From a bacterium (GTDB taxonomy: Bacteria > Electryoneota > JAOADG01): a stretch of DNA of 64,000 nucleotides. The position numbers and the translations under genes are program-made. This document shows positions 1-64,000 of this stretch, piece after piece (within the stretch, counting starts at the first letter, position 1; every line of letters begins with the position of its first letter). The stretch is from NCBI GenBank assembly GCA_026417415.1, contig JAOADG010000004.1, forward strand, positions 1 to 64,000, in the 5' to 3' direction. A model generated the notes under the pieces. The model had not been told where the DNA came from and searched no databases. It worked only from the letters and a program-made list of their open reading frames with translations.

Positions 1-1
1 G

Positions 2-89
<88 letters not shown>

Positions 90-124
90 CGAACGTTGTA
101 GTGAAACATTTTCAAAGGTTTTTG

Positions 125-207
125 CGGAGGAGGAGGGACTCGAACCCCCAAGCGGTTACCCGCGGCGGTTTTCAAGACCGCTGCCTTACCATTAGGTCTA
201 CTCCTCC
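125..207 (-). tRNA. tRNA-Ser (anticodon TGA)
   Basis: Reverse complement: acceptor GGAGGAG/CTCCTCC, anticodon loop CTTGAAA (TGA), long variable arm, T-loop GGTTCGAGTCC. Confidence 0.92.
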
Positions 208-560
208 GAGCGTTTTAAGTTAGAAGGTTTTTTCTTAAAAGTCAATACGAAGTTGAAGCGAACTATTCATCAAAAAAGTATTTATTGAATGATGTATCTT
301 TTAGGATTCAATTGAGTAAACATTTTATAAAACGCAATGAATTTTTTCAATTCAAACACGGAAAATACTTGCATAAATCAAGTAGAGAAAATTAGAAGAT
401 TGAATGAAGTACAAATGAGTTCAATTGAAATCTTTATTGAATGAAAAGAAATTCAAACATGAAATCAAATCTTCATTATCTTTCGCAATCATTTTCAAGT
501 TTCTTAATCAAGATTTTCTTTGATACATTATTCCAAAACAGAATGGAATGAAAATAAACC

Positions 561-1811
561 TTGTCCATCTTAACACGTTACATCCTTCGTGAACATATTG
601 CCCCGTTTATTTATTCATTGGCACTGATTGTGTTCATTTTCGTGTTGAATCTACTTTTTCAAATGTTAGGTAAAGTGGTTGGAAAAGGATTAGAGTGGTC
701 GGTCATCTTAGAATTCTTTTTTTTGAATTTGGCTTGGATTGTTTCGCTGGCTATACCGATGTCGGTTTTGGTGAGCGTGTTGACAACGTTTTCACGACTC
801 TCTGCCGACCTTGAAATTATTGCTTTACGTGCAAGTGGTGTTTCTCTGTTTCGTTTGATGAAACCGGTTTTATTTGCAAGTGTAATTCTTGCTGCTGCGA
901 TGATCTATTTTAATGGTTGGATGTTACCAGAGTTCAATCATCGTCTAAGAGAATTGCATGCAGCGATTACTAGAAAAAGACCAGTACTTGCAATTGAAGC
1001 AGGTGTGTTCAATTTTGATCTTGGAAGATATGTACTATTGGCTGACTCGATGGATCACAAACACAACAAAATGCACCGTCTGTTAATTCAAGATGAGGCC
1101 TATTTGGATAGAAAAACCACCATCCGTGCAGATGAAGGGACACTTCACTATTCCAACACAGCACGATCGTTTGTGTTTACCATGAATCGTGGAGTGGTGC
1201 ATCGTTTCAAATGGGCAACGCCTGAAAACTATGAAGTGATCACTTTTGATAGTGCCATCGTAAAAGTACCTGCAACCGATGTTGAGTTAGAAAGAGGTAC
1301 ATCTACCTATCGTTCTGATCGTGAAATGACATTAAAGATGATGATTCAAAATATCCGTGAGATGAAACAAAGAAATGATACCGATCCGAAACTATACAAC
1401 AGTTTAATGGTTGAACTGCATAAAAAATTTTCTATTCCGACTGCATGCATTTTATTCGTTATCATTGCAGTACCCCTTGGTGCAAGATTGCAACGAGGAG
1501 GAATGGGTTTATCTGCTGCGTTGAGTACTTTTTTCTTTTTGGTTTATTGGGTTTTCCTTATTGCTGGTGAAGATTATGCAGATCGAAATGTGTTACCCGC
1601 TTGGGTGGCCATGTGGACTCCAAATATCTTGATGTTTCTCATTGGTATTGTTTTATTTCTAACCACCACCAAACAAGGAACAGCATTTGCAATTCCATTT
1701 TTCAAAATGAAAAAGAAAGATGAATCTTTAGAGACAGAAAGTGAATTTGATATTGAAACCGCGGAACGATTATTAAAACAAAAGCAATCCGAAGAAAAAA
1801 CAAATCAATAA
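561..1811 (+). CDS. LptF/LptG-family (YjgP/YjgQ) LPS export permease
   Basis: 416 aa; N- and C-terminal transmembrane segments flanking a periplasmic domain; IALRASGVSLFRLMKP motif; tandem with a second paralog. Confidence 0.88.
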   Translation: MSILTRYILREHIAPFIYSLALIVFIFVLNLLFQMLGKVVGKGLEWSVILEFFFLNLAWIVSLAIPMSVLVSVLTTFSRLSADLEIIALRASGVSLFRLMKPVLFASVILAAAMIYFNGWMLPEFNHRLRELHAAITRKRPVLAIEAGVFNFDLGRYVLLADSMDHKHNKMHRLLIQDEAYLDRKTTIRADEGTLHYSNTARSFVFTMNRGVVHRFKWATPENYEVITFDSAIVKVPATDVELERGTSTYRSDREMTLKMMIQNIREMKQRNDTDPKLYNSLMVELHKKFSIPTACILFVIIAVPLGARLQRGGMGLSAALSTFFFLVYWVFLIAGEDYADRNVLPAWVAMWTPNILMFLIGIVLFLTTTKQGTAFAIPFFKMKKKDESLETESEFDIETAERLLKQKQSEEKTNQ

Positions 1812-1818
1812 TTTTTCT

Positions 1819-2901
1819 ATGAACATTTTGACTCGCTATCTCATCGGACGCTTCTTAAAGATTTTATTTTTTTCTTTAGTTGCTTCTGTATTGGTATTTT
1901 TAGTGATTGATGTGATTGAGAATTTGGATAAATTTCTTGATAAAAACGTTTCGCCTAAAATTATTTTCACATACTACTATCTTTACACACCATTTATTGC
2001 GTTTTTAGTATTTCCAGTAGCAGTCATTCTTGCCACCTTGATTACCATCGGTGGAATGATGAATTCGCGCGAAATCGTAGCCATGCGTGCTTCAGGAATT
2101 TCTTTGTGGTGGATTTCCAATCGTTTGATGTTAATGGGTGGTATCACTTCTGTGCTTTTGTTTTATTTTGGTGAATATGTATTACCTAGACTGAATCAGC
2201 AACGTTTAGAAATTTGGCGTGTAGAAGTTCGTAAGTTACCGAAACGATCTACTGTTCGCTCCGATCGAATTTATCTTCTTGAAAGTCCGAACACTTTTTT
2301 TCATATGGAACGTTGGGATGATGTTCGTAAAGTTGGTTATCGTCCTACCATACAGAAAGCAGAATCCAATTCTCTTACCTTAAGAATTGATGCTGAACAA
2401 GCGATCTGGGACACATCACAAAACAAGTGGAAGTTTTATCGGGGCGTTGAAAGAGTTTGGAATAATGGAAATGAATTTACGGAAAGATTTGCGGAACGGG
2501 TGATTGATGAAATCCATTTGACTCCAATTGATTTTGTTGATCTGTCATTGAAACCTGAAGAAATGGGCTATGAAGATCTCAAACAGTTTATAGAAAAATT
2601 AAAATCTACCGGAAGTGATGCAACACGATGGGAAGTAGATTTGTGGAGTAAACTGGCATCACCCGCAAGTACTGCCATTATTATCTTTATAGCACTCCCA
2701 ATTGCTGCAGTACAACGAAGAAGTGGAATGATCCTATCGTTTGGAATCGGTTTATTGGTCAGTTTTTTATATTTCGGTGTGATGCAAATCGCTAAGATTT
2801 TTGGATATCAGGGCGATCTGCCTGCACCGATGGCTGCATGGTTTGCAAATGGATTATTTTTTTTAATGGGATGGATTTTATTAATTAGGGTTAGAAAGTA
2901 A
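1819..2901 (+). CDS. LptF/LptG-family LPS export permease (second paralog)
   Basis: 360 aa; REIVAMRASGISLWWI motif; same topology as the upstream ORF. Confidence 0.88.
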   Translation: MNILTRYLIGRFLKILFFSLVASVLVFLVIDVIENLDKFLDKNVSPKIIFTYYYLYTPFIAFLVFPVAVILATLITIGGMMNSREIVAMRASGISLWWISNRLMLMGGITSVLLFYFGEYVLPRLNQQRLEIWRVEVRKLPKRSTVRSDRIYLLESPNTFFHMERWDDVRKVGYRPTIQKAESNSLTLRIDAEQAIWDTSQNKWKFYRGVERVWNNGNEFTERFAERVIDEIHLTPIDFVDLSLKPEEMGYEDLKQFIEKLKSTGSDATRWEVDLWSKLASPASTAIIIFIALPIAAVQRRSGMILSFGIGLLVSFLYFGVMQIAKIFGYQGDLPAPMAAWFANGLFFLMGWILLIRVRK

Positions 2902-2903
2902 AA

Positions 2904-2924
2904 GGGGCGGATCGTAACCGCCCC
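2904..2924. terminator. Hairpin between convergent genes, possibly a bidirectional terminator
   Basis: GGGGCGG-ATCGTAA-CCGCCCC stem-loop between lptG-like (+) and HU (-). Confidence 0.6.
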
Positions 2925-2946
2925 CATTCTCTAAGAATACGTAGCT

Positions 2947-3225
2947 TTACTTGCCGGCCACTTTCATCTTGAATGCTTTACCGGGCGTGAATTTTGGAAC
3001 TTTCTTGGCTGGGATCTTGATCTCTTGACCAGTTTGTGGGTTCCGTCCGGTGCGTGCTTTACGCTTAGCCATTCCAAAGGTACCAAAGCCAACCAATGCA
3101 ACATCATCACCTTTTGCAACGACTTTTTCCACCGTGTTGATAAATGCATTCAAGCAATCTTCAGCGACTTTCTTGCTGACATCAGCGGCTTTCGCCATTT
3201 CAGCTACGAGTTCTGCCTTGTTCAT
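2947..3225 (-). CDS. HU-family DNA-binding protein
   Basis: 92 aa; MNKAELVAEMAKAADVSKK, GFGTFGMAKRKARTGRNPQTGQEIKIPAKKVPKFTPGKAFK signature; strong SD upstream (AGGAGGAGT on the minus strand). Confidence 0.97.
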   Translation of the reverse strand: MNKAELVAEMAKAADVSKKVAEDCLNAFINTVEKVVAKGDDVALVGFGTFGMAKRKARTGRNPQTGQEIKIPAKKVPKFTPGKAFKMKVAGK

Positions 3226-3438
3226 TACTCCTCCTCAACAATGACAATAGATAGATAGAAACTTGAATGTAGGATACCAATAAAACAAGGGATATTGATA
3301 CCTACAACCGAAAAATACTAAATCTTTTCGCATTGTCAAGGGGGGAGAGGGGATAAAAGTCAAGTTTTATCCAACCTCAAATGGTAGTGGTGGGTCGCAA
3401 AGACCGATGCATTTTGAAAAAAAATTCTCTAAATTGGA

Positions 3439-4755
3439 GTGGTAAAATTGATCCAAAATATGTATAACTTTAGTAATTTCCTTGTGTTATGCGGTCTTTT
3501 TGGAGTGCTCCTTGCGACTCCAACAACCCTATTTGATGTGCAAGCCCAGGAAAGCACCTTTCAAGCGAACGAAGATGAAGTCCAACGACTCCGTGAGGAA
3601 ATCGCCAAGCTACAAAGTGAAATTGAAGCGGCTAAACGTGCACAGATGGACCACACTGAAAAATTAGCCATTACAGAAGCAAAGTTAAAACAAATCCAAA
3701 AACTAACTAAAGAATTGAATCAATTGCTTTCGTTAAACATTAGTCAACTGAAATCCATTCATAAAAATCAAACATTGATGCAAAGTGATATTGAAGTGTT
3801 AGAACGACAGTTGAAAAATGTCCAAATCAAAATGTCTATGTTGCAAGCAGTGGTGCGCGAACAAGCAATACGAACCTACAAACATCGTAACCTAAAAAAA
3901 TGGATGTATTTGATTTCCACTACCAATTTGCAGAAAGCACTGAAACGTGCCAGAATGTTAGAACAAGTAAGAAGATATGAAGCAAGATTGTATAACGAAT
4001 TAAAAACAGAGCGACAACAATACCATTTAGCACAAGCGTTATTGATAGAACAGTACAATGAAATTATGGTATCCTCGCGCTCTACGAAAAAACAAGTAGA
4101 ACTAGCTCAACGTAGAAAATCAGAATTAGAAAACGAACGTAAACGATTAGAATCTGAAATGAATAAATCAAAAATTGAAATCACAAAAAGTAGAGAGCGT
4201 ATTGAACAACATCAACGTGCCATCAAGGATAGACAAGCCAGTTTGCGAGAGATTGAAAACATCATTGCAAAACGTGTGAAAGAAAATGAAATCAAAAAAC
4301 AACAGCAAACCACATTGCCTCTTTTATCTAAACAAGAATCGACTGTAGGAAAAGCGCTAACTGCAGGAAATTTGTCTTGGCCCGTACGAGGTGAAGTCAT
4401 TTCTCAATTTGGAATTGTGCGTGATCCAATGTACAATACCCAAATTGAAAATCCGGGCATTGAAGTGCGTGCAGAACCGAATACACCTGTCCGCGCAGCG
4501 GAAGATGGTAGAGTGATTACTGCAACTTGGATGAGAGGATTTGAATCGATTATCATTCTTGAACATCCTGAAAATGGATTTACCGTGTATTCGCGGTTAG
4601 GTGAGATTCATGTTAAAATTGGAGAGGTGGTGAAAAAAGGTCAAATTATTGGAAAGGTTGCTTATCCTAAAGAAGGCGAACCATCCAAGTTCCATTTTGA
4701 AGTGTGGATTCAACGTTCTAAAAAAAATCCGTTAAACTATTTGGAACCCAAATGA
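3439..4755 (+). CDS. EnvC-like murein hydrolase activator, coiled coil plus M23 domain
   Basis: Signal peptide, long coiled coil, C-terminal M23/LytM fold (SWPVRGEVISQFG...GIEVRAEPNTPVRAAEDGRV...FHFEVWIQ). Canonical HxxxD appears altered, consistent with an EnvC-type activator. Confidence 0.85.
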   Translation: MVKLIQNMYNFSNFLVLCGLFGVLLATPTTLFDVQAQESTFQANEDEVQRLREEIAKLQSEIEAAKRAQMDHTEKLAITEAKLKQIQKLTKELNQLLSLNISQLKSIHKNQTLMQSDIEVLERQLKNVQIKMSMLQAVVREQAIRTYKHRNLKKWMYLISTTNLQKALKRARMLEQVRRYEARLYNELKTERQQYHLAQALLIEQYNEIMVSSRSTKKQVELAQRRKSELENERKRLESEMNKSKIEITKSRERIEQHQRAIKDRQASLREIENIIAKRVKENEIKKQQQTTLPLLSKQESTVGKALTAGNLSWPVRGEVISQFGIVRDPMYNTQIENPGIEVRAEPNTPVRAAEDGRVITATWMRGFESIIILEHPENGFTVYSRLGEIHVKIGEVVKKGQIIGKVAYPKEGEPSKFHFEVWIQRSKKNPLNYLEPK

Positions 4756-6206
4756 GTGATACATTGCCATTGTTTGATGATATTCCAGAGAAATCATCAC
4801 CGAAAAAGAAAAAAAACTTCCAACCGATCAAAGAAGAAGAAGATCAGACGCAGAAACCACTTGAAGAAAATACTACTTCAGTGAACATTTCGCCTGTCAT
4901 TTGTGAGCATGAAGAAGTGGTTTCAACGCAATCATCTCAACATCAAACAAAACCATTTCCAGAAAAAAATGGTAGTGAAGTAAAACCTGAAGTATTACCA
5001 GAATTTTTTGCCAATGTATGGGGACAAGCAAGAGCCAAAAAAATTGTAAAACGTTGGATTGAAGAGAATCGTTTTCCACATGCCATCTTACTATTTGGTC
5101 CAGATGGTATTGGAAAACAAATTTTTGCATTTGAATTGGCGAAGCATCTGAATTGTGCGTGGGGACCTTTTACTGCGTGTGGTGTATGCCGTAGTTGTAT
5201 TCAAATGAAAAGATTACAACATCCATCTTTATTTTTAGTATTTCCTACTAGACCTTATAGTGGTGAAATTGATAAAAGAGAGATTAACGAAGATGGTGAA
5301 ATAAAAATTACAAGACGATATTCAAGTGAAACAGAAAAAGACATTATTGCCGCTATTGAAGCAACTGCTGCTGATCCGTGGATACCGCTGACTGTGCCGG
5401 ATGCAAAAGATGTACGTATCATTTCAATACGATTTTTACGACAATGGGTTCAACAAACCAAATGGGTAGGTTCTAACAAAAAAGTTGCCATCATTTCGCA
5501 AGCTCATAAAATGAATGAAGAGACCTCAAATGCGTTGTTAAAAATTTTAGAAGAACCACCGGACAATACCCTATTTATATTATTATGTCCTGCTCCAGAA
5601 AACGTTTTACCAACTATTCTTTCACGTTGTCAACCCATTCGTTTGGAACCACTTGCTGCCTCACTAATTGAACGTGAGTTGTTGAAAATTCCACATACAC
5701 AACTGCGAAGAGAAAATCCATTAACCAAAGAAGAAGCAAAGTTGATTGCTGAATTATCTGAAGGCAATTGGTTACGTGCCAAAGAAGCATGTGCAGATGA
5801 TGCCATTATTAGTGAAGTGAAAGCGATGAATTTTTTACGATGGGCACTCACATCAAAAGAAAGAAGATTGTTGTTAGATGAAATTGATAAATTGGTGAAA
5901 AGTAGAAAAGCAGAAAACATTGATCGATTGTTGGTGCGAATGCTTTATTTCATTCGGGATGCTATCAAGTTGCAAAATCATCAAGGTGAAGGTTTACCAG
6001 AAGGATTGTTGATACGTGATGAAGAAACAATCCAACGATTAAAAAAATTTGTGGAAGGAACTCGTGGAAAAGATTTAACTCAAGCGGCAGAGTACATTTT
6101 AGAAACCCAAGAGAATTTGATTCATCGTAATCCACAGCCGTTGCTGTTGCTCACACAACTGATGTACAAGTTGAATCGATTACTCATTTTTGGAGAAGTG
6201 AATTAA
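4752..6206 (+). CDS. holB: DNA polymerase III delta-prime subunit (HolB-like) with long N-terminal extension
   Basis: GPDGIGKQIFAFELAKHLNC P-loop, zinc-binding Cys cluster, NALLKILEEPPDNTLFILL motif; start overlaps the upstream stop (ATGA). Confidence 0.88.
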   Translation: MSDTLPLFDDIPEKSSPKKKKNFQPIKEEEDQTQKPLEENTTSVNISPVICEHEEVVSTQSSQHQTKPFPEKNGSEVKPEVLPEFFANVWGQARAKKIVKRWIEENRFPHAILLFGPDGIGKQIFAFELAKHLNCAWGPFTACGVCRSCIQMKRLQHPSLFLVFPTRPYSGEIDKREINEDGEIKITRRYSSETEKDIIAAIEATAADPWIPLTVPDAKDVRIISIRFLRQWVQQTKWVGSNKKVAIISQAHKMNEETSNALLKILEEPPDNTLFILLCPAPENVLPTILSRCQPIRLEPLAASLIERELLKIPHTQLRRENPLTKEEAKLIAELSEGNWLRAKEACADDAIISEVKAMNFLRWALTSKERRLLLDEIDKLVKSRKAENIDRLLVRMLYFIRDAIKLQNHQGEGLPEGLLIRDEETIQRLKKFVEGTRGKDLTQAAEYILETQENLIHRNPQPLLLLTQLMYKLNRLLIFGEVN

Positions 6207-6229
6207 AAGAAAAAAGAATAGAGGACTGA

Positions 6230-8134
6230 ATGCAAAAACCTTTTTTTTCTATCACAACACCGATTTACTATGTGAATGATGAACCGCACATTGGACACAC
6301 CTATACAACCTTACTTGCAGATGTTTTTGCACGTTATCAAAAACGCATGGGGTATAACACTTGGTTTTTAACGGGCACCGATGAGCATGGTCAAAAGGTG
6401 GAAACATCTGCGAAAAAGCGAGGTGTCTCACCTATTGATCATTGTAATCAGTATAGCGAAAGGTTCAAAGAGTGTTGGAAATTGTTGGACATTCAATACG
6501 ATCGTTTTATTCGAACCACCGATGAGGATCATATTCAATTGGTCCAAAAAATGTTACAAAGGTTATGGGAAAAAGGTGAACTCTATTCTGCAGAGTATGA
6601 AGGTTTATATTATGTTTCAGATGAAGTATTTGTTACAGAAGCACAAGCGGAAAAGATTCGTCAAGAAAAGCCCAATGCAGAAATCATTCCAATTCAAGAA
6701 AAGAATTATTTTTTCAAAATGAGTCAACACATTGATTGGTTGATTCAATACATTGAAGAGCATCCCGATTTTATTCAACCCTCGTTTCGTAAAAATGAAG
6801 TGTTAGGATTTCTAAAACAAGAAGGTGGTGTCAAAGATCTTTGTATATCGCGTCCCAAATCACGATTGACGTGGGGCATTGAATTGCCATTTGATACGGA
6901 TTATATCTGTTATGTATGGGTGGATGCATTACTCAATTATGTTAGTGGTGCAAAGTTTATGGATGAACAAGGCAAGGAATGGTATGGACTGGATGCTTGG
7001 AAACGGCACCCTGCAGATTTGCATTTGATTGGAAAAGACATTTTAACCACCCATTGTGTTTACTGGCCCACGTTATTGCATGCTTTGGATTTACCTCTAC
7101 CGAAAACCATTTTTGCTCATGGTTGGTGGCTAATTGGTGGCGAAAAGATGTCCAAATCGTTGGGGAATGTTATACGACCTGCGGATCTACTTCAAACACT
7201 CAATGGCGATGTTTCTACTTTAAGGTATCTACTGTTGCGTGGAATGATCATTGGTCACGATGCAACTTTGACCGAAGAGCGCATGAAGACCATTGTAAAC
7301 GGCGAGCTTGCAAACGACTTAGGAAATTTGTTTTCAAGAATATCCAAGTTAGTACATACACATTACAACGGAAACGTTTCAAGTGTATCAGAAATAAAAG
7401 ACATTTCCGTTGACCCTATCCAACCTGAATCTATCTTTACGATCAATGCTTTTTTAGATAGTGTCCTTGATCGAATACGAGCCGCTAATAAGTATTTTGA
7501 TAGCCATGCACCTTGGGCATTGGTGAAACAAGATCAAGATAAGGCAGCACTTGTTTTCATTCATTGTCTAAATGAGATGAAATGCGTGGCTTACGCATTA
7601 GAGCCGATTTTAACCACCAAGATGCAGCAACTGTTAAGTGTTTTTCCAAAAGACAATAAAGGGGCTTTTGAACCCTTTTTAGGCGGGAAAATAGGTACTT
7701 TAAGTCAACCCTTATTCCCAAGAATAGATTTTGAAAAAGTGTTCGCTGAAACCAGCGAATCAAGCAAGAATCTTCCCATCACTGAACCAGTAAGCGATGG
7801 AACAAACCAGTGGATTTCAATGGATGAAGTCAAAAAAGTTCAGCTGATTACCGCGGTTGTACGATCAGCAGAACGGGTAGAAGGGACAAATAAATTGCTA
7901 AAACTTTTACTGGATGATGGGAGTCCGAAAGGGAGGCAAATTGTAGCGGGGATTGCAGAATACTACCGACCGCAAGATCTGATTTCCAAAACGATTATCA
8001 TTGTTGCCAACTTGCAACCTGTGGTACTGAAAGGAGTCCCATCAGAAGGTATGTTACTGGCCGCCAAAGCCGATGGAAAATTAGTACTATTAACAACCGA
8101 TGCTGAGATTGGACCAGGTGCAAAGATAAGTTAG
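6230..8134 (+). CDS. metG: Methionyl-tRNA synthetase with C-terminal tRNA-binding domain
   Basis: PIYYVNDEPHIGHTYTT (HIGH), EKMSKSLGNV (KMSKS), C-terminal EMAP/tRBD-like domain. Confidence 0.96.
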   Translation: MQKPFFSITTPIYYVNDEPHIGHTYTTLLADVFARYQKRMGYNTWFLTGTDEHGQKVETSAKKRGVSPIDHCNQYSERFKECWKLLDIQYDRFIRTTDEDHIQLVQKMLQRLWEKGELYSAEYEGLYYVSDEVFVTEAQAEKIRQEKPNAEIIPIQEKNYFFKMSQHIDWLIQYIEEHPDFIQPSFRKNEVLGFLKQEGGVKDLCISRPKSRLTWGIELPFDTDYICYVWVDALLNYVSGAKFMDEQGKEWYGLDAWKRHPADLHLIGKDILTTHCVYWPTLLHALDLPLPKTIFAHGWWLIGGEKMSKSLGNVIRPADLLQTLNGDVSTLRYLLLRGMIIGHDATLTEERMKTIVNGELANDLGNLFSRISKLVHTHYNGNVSSVSEIKDISVDPIQPESIFTINAFLDSVLDRIRAANKYFDSHAPWALVKQDQDKAALVFIHCLNEMKCVAYALEPILTTKMQQLLSVFPKDNKGAFEPFLGGKIGTLSQPLFPRIDFEKVFAETSESSKNLPITEPVSDGTNQWISMDEVKKVQLITAVVRSAERVEGTNKLLKLLLDDGSPKGRQIVAGIAEYYRPQDLISKTIIIVANLQPVVLKGVPSEGMLLAAKADGKLVLLTTDAEIGPGAKIS

Positions 8135-8332
8135 TTGGAAACAATTCATAAGAATTTGCCTTGACATATCACCTTGATTTTCCTTATGGTTGAACTACTT
8201 GTATTTGAACAAAGAAGGTACAAGTGGAAATTCAAGGAAAAGAAACAAATGAAAAGACGCAATCTTGCACAATACAAAGATTGTGAAAAAATATGTTAAA
8301 AGTTAGGTTCGTTTAATCAAAAAGAATCAAAA

Positions 8333-8353
8333 CGGGCGCTTTTTCAACGCCCG
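8333..8353 (-). terminator. Rho-independent terminator of the T9SS metalloprotease gene
   Basis: CGGGCG...CGCCCG stem followed on the minus strand by TTTTGATTCTTTTT. Confidence 0.65.
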
Positions 8354-8380
8354 ATGATCTTGACTAAATAAAAAAGCGAG

Positions 8381-11300
8381 TTACTTTACTAAGATCATTT
8401 TTTTAAATGAATGATACCCACCACTTTCTAATTGGTACACATAGACACCAGCAGCCAACTGCGAAGCATCAAAACGAACCGAATGATAACCTGCAGGTAA
8501 AGATTGATTGAGCAACTCTACCACTTTCTGACCTAATAAATTATACACAGTGAGTTTTGTAAAGCCATCTTTTGGCAGATCAAAACGTATTTCTGTGCTA
8601 GGATTAAACGGGTTGGGAAAGTTTTGGTGGAGTTGATAGTGAGTTGGGAGTGTATTTAGACCAATGGGAATGTTGGTAGTCCCTTGGAACCAATCAAGAA
8701 TAGGCGCCAGCACTTGTTGTACGCTTGTCCGATTTCCACTGCGATGAATACCTTCTATTCCAAACCCAAAGGTAATGGTTCGTGCTTGTTGTGGATCTTC
8801 TGTACCAAATGCAATGCAAGCGGAATAGTTCGCATTTTCGTATCGGTACACTTCTATTCCACCATCCCGAGGGTTTAATCCGTCAGGTGCAACCTGATTG
8901 CAAGCCCCCACACCCCCCACGATGTATAAACGTCCAATACTTAAATTGCTTAACGGATTTCCAACCACCGTTAACGGTCTAATTGAATCGGTAGCGATAT
9001 CTACTTTCAAACGCTCTAACAAGGAGGGGTATTGTTGTAGTTCTGAAATGTGTTGTCCACTAATTAACAATTTTCCGCCACGGTCTAAAAAATCCACCAA
9101 ACCGTTTACCAATGCTGGTGTAAATACGTTTCTTGAATTTCCACCTAACCAAAACACTTGAGTGTGAGTTTGGAATAAGGATAAACGTACGGTGTTTGAT
9201 GTACCCACATATGCAAAATATGGAACGGATAATGAATCTAACGCTTCTGTAACAAAGGATTGTAAGAATCGCGAGGTATCCATAGAAATGACGGCAAGAT
9301 TAGGAACTCCCAATAGCAGTTTGATTGAATCCGTGGCAACATAATTTCCATTCGCCGTACGAATGATCTTTAACCAAGTGTACCGTGGTGTACCAGAAAG
9401 ATTTTGAAACATCAATGGTCCCACAGTTACCTCGTATCCAGCAGGGAACACTCCCAAAGCCATCGGCGCTGGAAGTTGTAATCCCACATCGTTGCATTCA
9501 AAGCGTAACTGTACATTGGTGGCAGGAGGTGGATACAAGGTCAAATCGTTTCGTATGGTGCAGATCATTGCCATGGTTTCACCCGTTTCAAAATACAAAT
9601 CCCCATCACCAATAGAACCACCCAATCCATCAATTCGTGTGTTTAGATTTCGGACGACTAAATTTGGAATTACACCCGGTCCGATCCCATGATGTCCAAA
9701 AGTAGCATAGAGTGTAGCCGAGTGGGGTGTGCCATTGGCTAAATTGTTGTCATTATCATCGGTTTCTAAAATATCCACAAAGTAGTCATAGAAAGTTTCA
9801 CCTAAAGCATACTTCGCAAAATGGATTAATGAATCAGTCGTAGGAGCACCTAATGCAGTTCGTGTACGCCAAAAAGCCCCACTGGCGATCATTCCATCGG
9901 TATGAACTTGATTTACCCAACTGCCGGGGTAGCGGCGGTCGTTTTGGAGATTCCGCATGTAACCACCGTTTACATACAATCCCCCTTCACCCATAAGTGG
10001 TTCATTGGTAATGGTACAGGCAAAATAGTCGGACCATGCTTCATTCAAAGCGCCCGATTGGCCTGTATAGGGGAGTGTCCCTTCAGGATAAATGCCATCG
10101 GTGATCCCATGAGTGTATTCATGGTAAATAACATCAGCAAACATCGCTAAATTGTAAAAGGTAATCCCACCGGCACCAAAATGAATCCCTTGTCCATTCC
10201 AGTAAGCGTTGTCATAATTAGGTATATTGACAGTACCGGGCATAGAGTAATCCAAAGCGTGGTAAGAGGTATCTAACCGTTGGATCCAATCGTGCATAAA
10301 GGTCATATGCCAATACAAATTGGGTTCAGAAAGGAGTGCAGGAGGGGCTAAAAACGTCAATTCTAAAGGGGATGTGCCGTTTCTACTGACTTGTGCGCGA
10401 TTGATGCTGGTTACGGCTGGATAAACATTGGCATAAGGTCCTTGTAAGGTAGCACTGGCTGAAAAAGGACCTGAACCTGAAGAACGCCATCGTTGTGCGA
10501 ACCCATTGGTGTCTGTTAAGGCGGTGCCATTTTGAATAGAAACTTGTAGCGCACGCATACCACGGAGTTCAGGGCTGTCATTTAAATAACGGTGTCTAAC
10601 GGGACCTCGTACTATCGTTTGCATCCAATCAAAATGGACGCGATTGCTTTCCCCTAATATTTCAGCGGTTACTGCAGAAACATACACTTCTGGCCGATCG
10701 TCGTGTTGAACATCTAAAACCGCATAATAAGCTGCTCGTAGTGTAGGTCCTGTTTCAAAAGTTCCATTGGTTAAATACCAAACGGGGGTAATGGAAGTTA
10801 CTTTGCCACCGTAGGTTTGTTCAAGACGTTGTTTACAGAAATCTGTTGAAAGTTGATGGAACTCTTTGATATTTGCAGGATTCGCGACTCCCAGTTGAAG
10901 TATTGGTATGGTACCATCTTCAGCAATTCTAAAGGATACAGTAGCATTATGCACAGGGATTTGGTGAATGATTTGACGATAATGTACGTACCACTTTTTA
11001 GAATTTGGATGAAACACAGCCAGTGGTAAAAGATCGATAGGTTGATGATATACGTAATACGATATTCGTTTTAAGATTAACTCGCCTATCGCAACCGCTT
11101 CTTGTTCTGTAGTTGGATACTTACACTGTAAACCGTTTCCAAATAGACGCCAACAAGAAAGACCATCGTTTCTTGCGTAACCACTCCATTCCTTCCCACT
11201 CATTCCTTTTAAAACCTTGAGCACTGATTGCGATTCTATAGGTAGTGCTGAAAAAGTTTCTTGTTCAACTGTGCGTACAGGATTCTGGGTTACCTTGGTG

Positions 11301-11386
11301 TGTTGAGGAAATCCTATTGCAAAAGCATATCCTACTATGAATAGTACAAAACCAAAACCGAAAAATCCCTTCAAAATTTTTTGCAT
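8381..11386 (-). CDS. Secreted M4/M36-like zinc metalloprotease with T9SS type A sorting domain
   Basis: Signal peptide; DVIYHEYTHGITDGIY (HExxH), downstream ALNEAWSDYFA (third ligand); C-terminal YQLHQNFPNPFNPSTEIRFDLP...LAAGVYVYQLESGGYHSFKKMILVK sorting domain. Confidence 0.9.
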   Translation of the reverse strand: MQKILKGFFGFGFVLFIVGYAFAIGFPQHTKVTQNPVRTVEQETFSALPIESQSVLKVLKGMSGKEWSGYARNDGLSCWRLFGNGLQCKYPTTEQEAVAIGELILKRISYYVYHQPIDLLPLAVFHPNSKKWYVHYRQIIHQIPVHNATVSFRIAEDGTIPILQLGVANPANIKEFHQLSTDFCKQRLEQTYGGKVTSITPVWYLTNGTFETGPTLRAAYYAVLDVQHDDRPEVYVSAVTAEILGESNRVHFDWMQTIVRGPVRHRYLNDSPELRGMRALQVSIQNGTALTDTNGFAQRWRSSGSGPFSASATLQGPYANVYPAVTSINRAQVSRNGTSPLELTFLAPPALLSEPNLYWHMTFMHDWIQRLDTSYHALDYSMPGTVNIPNYDNAYWNGQGIHFGAGGITFYNLAMFADVIYHEYTHGITDGIYPEGTLPYTGQSGALNEAWSDYFACTITNEPLMGEGGLYVNGGYMRNLQNDRRYPGSWVNQVHTDGMIASGAFWRTRTALGAPTTDSLIHFAKYALGETFYDYFVDILETDDNDNNLANGTPHSATLYATFGHHGIGPGVIPNLVVRNLNTRIDGLGGSIGDGDLYFETGETMAMICTIRNDLTLYPPPATNVQLRFECNDVGLQLPAPMALGVFPAGYEVTVGPLMFQNLSGTPRYTWLKIIRTANGNYVATDSIKLLLGVPNLAVISMDTSRFLQSFVTEALDSLSVPYFAYVGTSNTVRLSLFQTHTQVFWLGGNSRNVFTPALVNGLVDFLDRGGKLLISGQHISELQQYPSLLERLKVDIATDSIRPLTVVGNPLSNLSIGRLYIVGGVGACNQVAPDGLNPRDGGIEVYRYENANYSACIAFGTEDPQQARTITFGFGIEGIHRSGNRTSVQQVLAPILDWFQGTTNIPIGLNTLPTHYQLHQNFPNPFNPSTEIRFDLPKDGFTKLTVYNLLGQKVVELLNQSLPAGYHSVRFDASQLAAGVYVYQLESGGYHSFKKMILVK

Positions 11387-12018
11387 TACGGTCTCCTTAT
11401 AGCATCCATTTTACTTTTTTTATTAAATAATCCGATATGCTGTTCGTTTTTTTGAAATGCTTCTTTCCATAGTTTATACGCTGAATCAAGTTGATTTCGT
11501 GCAAGCAGGACATCAATTTTCGTATCCACATAATCAGTACAATCAGGATGTGCGGTAACTGCTAAATCAATGTACTTGAATGCAGAATCATATTGTGCCG
11601 TAATCAGAAAAAGATTGGCTAAATTGTTGTAAGCCGCATAAAATTTAGGTGCAATTTCAATACACTTGCGATACTCTTTTTCTGCATCCGTAAAATTCTC
11701 ACCTAAACGATACACAATTCCTTTGTTATAATAGGCGCGATAGTTGTTGCTGTCCAAACGGATGGCATCATTAAATTCAAACAATGCTTTTCCTAAATCA
11801 CCATTGATTAAAAAAGCCAACCCTCGTCCCAACGCCTCTTCTGATTCCAGAATTAATCGCCCTTTTTTGAATGGATCTTCAAGAATATGGGAAAGCGAAT
11901 CTTGTTTTTTTCGTATCTCAAAGAGTGCTTTCACTTTTGGTGTGTCTGTGTAAAAGATGAATAAAGTCAGCAGAATTGACACAACAAAAATGCCAGTTGC
12001 TAGAAAAAATGTTTTCAA
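11386..12018 (-). CDS. TPR-repeat protein with N-terminal membrane anchor
   Basis: 210 aa; TPR-like repeats (RAYYNKGIVYRLGENFTDAEKEYRKCIEIAPKFYAAYNNLANLF); stop overlaps the start of the protease gene. Confidence 0.82.
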   Translation of the reverse strand: MKTFFLATGIFVVSILLTLFIFYTDTPKVKALFEIRKKQDSLSHILEDPFKKGRLILESEEALGRGLAFLINGDLGKALFEFNDAIRLDSNNYRAYYNKGIVYRLGENFTDAEKEYRKCIEIAPKFYAAYNNLANLFLITAQYDSAFKYIDLAVTAHPDCTDYVDTKIDVLLARNQLDSAYKLWKEAFQKNEQHIGLFNKKSKMDAIRRP

Positions 12019-12158
12019 TCGTCCGCTCCTCGATCGTTCAAATATACAAATCCATAATGTAATACAAAGTTAGTCAAAGACCATATTCTTCTTTTCAATC
12101 TACTATGTATGCCTTCAAAACGTTTTAACTAACGAATAAAAAAACGTATTATTTCTGT

Positions 12159-13472
12159 ATGAACTGGACAGAAGCAACTCTGAGATTTTTTTCCTTTCAA
12201 GACATCAACGTCCAAACTGTGGTCATAGGATCCATTCTATTGGGCGGTTTAAATGGATTGGTAGGTGCTTTTTCCGTATTAAAGAAACGAGCTTTAATTG
12301 GAGATACCATTGGCCATGCGGCTTTACCGGGAATTGCCCTTGCTTTTCTACTTACCCACGGAAAATCCACCATTAGTTTACTTTTAGGTGCGATAGTTAC
12401 AGGTTTAGCAGCAGTATGGGTCGTTTCTAAACTGCAAAACATCCCCAAAATCAAACAAGATGCTGCTTTAGGACTAACCCTTACGGTCGCTTTTGGTATC
12501 GGGGTGTTGCTGTTATCCCATATCCAACGATCCAATACTGGCAACCAATCCGGCTTAGATAAGTTTCTCTTTGGACAATCTGCCAATCTGGTCACAACGG
12601 ATGTTGTACAGATTGGAATTCTAACCATACTTGTGATTGCTACGGTAATCCTATTTTACAAAGAATTTTCACTCATTGCTTTCGATCGAAATTTTGCTCA
12701 TTCCATCGGTTGGAATGCTCATCGAATTGATATGGGGCTGCTTTTACTGACGACTCTAACCATTGCGATTTCACTACAGGCAGTAGGCGTAGTGCTAACC
12801 TCGGCAATTTTAATCATTCCATCTGCTGCAGCAAGATTTTGGACGGACCGTCTTTCAAATTTACTTGGGCTTGCTTCTTTATTTGGTATGATTAGCGGAT
12901 TAACGGGCACTTACATAAGTTTTATGGTCAAGAATATGCCGTCGGGTCCACTCATCGTTTTATCTGCTTTTGGTTTATTTCTTGTCTCCATATTGTTTGC
13001 TCCTAAAAAAGGGATCTTGGCAAAAGTTTTCCGTAAAGCGCAAAATCAAAAGAACATGGCTTGCGAGCATTTGTTGCGAGCATGTTGGGAAATCAATGAA
13101 AACCAAACAAATCCAATCCGTCAAAATATTCCCTTCAAGAATCTTCAAATGCAGCGTACATGGCAAAAAGGAGAATTGTCCAAAGCAATAAAAGTTGCGA
13201 ACAAGAAAGGGCTAATCACTTTGTCCAAAGATGGTGTTCAATTGACACCCAAAGGGGTGCAATTATCCAAAAAGGTGGTTCAATTGCATCGTTTATGGGA
13301 AAAGTACCTCATCCAAACTGCCCAATTCAAAGCCACTCACATTGAAACAGAATCTGATCTAATGGAACACTATCTTCCAGAGCACGTTCAAACTGAACTT
13401 GAGAAAGAAAATGTAGAAGATGTCGTGCCAGCATCACCGCATCCGATCATTCCGAAGCAACCTTCTGTTTAG
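12159..13472 (+). CDS. Metal ABC transporter permease fused to C-terminal DtxR/MntR-like regulator domain
   Basis: Residues ~1-290 match the ABC-3 metal permease family (LLGGLNGLVGAFSVLKKRALIGDTIGHAALPGIALAF); residues ~300-425 match DtxR-type wHTH plus dimerisation region (LTPKGVQLSKKVVQLHRLWEKYL...DLMEHYLPE). Confidence 0.88.
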   Translation: MNWTEATLRFFSFQDINVQTVVIGSILLGGLNGLVGAFSVLKKRALIGDTIGHAALPGIALAFLLTHGKSTISLLLGAIVTGLAAVWVVSKLQNIPKIKQDAALGLTLTVAFGIGVLLLSHIQRSNTGNQSGLDKFLFGQSANLVTTDVVQIGILTILVIATVILFYKEFSLIAFDRNFAHSIGWNAHRIDMGLLLLTTLTIAISLQAVGVVLTSAILIIPSAAARFWTDRLSNLLGLASLFGMISGLTGTYISFMVKNMPSGPLIVLSAFGLFLVSILFAPKKGILAKVFRKAQNQKNMACEHLLRACWEINENQTNPIRQNIPFKNLQMQRTWQKGELSKAIKVANKKGLITLSKDGVQLTPKGVQLSKKVVQLHRLWEKYLIQTAQFKATHIETESDLMEHYLPEHVQTELEKENVEDVVPASPHPIIPKQPSV

Positions 13473-13479
13473 GATACTT

Positions 13480-14436
13480 ATGCAAACGACTACTTTCAAA
13501 AAAAAGTTTCAAAGATGGTTTAGGTGGATTGTACTGGGAAGTGCTTTGTGGGCTATCTTTAGTTTCGGTTGCCAGCCCACGGTAATTCAAGGCGAATACG
13601 TATTGACAACAACAGGTATGATTGCCGATTTAGTGAGACAAGTCGCGCAAGATCAGATCCAAGTGATCTCACTTATGGGTCCAGGTGTGGATCCTCATCT
13701 ATACAAACCAACGGAAGGAGATTTGATCAGGATAAAACATGCCAAAGCCATTTTTGTTAACGGTTTGCACCTTGAAGGGAGATTGTTAGAAATTTTTGAA
13801 CGACAAAAGAAACGAAAACCGGTTCTTGCCATTAGTGATGCTATTCCTAAAGATTCGTTGATAGCACTTTCTAAAAATACCTATGATCCACACCTGTGGC
13901 ATGATCCAGTATTATGGAAAATGGCTATCCCAGAAATCACCAAAACGTTAATAGGATTATTTCCTAAACATCAATTAGAATTTGAAAAAAATGCACAACT
14001 TGCTACTGTTCGGTTAGATTCGCTACATCGTTGGATTGTTGAACAACTTGAGAACATTCCTCCTAAAAATCGTATTTTAGTGACTTCCCATGATGCGTTT
14101 TTGTATTTTGGAAAACGTTATCAAATTGAGGTACACGGTCTTCAGGGTTCTTCTACCGTAAGCGAGTACGGTTTGCAAGATATTACCCGTATGGTAGATT
14201 TTATCGTAATGAGGAAAATTCCTGCGGTCTTTGTAGAATCGAGTGTTCCAACCAAAGCCATGAATGCTGTAATAGAAGGTGCCAAAAAAAAGAATGTTCA
14301 CGTACAATTAGGGGGTATCTTGTATAGCGATGCAATGGGAAAAGAAGGGACAGCGGAAGGAACTTATGAAGGAATGATTCGTGCGAATGTACTAAAAATC
14401 AAAAGTGCTTTAATGGGTGAACGATTCAAAGAATAA
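13480..14436 (+). CDS. Metal ABC transporter substrate-binding lipoprotein (ZnuA/TroA family)
   Basis: Lipobox FSFGC; TTTGMIADLVRQVA, MGPGVDPHLYKPTEGD, DPHLWHDP, VTSHDAFLYFGKRY motifs. ATG at 13480 preferred over the ORF-track start at 13420. Confidence 0.92.
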   Translation: MQTTTFKKKFQRWFRWIVLGSALWAIFSFGCQPTVIQGEYVLTTTGMIADLVRQVAQDQIQVISLMGPGVDPHLYKPTEGDLIRIKHAKAIFVNGLHLEGRLLEIFERQKKRKPVLAISDAIPKDSLIALSKNTYDPHLWHDPVLWKMAIPEITKTLIGLFPKHQLEFEKNAQLATVRLDSLHRWIVEQLENIPPKNRILVTSHDAFLYFGKRYQIEVHGLQGSSTVSEYGLQDITRMVDFIVMRKIPAVFVESSVPTKAMNAVIEGAKKKNVHVQLGGILYSDAMGKEGTAEGTYEGMIRANVLKIKSALMGERFKE

Positions 14437-14441
14437 TACCG

Positions 14442-15221
14442 ATGAATATGGACAATTCAATCAGTTTAGAAATTCATGATATGACCGTGATGTACCAGCG
14501 AAAACGTGTACTTTGGGACATTGACATCGTTATACCCAATGGAAAATTGGTCGCTATAGTAGGTCCCAATGGTGCTGGAAAAACAACCCTTATCCGTGCT
14601 GTTTTAGGTCTTGTACCCTTGGCATCAGGATGGGTAAAAATCTTTGGAAAAAGTTACCAAGAAGTTAGAAAAGAAATAGGTTATGTTCCGCAACGTGAAT
14701 CAGTGGATTGGGATTTTCCGGCAACTGCGTTGGATGTTGTTTTAATGGGAACATACGGTAGATTAGGATGGATTAAAAGACCCGGTAAATTAGAAAAACA
14801 AATTGCTAACGATGCACTTGCTAAAGTTGGTCTTGCTGAATTAAAAGATAGACAAATTGGGGCATTATCAGGTGGACAACAGCAACGTGTTTTTTTAGCC
14901 AGAGCGCTTGCCCAACAAGCAAAACTGTACTTTATGGATGAACCGTTTGCTGCTGTAGATGCTACCACTGAAAAGAGCATCATTGAAATTCTTAAAAGTT
15001 TACGATCCGAAGGAAAGACCGTTATCGTGGTTCATCACGATCTTCATACTATCCGTGAATACTTTGAATGGGTCATCTTGATCAATCAACGTCTGATTGC
15101 TTGTGGACCTGTACAGGAGGTATTTACATCTGAGAATTTGCAAAAAACCTACGGTGGAAAGCTAACACTTTTAACAGATGTTACAGAAGCCATGGCACAA
15201 GAAAAATTAAAACCGTTGTAA
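14442..15221 (+). CDS. Metal ABC transporter ATP-binding protein (ZnuC/MntA-type)
   Basis: GPNGAGKTTLIRA Walker A, LSGGQQQRVFLARAL signature, LYFMDEPFAAVD Walker B. Confidence 0.95.
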   Translation: MNMDNSISLEIHDMTVMYQRKRVLWDIDIVIPNGKLVAIVGPNGAGKTTLIRAVLGLVPLASGWVKIFGKSYQEVRKEIGYVPQRESVDWDFPATALDVVLMGTYGRLGWIKRPGKLEKQIANDALAKVGLAELKDRQIGALSGGQQQRVFLARALAQQAKLYFMDEPFAAVDATTEKSIIEILKSLRSEGKTVIVVHHDLHTIREYFEWVILINQRLIACGPVQEVFTSENLQKTYGGKLTLLTDVTEAMAQEKLKPL

Positions 15222-15394
15222 TCATTTGCTTCTTTACTTGTGTTTGAAATGCTATATTTCTTCATTCTCTTTCAAATGAATGTCTTACTGCTTTGATTAC
15301 GGAAGGTACTTGCTGGTAAAAATAGTATTATTTGAAGATGTGAAAAAAGTGGTGATGATGATGTAAAACTACAGCAATCAAAACGAAACCAAAT

Positions 15395-15426
15395 GCAATT
15401 GGGACAGTTTTTGCTGTCCCAATTGC
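15395..15426. repeat. 13-bp perfect inverted repeat (hairpin)
   Basis: GCAATTGGGACAG-TTTTTG-CTGTCCCAATTGC. Confidence 0.75.
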
Positions 15427-15588
15427 TTGACTAAATTAGGAAAGATCGTTAACTTCACTTTTTGAAATTTGAATTGAACCGACAAATTGGGAATTTTGCT
15501 TCTATTGCTGAAGGTGAGAAATCGTGTGGTTTGCCCGTTTGTCTGGTCAACAATGGATTCAATGGAATAGGAATATCACAGAGGTTCA

Positions 15589-16101
15589 ATGCAACTAAAA
15601 AAACTTTTTTCTACGGTAATCAGCGTATTGATTCTGATTATTTTACTAATCTATTGGTGGCGTCAAAATCAATGGAATGTTGGCTACCAACCGACCCAAC
15701 CAATTCCGTTTAGTCATAAAGCCCATGTTCAACTGAATAAAATGGATTGTATGTATTGCCACTACAATGTGGAACGAAGTATTCATGCGACCATCCCTTC
15801 CAGTAATGTTTGCATGAATTGCCATTCTTTAATACGTGTGGATAAGCCTGCTATCCAAAAACTGACGGAATTGTACAATGCAGGAAAACCTGTAGAATGG
15901 ATACGAATTCATCGTACCCCAGATCATGCTTACTTTTCGCATAAAAATCATATTGCAAAAGGTTTTCAATGTATTGATTGTCATGGTGACATTGGGTCTA
16001 TGGATGTAGTGAAACAAGCAAAACGTTTAGAAATGGGCGATTGTGTATCCTGTCACCGTTTGAATAATGCCCCTACAACCTGTAATACATGTCACCAGTA
16101 A
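15589..16101 (+). CDS. actA: Alternative complex III pentaheme cytochrome c subunit (ActA)
   Basis: Five CxxCH motifs (CMYCH, CMNCH, CIDCH, CVSCH, CNTCH), N-terminal TM helix, directly upstream of actB. Confidence 0.92.
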   Translation: MQLKKLFSTVISVLILIILLIYWWRQNQWNVGYQPTQPIPFSHKAHVQLNKMDCMYCHYNVERSIHATIPSSNVCMNCHSLIRVDKPAIQKLTELYNAGKPVEWIRIHRTPDHAYFSHKNHIAKGFQCIDCHGDIGSMDVVKQAKRLEMGDCVSCHRLNNAPTTCNTCHQ

Positions 16102-16116
16102 GTGAGAGCAATCCTT

Positions 16117-19100
16117 ATGAGTAACGAATTCCAAAAACATCCACGATATTGGTCAACATTAGAAGAATATCACCATGACCCTGAAGTTGAACGACTTCGG
16201 TCAGAAGAATTCTATACCAAACCTGCTGAAGTGATTGATGAGATGGCTTCGGCTGACTTTTTATTGTCAAGAAGAGATTTGTTAAAATTAACAGGAATTG
16301 CTTTGTTGGCTACGGTTGCTGGATGCTCAAGAAGGCCTGTAGAAAAAATTATTCCCTACGTAGTTGCTCCGGAAGAAATTACACCCGGTGTTCCTACTTA
16401 CTATGCAAGCGTTTGCGCTGCTTGCCCTGCAGGGTGTGGAACCATTGTAAAAACCCGTGAAGGAAGACCTATCAAACTTGAAGGTAACCCAAAACACCCG
16501 ATTAATCATGGTACTTTATGTGCCCGAGGTCAAGCGTCCATACTGGATATCTATGATCCCGATCGCTTAAAAAATGCGGTTGAATACAAAAGAGGAAAAG
16601 CTATTCCCGTTGAAACGACCATTGCGGCTGCAGAAGAGAGTATTTTTCAACTCATTCAAAACAAACCCGAACGGGTCGCAGTTGTTACAAAACCTACCAC
16701 TGGGTTAACGGACAAGCGAATTTGGAATGAATTTCTTAACACGTTTTCTGGGATCAACAAATTTGAATATGACCCCTTAGGAAACGATGAAATTCTTGAA
16801 GCACAGTATAGATGCTATGAGCAGTGGGTTAAACCCAGATATCGTTTTGAAAAAGCAGAATACATTCTATCCTTTGCATCCGATCCGTTTGCTACAGGGT
16901 CCTCGCCGGTTGAATATGCTTATGGGTACGGACATCAGAGAAAGCCAAACAACAAGCAAATGGTAAAACTGGTCGTGTTTGAACCTGCTATGAGTATGAC
17001 TGGAGCAAATGCAGACGAACGGTTTCTTGTTGAACCCCAATGGCTAACCCCGATTGCCTTTGCCATAGCCAAAGCACTCTTTGAAATGGGACATACTCCG
17101 ATTGCGGTTGATGATAAGGATAAAACACAAAAAACCGAGCAACTAAAACGATTCTTTGACCGCGTTTCCATCCAGAAAGTTGAAGAAACAACAGAACTCA
17201 AAGAGGTAATCCGTAGAATTGCCAAAGAAATCAGCAAACACAAAGGAAGATCCTTGGTCATCGCGGAAGGAACTGCTTCCCAAATTACGACTCAAAAGCA
17301 ACTTCAGATAGCGGTCAATTTACTCAATAGTATGTTGGATAATGATGGAAAGACAGTAGATGCTACGATCAGCCCGTCCAATCAAATGGTAGGATGGAAA
17401 AAGTATTTTGACTTTATTCAACAACTCAAACAAAAGAAATTTGATGTTGTGGTGTTTGCTGATGTCAATCCGTTGTATCATGCTCCAAATGCGAAAGAAT
17501 TGTATGATTTGCTTCAAAATGTACCTACTGTCATCACACTATCTCAGCATTTAGATGAAACAGCCGTGGTTTCGGATTGGGTGCTACCGTTGTCGCATCC
17601 TTATGAAACCTGGTTGGATTATGAAGCCCAGAGAGGTATTTATGCTGTCGGTCAACCTACCATTACCCCTTTGTACAATACTAAATCGGTGAACGAATAC
17701 CTGTTAAAGTGGACTGCTCAGAAACAGAATACCGCAAAAGTTCCTACTATTTTGGAATATTTGCAAGATACGTGGAAATCGGTGTTCTTGAAAGATGCGT
17801 CGCAACTTGCATTTCAAGATTGGTGGAATCAGCGATTACAAGAAGGATTCTTTTCTTGGGTGAACCGAAATGCAGAAACCAAAGGACGCGATTTCAAACT
17901 TGAGGTATTAGAAACTGTTCGAATTCAACTCAATCAATCCGATAGATTTCAATTGGTATTGCAAACTACAGCTCACTCGTACGATGGTTCACAACGAAAC
18001 AATGTATGGTTAATGGAAACCCCCGACCCTGTTTCAAAAGTGTCTTGGGATAATCATCTATCCATATCACCGTCAACTGCGAAATCTTTAGGTTTAGCAA
18101 CGGGTGATATGGTTACCATTTCCACAGAGGGGTATAAATTGGAAGTCCCTGTTTATATACAACCGGGTGTACATCCCAAGGTTGCAGCGTTAGCGTTAGG
18201 ATGGGGAAGGAGCAAAGGTGGCCGAATTTTAAAGAATGTTGGGGTAAATGGATTTGCTTTAGCCCTTGTCCAAACCAACGATGTACAATTTAGCGGGATC
18301 CCTATTCAAATAGAAAAGACAGGAAAAAAATACAAACTTGCCAACATGCAGGGCCACAATTACATTGAGCATCGTCCTGTGGTTCAAGAAACCACTTTTG
18401 AAAAGTTTTTAGCAGATCCAACCAGTGGCGGTACCCATCATCCCGATTTAACTTCCATCTGGGGTCCTCCCCCTAAACCGCTAAACCCACCGAAAAAGGA
18501 AGAGATCCGTTGGTGGATGACCATTGATACCAATTCCTGTATCGGTTGTAATGCTTGTGCCGTTGCTTGTCAAGCCGAAAATAACATTCCGGTGGTTGGC
18601 AAAGAACAAGTGCTTCGTGGTCGGGAAATGTCTTGGATACGAATTGATCGTTACTATTCTGGCGATGTGAACAATCCTGAAGTGATTCACCAACCAATGC
18701 TCTGTCAACATTGTTCCCATGCCCCTTGTGAAACCGTTTGCCCCGTGGTAGCCACCACACACAATGATGAAGGGCTAAACATCCAAACCTACAACCGTTG
18801 TGTTGGTACACGGTATTGTTCCAACAATTGTCCTTACAAGGTTCGTAGGTTCAATTGGTTGGTAGATAATACCCCATATAGCGATCGAAACATTCAACCT
18901 CCTATGCAAATGGTGTACAATCCGGATGTAACGGTACGCTCAATTGGGGTAATGGAAAAGTGTACCTTCTGTATCCAGCGGATACGTGAAGGTCACGAAT
19001 TTAGGCGTGAACATAATTTGGATGCTATCCCTGATGGTACGGTACAGCCCGCTTGTGCACAAACTTGTCCAACTCAAGCCATTACCTTTGGAAATATCAA

Positions 19101-19311
19101 GAATCAAGATTCGCAGGTGACACAAATTGCGAAAGATCCGCGTGGATATTTGGTACTTGAGGAATTGAACACTAGACCCGCAATCACTTATCTACGAAAA
19201 ATTAGACATCGTTCTAAAAGAGAATGGGATGACGAATTGTACCATACCAAATCCCCTTCTCAATCAGAGAAAACACACCATGATAGTCAAACAAGAAAAG
19301 GTCACGGATGA
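16117..19311 (+). CDS. actB: Alternative complex III iron-sulfur/molybdopterin-oxidoreductase-like subunit (ActB)
   Basis: SRRDLLKLTG Tat-like motif, molybdopterin-type domain fused to a ferredoxin domain (CIGCNACAVACQ, CQHCSHAPCETVCP, CSNNCPYKVRRFNW, CTFCIQRI). ATG at 16117 preferred. Confidence 0.94.
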   Translation: MSNEFQKHPRYWSTLEEYHHDPEVERLRSEEFYTKPAEVIDEMASADFLLSRRDLLKLTGIALLATVAGCSRRPVEKIIPYVVAPEEITPGVPTYYASVCAACPAGCGTIVKTREGRPIKLEGNPKHPINHGTLCARGQASILDIYDPDRLKNAVEYKRGKAIPVETTIAAAEESIFQLIQNKPERVAVVTKPTTGLTDKRIWNEFLNTFSGINKFEYDPLGNDEILEAQYRCYEQWVKPRYRFEKAEYILSFASDPFATGSSPVEYAYGYGHQRKPNNKQMVKLVVFEPAMSMTGANADERFLVEPQWLTPIAFAIAKALFEMGHTPIAVDDKDKTQKTEQLKRFFDRVSIQKVEETTELKEVIRRIAKEISKHKGRSLVIAEGTASQITTQKQLQIAVNLLNSMLDNDGKTVDATISPSNQMVGWKKYFDFIQQLKQKKFDVVVFADVNPLYHAPNAKELYDLLQNVPTVITLSQHLDETAVVSDWVLPLSHPYETWLDYEAQRGIYAVGQPTITPLYNTKSVNEYLLKWTAQKQNTAKVPTILEYLQDTWKSVFLKDASQLAFQDWWNQRLQEGFFSWVNRNAETKGRDFKLEVLETVRIQLNQSDRFQLVLQTTAHSYDGSQRNNVWLMETPDPVSKVSWDNHLSISPSTAKSLGLATGDMVTISTEGYKLEVPVYIQPGVHPKVAALALGWGRSKGGRILKNVGVNGFALALVQTNDVQFSGIPIQIEKTGKKYKLANMQGHNYIEHRPVVQETTFEKFLADPTSGGTHHPDLTSIWGPPPKPLNPPKKEEIRWWMTIDTNSCIGCNACAVACQAENNIPVVGKEQVLRGREMSWIRIDRYYSGDVNNPEVIHQPMLCQHCSHAPCETVCPVVATTHNDEGLNIQTYNRCVGTRYCSNNCPYKVRRFNWLVDNTPYSDRNIQPPMQMVYNPDVTVRSIGVMEKCTFCIQRIREGHEFRREHNLDAIPDGTVQPACAQTCPTQAITFGNIKNQDSQVTQIAKDPRGYLVLEELNTRPAITYLRKIRHRSKREWDDELYHTKSPSQSEKTHHDSQTRKGHG

Positions 19312-20684
19312 GTACAACAAACGTTTACCAAACTGAAGCCCCGTTAATCCAAGAAACAGTGACGATGAATAAGGTCACTGAAACCATTTTAGCACCCACT
19401 GAACGGTTGCCAAGCAATGGTTGGTGGGCCATGTTCCTGACAGCCAATGGCTTGTTGTTGATCGGAGTGCTTAGCGTTGCTATTCAAATGTGGCGTGGCG
19501 TTGGGGTATGGGGATTAAATCACCCGATCGGCTGGGCTTTTGATATTACAAACTTTGTGTTTTGGATTGGGATCGGGCATGCGGGAACGTTGATTTCTGC
19601 AATTTTGTTTTTACTTAGGCAAAAATGGAGAACTTCAATAAATCGTTCGGCAGAAGCAATGACTATCTTTGCGGTGATGACTGCCTTAGTGTTTCCGCTT
19701 TTGCATACTGGTCGCCCCTGGCTTGCTGCGTTTTGGTTACTGCCTTATCCAAGTGAACGTTTGTTATGGGTCAATTTTAGAAGCCCATTGCTTTGGGACG
19801 TATTTGCGGTAACCACCTATTTTACGATTTCTTTGTGTTTCTGGTTTACGGGGTTGATTCCCGATATTGCTGCAATGAGGGATAGGGCTAAAGGAAAAAT
19901 ACGAAAAAAGATATTAGGATTTCTTTCTTTGGGTTGGAGTGGCACGATGACCCAGTGGATGCATTTTGAAAAAGCGTATCTTTTGTTTGCGGGGTTGGCT
20001 ACTCCATTAGTTTTGTCGGTTCATACCATCGTGAGTTTTGACTTTGCCACTTCAATCATGCCCGGTTGGCATACTACCATTTTTCCCCCTTATTTCGTAG
20101 CGGGGGCTATTTTTGGAGGATTTGCGATGGTGATGGTGCTTCTTGTACCAATGAGAAAATTGTTTGGTCTGGAAGAAGTAATTACCATCAAACACCTTGA
20201 ATATATGAACAAAATTATGTTAGCAACGGGAATGATGGTGACTTATGCGTATGCATCTGAATTTTTTATGGCGTGGTATAGCGAGAATCAATATGAACGG
20301 TTTATCTTTTCCAATCGCTTAACGGGGCATTATTGGTGGTCTGTATGGTTAATGATTTTATGCAATGCGGTTATACCGCAATTATTTTGGTTTAAAAAGT
20401 TTAGAACCTCTATTCCTGTTATGTACTTTGTTGCTATTGCCATCAATGTGGGAATGTGGTTCGAGCGCTTTAATATCATTGTGACATCATTATCGCAAGA
20501 TTTTCTGCCAGCCAATTGGGATTTCTATTCACCCACCAAATATGATTTTGGAATTACCATCGGCTCTTTTGGCTTGTTCTTTACTTTGTTTTTATTGTTT
20601 GTTCGTGTGTTGCCCACGTTGTCATTGGCGGAAGTAAAATCCATTTTGGTTAAACCTGCTGGCGAAAAACATCGCAAAGGGTAA
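19308..20684 (+). CDS. actC: Alternative complex III NrfD-like membrane subunit (ActC)
   Basis: 458 aa polytopic NrfD/PsrC family protein; overlaps the actB stop. Confidence 0.93.
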   Translation: MSTTNVYQTEAPLIQETVTMNKVTETILAPTERLPSNGWWAMFLTANGLLLIGVLSVAIQMWRGVGVWGLNHPIGWAFDITNFVFWIGIGHAGTLISAILFLLRQKWRTSINRSAEAMTIFAVMTALVFPLLHTGRPWLAAFWLLPYPSERLLWVNFRSPLLWDVFAVTTYFTISLCFWFTGLIPDIAAMRDRAKGKIRKKILGFLSLGWSGTMTQWMHFEKAYLLFAGLATPLVLSVHTIVSFDFATSIMPGWHTTIFPPYFVAGAIFGGFAMVMVLLVPMRKLFGLEEVITIKHLEYMNKIMLATGMMVTYAYASEFFMAWYSENQYERFIFSNRLTGHYWWSVWLMILCNAVIPQLFWFKKFRTSIPVMYFVAIAINVGMWFERFNIIVTSLSQDFLPANWDFYSPTKYDFGITIGSFGLFFTLFLLFVRVLPTLSLAEVKSILVKPAGEKHRKG

Positions 20685-20688
20685 ATCT

Positions 20689-21252
20689 ATGCTGAAATTG
20701 TCTGACATTATTAAGCAGATAAAGCCACCGGAAAATGTTCCCTTGATGGTGGGAGTATTTCTAACCCCCGAAGAGCTTTATCATGCTGCGGAAAAAGCAA
20801 TGGATAAAGGGTATAAGGGGGTAGATGCCATTACACCCTTTCCAATTCATGGTTTGGATGAGGTATTAAAAATCCCCAGTTCTTGGTTGCCTTATGCTAC
20901 GCTTATCGCAGGAGTTAGCGGTTCAGCGTTTATGTTGTGGTTTCAATGGTGGACCAGTTCGGTCAATTATCCCCTCAATGTAGGTGGAAAACCTTTGTTT
21001 TCTTGGCCTGCTTTTGCACCGATTGTATTTGAAGGGGGCGAGTTGTTAGGAGGTGTCACAACTTTTATCGTTTTGTTGATTACTGCCTACCTTTGCAGGC
21101 CCAGGGCTTTAATTAAAAATCCGTTGGAAGCAAAGTTTACTGACGATACCTTTGCTTTACTCATTCCGATATCCAAAGAGAACAATCAACAAGATGTGGA
21201 AACCTTTTTGAAAGGGGTAGGTGCTGATGAGATTCGCCTCCTTACTGTATAA
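20689..21252 (+). CDS. actD: Alternative complex III subunit ActD (DUF3341)
   Basis: 187 aa; two TM helices; position between actC and actE; KGYKGVDAITPFPIHGLDEVL. Confidence 0.93.
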   Translation: MLKLSDIIKQIKPPENVPLMVGVFLTPEELYHAAEKAMDKGYKGVDAITPFPIHGLDEVLKIPSSWLPYATLIAGVSGSAFMLWFQWWTSSVNYPLNVGGKPLFSWPAFAPIVFEGGELLGGVTTFIVLLITAYLCRPRALIKNPLEAKFTDDTFALLIPISKENNQQDVETFLKGVGADEIRLLTV

Positions 21253-21253
21253 A

Positions 21254-21886
21254 ATGAGCCGTTGGATATTCCTTCTGTTTCTTTTAGTTTTGGTTGTTGC
21301 CTGTGGTCCAAGACAAAATACAGAATTGGAATATGCACCGCAGATGTATAGAAGCCCTGCTTACAAAGCACAAGAGTACGATGGTTCAGCACCACAATTA
21401 TCTGTGATGCGTAAACCACCACAAGGTACTGTTCCAATCGGTTATACTCCTTATACCCTTACCTTGGCTGATTCCCTTTTACAAGATCAAATGACCAATC
21501 CTTTGCCAATGACTGCTGAGGTTTTGCAAGTAGGACGAAAGTATTACAACATCTATTGTATCGTTTGTCACGGACCGAAAGGGGATGGAATGGGTTATGT
21601 AGTACCGAAAGGGATGCAACAGCCCCCCTCTTTCATTACTGGACAAACAACCCGATGGTCAGATGGTAGAATTTTTCATTTAATCACCCGCGGTCGTGGA
21701 AATATGGCAAGTTATGCTTCCCAACTATTGCCGGATCAACGTTGGGCTATCGTGCATTATGTGCGTGCATTACAACGGGCAGGAAAACCCACAGAAAAAG
21801 ATTTACAAGAATTGGAAAAACGAGGGATCACCTTTACTGAAGATGTACCCGATACCTCTGTGAGTACTTCAGTGCCTAAGCAATAA
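21254..21886 (+). CDS. actE: Alternative complex III monoheme cytochrome c lipoprotein (ActE)
   Basis: Lipobox VVAC; CIVCHGPKGDGMG heme motif. ATG at 21254 preferred over the ORF-track start. Confidence 0.9.
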   Translation: MSRWIFLLFLLVLVVACGPRQNTELEYAPQMYRSPAYKAQEYDGSAPQLSVMRKPPQGTVPIGYTPYTLTLADSLLQDQMTNPLPMTAEVLQVGRKYYNIYCIVCHGPKGDGMGYVVPKGMQQPPSFITGQTTRWSDGRIFHLITRGRGNMASYASQLLPDQRWAIVHYVRALQRAGKPTEKDLQELEKRGITFTEDVPDTSVSTSVPKQ

Positions 21887-21903
21887 CGAATGGAGTGAAT
21901 TCA

Positions 21904-23112
21904 ATGTCTTTTCACAATGATAAAATAACACAAGTCATTGACCCCGGTCCTTGGAAAATACCAAGTAAAGTGACCAACCTATTCATTGCCATCGCTTTGT
22001 TCGGTGCAATTCTATGGGTGATTGGGTTGTTAACCAATCCTTTACGTGCGTGGTCTGCTTATTTAATTAACTTTTTATTTGTCTATTTTCTTGCCCTTTC
22101 GGGTATCCTATTTACTGCTATTCAATATATGACCAATGCCAAATGGTCACCTGTACTTCGCAGAATACCAGAGGGGATGTCTTCCTTTTTACCGATTGCA
22201 TTTCTTTTTCTTGCTATTTTTTGGTTGGGAATCCCCAAATTATACGATTGGTTTGATGGATGGGAAAATTTTCATGGATTGACCAGTGATATTAAGCGTT
22301 CAAAAGTAACATGGCTTTCGCAGCCGTTTTTTTCTGTGCGGCTACTGTTTTTTTTAGCAATCTGGATTCTTTTAGCGAAATGGATTGTAGCGAATAGCAT
22401 TAAACAAGATAATGCAGCACTTCCTCATTTAACCAAATTCAACACCAAATTGTCCATTGTTTTTACCATCTTTTTTGCCATTAGTTTTTCAATTACCAGT
22501 TATGATTTATTGATGTCTTTAGAGCCCAATTGGTTCTCTACTATGTTTGGGGTATATGTATTTTCAGGATTGTTTCAAAGTGGTATCGCAGCAATCACTA
22601 TCATTGCAATCTTTGCACGAAGACAAGATGCTCTACCTTTGACCATTAAGGGCCATATTCGTGACTTAGGTGGTTTTTTATTTGCATTGTCTGCCTTTAT
22701 GTCGTACATCGGATTTTGCCAATTTATGTTAATTTGGTATGCTAACCTTCCTGAAGAAACATTTTATTACATCAAACGTACCCAAGAAGGATGGTGGTTC
22801 ATCACTCTATTGTTACCCCTTTTGAAGTTTGTGATCCCATTCGTGTTGTTAATGCCTTCACAAGCCAAAAAAAATGAAAAACTCTTATTGTTTGTATCGG
22901 TTTGCATCATCTTAGGAGAATGGATTGATATTTATTGGATGGTATTGCCGACACACTTTTCCAAAATCACCTTACCTGGTATAGCAGATATTGGTGGGCT
23001 TCTGTTTTTTGTTGGGTTGTTTTGCTATACAGCATTTTCTTTTTACAAAAAGCATTCTATGGTCCCAACTGGTGATCCAAAAATTTTAACCAGTTTGAAT
23101 TGGGGAGCATAA
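21904..23112 (+). CDS. actF: Alternative complex III quinol-binding-type membrane subunit (ActF)
   Basis: Polytopic protein similar to ActC, position after actE. Confidence 0.9.
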   Translation: MSFHNDKITQVIDPGPWKIPSKVTNLFIAIALFGAILWVIGLLTNPLRAWSAYLINFLFVYFLALSGILFTAIQYMTNAKWSPVLRRIPEGMSSFLPIAFLFLAIFWLGIPKLYDWFDGWENFHGLTSDIKRSKVTWLSQPFFSVRLLFFLAIWILLAKWIVANSIKQDNAALPHLTKFNTKLSIVFTIFFAISFSITSYDLLMSLEPNWFSTMFGVYVFSGLFQSGIAAITIIAIFARRQDALPLTIKGHIRDLGGFLFALSAFMSYIGFCQFMLIWYANLPEETFYYIKRTQEGWWFITLLLPLLKFVIPFVLLMPSQAKKNEKLLLFVSVCIILGEWIDIYWMVLPTHFSKITLPGIADIGGLLFFVGLFCYTAFSFYKKHSMVPTGDPKILTSLNWGA

Positions 23113-23134
23113 TGGGAAGAGGTGAGTTGAAACT

Positions 23135-23803
23135 ATGAAAAAAACGATACATCCACTTATCGGGTTTGCTTTGTCTATCTTTGCTATAATGATTGTAGCG
23201 TTTATTCTTATACGGGTTGATGAGCAAAGAATCAAGATTACAACGGTACCCTCTCAAATCGAAAAAAAGCTTGCTCAAACAAAAGGTACTGATATTCGGC
23301 AACTTCAGATAGCCACTCCTTATGCCATTACCTTAGGAAAACAGTTGTATAGAACCAATTGTGCTGGTTGTCATGGCTTGGAAGGAAAAGGCGATGGACC
23401 AAAATCAGCGAAACTCAACCCAAAACCGAGAAATTTACAATCAGAAAAACTAAAAAATGGTTCTTCACCTCTAAAGTTAGAAATGACCTTAAAAAATGGG
23501 TTAGGAGCAATGCCAGATTTTTCTGAAATGTCAGAGGAAGAGCGGTTTGCCATTGTTCACTACATACGCACACTTATGACTAATCCTGAAGCAGATGCAT
23601 GGACCGCTGCCACAAGACCGATAGAAAACACACAACCGAGGACAAACACTTCTTCGGCAGTTCAAGATACAACAGGTCCAAGAATACCCATCCGCTTAGC
23701 AATGATGTTGTTATCTGAAGAGAATAAAGAGCAAAACCGTAAACGTCCGATTACATTGCCGTTGTGGATGACTCAGAGAAATCCGAACCAAAAGACACAA
23801 TAA
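23135..23803 (+). CDS. Monoheme cytochrome c, membrane-anchored
   Basis: CAGCHGLEGKGDGPKS heme motif and distal M (GLGAMPDFSEMSEEERFAIVHYIRTL). Confidence 0.88.
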   Translation: MKKTIHPLIGFALSIFAIMIVAFILIRVDEQRIKITTVPSQIEKKLAQTKGTDIRQLQIATPYAITLGKQLYRTNCAGCHGLEGKGDGPKSAKLNPKPRNLQSEKLKNGSSPLKLEMTLKNGLGAMPDFSEMSEEERFAIVHYIRTLMTNPEADAWTAATRPIENTQPRTNTSSAVQDTTGPRIPIRLAMMLLSEENKEQNRKRPITLPLWMTQRNPNQKTQ

Positions 23804-23820
23804 ATTACAGAATGAAAAGA

Positions 23821-23842
23821 AAACCACCGGTAAAGGTGGTTT
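23821..23842 (+). terminator. Rho-independent terminator at end of act cluster
   Basis: AAACCACC-GGTAAA-GGTGGTTT followed by TTTCTTTTTT. Confidence 0.85.
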
Positions 23843-23879
23843 TTCTTTTTTCGTTATTGGGTACTTAAACAATTTTCTT

Positions 23880-25265
23880 ATGAATTCGTTGATAAACACA
23901 TTATTTGAACGGTTTCCAAATTGTGTGAGCATAAATCCATCGGATTTGGAAGTTGCTTCCCACGATGAATCTTCTTTTTTACCTGTTCTTCCCCTTGCAG
24001 TGGTATCGCTTACCACCAGTAGAGAAATACAAGAATTGGTAGAGATTTGCAATCAATTCAAAACACCGATAACACCACGTGGTGCCGGTTCAGCATTAGA
24101 AGGAAATACCATCCCTGTTCAGAATGGTATTGTATTAGATCTTTCCCGAATGAATCGCATTTTAGAAATAGATGCTCAAAACCTACAAGTAACTGTAGAA
24201 GCCGGTGTGATTTATGACCAGTTAAATCAAAAATTAAAAAATTTTGGGCTTTTTTTTCCACCATCGCCGGGTGGTAGTTCCGATGTAGCAACCATAGGTG
24301 GGATGATATCCACCAACGCAAGTGGGATCTATTCGGTTAAGTATGGTGGTACCAAAGAACATGTATTAGAACTTGAGGTGGTTACAGGATATGGTGAAAT
24401 CCTTAAATTAGGCAATAAGTGTATTAAACGTAGTAGTGGGTACAACTTAACGGATTTAATCTGTGGTTCTGAAGGAACTTTAGCAATCGTCACACAAGCA
24501 ACGTTAAAATTAAGTGCCATTCCTTCCCATAAAAAGCAGTTTGCTTATCAATTTGCCAACATCACCGACGCAGTAACCACCATTTCCCAACTGCGTGCGA
24601 TGGGTGTGGATTTGGCTGCCATGGAGTTAATGGATGCCAATACCATTCGCGCTTTGAATAAATTGAACCATTATGGTCTGCCGGAACAACCCATCCTTTT
24701 TTTTGAAGTTCACGGAAGTCCCTATCTACTTAAAGAGGTAATGGAAGAAACAGAAACGATTAGCAAAGAAAATCTTGGAAAACCGTTTAACTTAAACTCT
24801 GCAGAAAACCCATGGACCATACGACATTATACCACACCAGCAATAAAACTTTATCAACCCAATAAAAAAATTGTCCGCAATGATGCAGCGTTTCCTATAG
24901 CATCCTTACCAGAAGTGGTTCAAACGATTGAAAACTGGGTACACCAAAAACAGACCCAAGGTGCAAAAATTGAATTGTTCATTTTAGGACATTTGGGGCT
25001 TGGAATTTTACACGCACTAATGTTGGCAGATCCCATGGATCAACAAAGCTGGAACGGAGCACAAGAAATCAATCATCAAATCAAAAAATTAGCCATTGAA
25101 AAACGAGGAACCATCTCAGGTGAACATGGAATAGGTATCGCACATAAAGATTTATTGAATGAAGAACATCAAACTGCAGTACAAGTGATGCGAGAGATAA
25201 AAAGAGTATTTGACCCTAATGGAATACTCAACCCAGACAAGATCTTTCCTACTTATCTTTCATGA
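23880..25265 (+). CDS. FAD-linked oxidase (GlcD/D-lactate dehydrogenase family)
   Basis: PITPRGAGSALEGNTIPVQNGIVLDLSRMN, FFPPSPGGSSDVATIGGMISTNASG, RGTISGEHGIGIAHK motifs. Confidence 0.93.
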   Translation: MNSLINTLFERFPNCVSINPSDLEVASHDESSFLPVLPLAVVSLTTSREIQELVEICNQFKTPITPRGAGSALEGNTIPVQNGIVLDLSRMNRILEIDAQNLQVTVEAGVIYDQLNQKLKNFGLFFPPSPGGSSDVATIGGMISTNASGIYSVKYGGTKEHVLELEVVTGYGEILKLGNKCIKRSSGYNLTDLICGSEGTLAIVTQATLKLSAIPSHKKQFAYQFANITDAVTTISQLRAMGVDLAAMELMDANTIRALNKLNHYGLPEQPILFFEVHGSPYLLKEVMEETETISKENLGKPFNLNSAENPWTIRHYTTPAIKLYQPNKKIVRNDAAFPIASLPEVVQTIENWVHQKQTQGAKIELFILGHLGLGILHALMLADPMDQQSWNGAQEINHQIKKLAIEKRGTISGEHGIGIAHKDLLNEEHQTAVQVMREIKRVFDPNGILNPDKIFPTYLS

Positions 25266-26350
25266 ACGAGTTAACAGAATTTCCGCACGTTGCAATTGTG
25301 CTTGTCAATTATATTCGTTGGGATTTAACCATAGAGTGCTTACAAAGTTTACTATTGCAAGATTATCCTAACTACCATATCTATATCGTGGACAATGATT
25401 CAAAAAACGCTTCACTTCAGAAAATTGCTGAATGGCTGAAAGGAAAACGTACTTCCAGATCACCATTGAATACCTCTTCTCAAGGTATGAGTTCAAGTTT
25501 TTCTTTGAACCAACCCCCTGTACCTTTTCAGATTTTGTCTGAAAGTTCCGTGTATATTCCTCAAGATCAATCTGAACCAGCCATCGTGACTTTAATCCAA
25601 GCGAAAAGCAATGGTGGCTATGCTGCAGGAAATAACTTAGCATTGCAACATGCCTTTCAATCTCAACAATTTCAATTCTATTGGCTGGTAAACAACGATG
25701 CGGTAGTGGATCGAAAGGCACTCTATTGTTTGGTATCCAAAGCGCTATCCAATCTTTCCTATGGATTATGTGGTTCACTAACGTTGCACTATGAGAAGCC
25801 AAGCTTGGTTCAGTGTTATGCTGGAGGCATTTACAACCCGCGATGGGCATACGGCACCTTGTTTGGCTACAACCAAAGTATTACCGAGGAAGTCAACGAA
25901 GGTGCAGTAGAAGCTGTCCTACAATACATCAACGGCGCTTCTTGTTTGATTTCTCACGAGTGTATTAAAACAATTGGATTCCTACCAGAACAGTATTTTC
26001 TATACTTTGAAGATTTACACTATTCGTTAACAGCAAAACAAAATGGTTTTCAATTGGGTTTTGCTAAAGAGAGTGTTATTTATCATCGTGAATCGACCAC
26101 CACCAACGAAGGCAAGCGTAGTAAATCTGCCAACACAGAATACTATTTTCATCGCAACCGCATTCTGTTTACCAAGCAATGGTATCCACAACACGTGCTT
26201 ACTGTATATTTGGCTTTGCTGTTCTCTATCCTGAAACGAATCCTTACCTTGCGATTAAAAAACGCAAGGATCTTGTGCAAGGTGTTTTTTCAATCTATTT
26301 CCCAAAATGCTTCTATTTCAAATCTTAACCGACATCACGATCAGCGATAG
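25262..26350 (+). CDS. Glycosyltransferase family 2
   Basis: VAIVLVNYIRWDLTIECLQSLLLQDYPNYHIYIVDNDSKN; VNNDAVVDRKAL (DxD-like); overlaps the upstream stop. Confidence 0.88.
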   Translation: MNELTEFPHVAIVLVNYIRWDLTIECLQSLLLQDYPNYHIYIVDNDSKNASLQKIAEWLKGKRTSRSPLNTSSQGMSSSFSLNQPPVPFQILSESSVYIPQDQSEPAIVTLIQAKSNGGYAAGNNLALQHAFQSQQFQFYWLVNNDAVVDRKALYCLVSKALSNLSYGLCGSLTLHYEKPSLVQCYAGGIYNPRWAYGTLFGYNQSITEEVNEGAVEAVLQYINGASCLISHECIKTIGFLPEQYFLYFEDLHYSLTAKQNGFQLGFAKESVIYHRESTTTNEGKRSKSANTEYYFHRNRILFTKQWYPQHVLTVYLALLFSILKRILTLRLKNARILCKVFFQSISQNASISNLNRHHDQR

Positions 26351-26412
26351 TAGGAAATAAGGGGGACTATTGTTGAATAATCGTTGATTGTATCAATACC
26401 TTTTAGAATATC

Positions 26413-26830
26413 TTGTATTTCCTACTTTGGAGAGATGGTCAGAATCTAATTGGTAAACGGCGAGAGCCCCATTCAAATAAAAGTATCTACGTTTATCCTT
26501 GTTTGTACCGTTTATTCCAAGTTAGTCATCACTATAAACAAGACCATCAAGCAAGATCATTAAGAGCATCTATAATCCAAAACCAAACGAATTCATTTAA
26601 GCGCGTCAATTGAAAGTAGCTTAAATGTTCAAATTGAAAAAAGTACGATGGAGCAGATCCTATCTTAGAAGCGATTGAAAAGAAGAAGCGTCTTTCATTT
26701 AACCCTTTTCCTTTACCACCACATCTGTTTGTTCGTGAAGAAATAGGATAGTCAGACCAACCGAGAAAAAAGCAATACGAACAATTGAGAAATTTCTTCA
26801 TCTCCAATGCTTTCGCTTGAAGACATCCCT
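26413..26830 (+). pseudogene. Possible degraded coding region (frame-interrupted)
   Basis: Two protein-like stretches in different frames (LWRDGQNLIGKRREPHSNKSIYVYPCLYRLFQ... and DGADPILEAIEKKKRLSFNPFPLPPHLFVREEIG*SDQPREKKQYEQLRNFFISNAFA) broken by stops. Parent family not identified. Confidence 0.3.
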
Positions 26831-26930
26831 CATCTTAGGGAGCATAACGTTTGAAATTAGTATAATCTCTAAATCAATAATTTCGTGGTGAATTATTTTT
26901 TGAATAACTCAGGAAGATGCATTAGTAAAA

Positions 26931-26953
26931 AAGCACAACCATTGGTTGTGCTT
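26931..26953. terminator. Bidirectional rho-independent terminator
   Basis: AAGCACAACC-ATT-GGTTGTGCTT flanked by A-tract and T-tract. Confidence 0.88.
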
Positions 26954-26977
26954 TTTTTTCTTCAAGAGGAACTGCTA

Positions 26978-28801
26978 TTAAAAATCACTATAACTTAAAT
27001 ATCGCCAATCTTCAATTTTAGCACGATCTTTCATTTGTTTTAGGTAATCATTATACAACTGCTGTTGTCTTCGTTGTATGATTTGATTGATTTGTTGCAT
27101 TTTTTGCGAAGCAAAAGCAGCAGAATCAGGGGTTGTACGTTCAGTAACCACGAAAAGGTACGCTCCTCTTTGACCTCGAACCGGACCTTGTAAAGTATTG
27201 AGTGGTGCGGTTTTAGCACGTACAGTAAGTTCCAATTCTCGTCCGATGTTGGGTAAATACTCACGTGCTTTGGCTAAACTGGTCGTATCCACATTCTTAC
27301 CGGTGGCTTTGGCGATGTCTTCCAATGTGGTACCTAAATTGAATGCCTGTTTTGCTTCTTCAAAAGATTTGGAAATTCGTTTTTCTTGAAGCAATGCGTT
27401 CTGGATTTGTTTGCGCACATCTGTATAGGGCTTGTAATATGGTTTTTTTATTTCCAATAAACCAAAAACGTACCAGCCATTTCGTACCCAATAAGGATAA
27501 GAGATGTCTCCAATCTTGGAGTCAAAGGCAAATGCGGTGACTAAAGGCGCTCGACCCACTTTTGGAATGGATCCACTTTTTGTAAACAAACCAGTGGTGT
27601 CTATTTTTACATCAAATTCTTTAGCCACTTTAAGTAGATCTTTCTTTTCAAGAGCGGCATTCATAAAATTTCGTGCACGATCGCGGACCAAATCTTTGGT
27701 TTCCATTGAGGGTTGAAATTTGATTAAGATATGGGAAGCTTGCACCATTTCTTCTTTTTCTTTTGGATTGGTTTTTGAGGGTTCAAATTTTCTCCCGGTC
27801 ACTTTAATGACATGCCATCCAAACTGAGTTAATACGGGTGGTGCAATGCTATCCACGGGTGTAGCAAATGCTACTTCTTCAAACGGTTTCACCATACGGT
27901 TTCGTCCAAAATATCCTAAATCTCCACCATTTGGTGCACTGTTGTCTTCTGAATAGTTCCTAGCCAATTCAGCAAAATTTTCGCCTCGTTTAGCACGTTG
28001 ATAAAGTTCTTCTGCCAATTCTTTGGCATGATTGCTATCCGCAGTGCTTGGTTTTTCAGGAAAGGAGACGTACCAAAGGGAACGTTGTTCTTCAACACGA
28101 AACTCTTCTAACCGATTTTGATATTCGGCTTCTATTTCGGATTCTTTAACTAAAATGGTATCATCCGAAGAAACTTGAATGGGAAAGAGAATGTACTTCA
28201 AGCGAAATTGTACATTTTTATCTGTCCACTCATCCCACAGCTGTTCGTCCGAAACCATTGCGGTTGCAGTGATGCGGTCAATGAGCCGTTGCTGTTTGAG
28301 ACGTTCACGAACATCATTTTCAATCGCAATAATTTCATTTACTGCTTGAGGGTTTCGTAAAAACTCTTCATATTTTTCTTGATCAAATTGACCATCTTTC
28401 TGAAAGTATTGGGCTTCACGGATGTATTGAGGTGGGTTATTTCTTAGTTCAAAAGCAACCTCACGATCGCCAATTTGAATACCAAAACGTTCCAATTCTT
28501 GTTGTAATAAAATTTGGTTAATGGTTTGTTCCCAAACTTCATTGCGAATGGTTCGGATCCGATTTTCATCTAAATCTTGTCCACCATTTCGTTCGCGTTC
28601 TTCTTGAATTCGTTGTTCAACAACACGATCAAAGGTTTCTTGAAGAATTTTATGTCCATTCACTTTTGCAAGAACACCCGAAGTTGCTTGGCTTTTTCGG
28701 TCGAATCCGCCCATCCCCCAAGCGAAGATGATGGTTGCTAAGAACGCGAAGATTAATACCCACAAAATGGTTTTTGTGTTTTCGCGCATTTTCTGCATCA
28801 T
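26978..28801 (-). CDS. PpiD/SurA-like periplasmic peptidyl-prolyl isomerase
   Basis: N-terminal TM anchor, SurA-N-like domain, parvulin motif (GENFAELARNYSEDNSAPNGGDLGYFGRNRMVKPFEEVAF), second parvulin-like repeat. Confidence 0.92.
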   Translation of the reverse strand: MMQKMRENTKTILWVLIFAFLATIIFAWGMGGFDRKSQATSGVLAKVNGHKILQETFDRVVEQRIQEERERNGGQDLDENRIRTIRNEVWEQTINQILLQQELERFGIQIGDREVAFELRNNPPQYIREAQYFQKDGQFDQEKYEEFLRNPQAVNEIIAIENDVRERLKQQRLIDRITATAMVSDEQLWDEWTDKNVQFRLKYILFPIQVSSDDTILVKESEIEAEYQNRLEEFRVEEQRSLWYVSFPEKPSTADSNHAKELAEELYQRAKRGENFAELARNYSEDNSAPNGGDLGYFGRNRMVKPFEEVAFATPVDSIAPPVLTQFGWHVIKVTGRKFEPSKTNPKEKEEMVQASHILIKFQPSMETKDLVRDRARNFMNAALEKKDLLKVAKEFDVKIDTTGLFTKSGSIPKVGRAPLVTAFAFDSKIGDISYPYWVRNGWYVFGLLEIKKPYYKPYTDVRKQIQNALLQEKRISKSFEEAKQAFNLGTTLEDIAKATGKNVDTTSLAKAREYLPNIGRELELTVRAKTAPLNTLQGPVRGQRGAYLFVVTERTTPDSAAFASQKMQQINQIIQRRQQQLYNDYLKQMKDRAKIEDWRYLSYSDF

Positions 28802-28981
28802 AGCGAAATATCCTTATTGACAAATTTGTAATGTTGAAAGAGTATATTCAAACTCCCAAAAGTAAACTAATCTATTAAAAGTAGCAAATCCTCATTCGTA
28901 CTACTCATCTATGGGATGTTGTAGTTCATAAACGAATTGGGACAACCCCAATAGGATAAGTATCTTAATAGAGTAAGGGAA

Positions 28982-31075
28982 ATGATTCGAATGAACCAAT
29001 TTATTCTCAAAACAGATTTAGTTCCAAAGGGTGATCAACCGCAAGCCATTGAACAGTTAGTCAAAGGTATTCAACAAGGGTTGCCATGGCAAACTCTGCT
29101 TGGTGTGACAGGTTCCGGAAAAACCTTTACCATGGCAAAAGTTATTGAAGCGGTTAATCGGCCGACTTTGGTACTCTCACATAATAAAACCTTAGCCGCA
29201 CAATTGTATAGCGAATTTAAGCAATTTTTCCCAGACAATGCTGTAGAGTATTTTATTTCCTATTATGATTATTACCAACCGGAAGCATACATCCCTTCAA
29301 CCGATGTCTATATTGAAAAAGAAACCGATGTCAATGATGAAATTGATAGGTTAAGATTAAAAGCATCAGCTTCTTTATTATCTCGCCGAGATGTCATTAT
29401 TGTAGCATCCATTTCTTGTATTTACGGGTTAGGCAGCCCAGAAGAGTTTCGTAAGCAATATTTAAAAATTGAGGTTGGTCAAACCATTTCACGTGAAGAA
29501 ATCATCCGTCACTTGGTTCAAATCTATTACACAAGGAACAACTTGAGTTTAGAGCGCGGAACCTTTCGTGCAAGAGGTGACATTATTGAGATTCAACCCG
29601 CATATGAAAAAGATCTATACCGTATTGAGTTATTTGATAATGTGATTGAAAAAATATCCAAAGTGAATAGTATGACCAACAAAGTCCAAACGGACTTACA
29701 AACACTGGCTATATTTCCAGCAAAACATTTTGTAATGGCGTCAGATACATTAGACGAATCCATTCGCAGAATCCGACAAGAATTAGATGAGCGTTTGAAG
29801 GAACTGCGTTCACAAAATAAACTCCTGGAAGCACAACGGTTAGAACAACGTACCTTATTTGATATTGAGATGTTGACTGAAGTTGGTTTTTGTTCCGGAA
29901 TTGAAAATTATTCACGTCATTTATCTTTAAGAGCGCCGGGTGAAAGACCTGCTTGTTTGTTGGATTATTTTCCTAAAGATTTTATCGTGTTTGTAGATGA
30001 ATCGCATGTTACTGTTCCACAAATTCGAGCCATGTACAATGGTGATCGTCATCGTAAAGAAATTTTAGTTGAATTTGGTTTTCGTTTGCCCAGTGCATTG
30101 GATAATCGGCCCTTGAGATTTGATGAATGGGAAACCATTGTTCAACAAGGCATTTTTGTTTCTGCTACACCTTCCGAATATGAATTGAAAAAATCCAATG
30201 GAGTAATTGTAGAACAAATTGTTCGTCCTACGGGTTTACTTGATCCAATCATTGAAGTGCGACCAACCAAGTACCAAATAGACGATCTTATTTCTGAAAT
30301 CCATCAAGTCACTTTGCGTGGAGAAAGAGTACTGGTAACTACGCTTACCAAACGCACGTCAGAAGATCTAACCATATACTTAAGAAACGCTGGAATAAAA
30401 GTTGAATACTTGCACAGTGAAATTGAGAGTTTGAAACGAGTGGATATCTTACGTGATTTACGACTTGGTTTATTTGATGTATTGGTAGGGATCAATTTAC
30501 TTAGAGAAGGGCTGGATTTACCTGAAGTTGCTTTAGTTGCTATATTAGATGCGGATAAAGAAGGGTTTTTACGAAGCGAAAAATCGTTGATGCAAGTCGC
30601 AGGACGCGCAGCGAGAAACAGTGCGGGGAAAGTAATTTTTTATGCGGATGTGATTACCGAAAGTATGCGAAAAGTCATTGAAGAAACCAATCGTAGGCGT
30701 GCAAAGCAAGAAGAGTACAATCGGAAACATCATATCGTACCGCAAACCATTAAAAAATCTGTGGAACTAATTTTATCTGATATCAAACAGCAAACAGGAC
30801 GAATTGACTCATACGAAAAATCAAAGATTACCTATAGAGAATTAAGTGAATGGGAACGTGAAGAGTTAATAGAACGGCTTGAAAAAGAAATGAAAGAATA
30901 TGCAAAAAAACTTGAATTTGAAAAGGCAGCAGAAATTCGTGATCGTATCGCTTTGTTAAAAGGTGCAGCAATTGATTTGATGGGTGTTGATCCCAATTCA
31001 CAATCAAGTGGCACAAAAAAATCCATCGTAAAAATTGGTTCATCCAAACCCCAATCAAAAAAGAGTAAAAAGTAA
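28982..31075 (+). CDS. uvrB: Excinuclease ABC subunit B
   Basis: [71 protein letters not shown]-terminal UVR motif. Confidence 0.98.
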
Positions 31076-31076
31076 T

Positions 31077-33170
31077 ATGTCAAAGAAAATTTTAGTTATC
31101 GGAAATGGTGGTCGTGAACATGCAATCTGTTGGTTTTTATCTCAATCACCACAGAAACCAGAGCTGTTGTGTGCTCCCGGTAATGGAGGAATCTCTAAAG
31201 TTGCCAAATGTTTTGCCGTAGAACCCGAAGATATTCAAGGACTAATTAAATTAGCCAAATCAGAAAAAGTAGATTTAGTGGTTGTAGGACCTGAAAAACC
31301 ACTTGCTATGGGATTAGTCAATGAATTCCAAAAAGCAAATATTGCAACGTTTGGACCAACTAAAGAAGCAGCAACAATTGAAAGTTCTAAACGTTATTCT
31401 AAAGAGCTGATGCTCAAACACAATATTCCTACTGCTCAAGCGGTAGTGGTACGATCATTTAATGAAGCTATTGATCAATTGAGTGAAAAATTCCCCATTG
31501 TGCTTAAAGCCGATGGGTTGGCTGCAGGAAAAGGAGTTTCAATTTGTAGAAATTTTGAAGAAGCAGAAGCGGTTTTAAGAGATTGGTTTACCGATAAAAA
31601 AGGAAAAGCAGAATACGAACAAATTTTAATCGAGCAGTACTTGGAAGGTGAAGAATTATCCTTGTTTGTGGTTACAGATGGATTATCCTATCAGGTATTG
31701 CCACCGGTTCAAGATCACAAACGACTGTTAGAAAATGATTTGGGCTTTAATACTGGTGGTATGGGTGCTGTGGCCCCTACACCCTTGTTGACTGATGAAC
31801 TGTTGGATGAAATTGTGGTCCAAATTATAGAGCCCACATTGAAAGCACTTCAAAGCGAAGGCAAGCCATTTCAAGGAATTCTATTTTTAGGTTTAATCAT
31901 CTCTAATGGTAAACCGTATGTCTTAGAGTACAACGCACGATTTGGCGATCCTGAAGCCCAAGCATTGTTGCCGTTAATTCAAGTTGATCTGGTAGAGTTG
32001 TTTGATGCTTGTACACAACAAAAATTATCGGAACTGCAAAAAAAGTATCATTGGCAACCTCATCGTTGGCAAACTTTGGCAAAAAAAGGTTATTCTTTAT
32101 GTGTAGTCCTTGCTAATCGGGGTTATCCGGGAAACTACGTCAAGGGAAGTGAAATTACACTTCCACCATTGGATTTAGATGTATTTTTATTCCATGCCAA
32201 TACGATCTGGGATGAAAAAAGCAAAAAATTAACTGCATCCGGGGGTAGAGTTTTAAACGTAGTAGGAATTGGCAATGAACTGTTAGAAACTCGTGATCGA
32301 GTGTATCGGACTGCAAAAGCCATCCAATTTAAGGGGAAGCAATATCGTCAAGATATTGGAAAAAAAGTTTTTTACCATATTGAAAGTGAAGAAAGTTTAA
32401 GGTTTGGTGCTACCTTAACCATTTTGGGAAGTAGTTCTGGCAATCCATCACCGAATCGGAATACTTCTTCTTACTGGTTAGATGTTGATGGTGAAGGTTA
32501 CCTTTTGGATTGTGGTGAAGGGACTTCGCGTTCCATTTTACAAAATAACATTGACGCATTAAAATTACGTGCGATTTTCATTACTCACACCCATCCAGAT
32601 CACTGTGCTGGTTTACCGATGTTGTTGCAAATGCTGCATCTTTCCGAACGGCACGATAATCTGCCCATCTACTTACCATCGGATAAAATTCCTGTGATAG
32701 CATTGATGTTACAGCATATGTATCTTATACCGGGTAGATTGAGTTTTCAATATCTATTCAAACCGTTAGGGGATGAACCCTACGAAGATGAAAGAATACA
32801 AGTGCTTCCGTTTAGAACCAACCATCTTGAAAAATATCGTGAGTATGCTGAACCGCTTGGGATTGTTTGTAAAAGTTATGGTCTTCAAGTTCGTATCAGT
32901 GATAGAATGTTGTTGTATCCATCAGATATTCCTTCGCTTTTAGATGTCCCTAATGTACTGGATGAGATAGATCTGTTGTTGATTGAGTCCACACACATCC
33001 ATCCGAATCAAGTGGCAAAAATTGCACGCGAACATAAAATTCCGCGTGTCATTTTAACCCATGTAGGAACCAATCGTGAAGAACAAGTTCCAGAATGGAG
33101 AGCATTAGGAATTACTCATCAGATACCATGGTTTGAAGTGGCCTATGATGGGATGGAAGTAACTTTCTAA
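31077..33170 (+). CDS. purD: Phosphoribosylamine-glycine ligase (PurD) fused to C-terminal RNase Z-like metallo-beta-lactamase domain
   Basis: Residues ~1-430 are PurD (GNGGREHAICW, KADGLAAGKGVSI, YNARFGDPEAQALL); residues ~440-697 are MBL (FITHTHPDHCAGLPMLLQML, TNH, YPSD, ILTHVG). Single uninterrupted ORF; ATG at 31077 preferred. Confidence 0.94.
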   Translation: MSKKILVIGNGGREHAICWFLSQSPQKPELLCAPGNGGISKVAKCFAVEPEDIQGLIKLAKSEKVDLVVVGPEKPLAMGLVNEFQKANIATFGPTKEAATIESSKRYSKELMLKHNIPTAQAVVVRSFNEAIDQLSEKFPIVLKADGLAAGKGVSICRNFEEAEAVLRDWFTDKKGKAEYEQILIEQYLEGEELSLFVVTDGLSYQVLPPVQDHKRLLENDLGFNTGGMGAVAPTPLLTDELLDEIVVQIIEPTLKALQSEGKPFQGILFLGLIISNGKPYVLEYNARFGDPEAQALLPLIQVDLVELFDACTQQKLSELQKKYHWQPHRWQTLAKKGYSLCVVLANRGYPGNYVKGSEITLPPLDLDVFLFHANTIWDEKSKKLTASGGRVLNVVGIGNELLETRDRVYRTAKAIQFKGKQYRQDIGKKVFYHIESEESLRFGATLTILGSSSGNPSPNRNTSSYWLDVDGEGYLLDCGEGTSRSILQNNIDALKLRAIFITHTHPDHCAGLPMLLQMLHLSERHDNLPIYLPSDKIPVIALMLQHMYLIPGRLSFQYLFKPLGDEPYEDERIQVLPFRTNHLEKYREYAEPLGIVCKSYGLQVRISDRMLLYPSDIPSLLDVPNVLDEIDLLLIESTHIHPNQVAKIAREHKIPRVILTHVGTNREEQVPEWRALGITHQIPWFEVAYDGMEVTF

Positions 33171-33179
33171 AATGAAATA

Positions 33180-34361
33180 TTGATGAAGATGAACGAACCA
33201 ATAGATCCACAAAGTCAATTTGAAACTGTTGAACTGATTGGTACTTCGCCAGCAATTCAAAATGTAAAAAAACTCATTGAGCATGTGGCACCAATTGATG
33301 TTCCGATTCTTATTCAAGGTGAATCGGGTACAGGAAAAGAAGTGGTAGCCCGCTTGTTGCATAAGTATTCCAATAGAAATAAAAAACCTTTTGTACCGGT
33401 CAATTGCGCTGCAATACCGGAAGGGCTTTTTGAATCAGAGATGTTTGGAAGCGAAAAAGGTGCTTACACAGGTTCAGAAAAAACAAGAATCGGTTTAATT
33501 GAACAAGCCAATCAGGGGACGTTATTGTTGGATGAAATTGGTGAGATGCCTTTACAAATGCAAGTCAAATTACTGCGTGTATTAGAGACGAAGTTATTGA
33601 CACGAGTGGGAGGGAACGAATTGAAAAAAGTGGATTTCCGATTGGTATCTTCTACCAACCGTGATTTACAAATTGCAGTATCTGAAGGTAGGTTTCGTTC
33701 CGACCTGTTTTATAGAATTCGTGCCGTTCAGATCGATTTACCACCTTTAAGAAAAAGAGCAGAAGATATTCCTTTACTGATTGAGTATTTTTCAAATCAA
33801 TTTGCATTCCGTAATCACATCTCAGTTCCACAATGGACACGAGAAGCACTCAATTGGTTATCTGAAATGAGATGGGAAGGAAATGTTAGAGAATTGAGAT
33901 GGTTTGTTGAAGGGTTTTTATCCCTTGATCGTGATCCGTCGCCAATCACTCGAGAAAGAGTGCAACCGTATTATATGCAGCTTATTCCTGCTTCAAAAAA
34001 TTTACCGGTTTTAGTACAAAGACAGAATAGTGAAATCGTTTACCAACCATTGGTGAATGAACGATTTAGTTCAGAGAATATCCCCCATTTAATTAAACAA
34101 TTGACACGCGAAATCAATGAATTAAAAGGGATGATCGCTTCAGTATTGGTTCGTTTTGATCAATGGCTATCAGAAGTCAAACCTATTGAAGTCGGAACGA
34201 CTGAACCGCATTATCCCGTGGATCAAACGATCAAGGGACAAGAAAAACAAGCAATCCAAGCAGCACTCCAAAACACCAATGGCAATCGTCGTGAAGCAGC
34301 GAAACGTTTAGGAATTAGTGAACGAACCTTGTACCGAAAATTGAAAGAATATGGATTGTAG
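33180..34361 (+). CDS. Sigma54-dependent activator (AAA+ plus Fis-type HTH), no recognisable N-terminal sensor domain
   Basis: GESGTGKEVVARLLH Walker A, GAYTGSEKT loop, GTLLLDEIGEMP Walker B, Fis HTH NRREAAKRLGISERTLYRKLKEYGL. Confidence 0.94.
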   Translation: MMKMNEPIDPQSQFETVELIGTSPAIQNVKKLIEHVAPIDVPILIQGESGTGKEVVARLLHKYSNRNKKPFVPVNCAAIPEGLFESEMFGSEKGAYTGSEKTRIGLIEQANQGTLLLDEIGEMPLQMQVKLLRVLETKLLTRVGGNELKKVDFRLVSSTNRDLQIAVSEGRFRSDLFYRIRAVQIDLPPLRKRAEDIPLLIEYFSNQFAFRNHISVPQWTREALNWLSEMRWEGNVRELRWFVEGFLSLDRDPSPITRERVQPYYMQLIPASKNLPVLVQRQNSEIVYQPLVNERFSSENIPHLIKQLTREINELKGMIASVLVRFDQWLSEVKPIEVGTTEPHYPVDQTIKGQEKQAIQAALQNTNGNRREAAKRLGISERTLYRKLKEYGL

Positions 34362-34860
34362 ATTTCGTACCTTCATCAAGATCTTATATTTATTTCTTAT
34401 CATCGTTCAAGTCGGTTGCTTCCGATATAGTTTTACAGGGAGTATGCCACCGCACTTAAAAACAGTGGCAGTGATTACTTTAGAAGATCGAACAGCAGAA
34501 TTAGGACTACGTGAAAAGCTGACCGATGCAATTGTTGAAGCATATAGAAATGACAATACTTTACGAATTACAGATCCTACCTCAGCCGATGCAATTTTAA
34601 GCGGAGAAGTTTCTTCACTTTTAGAAGCACCCTATTCATTTACTGCAGCGGAAACTGTAACAGAAACAAGAGTAACCATTTCCATTCGTATCAAGTTGGA
34701 AGATAAAATCAAAAACAAAGTATTGTATGAAGGAGTTTTATCGGCATTTGGTGGATATGGTTCAGCCAGTTCCACCAATTCCAATCGTGATGCTGCAATT
34801 GATGAAGCCATAAAAAAATTGGCAAGTGAAGTGGTTACAAAAACTTTATCAGGTTGGTAA
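34351..34860 (+). CDS. LptE-family LPS assembly lipoprotein
   Basis: Lipobox VGCFRYSFTGSMPPHLKTVAVITLEDRTAELGLREKLTDAIVEAYRNDNTLRIT. Confidence 0.85.
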   Translation: MDCRFRTFIKILYLFLIIVQVGCFRYSFTGSMPPHLKTVAVITLEDRTAELGLREKLTDAIVEAYRNDNTLRITDPTSADAILSGEVSSLLEAPYSFTAAETVTETRVTISIRIKLEDKIKNKVLYEGVLSAFGGYGSASSTNSNRDAAIDEAIKKLASEVVTKTLSGW

Positions 34861-36047
34861 TGAAATTTGATAATCAGTTAATCATTCAAGATGATCCTCT
34901 ATCACTCAATCGAGCCCATATTGCTGCTATTGCTTCAAGGATGAGATATGGTGGTATTGGAATCATACCCATGGAAACCGTGTATGTATTGATTGCTTTG
35001 AGTGCAGATCACGAAGCGCGTGAAAGATTACGCAAGTTAAGAAATGATCCCAGAATCAATCAAAACATCCGTCCTTTAACCACTGTTGTAGGTTCCATCA
35101 ATCATTTTCTCCAATTGGTAACGGCATTACCCGCTTCTGCGGTGAAACTGTTTGGTTATCTTTTTCCCGGTCCAATTACGGTAATCATTCCTAAAGGAGA
35201 ATCGACTCCGCAGGAGTATTGTAATGCTCAAGGAAAACTACTGATTAGAATTCCACAACATCCGTTAACATTGTCATTAGCAAAAGAATTACAGCAACCC
35301 ATTTCCATCGTACGTGCTTCTGTGTATCCGAAAGATGGACCGCAACAAATTCAACAGGTACCTGAGGAATGGAGAAACGAAATTGATTTTATTTGGGATG
35401 GTGGAAAAACACCAATGGGTAAACATTCTACTGTGATTGAGTGGAAACAGGATCATCTTCTTTTAAGAAGAGAAGGAGCATATCCAACCGAAGAACTGCA
35501 AAGATTATGCAACAATATGGGGTATCCATTAACCTTTGGTGAAGAAGAGGATCTAACTCCATTGAAAGTTCTTTTTGTTTGTACAGGAAATATCTGTCGT
35601 TCACCAATGGCTGAGTATTTGCTACAAGAAAAAGTGAATCAACAAGCCATAGGAAAAATGATTGTTGAATCAGCGGGGACCAATCCGCATCCAGTCGGTT
35701 CTTATGCTTCACCTGCAGCTGTTGCAGTTATGAAAGAGATTGGTCTTGATCTATCTAAACACCGTTCGCAACCCATCACACCTTCTTTACTAAGACAAGC
35801 CGATGTCATTTTGACGATGGATGATACACATTTAGATGTGGTAAAGAATCTTTTACCATCAGACACTACAAAAGTTGTTGAAGTACTAACCAGATGGAAA
35901 AAGGAAAATCAAGAAGATATGGGTGGTATTCCAGATCCCTGGGGACTTGATATAAGTGTATATAGAAACTTACGGGATTTAATCCGTAAAGAAATTGATC
36001 GAATTTTTCCTGAACTTGTAAAATTGGCTGAACCAAAACGCTCTTAG
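34860..36047 (+). CDS. Sua5/YrdC-like domain fused to low-molecular-weight protein phosphatase
   Basis: N-terminal YrdC-like fold signals (PMETVYVL, PGPITVIIPKG, RIPQHPLT, STVIEW, LLRREGAYP); C-terminal LFVCTGNICRSPMAEYLL and GIPDPWG. ATG at 34860. Confidence 0.87.
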   Translation: MKFDNQLIIQDDPLSLNRAHIAAIASRMRYGGIGIIPMETVYVLIALSADHEARERLRKLRNDPRINQNIRPLTTVVGSINHFLQLVTALPASAVKLFGYLFPGPITVIIPKGESTPQEYCNAQGKLLIRIPQHPLTLSLAKELQQPISIVRASVYPKDGPQQIQQVPEEWRNEIDFIWDGGKTPMGKHSTVIEWKQDHLLLRREGAYPTEELQRLCNNMGYPLTFGEEEDLTPLKVLFVCTGNICRSPMAEYLLQEKVNQQAIGKMIVESAGTNPHPVGSYASPAAVAVMKEIGLDLSKHRSQPITPSLLRQADVILTMDDTHLDVVKNLLPSDTTKVVEVLTRWKKENQEDMGGIPDPWGLDISVYRNLRDLIRKEIDRIFPELVKLAEPKRS

Positions 36048-36054
36048 CAGTTCT

Positions 36055-37110
36055 ATGAGTGATAGACCCTCCAACATCTTATTTTGCAGACAAGACCGTT
36101 TGGGTGATTTAATTTTATCTTTTCCTTTAGCAGCAGCAGTAAAGCATAAGTATCCAGATTGGAAAGTGGGTTTTATGGTCTCGGAAGCAAATGCTGAAAT
36201 TGCTTCAATGTGTGATCAAATTGATGAAGTTTGGCCTGCTAACCTTGGCACGAAATTAGACAAGGAAAAGTTAAAACAATGGGATACTGTAGTGGTGCTC
36301 TACCCAGAAGCATCATTAGCGAGACAGCTCTTTTTTGCAAACATTAAAAAACGCGTTGGAACTTCAAGAAGAAGTTACAGTTTTTTTTTCAATGTCCGCA
36401 TCAATGTGCCTAGAAGCGGAAGTCATCGCCACGAAACGGATTTAAATTTTGATTTACTTTCTGCACTTTTCCCAGTAGATAAAAAACAACGTCCAACTTT
36501 TACCATTCCAAAAGAATCGACACAGCAGATAACAGACCTATTGATTCAGCTTGGAATACCACCCGATCAAAAATTGGCAATTCTCCATCCCGGATCAGGT
36601 GGTTCAAGTAGAGATTGGCCTGTAGAACAGTTTGCTAAATTAGCGAACGTATTACAAAATCGTGCAGATACTACAGTGCTGGTTACAGGTACTGAGGATG
36701 AAGTGAAACTTGCTAAAGAAGTCATGGGAAAAAATTCTAAAAAGATTTTTTCACTTGCAGGACAAACAACACTTTCCGCCTTAACAGCATTGTTAGCCAT
36801 ATCAGGGTTGTGTGTTGCTAATTCTACAGGACCACTTCATTTAGCCAATGCGTTAAAAACACCGTCAGTAGGTTTATTTCCACCATTAAAAGATTGTGAT
36901 CCAAGTCGGTGGGGAGTTTTAGATTACCCAGAACGATCATTGACACCATTTTTTCCTGATGATCAGTGTCCATTCTGTGAAAATTTTGAGTGTAGAACGG
37001 GCGAATGTATGTCACTAATTGCAGTAGAACGTGTTTTAGAGGTTGCTGAGCCGCTACTGGAAACACAAAACTCTTGGTCGGAAAAAACAAAATTGTTATG
37101 CGTTGGTTGA
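36055..37110 (+). CDS. Glycosyltransferase family 9 (heptosyltransferase-like)
   Basis: ILFCRQDRLGDLILSFPLAAAVK, LHPGSGGSSRDWPVEQFAKLA, NSTGPLHLANAL. Confidence 0.93.
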   Translation: MSDRPSNILFCRQDRLGDLILSFPLAAAVKHKYPDWKVGFMVSEANAEIASMCDQIDEVWPANLGTKLDKEKLKQWDTVVVLYPEASLARQLFFANIKKRVGTSRRSYSFFFNVRINVPRSGSHRHETDLNFDLLSALFPVDKKQRPTFTIPKESTQQITDLLIQLGIPPDQKLAILHPGSGGSSRDWPVEQFAKLANVLQNRADTTVLVTGTEDEVKLAKEVMGKNSKKIFSLAGQTTLSALTALLAISGLCVANSTGPLHLANALKTPSVGLFPPLKDCDPSRWGVLDYPERSLTPFFPDDQCPFCENFECRTGECMSLIAVERVLEVAEPLLETQNSWSEKTKLLCVG

Positions 37111-38108
37111 TAATTCAAACAGCATTTTTAGGCGATGTAATTCTTACTTTACCGTTGATTGCAAAGATAAACCAAATTGATTCACAATCTGAAATTTTGT
37201 TCATTACAAGACCAGAGGCAGTGAATGTGATTGAAACTGCAAAAGGGATCGTTTCCGTGGTCTCGTATGATAAACGGGGTGCTGCAAAAGGTTGGAAAGG
37301 ATGGAAGGATATTCAAGAAATTATTCATTCTTTTCAAGCAGAAATCACTGTGGTTCCCCATCGTTCCTTAAGAAGCGTTGCGTTAGCAGTTGCATCAAAA
37401 GCAAAATATCGGATAGGTTACAATCGTGCTGCTTTATTTCCCGGGCTGACCCATCGTATTCGTTATCGTTATGATGCGCATGAAACTGCAAGGTTGTTGG
37501 ATTTACTGTATCCTTTCACAAAAGAATGGGGTAAACCAACACAACCCAATATACAACTTACCGCAAACGATGAGGAGGTGGCAAAATTCCATTTAAATCA
37601 ATTGCCACAACCCATCATTGCTATTGCTCCTGGTGCAGTTTGGAATACGAAAAAGTACCCTATAGAACAATATGAACAAATTGCTAAGCAACTATCAGAA
37701 AAAAAATACTCCATAGTGACGATAGGTGGACTTGCGGATCAAAGTGAATGTGAACGAGTTGCGAAGGCAGGTAAGGGAAGTTCTTTGGGTGGATTATTAA
37801 CACCCAGAGAATCTGCAGCAGTGATTAAACAGTGTAAAATCCTTGTGACAAACGATTCAGCACCTCTTCATTTAGCACAAAGTGTTGGAACCCCAACCTT
37901 AGCCATTTTTGGAGCAACCGTTCCTTCATTCGGTTTTGCTCCAATTGGTGAAAAGGACATGATTGCAGAAGTTCATCACTTAGATTGTAGACCCTGTGCG
38001 ATTCACGGTGGAAAAAAGTGCCCCAAGAAACACTTCCGATGCATGAAAGAGATTTCTCCACAATCCATTGTGGAACTGATTGAGCAAATGACTGCGAACA
38101 ATCTGTAG
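37098..38108 (+). CDS. Glycosyltransferase family 9 (LPS heptosyltransferase II-like)
   Basis: MRWLIIQTAFLGDVILTLPLIAKI, IAPGAVWNTKKYPIEQYEQIAKQL, NDSAPLHLAQSVGTPTLAIFG. ATG at 37098 preferred. Confidence 0.92.
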   Translation: MRWLIIQTAFLGDVILTLPLIAKINQIDSQSEILFITRPEAVNVIETAKGIVSVVSYDKRGAAKGWKGWKDIQEIIHSFQAEITVVPHRSLRSVALAVASKAKYRIGYNRAALFPGLTHRIRYRYDAHETARLLDLLYPFTKEWGKPTQPNIQLTANDEEVAKFHLNQLPQPIIAIAPGAVWNTKKYPIEQYEQIAKQLSEKKYSIVTIGGLADQSECERVAKAGKGSSLGGLLTPRESAAVIKQCKILVTNDSAPLHLAQSVGTPTLAIFGATVPSFGFAPIGEKDMIAEVHHLDCRPCAIHGGKKCPKKHFRCMKEISPQSIVELIEQMTANNL

Positions 38109-38112
38109 TACG

Positions 38113-39204
38113 ATGAAATCTGATTTACAATGTTTGTTCATTTGGTCACTACAAAACGAAAACGAAATTGAATACTGGATTTCCTTAGGGCGATATGTAT
38201 CTTCCGCTGGAATTTATCCGATTTACTTCTTACCGTCTAATGCTTCTAGGCAAACATCATTGCTAAGAGAATTAGGTTTTCGTGTGCTGCAATATCAAAA
38301 AACCATAGATCAATACGATCAATATCAATCGCAACATTGGTCTTACCGAAATCTTTATGCTGTTTTTATGGATTCGACTCATCTACTAAAAGCTGTCCAA
38401 AAACAATTTGCTTGGCTTCTACCTTCCCAATTGGTGGTAGTGATTACATTGCAAAGATCCTTTCATTTTCGACTATATCCCTTTTCGCGAAAAATTGCTG
38501 CTCTTCCAGAGCATATCAAACGCGAAAATGAGATTTGGATACCCATTCAAGCCAAGCAAAAATTTATTTCTTTGGAGATGGCCGTAGAAGAGAAAAAAAA
38601 GTTTGCACTAAATCTTGATGGAAAAGTAGTAAAAGTTCATTTGGGTGATCCTTACCAATCCACCAATCTATCAAAACCAACTGCAATCCGAAACAGGTTA
38701 CATTTTGTCATTTTACTTTTAGAAGAATATCTCAAACAGATTGAGTCCCATTCCAAGAATACGGTAGTGCTTTTGTATAAACCCAAAACAAGTAATGAGA
38801 TGGTCTATGAAATAATTTCTACTCATTTATACCGCTATCTAAACAAGTGTTTTAGGATAGACGATTTTTCAGATACGAGTAGCGAATCTTTCGTGGATGC
38901 AGTATGGTTTTTAGGAACCGATAAACAAAATTTATACTTTTCATGGGTGACCTATGCATCTTTAGGTATCCCTATTTTAGCCACCAACGAAGAGAGCAAT
39001 ACCTTGTGGGTAGGTGCTGGTTTTGGTGAAGAAAGCAACCCGATTCACCTTTCATTGCGTTGGATGGAAAAGACCAATGAACTACTAAACAGACTGAATT
39101 GGGAGGAACGAAGAAAGCGAGTACAACAATATTGGCAAAGATATAGCAATGAGCAGCATGGAAAACGAATTGTAGAATGGATACAAAATCAACCCAAACA
39201 CTAA
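38113..39204 (+). CDS. Uncharacterised protein in LPS cluster, possibly a divergent glycosyltransferase
   Basis: 363 aa intact ORF between glycosyltransferase genes; C-terminal WVTYASLGIPILATNEESNTLW...RKRVQQYWQRYSNEQHGKRIVEWI resembles the end of GT-B enzymes. Confidence 0.55.
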   Translation: MKSDLQCLFIWSLQNENEIEYWISLGRYVSSAGIYPIYFLPSNASRQTSLLRELGFRVLQYQKTIDQYDQYQSQHWSYRNLYAVFMDSTHLLKAVQKQFAWLLPSQLVVVITLQRSFHFRLYPFSRKIAALPEHIKRENEIWIPIQAKQKFISLEMAVEEKKKFALNLDGKVVKVHLGDPYQSTNLSKPTAIRNRLHFVILLLEEYLKQIESHSKNTVVLLYKPKTSNEMVYEIISTHLYRYLNKCFRIDDFSDTSSESFVDAVWFLGTDKQNLYFSWVTYASLGIPILATNEESNTLWVGAGFGEESNPIHLSLRWMEKTNELLNRLNWEERRKRVQQYWQRYSNEQHGKRIVEWIQNQPKH

Positions 39205-40013
39205 ATCCTACATTATCGGTTGCGATGTTAGCGCATAACGAATCTGAAGTAATTGAGAAGACGCTGCAATCAGTTCAATTTGCAAACGAGATTGTTTTGG
39301 TAGATGCTGAATCGACGGACAATACTGCGGAAATTGCACAAGCATATGGAGCAAAAATCATTACCAGACCCAATCTCAATAACTTAAATATCAATAAAAA
39401 TATTGCCATTGATGCTTGTACCTCTGACTGGGTGTTGTATTTGGATGCAGACGAACGAATTTCCAAGGAGAGTCAAATAGAAATTTTAGCAGCAATACAA
39501 ACGACTGAGTATAACGCTTATTTTTTACCGAGGTTAAATCGTATCCTTGGCAAACCATTGCGATTTGGAGGAGTATATCCTGATTGGCAATTGCGTTTAA
39601 TCAAGCGAGGACAATTTCGTTTTCCAGAAATTCACATACACGAAAGAATGGTAGGAACAGGAAAAATAGGAAAACTCAAACATCCAATTCATCACGAAAC
39701 CTATCCTCATGTTGATTTACTTATCCGAAAACTAAAATTCAATGCACAGTTTGAAGCAGAGCATGCTTGGAAAAACGGTGTACGTCCTTCTTTTGCATTA
39801 GCATGGCAATGGTTATTTTGGAAACCATTCAGTAGAGCGATTGAACGATATATCTTCAAACTCGGTTTTCTAAATGGATTTGCAGGTATCGCCTCTGTAA
39901 CTTTTGATGCGATGAATTTTATTGTCCGATATTTGTATCTAATGGAATGGCATCGTTCTCAACCTCAGAATCGGTCAGTGAAAAAGGACTCTTACAAAAG
40001 GAATCAACCTTGA
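39177..40013 (+). CDS. Glycosyltransferase family 2 (WaaE/KdtX-like)
   Basis: LSVAMLAHNESEVIEKTLQSVQFANEIVLVDAESTDNTAEIAQAYGAKIITRP; WVLYLDADERIS. Confidence 0.92.
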   Translation: MDTKSTQTLNPTLSVAMLAHNESEVIEKTLQSVQFANEIVLVDAESTDNTAEIAQAYGAKIITRPNLNNLNINKNIAIDACTSDWVLYLDADERISKESQIEILAAIQTTEYNAYFLPRLNRILGKPLRFGGVYPDWQLRLIKRGQFRFPEIHIHERMVGTGKIGKLKHPIHHETYPHVDLLIRKLKFNAQFEAEHAWKNGVRPSFALAWQWLFWKPFSRAIERYIFKLGFLNGFAGIASVTFDAMNFIVRYLYLMEWHRSQPQNRSVKKDSYKRNQP

Positions 40014-41203
40014 AAATTGCATTGGTACATGATTGGTTAACAGGGATTAGAGGAGGAGAAAAGGTACTTGCCGCCATCAGTGAACTGACTGGACCATGTG
40101 ATTTGTTTACCTTGTTGCATGTTCCAGATAGAATTAGTGGAATCATTGCCGATCATAACATTCATACCAGTTTTCTCCAAAAACTTCCTTTTTCTAAAGA
40201 GTACTATCGTTACTATCTACCTTTTTTCCCGGCTGCAATAGAAAGTTTTAATTTATCACCTTACGATTTGGTATTATCCACTTCACATGCAGTTGCAAAA
40301 GGGGTACTATCACGTTCGGATGCATTGCACATTAGTTATATCCATACACCTATGCGTTATGTATGGGAATTGTTTTGGGAATACTTTGGTGAACATAAAC
40401 ACAGTACTCTTTACCGATTGGCGGTAACGGTGGCCGCTAGAAGATTAAGAGAATGGGATGTGATTAGTGCATCGCGGGCAGATCACTACTTGGCCAATAG
40501 TCATCATGTACGTAAAAGGATTATGCATCATTGGCGAAGAGAAGCTGAAGTGGTATATCCGCCAGTAGATACAGAGCACTTTACGCTTGGAAAGCATCAA
40601 GGGGATTATTTTCTTGTTGTCTCCTCTTTGGTGCCCTATAAAAGAATAGATTTGGCGGTTGGAGCAGCGAATCAATTAAAGTTGAAACTGATTGTAGTAG
40701 GTGATGGTCCAGAGAAAGATCGTTTACAAAAAATGGCGGGCTCTACTATAGAATTTATAGGGGCTTTAGATAACTACCAATTGAATGAATTGTATGGAAA
40801 TGCAAAAGCGTTATTATTCCCCGGAGAAGAGGATTTTGGAATTGTTCCGGTGGAAGCAATGGCAACAGGTACGCCAGTGATTGCTTATGGAAGGGGAGGT
40901 GCTATGGAAACTGTTGTTATTCCGGAACGAGCGAAAAAAGAGATGTTACCTGTTACAGGAATCGGTTTTATGGAACCGTCAATCGATTCGTTGGTCAGTG
41001 CGATCAGAAAGTTTGAAACTTTTGAGTGGGACGTGGAAGAAATTAGAAAAATTGCATTGAATTTTGATAAATCCAAGTTTCTGAAACGCTATGCCTCTGC
41101 GGTGATCAGCCGTTGGATCTTACATGGCGGTGTTGCTTCCGATTTACCTAAAAATTTTCTCGTGGCTGCTGAGCACTCTGGGAAGTGGCAAGATGTCAAC
41201 TAA
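39947..41203 (+). CDS. Glycosyltransferase family 4
   Basis: KIALVHDWLTGIRGGEKVLAAI; YIHTPMRYVWELFWEYFG; LFPGEEDFGIVPVEAMATGTPVIAYGRGG. The true start may be the TTG near 40010. Confidence 0.93.
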   Translation: MASFSTSESVSEKGLLQKESTLKIALVHDWLTGIRGGEKVLAAISELTGPCDLFTLLHVPDRISGIIADHNIHTSFLQKLPFSKEYYRYYLPFFPAAIESFNLSPYDLVLSTSHAVAKGVLSRSDALHISYIHTPMRYVWELFWEYFGEHKHSTLYRLAVTVAARRLREWDVISASRADHYLANSHHVRKRIMHHWRREAEVVYPPVDTEHFTLGKHQGDYFLVVSSLVPYKRIDLAVGAANQLKLKLIVVGDGPEKDRLQKMAGSTIEFIGALDNYQLNELYGNAKALLFPGEEDFGIVPVEAMATGTPVIAYGRGGAMETVVIPERAKKEMLPVTGIGFMEPSIDSLVSAIRKFETFEWDVEEIRKIALNFDKSKFLKRYASAVISRWILHGGVASDLPKNFLVAAEHSGKWQDVN

Positions 41204-42623
41204 ACTCGTAGGAACTGGACACGGTAGGACCCGATTGTATGCTATCCCTTTGCTTGCATTCTGTTGTGATGCTGTGGGAACTGCAATGGCTTTTTTAGCT
41301 GCGTACTGGTTCCGATTTTATAGCCCGCTAACCCAATGGTTTCCGGTGATACACGGAATACCACCATTTCAAACTATTCTAAAAGGTTATCTAATTGGAT
41401 TTACATTTTTATTTCTCATTTTTGTAGGACGTGGTTTTTATCACTTTACTGCAGGACGTGGTTATCGTGATGATTTGCCGTTGATGATGAAGCAGATTTT
41501 TATTGCTTGGATTCTGTTAATTGCATTTAACTTCTTTTATCGCGATGATACGTGGTCGCGGTTGATGTACACGATTTTGTTATTTACATGGTTGGCTTCT
41601 ATCGTTATCTGTAGGTGGTTCACTTTTCGTATTAAAAGAGCATTGCACCACAATGGGCGTGGAATGCTAAGATGCGCTTTAATCGGTAAAGGGGAAACTG
41701 CAGTGTTGCTCAATGAACGCTTGAAAGTTCTCTATCACAACGGATTAGAGTACCTTGGTTGGATCTCGGTGGGTACAGATGGTGACCTTCCTGAAAAAGA
41801 TAAAATTGGGATTTTAGAAGATTTAGATACATTAAGAAAAGAGTATCGCATTGAACGTTTAGTTGTTTCTTTACCTGAAGAGGAACATGAAAAACTTTAT
41901 TCTATTGTTCAAACTCTTACAGGAAAAGATATAGAGATTGCTTATGTTCCAGTGCGATTGCAGCAACTCACTTCACGTTTGGAAACAAGAGATATTGGTG
42001 GTATAACTGTTTTAGAATTGAAAGGAGTACCTTTAAGTGGTTGGCGTGCGGTATTTAAACGTTGTTTTGATGTGGTAGTTTCTTTAATTGCGTTAATGGT
42101 TTTATCACCCTTGTTTTTACTGATTGCTGTGCTGGTAAAACTCGGAAGTAAAGGGCCAGTTTTTTATGGACAAGAACGGGTAACTATTGGGGGGAAAATT
42201 TATACTTGTTGGAAGTTTCGTTCTATGGTTCAAGATGCTGAATCAAAAACTGGCGCCGTTTGGGCTGTCAAAGGAGATAGTAGAGTTACACCGATAGGAA
42301 AAATTTTAAGGCGAACCTCTTTAGATGAATTGCCACAACTGTGGAATGTTCTGAAAGGGGATATGTCTTTAGTTGGTCCAAGACCTGAACGACCGCAATT
42401 TGTTGAAAAGTTTGAGAAAGAAATCCCAAGATATCACGAGCGGCATCGTGTTCGCACAGGAATGACAGGTTGGGCACAAGTAACAGGTTTACGAGGCCAA
42501 GCACCTATTGCTATTCGCACCATTGCAGATTTGACTTACGTAGAGAATTGGTCTTTCGGTTTGGATATTAAAATTATTTTGATGACCTTTTATGCTGTGA
42601 TTTGGGGAAAAGATGCTTACTAA
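41193..42623 (+). CDS. Undecaprenyl-phosphate sugar phosphotransferase (WbaP/WcaJ family)
   Basis: N-terminal TM helices, KRCFDVVVSLIALMVLSPLFLLIAVLVKLGSKGPVFYGQERVT, LRRTSLDELPQLWNVLKGDMSLVGPRPERP. ATG at 41193 preferred. Confidence 0.94.
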   Translation: MSTKLVGTGHGRTRLYAIPLLAFCCDAVGTAMAFLAAYWFRFYSPLTQWFPVIHGIPPFQTILKGYLIGFTFLFLIFVGRGFYHFTAGRGYRDDLPLMMKQIFIAWILLIAFNFFYRDDTWSRLMYTILLFTWLASIVICRWFTFRIKRALHHNGRGMLRCALIGKGETAVLLNERLKVLYHNGLEYLGWISVGTDGDLPEKDKIGILEDLDTLRKEYRIERLVVSLPEEEHEKLYSIVQTLTGKDIEIAYVPVRLQQLTSRLETRDIGGITVLELKGVPLSGWRAVFKRCFDVVVSLIALMVLSPLFLLIAVLVKLGSKGPVFYGQERVTIGGKIYTCWKFRSMVQDAESKTGAVWAVKGDSRVTPIGKILRRTSLDELPQLWNVLKGDMSLVGPRPERPQFVEKFEKEIPRYHERHRVRTGMTGWAQVTGLRGQAPIAIRTIADLTYVENWSFGLDIKIILMTFYAVIWGKDAY

Positions 42624-43455
42624 CTTCAAAACGTTACTTTATCTGGTTTTATTGAACGGACTATGTGTTGTTAACAATTGGGTTTATGCGAAAACACCTT
42701 TTGCAGCAACTCCTATTCAACGTCCTGTTGTGAATAATGCATTTGGTGTGGGTGAACGATTGATGTTTAGTGTTGATTTTGGTGCAATTACTGCAGGTTA
42801 TGCTTCGCTGGAAGTGTTACAAGTGATTGAACTCGCTGGAAGGCGAACCTATAGAATTCGAGCCGAAGCAAAATCATCCAAAGGGTTTGATTATGTTTAC
42901 AAAGTTCGTGATCGCATTGAAAGTTTTGTGGATAGCATTGATTTTTATACACTTCGCTTTGTGAAACGGTTACGTGAAGGAAATTATAAAGATGATAAAT
43001 TGGTTACGTATGACCATAGTACACGAAAAGCTAAATTGCTGAGTTGGGGTAAAGAGGACGTAACCACTGATTTCGATTCATTGACTCAGGATGTACTTTC
43101 TGCACTCTATTTTGTGCGATTGTTTGATTTGAAAGTAGATTCTTCTGTGTATTTTCCTGTGCATGACATTAAAAAAAGTTATCCTCTGCGAGTTGAAGTG
43201 CAACGTAGAGAGAGAGTGAAAGTTCCTGCAGGTGAGTTTGATTGTTTGGTGGTAGAACCCAAATTGCAATCAGAAGGGATATTCAAAAGAAAAGGAAGAA
43301 TTTGGGTTTGGTTAACCAATGATGAAAAAAAGATGCCAGTCAAAATGGAAAGCGAACTTCCGTTTGGTGCCATTAGTGCAAATTTGATAGAATATCATTT
43401 AGGTATTCCTCCAGCCAAGTTGACCTTGTATAATGATGGAATTCCAACGAAATGA
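42613..43455 (+). CDS. DUF3108 domain-containing protein
   Basis: Signal peptide; FGVGERLMFSVDFGAITAGYASLEV...SSKGFDYVYKVRDRIESFVD pattern. Confidence 0.85.
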   Translation: MLTNFKTLLYLVLLNGLCVVNNWVYAKTPFAATPIQRPVVNNAFGVGERLMFSVDFGAITAGYASLEVLQVIELAGRRTYRIRAEAKSSKGFDYVYKVRDRIESFVDSIDFYTLRFVKRLREGNYKDDKLVTYDHSTRKAKLLSWGKEDVTTDFDSLTQDVLSALYFVRLFDLKVDSSVYFPVHDIKKSYPLRVEVQRRERVKVPAGEFDCLVVEPKLQSEGIFKRKGRIWVWLTNDEKKMPVKMESELPFGAISANLIEYHLGIPPAKLTLYNDGIPTK

Positions 43456-44438
43456 TTTTAGTTACAGGCGCATTTGGTTTTATCGGTAGTACCTTAGTAG
43501 CACGGCTGAATCAGTTGGGCTATACCGATTTAATTTTGGTGGATCGTTTTGGTGCTGGTTTCAAATGGAAAAATATTCTTGGGTTACGGTTTCAAAAAGT
43601 CGTTGATAGAAATCAACTTTTTGATCTATTACAAACAGAACGATGGGCTTCGCAGATAACGGATATCTTTCATTTCGGTGCCAATACTGATACTACACAG
43701 ACCGATGCCGATTATCTTTATCAATGGAATGTGGACTATTCCATAAAGTTGTGCAATTGGGCAATTGCACGGGGAATACGTTTTTTTTATGCATCATCTG
43801 CTGCGGTGTATGGTGATGGTGCTTTAGGGTTTTCAGATGATCCGAATCTAACCTTTCGTCTTAAGCCCTTAAATGCTTATGGATTCTCCAAATGGTTATT
43901 TGATAAATACATTCTTGAAAATGACTATTATGAAAAAGTAGTCGGTTTTCGGTTTTTTAATGTTTTTGGACCAAATGAGTATCACAAAGGAAGGATGGCA
44001 TCAGTCGTATACCATGCTTTTCCACAAGTGAGTAAATCCAAGAAAATGGTTCTATTTCAATCCCATCATCCCCATTACAAGGATGGTGAACAAACCAGAG
44101 ATTTTATTTACATTGATGAAGTTTTGGATGCGATTGTATTTGCCTTTCAAAGGAAGGAAATGGTTGGCATTTTTAATTTAGGTACAGAAATACCGCATAC
44201 TTTCTATCAATTGGCTGAAGCGGTATTCAAAGCATTAGAGACACCTGTAAACATTGAATACATTCCAACTCCTGAACATATCCGAGAAAAATACCAATAC
44301 TACACTTGTGCAGATATGTCAAGGTGGTATCAATACAATTTTCCAAAATTTCAAGATCAATTTCAAAATCATATAAGTAATTATATTCAGAATTACCTTT
44401 CACAAGGGAAATATTATTCAGAGAATCTTGGGTTATGA
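43452..44438 (+). CDS. hldD: ADP-L-glycero-D-manno-heptose 6-epimerase
   Basis: ILVTGAFGFIGSTLVARLN, YASSAAVYGDG, NAYGFSKWLFDKY, FFNVFGPNEYHKG RMASV. Confidence 0.95.
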   Translation: MILVTGAFGFIGSTLVARLNQLGYTDLILVDRFGAGFKWKNILGLRFQKVVDRNQLFDLLQTERWASQITDIFHFGANTDTTQTDADYLYQWNVDYSIKLCNWAIARGIRFFYASSAAVYGDGALGFSDDPNLTFRLKPLNAYGFSKWLFDKYILENDYYEKVVGFRFFNVFGPNEYHKGRMASVVYHAFPQVSKSKKMVLFQSHHPHYKDGEQTRDFIYIDEVLDAIVFAFQRKEMVGIFNLGTEIPHTFYQLAEAVFKALETPVNIEYIPTPEHIREKYQYYTCADMSRWYQYNFPKFQDQFQNHISNYIQNYLSQGKYYSENLGL

Positions 44439-45427
44439 TGAATCAAAATAATCATCGCTACATCAACTTGTTAGATCGTTGTGTAGGCGTTTCAGTGGCT
44501 GTTGTTGGCGACTTAATGCTTGACTATTACATCACAGGTAGAGTAGAAAGGATTTCGCCTGAAGCACCCGTTCCAATCATTGACGTAGAAAAGGAATACT
44601 CTTTACCGGGTGGTGCAGCCAATGTTATTCAAAATGTAGTCGCTTTAGGTGCCCATGCGATTCCTTTTGGTGTTATTGGAAACGATTTGCATGGTGAAGA
44701 AGTGTTGAAACTGTTGCAATCTTTACGATGTATGATGGATGGTGTGATTGTGGATCCCCATAGACCCACCACCACAAAAACCAGAATAATGGCTGGCTCG
44801 CATCATATTGTCCGCGTAGATTATGAATCAAGACACGAAATTGATGATTTGGTTCAACAAAAATTGATGTCGGCTTTTCGTGAAGCCATAGAGGCCGATC
44901 ATATTCGTGCAATCGTGATTCAAGATTACAACAAAGGGGTAATGAGAGAAGATGTAATTCGTGGAGTAATCCAAATTGCAAAGGAATTCAGCATTCCAGT
45001 GTTGGTAGATCCAAAACAAAAAAACTTTTTTGCATATCAAAATGTGTCGGTTTTCAAACCCAACTTGAGAGAGACAGCAGCAGCGTTAAATAGAACCATT
45101 GAAACGGATAATGATATTCAGGAAGCAATTTACTCACTCCGAGAGAAAACCCAAGCAGAGAATATCTTATTGACCTTAGGTGCTGCTGGAATGACATTAT
45201 TGACCAATCAACAAACCTTGTATATTCCAACTACTGCAAGGAAAGTTGCAGACGTTTCAGGTGCAGGGGATACTGTGATAGCGACTATGGCGACCATGAT
45301 GGCAGCAGGTGGTGATCCTATCGCTTCGGCAAGAATAGCCAATTGTGCGGCAGGAATAGTGGTCGGAGAAGTTGGTGCGGTTCCTGTGAATAAAGAGCAC
45401 TTGCGAACGGCTGTCAAACAGTTGTAA
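44435..45427 (+). CDS. D-glycero-beta-D-manno-heptose-7-phosphate kinase (RfaE domain I)
   Basis: PfkB-type kinase: GDLMLDYYITGRVERISPEAPVPI, VLVDPKQKNF, DVSGAGDTVIATMA. Confidence 0.94.
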   Translation: MMNQNNHRYINLLDRCVGVSVAVVGDLMLDYYITGRVERISPEAPVPIIDVEKEYSLPGGAANVIQNVVALGAHAIPFGVIGNDLHGEEVLKLLQSLRCMMDGVIVDPHRPTTTKTRIMAGSHHIVRVDYESRHEIDDLVQQKLMSAFREAIEADHIRAIVIQDYNKGVMREDVIRGVIQIAKEFSIPVLVDPKQKNFFAYQNVSVFKPNLRETAAALNRTIETDNDIQEAIYSLREKTQAENILLTLGAAGMTLLTNQQTLYIPTTARKVADVSGAGDTVIATMATMMAAGGDPIASARIANCAAGIVVGEVGAVPVNKEHLRTAVKQL

Positions 45428-45454
45428 ACTTATTGGCTAAGTTTTTCTACCAAA

Positions 45455-45528
45455 GGGCGCTTAGCTCAGCTGGCTAGAGCGCTGGTCTCACATACCAGAG
45501 GTCACTGGTTCAAGTCCAGTAGCGCCCA
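45455..45528 (+). tRNA. tRNA-Val (anticodon CAC)
   Basis: GGGCGCT/AGCGCCC acceptor, CTGGT-CTCACAT-ACCAG anticodon arm, GGTTCAAGTCC T-arm; CCA not encoded. Confidence 0.95.
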
Positions 45529-45529
45529 C

Positions 45530-45562
45530 AACTCCTTTACTTGCTCTCGGAGTAAAGGAGTT
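45530..45562 (+). terminator. Terminator hairpin downstream of tRNA-Val
   Basis: AACTCCTTTAC / GTAAAGGAGTT stem followed by TTGTCTTG; short T-run. Confidence 0.65.
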
Positions 45563-45593
45563 TTGTCTTGTTAAAAAAAGGATTTACAAAAAA

Positions 45594-46061
45594 ATGGTAC
45601 TCACATTAGAAGAAGCGGTACGAAAAAGACACCTTTTAAAACTAATAGGCGAAACCTTGGTGATGACCAATGGTGTCTTTGATATTCTTCACCGTGGCCA
45701 TATTGAATACTTAGAAAAAGCCAGTCAATACGGCAAACAACTTTGGGTTGCTGTAAATTCCGACGTTTCAGTAAAAAAAATAAAGGGTGAAAAAAGACCC
45801 ATTATTCCGTGGGAAGATCGAGTCGCAGTACTGTCTGCATTACGGTATGTGGATCATGTTCTTCTGTTTGATGAAGATACACCATTAGCATTGTATAAAA
45901 CACTTCTACCAGATGTTTTGGTTAAAGGAGCAGATTATACGATTGAACAAATTGCGGGTGCAAAGGAAATTCTTGACAATGGTGGAAAAGTGGTAACCAT
46001 TGAGTTAACACCCAATCAATCTACCACAAAAATTATTGAAAAAATTTTATCCAATTTCTAA
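45594..46061 (+). CDS. D-glycero-beta-D-manno-heptose 1-phosphate adenylyltransferase (RfaE domain II)
   Basis: MTNGVFDILHRGHIEYLEKASQYG (HxGH nucleotidyltransferase), AVNSDVSVKKIKGEKRPI. Confidence 0.95.
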   Translation: MVLTLEEAVRKRHLLKLIGETLVMTNGVFDILHRGHIEYLEKASQYGKQLWVAVNSDVSVKKIKGEKRPIIPWEDRVAVLSALRYVDHVLLFDEDTPLALYKTLLPDVLVKGADYTIEQIAGAKEILDNGGKVVTIELTPNQSTTKIIEKILSNF

Positions 46062-46067
46062 AAGAAG

Positions 46068-47384
46068 ATGTTTGACCAACTTACCAATCGCTTAGAATCA
46101 TTTTTTAAGAAATTAAAAGGAAGCGGACGCCTCACCGAAGAGCAAGTTCGTGAAACCTTGCGTGAAGTCAAAAAAATTCTTTTAGAAGCAGATGTTAGTT
46201 TGTCGGTGGTTCGTGACTTCATCTTGAGAATTGAACAGAAAGCAGTGGGTCAAGAAGTGATCGCTTCTGTTTCACCGGGACACCAAATTATTAAAATTAT
46301 TCACGATGAATTGGTTGTTCTTTTAGGGGGTGATTACCGAACCTTGAAATTAAGTGGAACCCCTGCTGTCGTGATGGTTTGTGGACTGCAAGGTTCAGGG
46401 AAAACCACTTTTTGTGCAAAATTGGCTTTGTGGTTAAAAGAGAGAAAACGATTTCCATTGTTGGTTGCCGCAGATGTGTACCGTCCTGCAGCCATTGAGC
46501 AATTAGTCGTTCTTGGAGAAAAAATTTCTGTACCGGTTTTTACAGGTGATCGTAAAAATCCATTAAAGATTGCGCAAGAATGTATTGATGCAGCACGTGA
46601 ACGAAGTTCAGATGTGGTGATTGTAGATACTGCAGGTAGATTGGCAATTGATAATCAAATGATGACCGAATTGGAAAAAATTAAATCCATTCTTTCACCT
46701 TCGGATATTCTTTATGTTGCAGATGCAATGACTGGTCAAGATGCAGTGAATACCGCCTCTGAGTTTGCAAAGCGAATCAATTTCCACGGAGTTGTATTAA
46801 CGAAAATGGATGGTGATGCCCGAGGTGGTGCTGCATTATCCATTCGACACGTGACAGGTAAACCTCTGCAATTCATTGGTACAGGTGAAAAAGTGGATGC
46901 ATTAGAACCCTTCCATCCTGATAGAATGGCTAAGAGGATTTTAGGAATGGGTGATGTGGTTACCTTGGTGGAACGGGCACAAAAAGCCGTTGATGAAAAA
47001 AAAGCCGCCGAGTTAGCCGAACGAATGCTGACCAATACTTTTACATTAGAGGATTTCTTGGAACAGTTGGACAGTATTAAGAAAATGGGATCTTTGCAAG
47101 AGTTGATCAAGATGATACCCGGAATTGGTTCCAAAATAAAGGATACAGAAATTGATGAAAAGGAATTGGTGATTGTAAAATCCATCATTCAAAGTATGAC
47201 CAAAGAAGAGCGAAGAAGACCTCAGATTATTGATCTTTCCAGAAAACGAAGAATTGCTTTAGGAAGCGGTAGATCTATTCAAGAAGTTAATCGGTTACTC
47301 AATCAGTATGAGCAGATACGAAAAATGATGAGCAAAATGGGTGGTGCGCAATTGAAGAAAGGTAAAATCCCTTTTGCATTTTAA
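46068..47384 (+). CDS. ffh: Signal recognition particle protein Ffh
   Basis: GLQGSGKTTFCAKLA, DTAGRLAIDNQMM, TKMDGDARGGAALSI, C-terminal M domain. Confidence 0.97.
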   Translation: MFDQLTNRLESFFKKLKGSGRLTEEQVRETLREVKKILLEADVSLSVVRDFILRIEQKAVGQEVIASVSPGHQIIKIIHDELVVLLGGDYRTLKLSGTPAVVMVCGLQGSGKTTFCAKLALWLKERKRFPLLVAADVYRPAAIEQLVVLGEKISVPVFTGDRKNPLKIAQECIDAARERSSDVVIVDTAGRLAIDNQMMTELEKIKSILSPSDILYVADAMTGQDAVNTASEFAKRINFHGVVLTKMDGDARGGAALSIRHVTGKPLQFIGTGEKVDALEPFHPDRMAKRILGMGDVVTLVERAQKAVDEKKAAELAERMLTNTFTLEDFLEQLDSIKKMGSLQELIKMIPGIGSKIKDTEIDEKELVIVKSIIQSMTKEERRRPQIIDLSRKRRIALGSGRSIQEVNRLLNQYEQIRKMMSKMGGAQLKKGKIPFAF

Positions 47385-47429
47385 CCGTATCATAATCAAG
47401 TTACAACAAAAATAAGAATAAGGAGAAAA

Positions 47430-47783
47430 ATGGTTAAAATTCGTTTAGGACGGTTTGGACGTAAAAAAAGACCGTTTTACCGTATTTTAGTGACAGATGC
47501 ACGTTCGCCAAGAGATAGTGGATTTATTGAAAAAATTGGTACCTATGATCCTCTTCATCCAATCAGTAAAGTAGAAGTCAACATTGATAAAGCATTAGAA
47601 TGGTTAGAAAAAGGTGCTCAGCCTACGGATACTGTGCGTTCAATCTTCTCCCAACAAGGAATTATGTATCTTTTTGATCTGAAAAAGAATCAAAATGCTA
47701 CACCTGAACAATTGAATAAAGCGTTGGAAGAATGGCGGGCAAAACATCCTCAACGATTTCCCAAGAAATCAGAAGAAGAATAG
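47430..47783 (+). CDS. rpsP: 30S ribosomal protein S16
   Basis: MVKIRLGRFGRKKRPFYRILVTDARSPRDSGFIEKIGTYDP. Confidence 0.97.
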   Translation: MVKIRLGRFGRKKRPFYRILVTDARSPRDSGFIEKIGTYDPLHPISKVEVNIDKALEWLEKGAQPTDTVRSIFSQQGIMYLFDLKKNQNATPEQLNKALEEWRAKHPQRFPKKSEEE

Positions 47784-47805
47784 TTTGAATCATTGATGAT
47801 GTGGT

Positions 47806-48339
47806 GTGCAATCGGAACGAATTACAATAGGTAAAATCATTAAACCGCACGGGATCCACGGCGAATGTGTGGTTTTTTCTTTATCAGATATTGGTAAGCA
47901 TTGGGTTAGAGGAAAAGTATTTTTCATTAGTTGGGATGACCAAAACGTTCACCAAACCGTTCCAAAGGTTACCATTGAAACGGTACGATACAGCAATCAA
48001 AAATTGCTAATCAAATTTGCAGAAATCAATCAGCGTTCAGAAATAGAACGTTTGGTAGGTTCCTATTTAGAAATAGAAACTCGGACACCGATAAAACAAA
48101 AATGGATCTTTTACATTGACGATTTGTTGGATTGTCAAGTTTACACGGAGACACTGGATTACATTGGTGTAGTGGTGGAAGTGCTTGAATTGCCGGCGAA
48201 TCATTGCATTGAAGTGAGAAATGAGTTGGGCGATACGGCGATAATACCATTTCTAAAAAAGTTTGTGAAGAAGGTAGATATAGAAAATAAGAAGATTATC
48301 GTTAAACCGATTGAAGGTTTAATTGATTGGTTGGAGTAA
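47806..48339 (+). CDS. rimM: Ribosome maturation factor RimM
   Basis: ITIGKIIKPHGIHGECVV; PRC-barrel C-terminus; position between rpsP and trmD. Confidence 0.93.
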   Translation: MQSERITIGKIIKPHGIHGECVVFSLSDIGKHWVRGKVFFISWDDQNVHQTVPKVTIETVRYSNQKLLIKFAEINQRSEIERLVGSYLEIETRTPIKQKWIFYIDDLLDCQVYTETLDYIGVVVEVLELPANHCIEVRNELGDTAIIPFLKKFVKKVDIENKKIIVKPIEGLIDWLE

Positions 48340-48346
48340 TCTCAAT

Positions 48347-49075
48347 ATGATGCTGATTGAAGTGGTAACCCTTTTTCCGGAAATGGTAGATGTCGTTTTG
48401 AAAACCAGCATTTTAGAACGTGCTGAAAAGTTTTCCAAGGTTGAGTATCGTGTCCATAACCTTAGAAAATGGGCAAAAGGAAAACACTTGACTGTGGATG
48501 ATGTCCCATTTGGTGGAGGTGCGGGAATGGTACTAAAACCGGAGCCACTATGTAATGCAGTGGATGAATTAAAGCAACAAGCATTCAAATCGGGCTATGA
48601 ACCTTATGTAATCTTTCCGTCACCGGATGGAGTATTATTTTCTCAAGAACGTGCAATCCAACTTGCAAAACGAAAATATCTTTTGTTTATTTGTGGTCGC
48701 TATAAAGGTGTAGATGAGCGATTTCGGCAGACACGTGTGGATGAAGAGATAAGTATCGGAGATTATGTTCTTTCGGGTGGTGAACTACCAGCACTGACCA
48801 TTATTGATGCAATCGTACGATTACAAGAAGGTGTGTTAACAGATTTTGAATCTGCCACGGTAGATAGTTTCTACCAAACTCCTTTACTTGATTGCGCATG
48901 GTACACGAGACCTTGGGAGTTTGAAGGACTTACACCACCAGAAGTATTGAAGAGTGGTAATCACAAACAAATTGATGAATGGAGACAAAAAAGTAGAGAA
49001 GAAAAAACCAAAGCAAGAAGACCCGATTTGTGGGAAAAATGGTTAGAATTACAGAATAAAAAGGAAGAGGATTAA
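48347..49075 (+). CDS. trmD: tRNA (guanine-N1)-methyltransferase
   Basis: [64 protein letters not shown] at 48347 preferred. Confidence 0.96.
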
Positions 49076-49076
49076 A

Positions 49077-49493
49077 ATGAGTTTTCAATATGCTGTGACG
49101 TCAAGCCAAATGAAAAAAGTACAAGACCTCCCTAATTTTCAAGTAGGTGACACAATTGTGGTGTATGTACGCGTAATTGAAGGGGACAAAGAGAGGTTGC
49201 AAGCATTTCAAGGAACTGTGATTAAAAAACGTGGGATAGGAACTTCTGCTACCTTCACGGTTCGAAAAATTTCAAATGGTGTTGGTGTAGAGCGGATTTT
49301 TCCACTTCATTGTCCTTCTATTTCAAAAATAGAAATCGTCAAGCATGCTAAAGTGCGGCGTGCGAAGCTGTATTATTTACGTGGATTAACTGGAAAAGCC
49401 ACTCGGCTAAAAGAGAAAGCAAGAAAAGTGGAAGTTGTCATTGAATCTACACCAGAGGTCAATGAAACCACTGAAGAGAATGTGGTCAGTTAG
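49077..49493 (+). CDS. rplS: 50S ribosomal protein L19
   Basis: [58 protein letters not shown]. Confidence 0.97.
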
Positions 49494-49529
49494 CCGTTCT
49501 TTGAGAACTGTATAGGAATTTTTCTTTCT

Positions 49530-49647
49530 TAAACCAAACAACAGCGAAGTCGGTGAGAATCCGACACTGCCCCGCAACTGTGATTGGTGTATGCCATAAG
49601 TCAGGTCGCCTGTTTCATCAAACGTAACCTCCGTGGGGAGGGAGACG
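49530..49647 (+). promoter_or_regulatory. Cobalamin riboswitch with SD-sequestering hairpin
   Basis: Core matches the cobalamin consensus: AGCGAAGTCGGTGAGAATCCGACACTGCCCCGCAACTGTGAT...GCCATAAGTCAGGTCGCCTG; followed by CCTCC-GTGG-GGAGG hairpin covering the SD of the next gene. Confidence 0.9.
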
Positions 49648-50238
49648 ATGCCTAAAGAACTTCAAACCGCACAAACCAATGAACTACCGTTTCAATCCGT
49701 TGCACAGATTGCACAAATTGGTGTATGGTCCGCTGCGGTAGCCGCAGTGGGATATTTATTTTCGTTTATTCCTAACGTAGAAGCAGTTACCTTTACAACC
49801 GCATTAGCAGGAGTATTCTTAGGTCCAATCAATGGGGCTATTGTGGGTGGAATTGGAATCGCGATTTATTCTTTGTTCAATCCGTGGGGTTTTCCACCTA
49901 TTCTACTGTTATTGGTTCAAATGGTAGCAATGGCTTCTATTGGTGGAATTTCTGGAATACTAAAAAGGTTCATACCGCATCGCATTCATTTCAGAATTCT
50001 TTTTTGGGGTGTTGTAGGTTTAATGGGTTCATTGTGGTATGACCTCTTGACTACACTGATTACTCCATTTTTAGCAGAAATGCAAGGACAATCGCTACTT
50101 GTGGTACTCGTTGCACAAATTCCCTTTACTGCGGTTAAAGGTCTTGCCAATATTATCCTCTTCGCATCACTGTTTGATCCACTGCGTTTGCGGATTGAGA
50201 AGATACGACAGACCTCGTTGACTATGAGGCACAAGTGA
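49648..50238 (+). CDS. ECF-type transporter S component, predicted cobalamin- or precursor-related
   Basis: About 6 hydrophobic segments; AALAGVFLGPINGAIVGGIGIAIYSLFNP pattern typical of ECF S components; directly under the cobalamin riboswitch. ATG at 49648. Confidence 0.78.
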   Translation: MPKELQTAQTNELPFQSVAQIAQIGVWSAAVAAVGYLFSFIPNVEAVTFTTALAGVFLGPINGAIVGGIGIAIYSLFNPWGFPPILLLLVQMVAMASIGGISGILKRFIPHRIHFRILFWGVVGLMGSLWYDLLTTLITPFLAEMQGQSLLVVLVAQIPFTAVKGLANIILFASLFDPLRLRIEKIRQTSLTMRHK

Positions 50239-52235
50239 AAACCCGATGGTATTTTTTTGGTATCTGTTTTCTTTTTCAGGTTTTTGGTGTACTATCGTAT
50301 TCAAAAGAAATACTTGAAAAAAAATCTCCCGAATCAAAAGACACCGCGAAAACAATACAACTTATAGATACCGTTCGATTGGATACAAGACCCCGTGTAA
50401 AAACTCGGGCAAACACTTTGCTCAATCGTGATACAATTTTGAAAGTCCCATATTCGTTTACAGTTTTTACTCAAGATTCGCTTCCATTTCAAAATCGCTT
50501 TTCATCCATTGAAATCGCACCAACGCATGAGCGTTCAATGGTCGATGCGAGTCACCATTTGGTAGGTATTTTCCCTTATGATTTAGGTGTTTATGGTCAA
50601 CCTTCCGTATTAGCAAATCCAATTGATCCACATCAAATCCAATGGATTGCATTTGAAAGAGAAAATAACGATCCAATCCATTTTAGAACCTCCTCAGAAT
50701 TAATCTCAGTAAGAGGATTGAATTACGCATGTTATAGTTTGTTTGAAGATGCGAACAATGTGATCTACGCAGAACCACTGATTTATAATCCGAAACACCC
50801 ACTCCTCAAAGTAGATTATAGAAATGGATACTATGCGTTAGGAAGAGCAGATGTACGTTTTTTTCAACCGATTTCTGAAGCAACGCGGTGGGGTTTTGCT
50901 ACAACTGTTTCACAAGGTGATGGACGATATTTAGGTGCTGATGTGAATGAAACCAATTTGTTTTTTCATTACCGCTATCTCCCAAAAGATAAAATCCATT
51001 GGTTTCTCAATGTTAGACAAAATCAAGAAAAAAATGGTGTTGCTTTTCGTAGTGCAAGAGATAGGAGTGAACAACGATATGATCTTGATCTTGCGATTCG
51101 ATCACCGCAGCGATATTTGGATTTAGATTCTACTTCTACCACTTCTTCGGATAACTTCTTTGTACATCAAGTATTCAGATGGAGGTTCAATTTTTTTTGG
51201 ACTGTAGTAGAAAGAAGGTGGTTCCGTAATCCGTATGCTGTTGGTAGAAGATTGGGGGCAAAAGGACGCATTACCTTACCAACCACGTTTGGATCTTTTT
51301 CGTTCATCAATTCATATCAAACGTTATCAGCACTATTACCCAATCGTGGCAAGCATCCATTCCATCTGAATGAAGCGTGTTTGCAATATGAAAGGGATGC
51401 CCCTTTTCGTTTCACGTTAGCAAACCACCTCTGGATTTCAAAACAATATCAACCGAAATACACGTTTTCATTGAACACATCCTTTGCTTGGTTCTCCAAT
51501 TTGGAAAGCACGGTATCGTTTTCACAGAACATTCGCTATCCATCGTTTGAAGAGCGGTATTCATGGATCAGTGAACCGATTCTTGAACGATCCTTTGACA
51601 AAGTACTCTATTTACAAAACCCAAATGTTCCTTATATTGGAAATCCAAATTTATCACCGGTTCTTTCCAATCAATTGGCTTTTGCAACGCACTGGTATAA
51701 AAATCATCATTTGAAGATTCATCTTTACTCTGCTTGGATAAATACTCTACACTCAATTCAAACTCAATATGTATTAGACACTTCAGCAACAGGGTATTTT
51801 ACTGCTATTCAAAGTTCCTCGGTTCAAAATTACAAGGTATTTGGAACTCAGTGGACTTCCAAAATTGATGAAAAATTTTTTTTCAATGGAACGATTAGTA
51901 GTGTTTTGGATCCAAATCGTAAAAATACCTTTGTACCTGACGTATGGGGTTTCGTGGATTTCGGGTTTCAAGATGCTTTTCAGGGAGATGCTGCAGATTG
52001 GCAAGGTAGAATTCGAATCAGGCATATAGGCGAAAGATATTGGTACAACGATCATAGACCTACCATTCATCCGAGAGTAACCCCTATTGATCTTTTATTT
52101 TCAATACGGATTTATTCCTTGCGCATCAATTGGGGAATATCCAATTTTGCACGCGAGACATATGAAGTGTTGCCCGGTTATCCTTGTATGCACCGTGAAG
52201 AAGTCTGGGGTGTGAATTGGAACTTATGGGATTAA
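50235..52235 (+). CDS. TonB-dependent-receptor-like outer membrane beta-barrel, divergent plug
   Basis: Signal peptide; aromatic-rich amphipathic strands; receptor-like VSFSQNIRYPSFEERY...IGNPNLSPVLSNQLAFATHWYKNH; GTG start overlaps the upstream stop. Confidence 0.7.
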   Translation: MKTRWYFFGICFLFQVFGVLSYSKEILEKKSPESKDTAKTIQLIDTVRLDTRPRVKTRANTLLNRDTILKVPYSFTVFTQDSLPFQNRFSSIEIAPTHERSMVDASHHLVGIFPYDLGVYGQPSVLANPIDPHQIQWIAFERENNDPIHFRTSSELISVRGLNYACYSLFEDANNVIYAEPLIYNPKHPLLKVDYRNGYYALGRADVRFFQPISEATRWGFATTVSQGDGRYLGADVNETNLFFHYRYLPKDKIHWFLNVRQNQEKNGVAFRSARDRSEQRYDLDLAIRSPQRYLDLDSTSTTSSDNFFVHQVFRWRFNFFWTVVERRWFRNPYAVGRRLGAKGRITLPTTFGSFSFINSYQTLSALLPNRGKHPFHLNEACLQYERDAPFRFTLANHLWISKQYQPKYTFSLNTSFAWFSNLESTVSFSQNIRYPSFEERYSWISEPILERSFDKVLYLQNPNVPYIGNPNLSPVLSNQLAFATHWYKNHHLKIHLYSAWINTLHSIQTQYVLDTSATGYFTAIQSSSVQNYKVFGTQWTSKIDEKFFFNGTISSVLDPNRKNTFVPDVWGFVDFGFQDAFQGDAADWQGRIRIRHIGERYWYNDHRPTIHPRVTPIDLLFSIRIYSLRINWGISNFARETYEVLPGYPCMHREEVWGVNWNLWD

Positions 52236-54145
52236 GTTCAACAAAACTGCTGTGGATCGTTTTAATCTGTTTTAATTGGCTGCAAGTTGCATTTTCTACA
52301 GAAACCATAGATACTGTAAAATTTCCTACCTTAATGGTTCAATCAAAAAGAGGTTCGCCATTTCTTATTGATACTTCAAAATCAAAGTTAGATTTTTCCA
52401 AAGTATCAGGTATTTCCTTACGACAATACGGTACAGGTATGCCACTTTACCTTTCACTTTTAGGTGCCTCCATTTATGATACTCGTGTAGTTTACGGTTC
52501 TATTGAATGGAATGATCCAAGAACCAATGTGGCCAATATCCAAGAAATCCCTTATTGGAAATATCGTGAGGTGTCCATTGAGATGGATGAAAAAAGTGCA
52601 GTTCAAGGCGGAACGCTCATTATTTCACCACAAGATCCAATGACCTTTAGAGGTTTTGAAATTCAGCAATCTTATACTTCCAATGGCGAGAGAAAGTGGA
52701 AGGGTTTATTTTCATTAGATAAAAAGTTTTCAACAGGAATTAGTATAGAGGATGAACGTAAACCAAAAGGGAAATACCCTACCATCTATAGCAACGATAG
52801 AGCAAACTATGTCGGTTATGAAAAGACATCTATCTATTTTATACAATCCTTTTCCGTGAAAGGTTTACCTCTACAATGGCAATGCTTTGCATTCAAGCGA
52901 CGAAACGATATCCCGGGCTTGGTAGGGCGTGCTATAGAATCTGAAACCAAATCCAGTAAACAACAATTTCGAACCATTGTTAGTTTGAAAAAGTATTTGG
53001 ATGTGAGTATTTCTTACGTTTTAGATAAGGTTAATTTTATTAGACCTCAATATCAATTTTCTCCGAGTGGGCCTATTCCTTTTACACCATTTCACGAAGA
53101 AAGCAAAAGAAAAGGATATGCAATCACTCTCCAAAAAGAGGTATTAATACAGAACAAGTTGCTTTGGAAAAATCAATCATCTTTTCAGTCCGATGAGGTT
53201 GTGTTTCAAGATTATTATCTTTTACCTGAATTTCAAAACAATATAACCGATAGAAAGATCTTTACTTCCAACCATGGAATTCGTTTTTCTCAGCAAATAG
53301 GAAAATTTTCCATTCGGCATCATCCTCAGTTTACTTATTTGCATGCGTATTGGAGATCCCATGCTAAGACCTATCATGCGATCTATCCTTCGTATTCTTT
53401 AGAGTGGCAACCTTTCTTAAACGTGACACAAACTAGCCGAATAGGCATTTCCCATCGTCTCCCATCTTTACAGGAATTGTTTTTAACCAATACTATTTTT
53501 TCCAAGGGTAATCCGAATTTACTACCGGAAGAATCAAAAGAATTTCAAATGGAGTTTCGTTATGAACCCAATCCATTTTTTTCTACAACAATGCTTGGAT
53601 ACTACCGTTTAGTTAACAACGGAATTGTTTGGAAAAGAAATTCACGTGGTCAATATACACCTTACAATTCGGCTAAAATCAAATCCGTAGGGGGTGTATT
53701 AACTCAGGTGTTTCAATTCCATCGGAATGGTCAGTTGAGTCAATCTTTTTCGTTAACAGACACAAAAAATAATGATCCAAAAGATATCAACTATCAAAAA
53801 CAGATCCCGTTGATTCCTAAGTTTCAAGCATCTACCAACCTTACCTTAGGTTGGGAAGTACCCTTGAAACCGAAGGTAGAAATTAGTTGGTTTTATCAAT
53901 CAAAACGACATTTTCTTGAATCCAATACAGAATTTCTATATCATTCAAAGAATCGTTTACCAGAAGAGTCAGTTGTAAATTTAGGTATTCATATTCAACC
54001 ATCTCTAAACACGGATGGAACTTCAATTTATCTCTCTATTGAAAATATTTTTCAAAAAGAAAGATGGTGGATGGAAGGTGTACCGAACCAAGGCAGATTA
54101 TGGAAATTAGCGTTTGTATGGAACAATATTCAGGAGGTTCAATGA
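52226..54145 (+). CDS. TonB-dependent receptor-like outer membrane protein (BtuB-like context)
   Basis: Signal peptide; plug-like VSGISLRQYGTGMPLYLSLLGASIYDTRVVYGSIEWNDPRT; barrel motif SHRLPSLQELFLTNTIFSKGNPNLLPEESKEFQMEF. TTG at 52217 is an alternative start. Confidence 0.75.
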   Translation: MGLSSTKLLWIVLICFNWLQVAFSTETIDTVKFPTLMVQSKRGSPFLIDTSKSKLDFSKVSGISLRQYGTGMPLYLSLLGASIYDTRVVYGSIEWNDPRTNVANIQEIPYWKYREVSIEMDEKSAVQGGTLIISPQDPMTFRGFEIQQSYTSNGERKWKGLFSLDKKFSTGISIEDERKPKGKYPTIYSNDRANYVGYEKTSIYFIQSFSVKGLPLQWQCFAFKRRNDIPGLVGRAIESETKSSKQQFRTIVSLKKYLDVSISYVLDKVNFIRPQYQFSPSGPIPFTPFHEESKRKGYAITLQKEVLIQNKLLWKNQSSFQSDEVVFQDYYLLPEFQNNITDRKIFTSNHGIRFSQQIGKFSIRHHPQFTYLHAYWRSHAKTYHAIYPSYSLEWQPFLNVTQTSRIGISHRLPSLQELFLTNTIFSKGNPNLLPEESKEFQMEFRYEPNPFFSTTMLGYYRLVNNGIVWKRNSRGQYTPYNSAKIKSVGGVLTQVFQFHRNGQLSQSFSLTDTKNNDPKDINYQKQIPLIPKFQASTNLTLGWEVPLKPKVEISWFYQSKRHFLESNTEFLYHSKNRLPEESVVNLGIHIQPSLNTDGTSIYLSIENIFQKERWWMEGVPNQGRLWKLAFVWNNIQEVQ

Positions 54146-55206
54146 AATGGCTTCTTTTGGTTCTGTTCTGGATTAGTTTTGTGTTTCTTGGTTGCACGGG
54201 TAGTGGGCCAGATATTATTGAAAATGTTGGCATACCCGGTGCAAGAGATTATTTGTTAGTAGTCAATGAGTTTTCAAGAACGCTTAGTGTTTTAGATTTA
54301 GAACAAGGTAGATTTTGGAACGCAAATACCAGTTTAGAATCAACACCAAATCATTTGATACGCAGACCTAATACAGATGAATACTGGGTTTTGCATTCCG
54401 ATATTGCAAAAATTTATCGTTACCGCTTTCGTGCGGACACTTTGAACATTCCTACCTTTTTAGATGAAATTCCGTTAATTCAAGCAGGTGAAAACCCAAA
54501 TCCATACTTTCTGGCTTTTTCTAATGATGGTAGATATTTCTATACCACCAATTGGTTGGACCATACGGTTAGTCGTTACGAGGTTGCTACAGGTATTCGT
54601 GAATCGAGAATCTATGTAGGTGAACATCCTCAAGGAATTGTTGTTTTACCCAACAACAATTTGGCAGTGACCATTACTGATTTTAGAAGCACTCGTCAGT
54701 TTGGAATAGGTGAAGTAGTAATAGTAGATAGTTTGGTAACAGATACTTTGAAAAGAATTACTGTGGATAAGAATCCACAAACCATAAAACTTCATAATCA
54801 AGTGTTGTACGTGGTCTGCACAGGAGATTTTGCAAATCATACGGGTAAATTATGGAAATTGGATGCAAATACTTTTATTCCACTTGCAACACCGATTTCA
54901 TTTCAAGCATATGTTTCTGATTTAGCCATCGTAGAAGATTCTACCGGAGTGTGGGGCTACTTACCTGCATGGAGTATGGATCAAAATGCATTGGGATCCA
55001 TTCAAATCGTGAGATTAGATACTTGGCAATATGATGGATATGTGGCGGTCAATGGTGGTCCAATTCGAGTGTGTTCATTACCTTCTGGTGGTGTTGCGGT
55101 GTCATTGATGGAAGCCGATCAAGTCATTGTGAAAAGTAAAAATAGAGATTGGGTGCGATTGACTGTAGGCGATGGTCCATCTTCTATCTTAGCAGTACCT
55201 AAATAA
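54142..55206 (+). CDS. Surface/periplasmic lipoprotein with YncE-like beta-propeller
   Basis: Lipobox FVFLGC; propeller-blade repeats (YLLVVNEFSRTLSVLDLEQG, YFYTTNWLDHTVSRYEVATG, HPQGIVVLPNNNLAVT, NPQTIKLHNQVLYVVCTG). SD AGGAGG; ATG at 54142 overlaps the upstream stop. Confidence 0.82.
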   Translation: MKWLLLVLFWISFVFLGCTGSGPDIIENVGIPGARDYLLVVNEFSRTLSVLDLEQGRFWNANTSLESTPNHLIRRPNTDEYWVLHSDIAKIYRYRFRADTLNIPTFLDEIPLIQAGENPNPYFLAFSNDGRYFYTTNWLDHTVSRYEVATGIRESRIYVGEHPQGIVVLPNNNLAVTITDFRSTRQFGIGEVVIVDSLVTDTLKRITVDKNPQTIKLHNQVLYVVCTGDFANHTGKLWKLDANTFIPLATPISFQAYVSDLAIVEDSTGVWGYLPAWSMDQNALGSIQIVRLDTWQYDGYVAVNGGPIRVCSLPSGGVAVSLMEADQVIVKSKNRDWVRLTVGDGPSSILAVPK

Positions 55207-55209
55207 AAA

Positions 55210-57684
55210 CTACCAAGATTTTGGGCGATAGGAAGCAATAAACAATGCAGTTAAACTGCTTATGGGCATCAAAATTGCTGCTACTAACGGACGTATATTG
55301 CCAGTAATGGCTAAACTTGCGCCTACAAGGTTATAGAAAAAAGCAACACCTAAATTGAAGTAAATTCGCTTCATAGTTTTTCTGGAGCTCTCAAGCAATT
55401 TCACAATCAGTTGAATCGCTTCTCGAATCAGAAAAACATCTGCAGCATCTCTGGTGATTTCTGCAGAATGGGCTGCACTTACACCACAATCCGCCGCAGC
55501 TAAAGCAGCAGCATCATTGACACCATCACCAAACATTAACACCTTTTTACCTTCACTTTGTCGCTGGAGAACGAGTTGCAATTTATCTTCGGGTTGAACT
55601 TGGCTATGGAAGTTGGTGATTCCCAACTCCTTTGCAACGCGAGCAACTGCAGAGTGGCTATCACCTGACACAATTTCTAATCCGTAACCCAATTGAACCA
55701 ATTTTTGAACTGAACTCAAAGCGTCTTGACGGATTGTATCCCCTAAAAGGATGAGTAAGGAAAGTTTTTTGTTCACTGATACCCAAACGGGTATAAACGG
55801 TTCTACTACGGATTGGTATTGTTTTTGAATTTCTTTTGTTTGTTCTATACTCATCCCTTCCGTGACAAATTCAAACGAACCGATTGATAGTTCATAATCC
55901 TGCTGCTGATGATATACCTTTCCCCAAACACCTTTGCCAACGATATGGCGAAGTTCAATGAATTGATGGTTTTGAGTTTTCAATTTGGATAATGCTTTTC
56001 CGATCGGGTGAACTGAAGTAGATTCCATATCCGCAACAATCTTAAGCAGTTCATTTTTTTCTATAGGAAAAGAAGAATCCAGTTGGATTACCTCTTGAAT
56101 TTGTAACTCGTTATGGGTTAAAGTTCCTGTTTTATCCAATAACAAGTGGTTGACTTTTGCAAGTCGTTCCAAAGCGGTAGGATTTTTTAGAAAGACACCA
56201 TGTTTTGCATAAAAACCGATTGCCACAGCAAAAGCGACAGGCGTTGCAATTCCTAATGCACAAGGACAAGTCACCACCAACATCGCAACTGCATGCCACA
56301 ACGCCGATTGTGGTTCAATAAAAGACCAGATGAATACAGTCAAAGCAGTTAAAAATAAAACTGCAAGAACAAACCAATGTGCGATACGATCCGTAACGAT
56401 TGCTAATGGTGCTTTTTCTAAACGTGCTTTTTGCATTAAGTCGGATAATTTAGCAATACGAGTATTCAGTCCAACCGCTTGGGTTTGGATTACAAGATTT
56501 TTTTCAAATACCATTGAACCTGCAAACACAGGATCGTTTTGTTGGACTCGCACGGGAAGTGATTCACCAGTTAATGATGCTTGTGAAATGTACCCCTCGT
56601 TGGATAATACAATACCATCAATAGGAACAACTTCGTTTGCATACACAACGAGATGATCACCAACGCGCACTTCATCAAGTGGTTTATCAATAATTTCATG
56701 ATTCGTTTGTACGTGAACCAACTTAGGCATGGAGTCCAAAAGAGAAACTCCTGCTTCTGTAGCCCAACGGTTGGCACGCACGTTGACATAGCGACCAATC
56801 AGCAATAGAAAAACAAACATCGTAGTAGAATCGAAATACACTTCGTTGCGATTTTGGAAGGTAGCATAGGTACTGGCAATAAAGCTCAAAATGATGCCCA
56901 GTGAAATTGGTAAATCCATTGTAGGAATTTGATTGCGGATACCTAACCAAGCACCTTTGTAAAATGGAAATGCTGAGTAAAAGATGACGGGTAACGCTAA
57001 GCCGAAACTAATCCATCTAAACAAGGTTGCAAATTTTTCTTCAATTTGACCATACTCTCCACTATAGAGAGCAAAAGCAAGCAGCATAATATTGCCTGCT
57101 CCTGCACCGGCAATCCCTATTCTGATGAGCAAATTGTGCTCAGATTTACGTAATGCAGTAGGAGTATTTTCTGAAATAGGATACGGTGGGTAACCAATCC
57201 GATCCAATGCTTTAGCAAAAGCACTTAATTGGTGAGTTTGTGGGTTGTACACCAGGGTCACGATTCTACGACCAAGATCTAACCGTGCAGAGATTGCACC
57301 TTCGCGTTCCATTAAAATTTTTTCAATGAGCCAAGCACAAGCAATGCAATGAGTTCCCTCAACAAACAACTCAACTTCTAAATAGCCACCTGCAAGTTTG
57401 CGAGCAATTCGTTGTAAAAAAATTGGATCATCATATCCTGAATAATCTTTTCCACTGACTTTTGCTGGAACACCTTGTCGTTCATCAAGCTCTTGTTTTA
57501 ACCGATAGTATTCTTGCAAATTGCAACTTTGTAAAATTGTGTAAACGCTTGCACAACCACTGCAGCAGAATTCTTTATCTTGCTCAGGAACAATCTCACG
57601 AAATGCACCTATCAGTGAACTTGGGACAGGTGTACCACAATGTGAACAAAGCGTTGATTTCTGCATGGAGATTGGGTTTTCCAT
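55210..57684 (-). CDS. Heavy-metal (Cu-type) P1B-ATPase, CcoI/FixI-like
   Basis: N-terminal CSHCGTPVPSS...FCCSGCASVY domain, HMA motif GTHCIACAWLIEKIL, VVTCPCALGIATP, LLDKTGTLTHNE, MFGDGVNDAAALAAADCGVS. Confidence 0.94.
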   Translation of the reverse strand: MENPISMQKSTLCSHCGTPVPSSLIGAFREIVPEQDKEFCCSGCASVYTILQSCNLQEYYRLKQELDERQGVPAKVSGKDYSGYDDPIFLQRIARKLAGGYLEVELFVEGTHCIACAWLIEKILMEREGAISARLDLGRRIVTLVYNPQTHQLSAFAKALDRIGYPPYPISENTPTALRKSEHNLLIRIGIAGAGAGNIMLLAFALYSGEYGQIEEKFATLFRWISFGLALPVIFYSAFPFYKGAWLGIRNQIPTMDLPISLGIILSFIASTYATFQNRNEVYFDSTTMFVFLLLIGRYVNVRANRWATEAGVSLLDSMPKLVHVQTNHEIIDKPLDEVRVGDHLVVYANEVVPIDGIVLSNEGYISQASLTGESLPVRVQQNDPVFAGSMVFEKNLVIQTQAVGLNTRIAKLSDLMQKARLEKAPLAIVTDRIAHWFVLAVLFLTALTVFIWSFIEPQSALWHAVAMLVVTCPCALGIATPVAFAVAIGFYAKHGVFLKNPTALERLAKVNHLLLDKTGTLTHNELQIQEVIQLDSSFPIEKNELLKIVADMESTSVHPIGKALSKLKTQNHQFIELRHIVGKGVWGKVYHQQQDYELSIGSFEFVTEGMSIEQTKEIQKQYQSVVEPFIPVWVSVNKKLSLLILLGDTIRQDALSSVQKLVQLGYGLEIVSGDSHSAVARVAKELGITNFHSQVQPEDKLQLVLQRQSEGKKVLMFGDGVNDAAALAAADCGVSAAHSAEITRDAADVFLIREAIQLIVKLLESSRKTMKRIYFNLGVAFFYNLVGASLAITGNIRPLVAAILMPISSLTALFIASYRPKSW

Positions 57685-57717
57685 AAATACGTTAGATCGT
57701 TTTCATTCAATCAAAAT

Positions 57718-57736
57718 GGGCGCACAAAGTGCGCCC
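57718..57736 (-). terminator. Terminator of the lamin-tail protein gene
   Basis: GGGCGCAC-AAA-GTGCGCCC; minus strand continues ATTTTGATTG. Confidence 0.65.
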
Positions 57737-57760
57737 ATAGACAATCTAAACGGGGATTGA

Positions 57761-59287
57761 TTAAGGCAAATAGACAACCTTTTGAGTAATTAACATTTCA
57801 TGATTTTGTAAACGAATGAAATAAGTTCCCGAAGATACAGCTTCACCATTGTCGTTGAGACCATCCCAATGTACAGTTCCCGTTTCTTGTAAACCTTCGC
57901 CTAATGATCGTACAAATCTTCCTTGAAGATCAAAAACCGCCATTTCTGCACGTTTGCCAGACGGTATGGTATAGCGTATTTCTGTTGAACTGTTGAAAGG
58001 ATTAGGATACGCTGCTTTCAAATCGTACCCTTGGACCTTCCCATAATAAGAAATGGGTTCTGAAACAGACGAGGTCACGAAGTCCATTCTTGAGCGTGGT
58101 GAAATTTGATAATACTCAAAATAGGGCGGTGTATAATCAAATTGGCCGGCTATTCCAGTAATTTGTGGTATCACTTGACCTGCAGTTGGGTGTTGTTCCC
58201 AACCATCTAAGTCAGTTCCTGCTTCAATACGGAGTGTGACAATTCCTGTTCCATCGTCAATGTTGATATTTCCAGATGAACCTTCGGCAGGCCAAGGATT
58301 GTTTGCACCTAAAGTGACATTGACGAAGCGTATCAACATTCCTTCGTAAGATTCACCGTCATTTCGCAGTTCACCTGTCGGGATCTGAATGGGTGGGTAC
58401 TGAACCGAAGCAGGTCCATGATTGGTGACTTGAAAGTAGGGTCCAACGATTTGGGTTTTTCCATTGTAGTGCGAAACGTACCCTTGTGCAGTGATGGAAT
58501 CGCCGATATTGACAGCAACCGTGGAGTTCCCACGTAAGGTGACCCCTGCTTCGTCATTTTGGATAGAGATATCTAATAATCCAGTATTCCACAAACCTGA
58601 TGGGACATTGGCAACACCACTTACCCGAACATACAAACCGCTATCTACTGGAACACCATTAGCGTTGTTATTGCGTAATTGCAACAAGGTACGATTTTGT
58701 GGTGCAGGTGGACCTCCGGGGTTAGGTGCACCAGGCGTAATAGGAGTAATTTGAAAATCTGCAGCATTGTTATTTGAATCGAATCCATCAGGTACCCGTG
58801 ATATAGAAGAGCCATCAAATGGATCAGGAGCACTGGCATTTCTATTGTTTGCTGGTTCACCCATCCAAAGGGCAGCGGGATCTGAAAAAGGACCATAACC
58901 AACAGCATCAACAATTTGACCATTGTACTTCAAGAGGATGTTGTCTCCGACACCTCCGCTGGCACCTGCTGCGTTTTGCCAATCTACAACGGTACTGATT
59001 TGGTTGTAATTAGGAACATTTGTGGTTTGTGCAATTACAAAATAGCCGCTCGCTGGAATCGTACCTTGCAGAGCAACACTGTCATAAGGTCCTTGGGAAC
59101 TACCGGGGTTTCCGTTAACTCCAACTAACCAGTATCCCGCAAGATTCGTTCCGGGAGGACCTTTTAATTCGGTAAAACAGTTGGTATCTGTTCCGGGTGT
59201 ATCATAAAGTACTTCATTGATCACGACTTGGCTAAAAGCCAATGAAAAAGTCATAAGAACAAGAATACTAACGAACAAAAGTTTCAT
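57761..59287 (-). CDS. Lamin-tail-domain-like secreted protein with T9SS C-terminal sorting domain
   Basis: Signal peptide MKLLFVSILVLMTFSLAFSQ; VVINEVLYDTPGTDTNCFTELKGPPGTNLAGYWLVGVNG; C-terminal AAYPNPFNSSTEIRYTIPSG...SSGTYFIRLQNHEMLITQKVVYLP. Confidence 0.86.
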   Translation of the reverse strand: MKLLFVSILVLMTFSLAFSQVVINEVLYDTPGTDTNCFTELKGPPGTNLAGYWLVGVNGNPGSSQGPYDSVALQGTIPASGYFVIAQTTNVPNYNQISTVVDWQNAAGASGGVGDNILLKYNGQIVDAVGYGPFSDPAALWMGEPANNRNASAPDPFDGSSISRVPDGFDSNNNAADFQITPITPGAPNPGGPPAPQNRTLLQLRNNNANGVPVDSGLYVRVSGVANVPSGLWNTGLLDISIQNDEAGVTLRGNSTVAVNIGDSITAQGYVSHYNGKTQIVGPYFQVTNHGPASVQYPPIQIPTGELRNDGESYEGMLIRFVNVTLGANNPWPAEGSSGNINIDDGTGIVTLRIEAGTDLDGWEQHPTAGQVIPQITGIAGQFDYTPPYFEYYQISPRSRMDFVTSSVSEPISYYGKVQGYDLKAAYPNPFNSSTEIRYTIPSGKRAEMAVFDLQGRFVRSLGEGLQETGTVHWDGLNDNGEAVSSGTYFIRLQNHEMLITQKVVYLP

Positions 59288-59467
59288 TTCTCTCATCTCC
59301 GTTTGGTTGGAATATACTATCAAAAGAAAAGTGATAATGCAAATGATACAAAGAAAACATTAAACCGTAATTTTCAGTTAAGATAAAAAATGTTAAAAAA
59401 TTATCAAATGAATAGTTATCTTGACATCTAAATCTGTTTTCTTAAATTGCATTTTTGAGGTTGATCT

Positions 59468-60064
59468 ATGCCTAAAACTTTTCGTGATATCAGTCAAATC
59501 CAATTTCATCCAGAGCAAGGTCAAGTTTTACTTCAAAACAATCGCGTCCTTGTGATGACCGCAGATTCTATTGGATTATTGAGAAATGAAATTATTCAGT
59601 CCTTAGGATTAAATGATGCACGCAAACTTTTTTTAAGATTTGGATACCAAAATGGTTATGCAGATTTTTTACAACTCAAATTGATCAATCAAGATATTTC
59701 AGAAAAAGAGTTACTTCTATTAGGACCTGCAATTCATAGTTTAGAAGGAATTGTTTTAGCGATTCCAGACGAAGTGCGTTTCAATCGTGAAACTGGTGAA
59801 TTCTATTTTACTGGTACTTGGAAGAATTCTTATGAAGCAGAGCAACATTTGCATTACAATCCACTCAGTTCAATTCCGGTATGTTGGTCATTGGTGGGAT
59901 ATGCTTCTGGCTGGTGTAGTGCATTTTGGGGAAAACCGTTATTGGCGATGGAACCCAAATGTGTAGCCAAAGGTGATGAACATTGTGCTTGGTGTATTCA
60001 ACCTATAGAAAGTTGGGGAAATGAAGCCAATTATATCAAATCAGCCCTAAGTGCATTTTTCTAA
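59468..60064 (+). CDS. Stand-alone XylR-N/V4R (4-vinyl reductase) domain protein
   Basis: 198 aa; FGYQNGYADFLQL, GEFYFTGTWKNSYEAEQHL, CWSLVGYASGWCSAFWGKPLLAMEPKCVAKGDEHCAWCIQP typical of XylR-N plus V4R. Confidence 0.85.
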   Translation: MPKTFRDISQIQFHPEQGQVLLQNNRVLVMTADSIGLLRNEIIQSLGLNDARKLFLRFGYQNGYADFLQLKLINQDISEKELLLLGPAIHSLEGIVLAIPDEVRFNRETGEFYFTGTWKNSYEAEQHLHYNPLSSIPVCWSLVGYASGWCSAFWGKPLLAMEPKCVAKGDEHCAWCIQPIESWGNEANYIKSALSAFF

Positions 60065-60072
60065 GAGATAGC

Positions 60073-60264
60073 ATGGCAGAAAAATTGTTGAAGTATTATA
60101 TCTATATTGAAGAACAAAAAGGCATTGCTGGAAAAGCAAAACTAGCAATGATTACTAAAATTCCAATCCTAAAAGCTGCAATAGTTCCCGATAGCAAAGA
60201 AAACATTGAATTGTTTAAGCGTGCGATAGAAACAATCACAGGAAAAACTGCCCCAAATTTTTAA
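60073..60264 (+). CDS. Small uncharacterised protein (63 aa)
   Basis: Intact ORF 9 nt downstream of the V4R gene; MAEKLLKYYIYIEEQKGIAGKAKLAMITKIPILKAAIVPDSKENIELFKRAIETITGKTAPNF; protein-like composition. Confidence 0.65.
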   Translation: MAEKLLKYYIYIEEQKGIAGKAKLAMITKIPILKAAIVPDSKENIELFKRAIETITGKTAPNF

Positions 60265-60303
60265 AAAAATCTTTCTTAGAATTTTTTCTTTCTTTAACCC
60301 TTT

Positions 60304-61458
60304 CTAATGTTTGCTTCGTAAGATTATTTCTACCAACTCTGGAGGTTGTGTTAATCGCATCGGAGGTCCCCAAGTTCCAATTCCTACTGAAACATACAAA
60401 AACCCATTCGTGAACCGATATGGACCACGTGGAAATTCCCAAACACCATCAACAATGAAGTTTGCTGGCCAGGTTTGACCTCCATGAGTATGTCCACTCA
60501 CCATAATGGATACACCTTTCTCAAACGCCTCTTTTACATAAAGCGGTTGATGGGATAGCAAAATAATCGGAACATCGTATGTTCCGTTTAATGCTTTGTC
60601 TAAACGGATGCCTTCACCTCCAAATGTTTGATCCGTCGGATCGTTAACCCCTGCTATGATCAACTTTCCGTCAGCAATTGCTTGCCAACGGTTGTTTAAT
60701 AATTGAAAATGAGTTTCTGCCATAGCTTGTTGAACGGTTTGTAAACCGGTATAGTATTCATGATTTCCAAGTGTCCAGAACACCCCATATTTGCTTCTAA
60801 TCTGTTTAAGTGGACTAAGTTTTTCTTTTAATTGGTAGGGATCACCATCCGCAAGATCGCCCGGAATGAGAACTAATGAAGGATTGCGTTGGTTGATCGC
60901 ATCCACGACTTTTTTTGCAAATGCTTGACGATTTACTGAACCTATGTGTAAATCACTGATGAGTACAATTTTGGTTTGATCTAAATCTGGCGAAAGATTG
61001 TTGAGGGGGACTTCAAAGGTTCGTACTACAAAATCACCTTTTGCTACACGAATGGCAAATAATGAAATAAGAATCGCAACCAACAATCCGCCGCCTGCAA
61101 ACACTTGTCTAATAGTAGCGGTAGGAATGGATAGAAACCGATGGAGGTGAATGATATTGCTTAATCCATATAAAATTTCTGCTAAGATACCGAAAAGAAA
61201 AAAGTACACAGCAAAACCAAGCCAATACGATGCAAGTCGTAAATTGAAATCAGTAAACTCATTGGGAAACCTTCGTCCTATAATGACAGAAAGTAAATAC
61301 CACAAAGAGAGGCATAAAAAAACAATTTTTAACCAGAGTTGATCGGGAGAAATGTTCCATGCAAATCGGAATTGACGGTAAACAATCCAATGCATTAAGA
61401 ATGTGAAAAGCAAGACAGTAAGGAAAAAAAGTAGAAATCGCATAATTCTCCAAATCAA
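60304..61458 (-). CDS. Membrane-anchored calcineurin-like metallophosphoesterase
   Basis: N-terminal TM helices; LISDLHIGSVNR, IPGDLADGDPY, TLGNHEYYTG, VSGHTHGGQTWP. Confidence 0.94.
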   Translation of the reverse strand: MIWRIMRFLLFFLTVLLFTFLMHWIVYRQFRFAWNISPDQLWLKIVFLCLSLWYLLSVIIGRRFPNEFTDFNLRLASYWLGFAVYFFLFGILAEILYGLSNIIHLHRFLSIPTATIRQVFAGGGLLVAILISLFAIRVAKGDFVVRTFEVPLNNLSPDLDQTKIVLISDLHIGSVNRQAFAKKVVDAINQRNPSLVLIPGDLADGDPYQLKEKLSPLKQIRSKYGVFWTLGNHEYYTGLQTVQQAMAETHFQLLNNRWQAIADGKLIIAGVNDPTDQTFGGEGIRLDKALNGTYDVPIILLSHQPLYVKEAFEKGVSIMVSGHTHGGQTWPANFIVDGVWEFPRGPYRFTNGFLYVSVGIGTWGPPMRLTQPPELVEIILRSKH

Positions 61459-61525
61459 TGAAAAAGATAATACGTTAGTTTTTGAATCTGTTGTTCCTAT
61501 ACTATTTTAAGAAAAAGGAGACCGT

Positions 61526-62530
61526 ATGACTGAAGCATTAAGAGCGCTTTTATTGGATTGTATAGAATATGCAGGAATGTTCCCACCTGCAAAGTTGCCC
61601 TTTCAACAAGCATTTGATAACTATGTAAAATATCAAATTGAAAAAGAAAGTTGGATTCTATCTCGATTGATTTGTCCAATTCACGAATTGTCATCCTTAC
61701 AAAATCAAGTAGAACAAAATTCTTTGAACGTTTTGCCCATACGAATATCGGTTTTGCTTAATGCGAACAACAGTGGAATGGCCAATGCTACACAAGTATT
61801 AGATGAACTACGAACCATAATTTCTTTTACTCAAGAAGTATATCCAAATATCATGGTGGAAACTGCTGAGGCCAAACTGTCCGAAGAGTTTGTACGTTTT
61901 ATAATAAACGATATCCGACATGACCCACTTTCTTCTGACTTGACACCGTTTGCAGAAAGTATTATTCAATCCGTATCGGAACAGCAACATCCATTACACC
62001 ACATCTTTTTTGAATTACCTTTTAATGGAACTTCTATTTCTATCTCTGTTTTTAAGCAGATGTTACTTGAATTGGATAAAATCAACTACTTCTTAAACCA
62101 TCACGGATTTTCTACGAGAATAGGGATTAAGGTTCGCTGTGGGGGTTTAAACTCTATTCTGCCAACTTTAGCAATGAGTGAGGTGATTCTTGAATGTGCT
62201 AAGTTAAATGTTCCATTCAAAGCCACAGCGGGTCTTCACTATCCGTTTTTTGACATCAAGCGAAATGAAAAGTATGGATTTATTTCACTATTTTCCGCTT
62301 GTGCATATGCTTATTCTTTTCCCAATGAAACGTTAGATGTTATTCAAGCAATCCTTACTGAGAACGAGCCACAAAATTTTCTTTTTGATGATGAAGGATG
62401 GGTTTGGAAAAAACAACACTTTCTAACCTGTGAACAAATTTCCACTTCAAGAAAATTGTTTCAGTCATTCGGGAGTTGCAGTTTTGAAGAACCTATTCAA
62501 GAGTTAAAGCGATTAAAATGGTTGGATTAA
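61526..62530 (+). CDS. Conserved protein of unknown function
   Basis: 334 aa; LLLDCIEYAGMFPPAKLPFQQAFDNYVKYQ and IGIKVRCGG...NVPFKATAGLHYPFFD; 3 nt gap to the fumarylacetoacetase gene. Confidence 0.7.
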   Translation: MTEALRALLLDCIEYAGMFPPAKLPFQQAFDNYVKYQIEKESWILSRLICPIHELSSLQNQVEQNSLNVLPIRISVLLNANNSGMANATQVLDELRTIISFTQEVYPNIMVETAEAKLSEEFVRFIINDIRHDPLSSDLTPFAESIIQSVSEQQHPLHHIFFELPFNGTSISISVFKQMLLELDKINYFLNHHGFSTRIGIKVRCGGLNSILPTLAMSEVILECAKLNVPFKATAGLHYPFFDIKRNEKYGFISLFSACAYAYSFPNETLDVIQAILTENEPQNFLFDDEGWVWKKQHFLTCEQISTSRKLFQSFGSCSFEEPIQELKRLKWLD

Positions 62531-62533
62531 ACT

Positions 62534-63811
62534 ATGGATGAATCAAACGATCCTAACTTACAATCTTTTCTACCTGTTGCTCCAACAAATGGATTTCCAA
62601 TACAGAATTTACCTTTTGCAATTGCATCCCGTAAGGGTTGCTGCAACGATGAGAAATTTGCAGTTACCCGAATTGGGGATACCATCATTCACCTTGGCCA
62701 ATTAGAAGAACTGGGATTTTTTGATGATACACCTATTGGTGGCCGTTCAATTTTTTCACAACCGTATTTAAATGATTTCTTAGAATTTGGAAACCATGCT
62801 TGGATTGAAGTTAGAAAAAAACTAATTGAACTTTTTAAAAAAGATAACTCTATCCTTCGTGACCACGAGGAATTAAAAAAATCAATTCTTTTTGAACTTC
62901 ACGAAATAGAATTTCATTTACCTGTAAGGATAGGAGATTACACTGATTTTTATTCCTCTAAACAACATGCAACGAATGTGGGAATCATGTTTAGAGGAAA
63001 AGAAAATGCACTTATGCCGAATTGGCTCTATCTTCCCGTGGCTTATCATGGGAGAAGTAGTTCCATAGTGATAAGCCATACATCAATCAAGCGGCCATAT
63101 GGACAGATTAAACCTCAAGATGGTGCACCTATCTATTCAGCATCTAAACGGTTGGATTTTGAGTTAGAGGTTGGAGCCATTGTTGGAATAGGAAACCCAT
63201 TAGGACAACCGATCCCGGTGGATGATGCAGAAAATCATATATTCGGATTAATGTTGGTAAATGATTGGAGTGCGAGAGATATTCAGCAATGGGAGTATCA
63301 ACCATTAGGTCCATTTCTCGGGAAAAATTTTGCAACTTCCATTTCACCGTGGATTGTCACAATGGAAGCATTAAAACCGTTTCGTTGTTCTGCTCCAATA
63401 CAAGAACCAAAACCGCTTACCTACTTACAAGAAACGGAACGATATACTTACGATATCCAATTAGAAATTGAATTACAAACAAAAGATGACCATACAACCA
63501 CTCAAATTTGTTCCACAAATTTTAATACTCTCTATTGGACACTTAAACAGCAAATTGCTCATCACACAATCAATGGCTGTAACTTACGAACTGGCGATTT
63601 GTTGGCATCGGGGACAATTAGTGGAGACCATGAGCATTCATACGGTAGTTTGCTCGAACTAACGTGGAACGGAAAAAATCCGATTCATTTGAATAACGGC
63701 AAAACAAGAACATTTCTTGAAGACGGAGACACCGTGATTATACGTGGGTATTGTCAAAACAAGGATTATACCATAAGTTTTGGTGAAGTGGTTGGTACGA
63801 TAGTCAATTAA
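62534..63811 (+). CDS. fahA: Fumarylacetoacetase
   Basis: LPFAIASRKG, DYTDFYSSKQHATNVGIMFRG, LPVAYHGRSSSIVISHT, FELEVGAIVGIGNPLGQPIPV, LVNDWSARDIQQWEYQPLGPFLGKNFATSISPWIV. Confidence 0.96.
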   Translation: MDESNDPNLQSFLPVAPTNGFPIQNLPFAIASRKGCCNDEKFAVTRIGDTIIHLGQLEELGFFDDTPIGGRSIFSQPYLNDFLEFGNHAWIEVRKKLIELFKKDNSILRDHEELKKSILFELHEIEFHLPVRIGDYTDFYSSKQHATNVGIMFRGKENALMPNWLYLPVAYHGRSSSIVISHTSIKRPYGQIKPQDGAPIYSASKRLDFELEVGAIVGIGNPLGQPIPVDDAENHIFGLMLVNDWSARDIQQWEYQPLGPFLGKNFATSISPWIVTMEALKPFRCSAPIQEPKPLTYLQETERYTYDIQLEIELQTKDDHTTTQICSTNFNTLYWTLKQQIAHHTINGCNLRTGDLLASGTISGDHEHSYGSLLELTWNGKNPIHLNNGKTRTFLEDGDTVIIRGYCQNKDYTISFGEVVGTIVN

Positions 63812-63815
63812 AGCG

Positions 63816-64000
63816 ATGGAAACTGTTCTTACCGAAATCTTGTTTATTCTTTTTCTAATTGTTGTAAATGGCTTTTTTGCTATGTCTGAAATTGCAATTT
63901 TAACTGCGCGACGCGAAAGGTTACAACTGTTATCAAAAAAAGGTGATGAACGTGCTAAGACAGCATTAGAATTATCGGAATCAGATAGTAAATTTTTATC
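63816..64000 (+). CDS. CNNM/CorC (DUF21) hemolysin-family membrane protein, truncated at window end
   Basis: METVLTEILFILFLIVVNGFFAMSEIAILTARRERLQLLSKKGDERAKTALELSESDSKFL; N-terminal DUF21 signature. Confidence 0.88.
   Translation, partial: METVLTEILFILFLIVVNGFFAMSEIAILTARRERLQLLSKKGDERAKTALELSESDSKFL

Follow-up and report, generated by a model that had tools for sequence, protein, structure and literature searches.

Many B12-requiring diderm bacteria possess BtuB but no BtuFCD, and the route by which the vitamin crosses their inner membrane is an open question (PMC6072759). The stretch of DNA analyzed here, 64,000 nucleotides of contig JAOADG010000004.1 from a bacterium of the Electryoneota and referred to below as the window, holds an operon of four genes, named S, B1, B2 and P, behind a cobalamin riboswitch. 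Do these genes form a B12 uptake system, and what would serve at the inner membrane? The features are as follows.

49077 to 49493, plus strand: rplS (L19), the upstream neighbor (open reading frame; synteny table)
49500 to 49631, plus strand: cobalamin riboswitch aptamer RF00174 (45.7 bits; gathering threshold 31.5)
49622 to 49646, plus strand: putative expression platform, hairpin CCTCC-GTGG-GGAGG (sequence and fold)
49648 to 50238, plus strand: S, ECF S component, predicted CbrT type, 196 aa, ATG start (PF12822, profile, model)
50235 to 52235, plus strand: B1, divergent BtuB-family receptor with plug and barrel, GTG start (profile A2, model)
52226 to 54145, plus strand: B2, BtuB-family TonB-dependent receptor, ATG start (profile A3)
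54142 to 55206, plus strand: P, BtuG-like YVTN/YncE beta-propeller lipoprotein, 354 aa, ATG start (profile A4, TIGR02276)

The four open reading frames with overlapping stop/start junctions lie where an earlier note on this DNA had placed them: S and B1 overlap by GTGA, B1 and B2 by 10 nt, and B2 and P by ATGA. The start of S was assigned to ATG 49648 and not to GTG 49633 because the latter leaves no space for the ribosome-binding site (RBS). The cobalamin riboswitch proposed ahead of the operon was confirmed by the RF00174 match (E 2.9e-8 over the window), which exceeded the curated threshold and included the conserved core and the B12 box. It begins after a gap of only 6 nt from the rplS stop codon, 30 nt upstream of the start given in the earlier note. 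Because minimum-energy folding of the riboswitch was no better than that of shuffled sequences (z 0.69), the evidence for it is the covariance score. In the hairpin, the Shine-Dalgarno sequence ahead of S is base-paired. The same hairpin is present in the nearest relative, L044, and it would place the operon under translational control.

The two barrels, previously described as TonB-receptor-like, could both be assigned to the BtuB type by their family profiles and, for B1, by the structural model. B2 alone gave weak receptor matches only, and its profile A3 matched BtuB3, BtuB2 and BtuB1 of Bacteroides thetaiotaomicron at E 1e-59 to 3e-53 and E. coli BtuB at 3e-51, with Plug and barrel Pfam matches in a relative from L052. 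B1 alone had no Pfam or NCBIfam match. The best PDB match of its profile A2 was BtuB1 (8blw_A, E 1e-12), the eight best PDB matches of its model were all E. coli BtuB (E about 1e-21), and Plug and barrel Pfam domains were matched in a B1 relative from L082.

The propeller lipoprotein was likewise borne out. P contains the TIGR02276 repeat and a lipobox (VFLGC in the window, LIGC in L044), and profile A4 matched 1l0q (5e-36), BtuG1 (8blw_B, 1.6e-22) and BtuG2 and BtuG3 (to 1e-9). Since P scores higher against a generic YVTN S-layer protein, its best match, than against BtuG, its membership in the BtuG group rests partly on context. We predict from its sequence that P is a BtuG-like surface lipoprotein that binds cobamides.

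S scored over the PF12822 cut-off (E 1.7e-7), and its AlphaFold model (pLDDT 91.9) has six helices and matches at the top of the PDB list nothing but S components (TM about 0.6), so that its description as an ECF S component stands. The substrate could not be taken from this search, in which RibU ranked first with weak E-values and CbrT was not singled out, because fold matches do not discriminate. In the family profile A1, CbrT (6fnp_A, E 8.5e-9) was the sole significant PDB match, with the next at E 0.67, and BtuM was absent even at E 1. Moreover, the window S protein has no cysteine, and no cysteine column is invariant among 26 relatives, so that the cobalt-ligating cysteine of BtuM is missing. 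The earlier suggestion that S is BtuM-like is therefore not supported; S is predicted to be a CbrT-type ECF S component, and cobalamin transport is predicted from CbrT as the nearest match.

The genome is B12-dependent, encoding MetH, two MCM sets with MeaB, and PduO, and neither CbiC nor BtuC was found in it. As far as tested, the window lacks BtuC/D/F and EcfA/T, as noted before; its only FecCD-like match (12159-13472), considered as a BtuC, is actually an ABC-3 permease in a Mn/Zn cassette. Nor was a complete riboswitch-led BtuFCD operon found elsewhere in the genome, where BtuC is missing and the second cobalamin riboswitch leads to a propeller gene. The genome does carry EcfT, over the cut-off and divergent (38 bits), as an orphan adjoining truA, an arrangement conserved in several S-positive genomes. 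A candidate EcfA/EcfA' pair, tandem EcfA-like ATPases scoring far below the NCBIfam cut-offs, lies on a different contig from EcfT. Another ATPase pair, on contig C9, was rejected as EcfAA', its neighbors being ABC-2-type export permeases. With EcfT and the candidate pair in the genome, S does not appear to be solitary, as had been proposed; of the earlier reading, the pairing of BtuB/BtuG-like capture with an S component, the two barrels and the B12-linked riboswitch hold, and the solitary BtuM-like S is not supported. No further S component over the PF12822 cut-off was found in the genome. EcfT was present in 38 of 44 S-positive genomes versus 27 of 54 S-negative ones, and was not found in six S-positive genomes.

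The S-B1-B2-P order is kept in the window and in L044, L052, L053, L073, L076, L078, L079, L082 and L088, and it recurs in the phylum and beyond it among little-known bacteria of the FCB group. We consider the operon to be more than a chance arrangement because this same order stands behind cobalamin riboswitches in many genomes. All 15 S loci holding B2 have a cobalamin riboswitch, whereas the 12 S loci without a riboswitch contain neither B2 nor P (Fisher 6e-8, uncorrected for relatedness); in loci L146-L165, the riboswitch was checked by a strict core pattern only, which found one. The location is conserved as well, S following rplS on the same strand in 17 of 17 S-bearing loci with rplS called. 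Because clades that lack the riboswitch still keep S, by itself or accompanied by a barrel, its link to B12 may not be universal.

Taken together, the operon probably encodes B12 (corrinoid) uptake via P, a BtuB-type receptor and a CbrT-type ECF transporter. From the anatomy of the expression platform, high cobalamin would cause the riboswitch to shut the hairpin over the RBS and lower the translation of S, and the overlapping genes downstream would fall too by translational coupling. At low cobalamin, P would catch corrinoids at the cell surface and hand them over to a BtuB-type receptor, B2 and perhaps B1 as well, which would move them into the periplasm using TonB. S would then carry them across the inner membrane, assisted by an ECF module whose candidate genes lie in other parts of the genome, and so stand in for BtuFCD.

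Could S instead act alone in the manner of BtuM, with the EcfT and EcfA-like genes serving something else? In the relatives examined, neither the operon nor its surroundings contain an EcfA/T gene, the EcfA candidates have low scores, and some S-positive genomes lack a detectable EcfT, all of which would fit a solitary S. We nevertheless regard it as unlikely because S has its match in CbrT, a partner of EcfAA'T, and not in BtuM, has no cysteine for BtuM-style ligation, and is the only S component over the cut-off in a genome whose orphan EcfT beside truA recurs in other S-positive genomes. A corrinoid-related substrate other than complete cobamides, for instance alpha-ribazole, cobinamide or a precursor of B12, is rather unlikely too. 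Cobinamide, like cobalamin, is bound by CbrT (PMC5997447), and sequence cannot tell these compounds apart, but the BtuB- and BtuG-type parts suggest whole corrinoids, and alpha-ribazole would not obviously need them. A wider departure, with P an unrelated YVTN surface protein, S an importer of another vitamin and the riboswitch only an indirect regulator, could draw on the S-layer match of P and on PF07155, the riboflavin S component family, which also matches S. It appears very improbable in view of the two BtuB-type barrels, the confinement of B2 and P to riboswitch operons among the loci compared, and the second riboswitch of the genome, which again precedes a propeller gene.

The role of B1 is less settled. 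It is quite conceivable, though not the reading we prefer, that B2 and P alone form the B12 receptor and that B1 is a plugged barrel without a TonB box, a scaffold or co-receptor with no transport of its own. A TonB-box pattern was found in 0 of 20 B1 rows versus 8 of 13 B2 rows; the window B2 is not among the eight, and it carries the TonB-box-like ETIDTVKFPTLMVQS, recognized by eye, after its signal peptide. In many B1 relatives the signal peptide runs straight into the plug and leaves no space for a TonB box, and one genome (G094) has the riboswitch, S, B2 and P with B1 missing. However, no pair is more constant than S-B1, which persists even in the absence of B2 and P, and in seven genomes S and a barrel share a single open frame that still contains the barrel signal peptide. 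Furthermore, the N-terminal stretch of the window B1 is long, and its IDTVRLDT could be a TonB box. B1 seems to be without a recognizable TonB box in nearly all relatives, and the window B1 is uncertain. Because S and the B1-type barrel are nearly always adjacent and sometimes fused, they might form one functional, perhaps even physical, unit across both membranes, and the apparent loss of the TonB box suggests that B1 may be driven by S, or deliver directly to it, rather than by TonB; we offer this idea only as a long shot.

As in the BtuB-BtuG systems of B. thetaiotaomicron (PMC6143338, PMC10404256, PMC12751083), a cobalamin riboswitch here precedes a BtuB-type TonB receptor and, next to it, a beta-propeller lipoprotein. 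In the present operon, however, a predicted CbrT-type S component takes the place of BtuFCD at the inner membrane, there are two barrels, and the propellers are often T9SS-tailed instead of lipid-anchored. In the gut genomes that they surveyed, Wexler et al. (2018) came across no BtuG homologs beyond the Bacteroidetes (PMC6143338); our results suggest that BtuG-style surface capture extends beyond Bacteroidota. ECF-CbrT of Lactobacillus delbrueckii (PMC5997447, PDB 6FNP) shares the S family by profile and has its counterpart here in a candidate ECF module. In contrast to that system, S belongs here to a diderm and to a riboswitch operon shared with outer-membrane receptors, and the candidate EcfA genes lie apart from the EcfT candidate as well. 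BtuM of Thiobacillus denitrificans, which ligates cobalt by a cysteine in a host without an ECF module (PMC6072759), is similarly an S-component-like inner-membrane protein tied to BtuB in bacteria without BtuCDF, whereas the window S lacks cysteine and its genome has ECF candidates.

The operon would thus join outer-membrane parts as in gut Bacteroides to an inner-membrane part as in lactic acid bacteria, and we found no published report of such a combination in the open-licence papers searched. It is a concrete candidate answer to the inner-membrane step of B12 uptake in several candidate phyla, and the S-barrel fusions and the barrel without a TonB box make coupling of the two membranes testable.

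The second riboswitch locus of the genome encodes a T9SS-tailed surface propeller and a 216-aa lipoprotein, the family of which has no Pfam match. The only PDB match of the latter was the BtuH domain of BtuG1, at a weak E of 0.028. In other genomes, this family is fused behind the propeller, as BtuH is in BtuG1/BtuGH, where a propeller is likewise joined to a second surface domain; the possible relation to BtuH/DUF4465 (PMC8941943, PMC13398666) is weak.

A cobalamin riboswitch in the window is followed by four genes encoding a CbrT-type ECF S component (S), two BtuB-family barrels (B1 and B2) and a BtuG-like propeller lipoprotein (P), with neighbouring genes overlapping by 4 to 10 nt.

49500-49631, forward strand: cobalamin riboswitch, scoring 45.7 bits where the gathering score is 31.5
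49648-50238, forward strand: S, with its ATG at 49648
50235-52235, forward strand: B1, overlapping S and B2
52226-54145, forward strand: B2, overlapping B1 and P
54142-55206, forward strand: P, the last of the four genes

A copper-type P-ATPase gene (55210-57684) converges on the operon, leaving a 3-nt gap.

Single-sequence searches gave usable matches for S and P only, and B1 and B2 were assigned from alignments of relatives. The sole significant PDB match of the S profile, built from 26 relatives, was CbrT (E 8.5e-9; next match 0.67) in the ECF-CbrT structure 6FNP (PMC5997447). The structural model of S (pLDDT 91.9) confirms the S-component class and leaves the substrate undecided, because its PDB matches are S components of several substrates, RibU first, with weak E-values. 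The B2 profile matched BtuB of B. theta (1e-59) and of E. coli (3e-51), and that of B1 matched BtuB1 of B. theta (1e-12); the eight best PDB matches of the B1 model (pLDDT 75) are all E. coli BtuB. For P, the YVTN S-layer protein 1l0q came best (5e-36); BtuG1 was next at 1.6e-22, and the BtuG2/3 matches ranged down to 1e-9. Each of the elements, BtuB-BtuG capture, CbrT and cobalamin riboswitch, is already known; their joining in one operon is a combination that we did not find for these phyla in the literature searched. BtuG has been described as exclusive to Bacteroidetes (PMC6143338).

S is present in 44 of 98 relatives, among them 37 of the 38 same-phylum genomes (G001-G038). In another phylum, 63 of the 82 genomes have it. 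One of the same-phylum genomes is Candidatus Tariuqbacter arcticus (G005, locus L093), placed by NCBI in Candidatus Electryoneota. The S-B1-B2-P order is complete in the window and in the related loci L044, L052, L053, L073, L076, L078, L079, L082 and L088. Wherever rplS was called at an S-bearing locus, S lies behind it on the same strand (17/17, window included). All 15 S loci with B2 carry the riboswitch, and none of the 12 riboswitch-free S loci has B2 or P (Fisher 6e-8, uncorrected for relatedness; tallied by hand, most loci being scanned at the gathering threshold only). At L056, L058, L059 and L061, where no riboswitch was detected, S overlaps or directly trails rplS.

Since the riboswitch begins 6 nt past the rplS stop codon, the operon transcript most likely starts upstream, inside the rimM-trmD-rplS operon; a consensus promoter scan found no site at 49000-49500. 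The 3' end of the riboswitch leads into a hairpin, CCTCC-GTGG-GGAGG, in which the Shine-Dalgarno sequence of S forms the right arm, an arrangement that fits translational control. This hairpin recurs in L044, the nearest relative, and L045, L050 and L053 show, as read by eye, an apparent rho-independent terminator past the aptamer.

Judging from its gene content, the genome (2.2 Mb, 40 contigs, estimated 100% complete) needs B12. It encodes MetH, two methylmalonyl-CoA-mutase-type sets with MeaB, and a PduO adenosyltransferase; enzyme names other than PduO and the B12-binding domain were assigned by reading the sequences. Neither CbiC nor BtuC was found in the genome, and the sole FecCD-like match was ruled out as BtuC, being the ABC-3 permease of a Mn/Zn uptake cassette (window 12159-13472). 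The C-terminal extension of this permease resembles, by eye, a DtxR/MntR-type regulator domain.

The earlier note had proposed a solitary, BtuM-like S. The genome points otherwise, since it has an EcfT, an EcfA-like pair and no second S component over the PF12822 cut-off; we infer that S partners with this dispersed ECF module. The single EcfT adjoins truA, and the best EcfA candidate is a tandem ATPase pair on another contig, C19. The pair matches TIGR04521 at E 2e-36 and TIGR04520 at E 2.5e-28, each falling far short of the model's cut-off. The EcfT-truA pair also occurs at loci L106, L107, L108, L113 and L114. There, as at L006, this orphan EcfT is kept across phyla with no EcfA adjoining, often near tal, a DegQ-like protease and purB/purC.

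The genome holds a second cobalamin riboswitch; the genes behind it encode a propeller that carries a T9SS tail, and a lipoprotein of 216 aa (L005:2463-4715, on contig C38).

C38:2463-2644: second cobalamin riboswitch, 85.8 bits
L005:4065-4715: 216-aa lipoprotein

In L044 this propeller/lipoprotein pair adjoins the S operon, and in L074, L158, L159, L161 and L165 propeller and 216-aa domain form one protein, much as BtuG1 joins BtuG and BtuH (PMC10404256). The sole PDB match of the 216-aa domain was the BtuH part of BtuG1, with a weak E-value of 0.028, which is only suggestive of relatedness to BtuH; the domain is also weakly LIC_13355-like. We regard it as a candidate new cobamide-binding surface domain.

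In the route that we consider probable, P and the T9SS propeller would catch corrinoids, B2 and possibly also B1 would import them, S would carry them inward together with the dispersed ECF module, and the riboswitch would turn the operon off once B12 is sufficient. The protein families, the conservation and the gene content are observations; the substrate, the regulation and the partnership are our inference.

The TonB-box pattern was found in 8 of 13 B2 rows and in 0 of 20 B1 rows. In most B1 relatives the signal peptide leads almost directly into the plug. When the L082 B1 (L082:8119-9873) is aligned to the solved chain of E. coli BtuB, residue 22 of its precursor falls on residue 22 of that chain, and the signal peptide therefore occupies the place of the TonB box. 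L082 B1 and other B1 proteins are BtuB-like barrels with a plug and no recognisable TonB box. The N-termini of B1 in the window and L044 are longer than in most relatives, and IDTVRLDT in the window B1 could be a TonB box.

S and a barrel form one open frame in L055/L093, L078, L091/L147, L148 and L149, and partly visibly in L146, at a contig end. L150, L151 and L152, all of one genus, also have such a frame, with a barrel of B2 type; the end of its contig truncates L152.

L055:144-2438: S-barrel frame
L078:7811-10114: S-barrel frame
L147:5424-8231: S-barrel frame
L148:575-3094: S-barrel frame
L149:7092-9422: S-barrel frame
L150:7299-10097: S-barrel frame, B2-type barrel
L151:411-3209: S-barrel frame, B2-type barrel

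Between S and barrel, every such frame retains a hydrophobic segment that includes a signal-peptidase-like site. Because this site is kept, the simplest reading is that the frames would be cleaved into two proteins.
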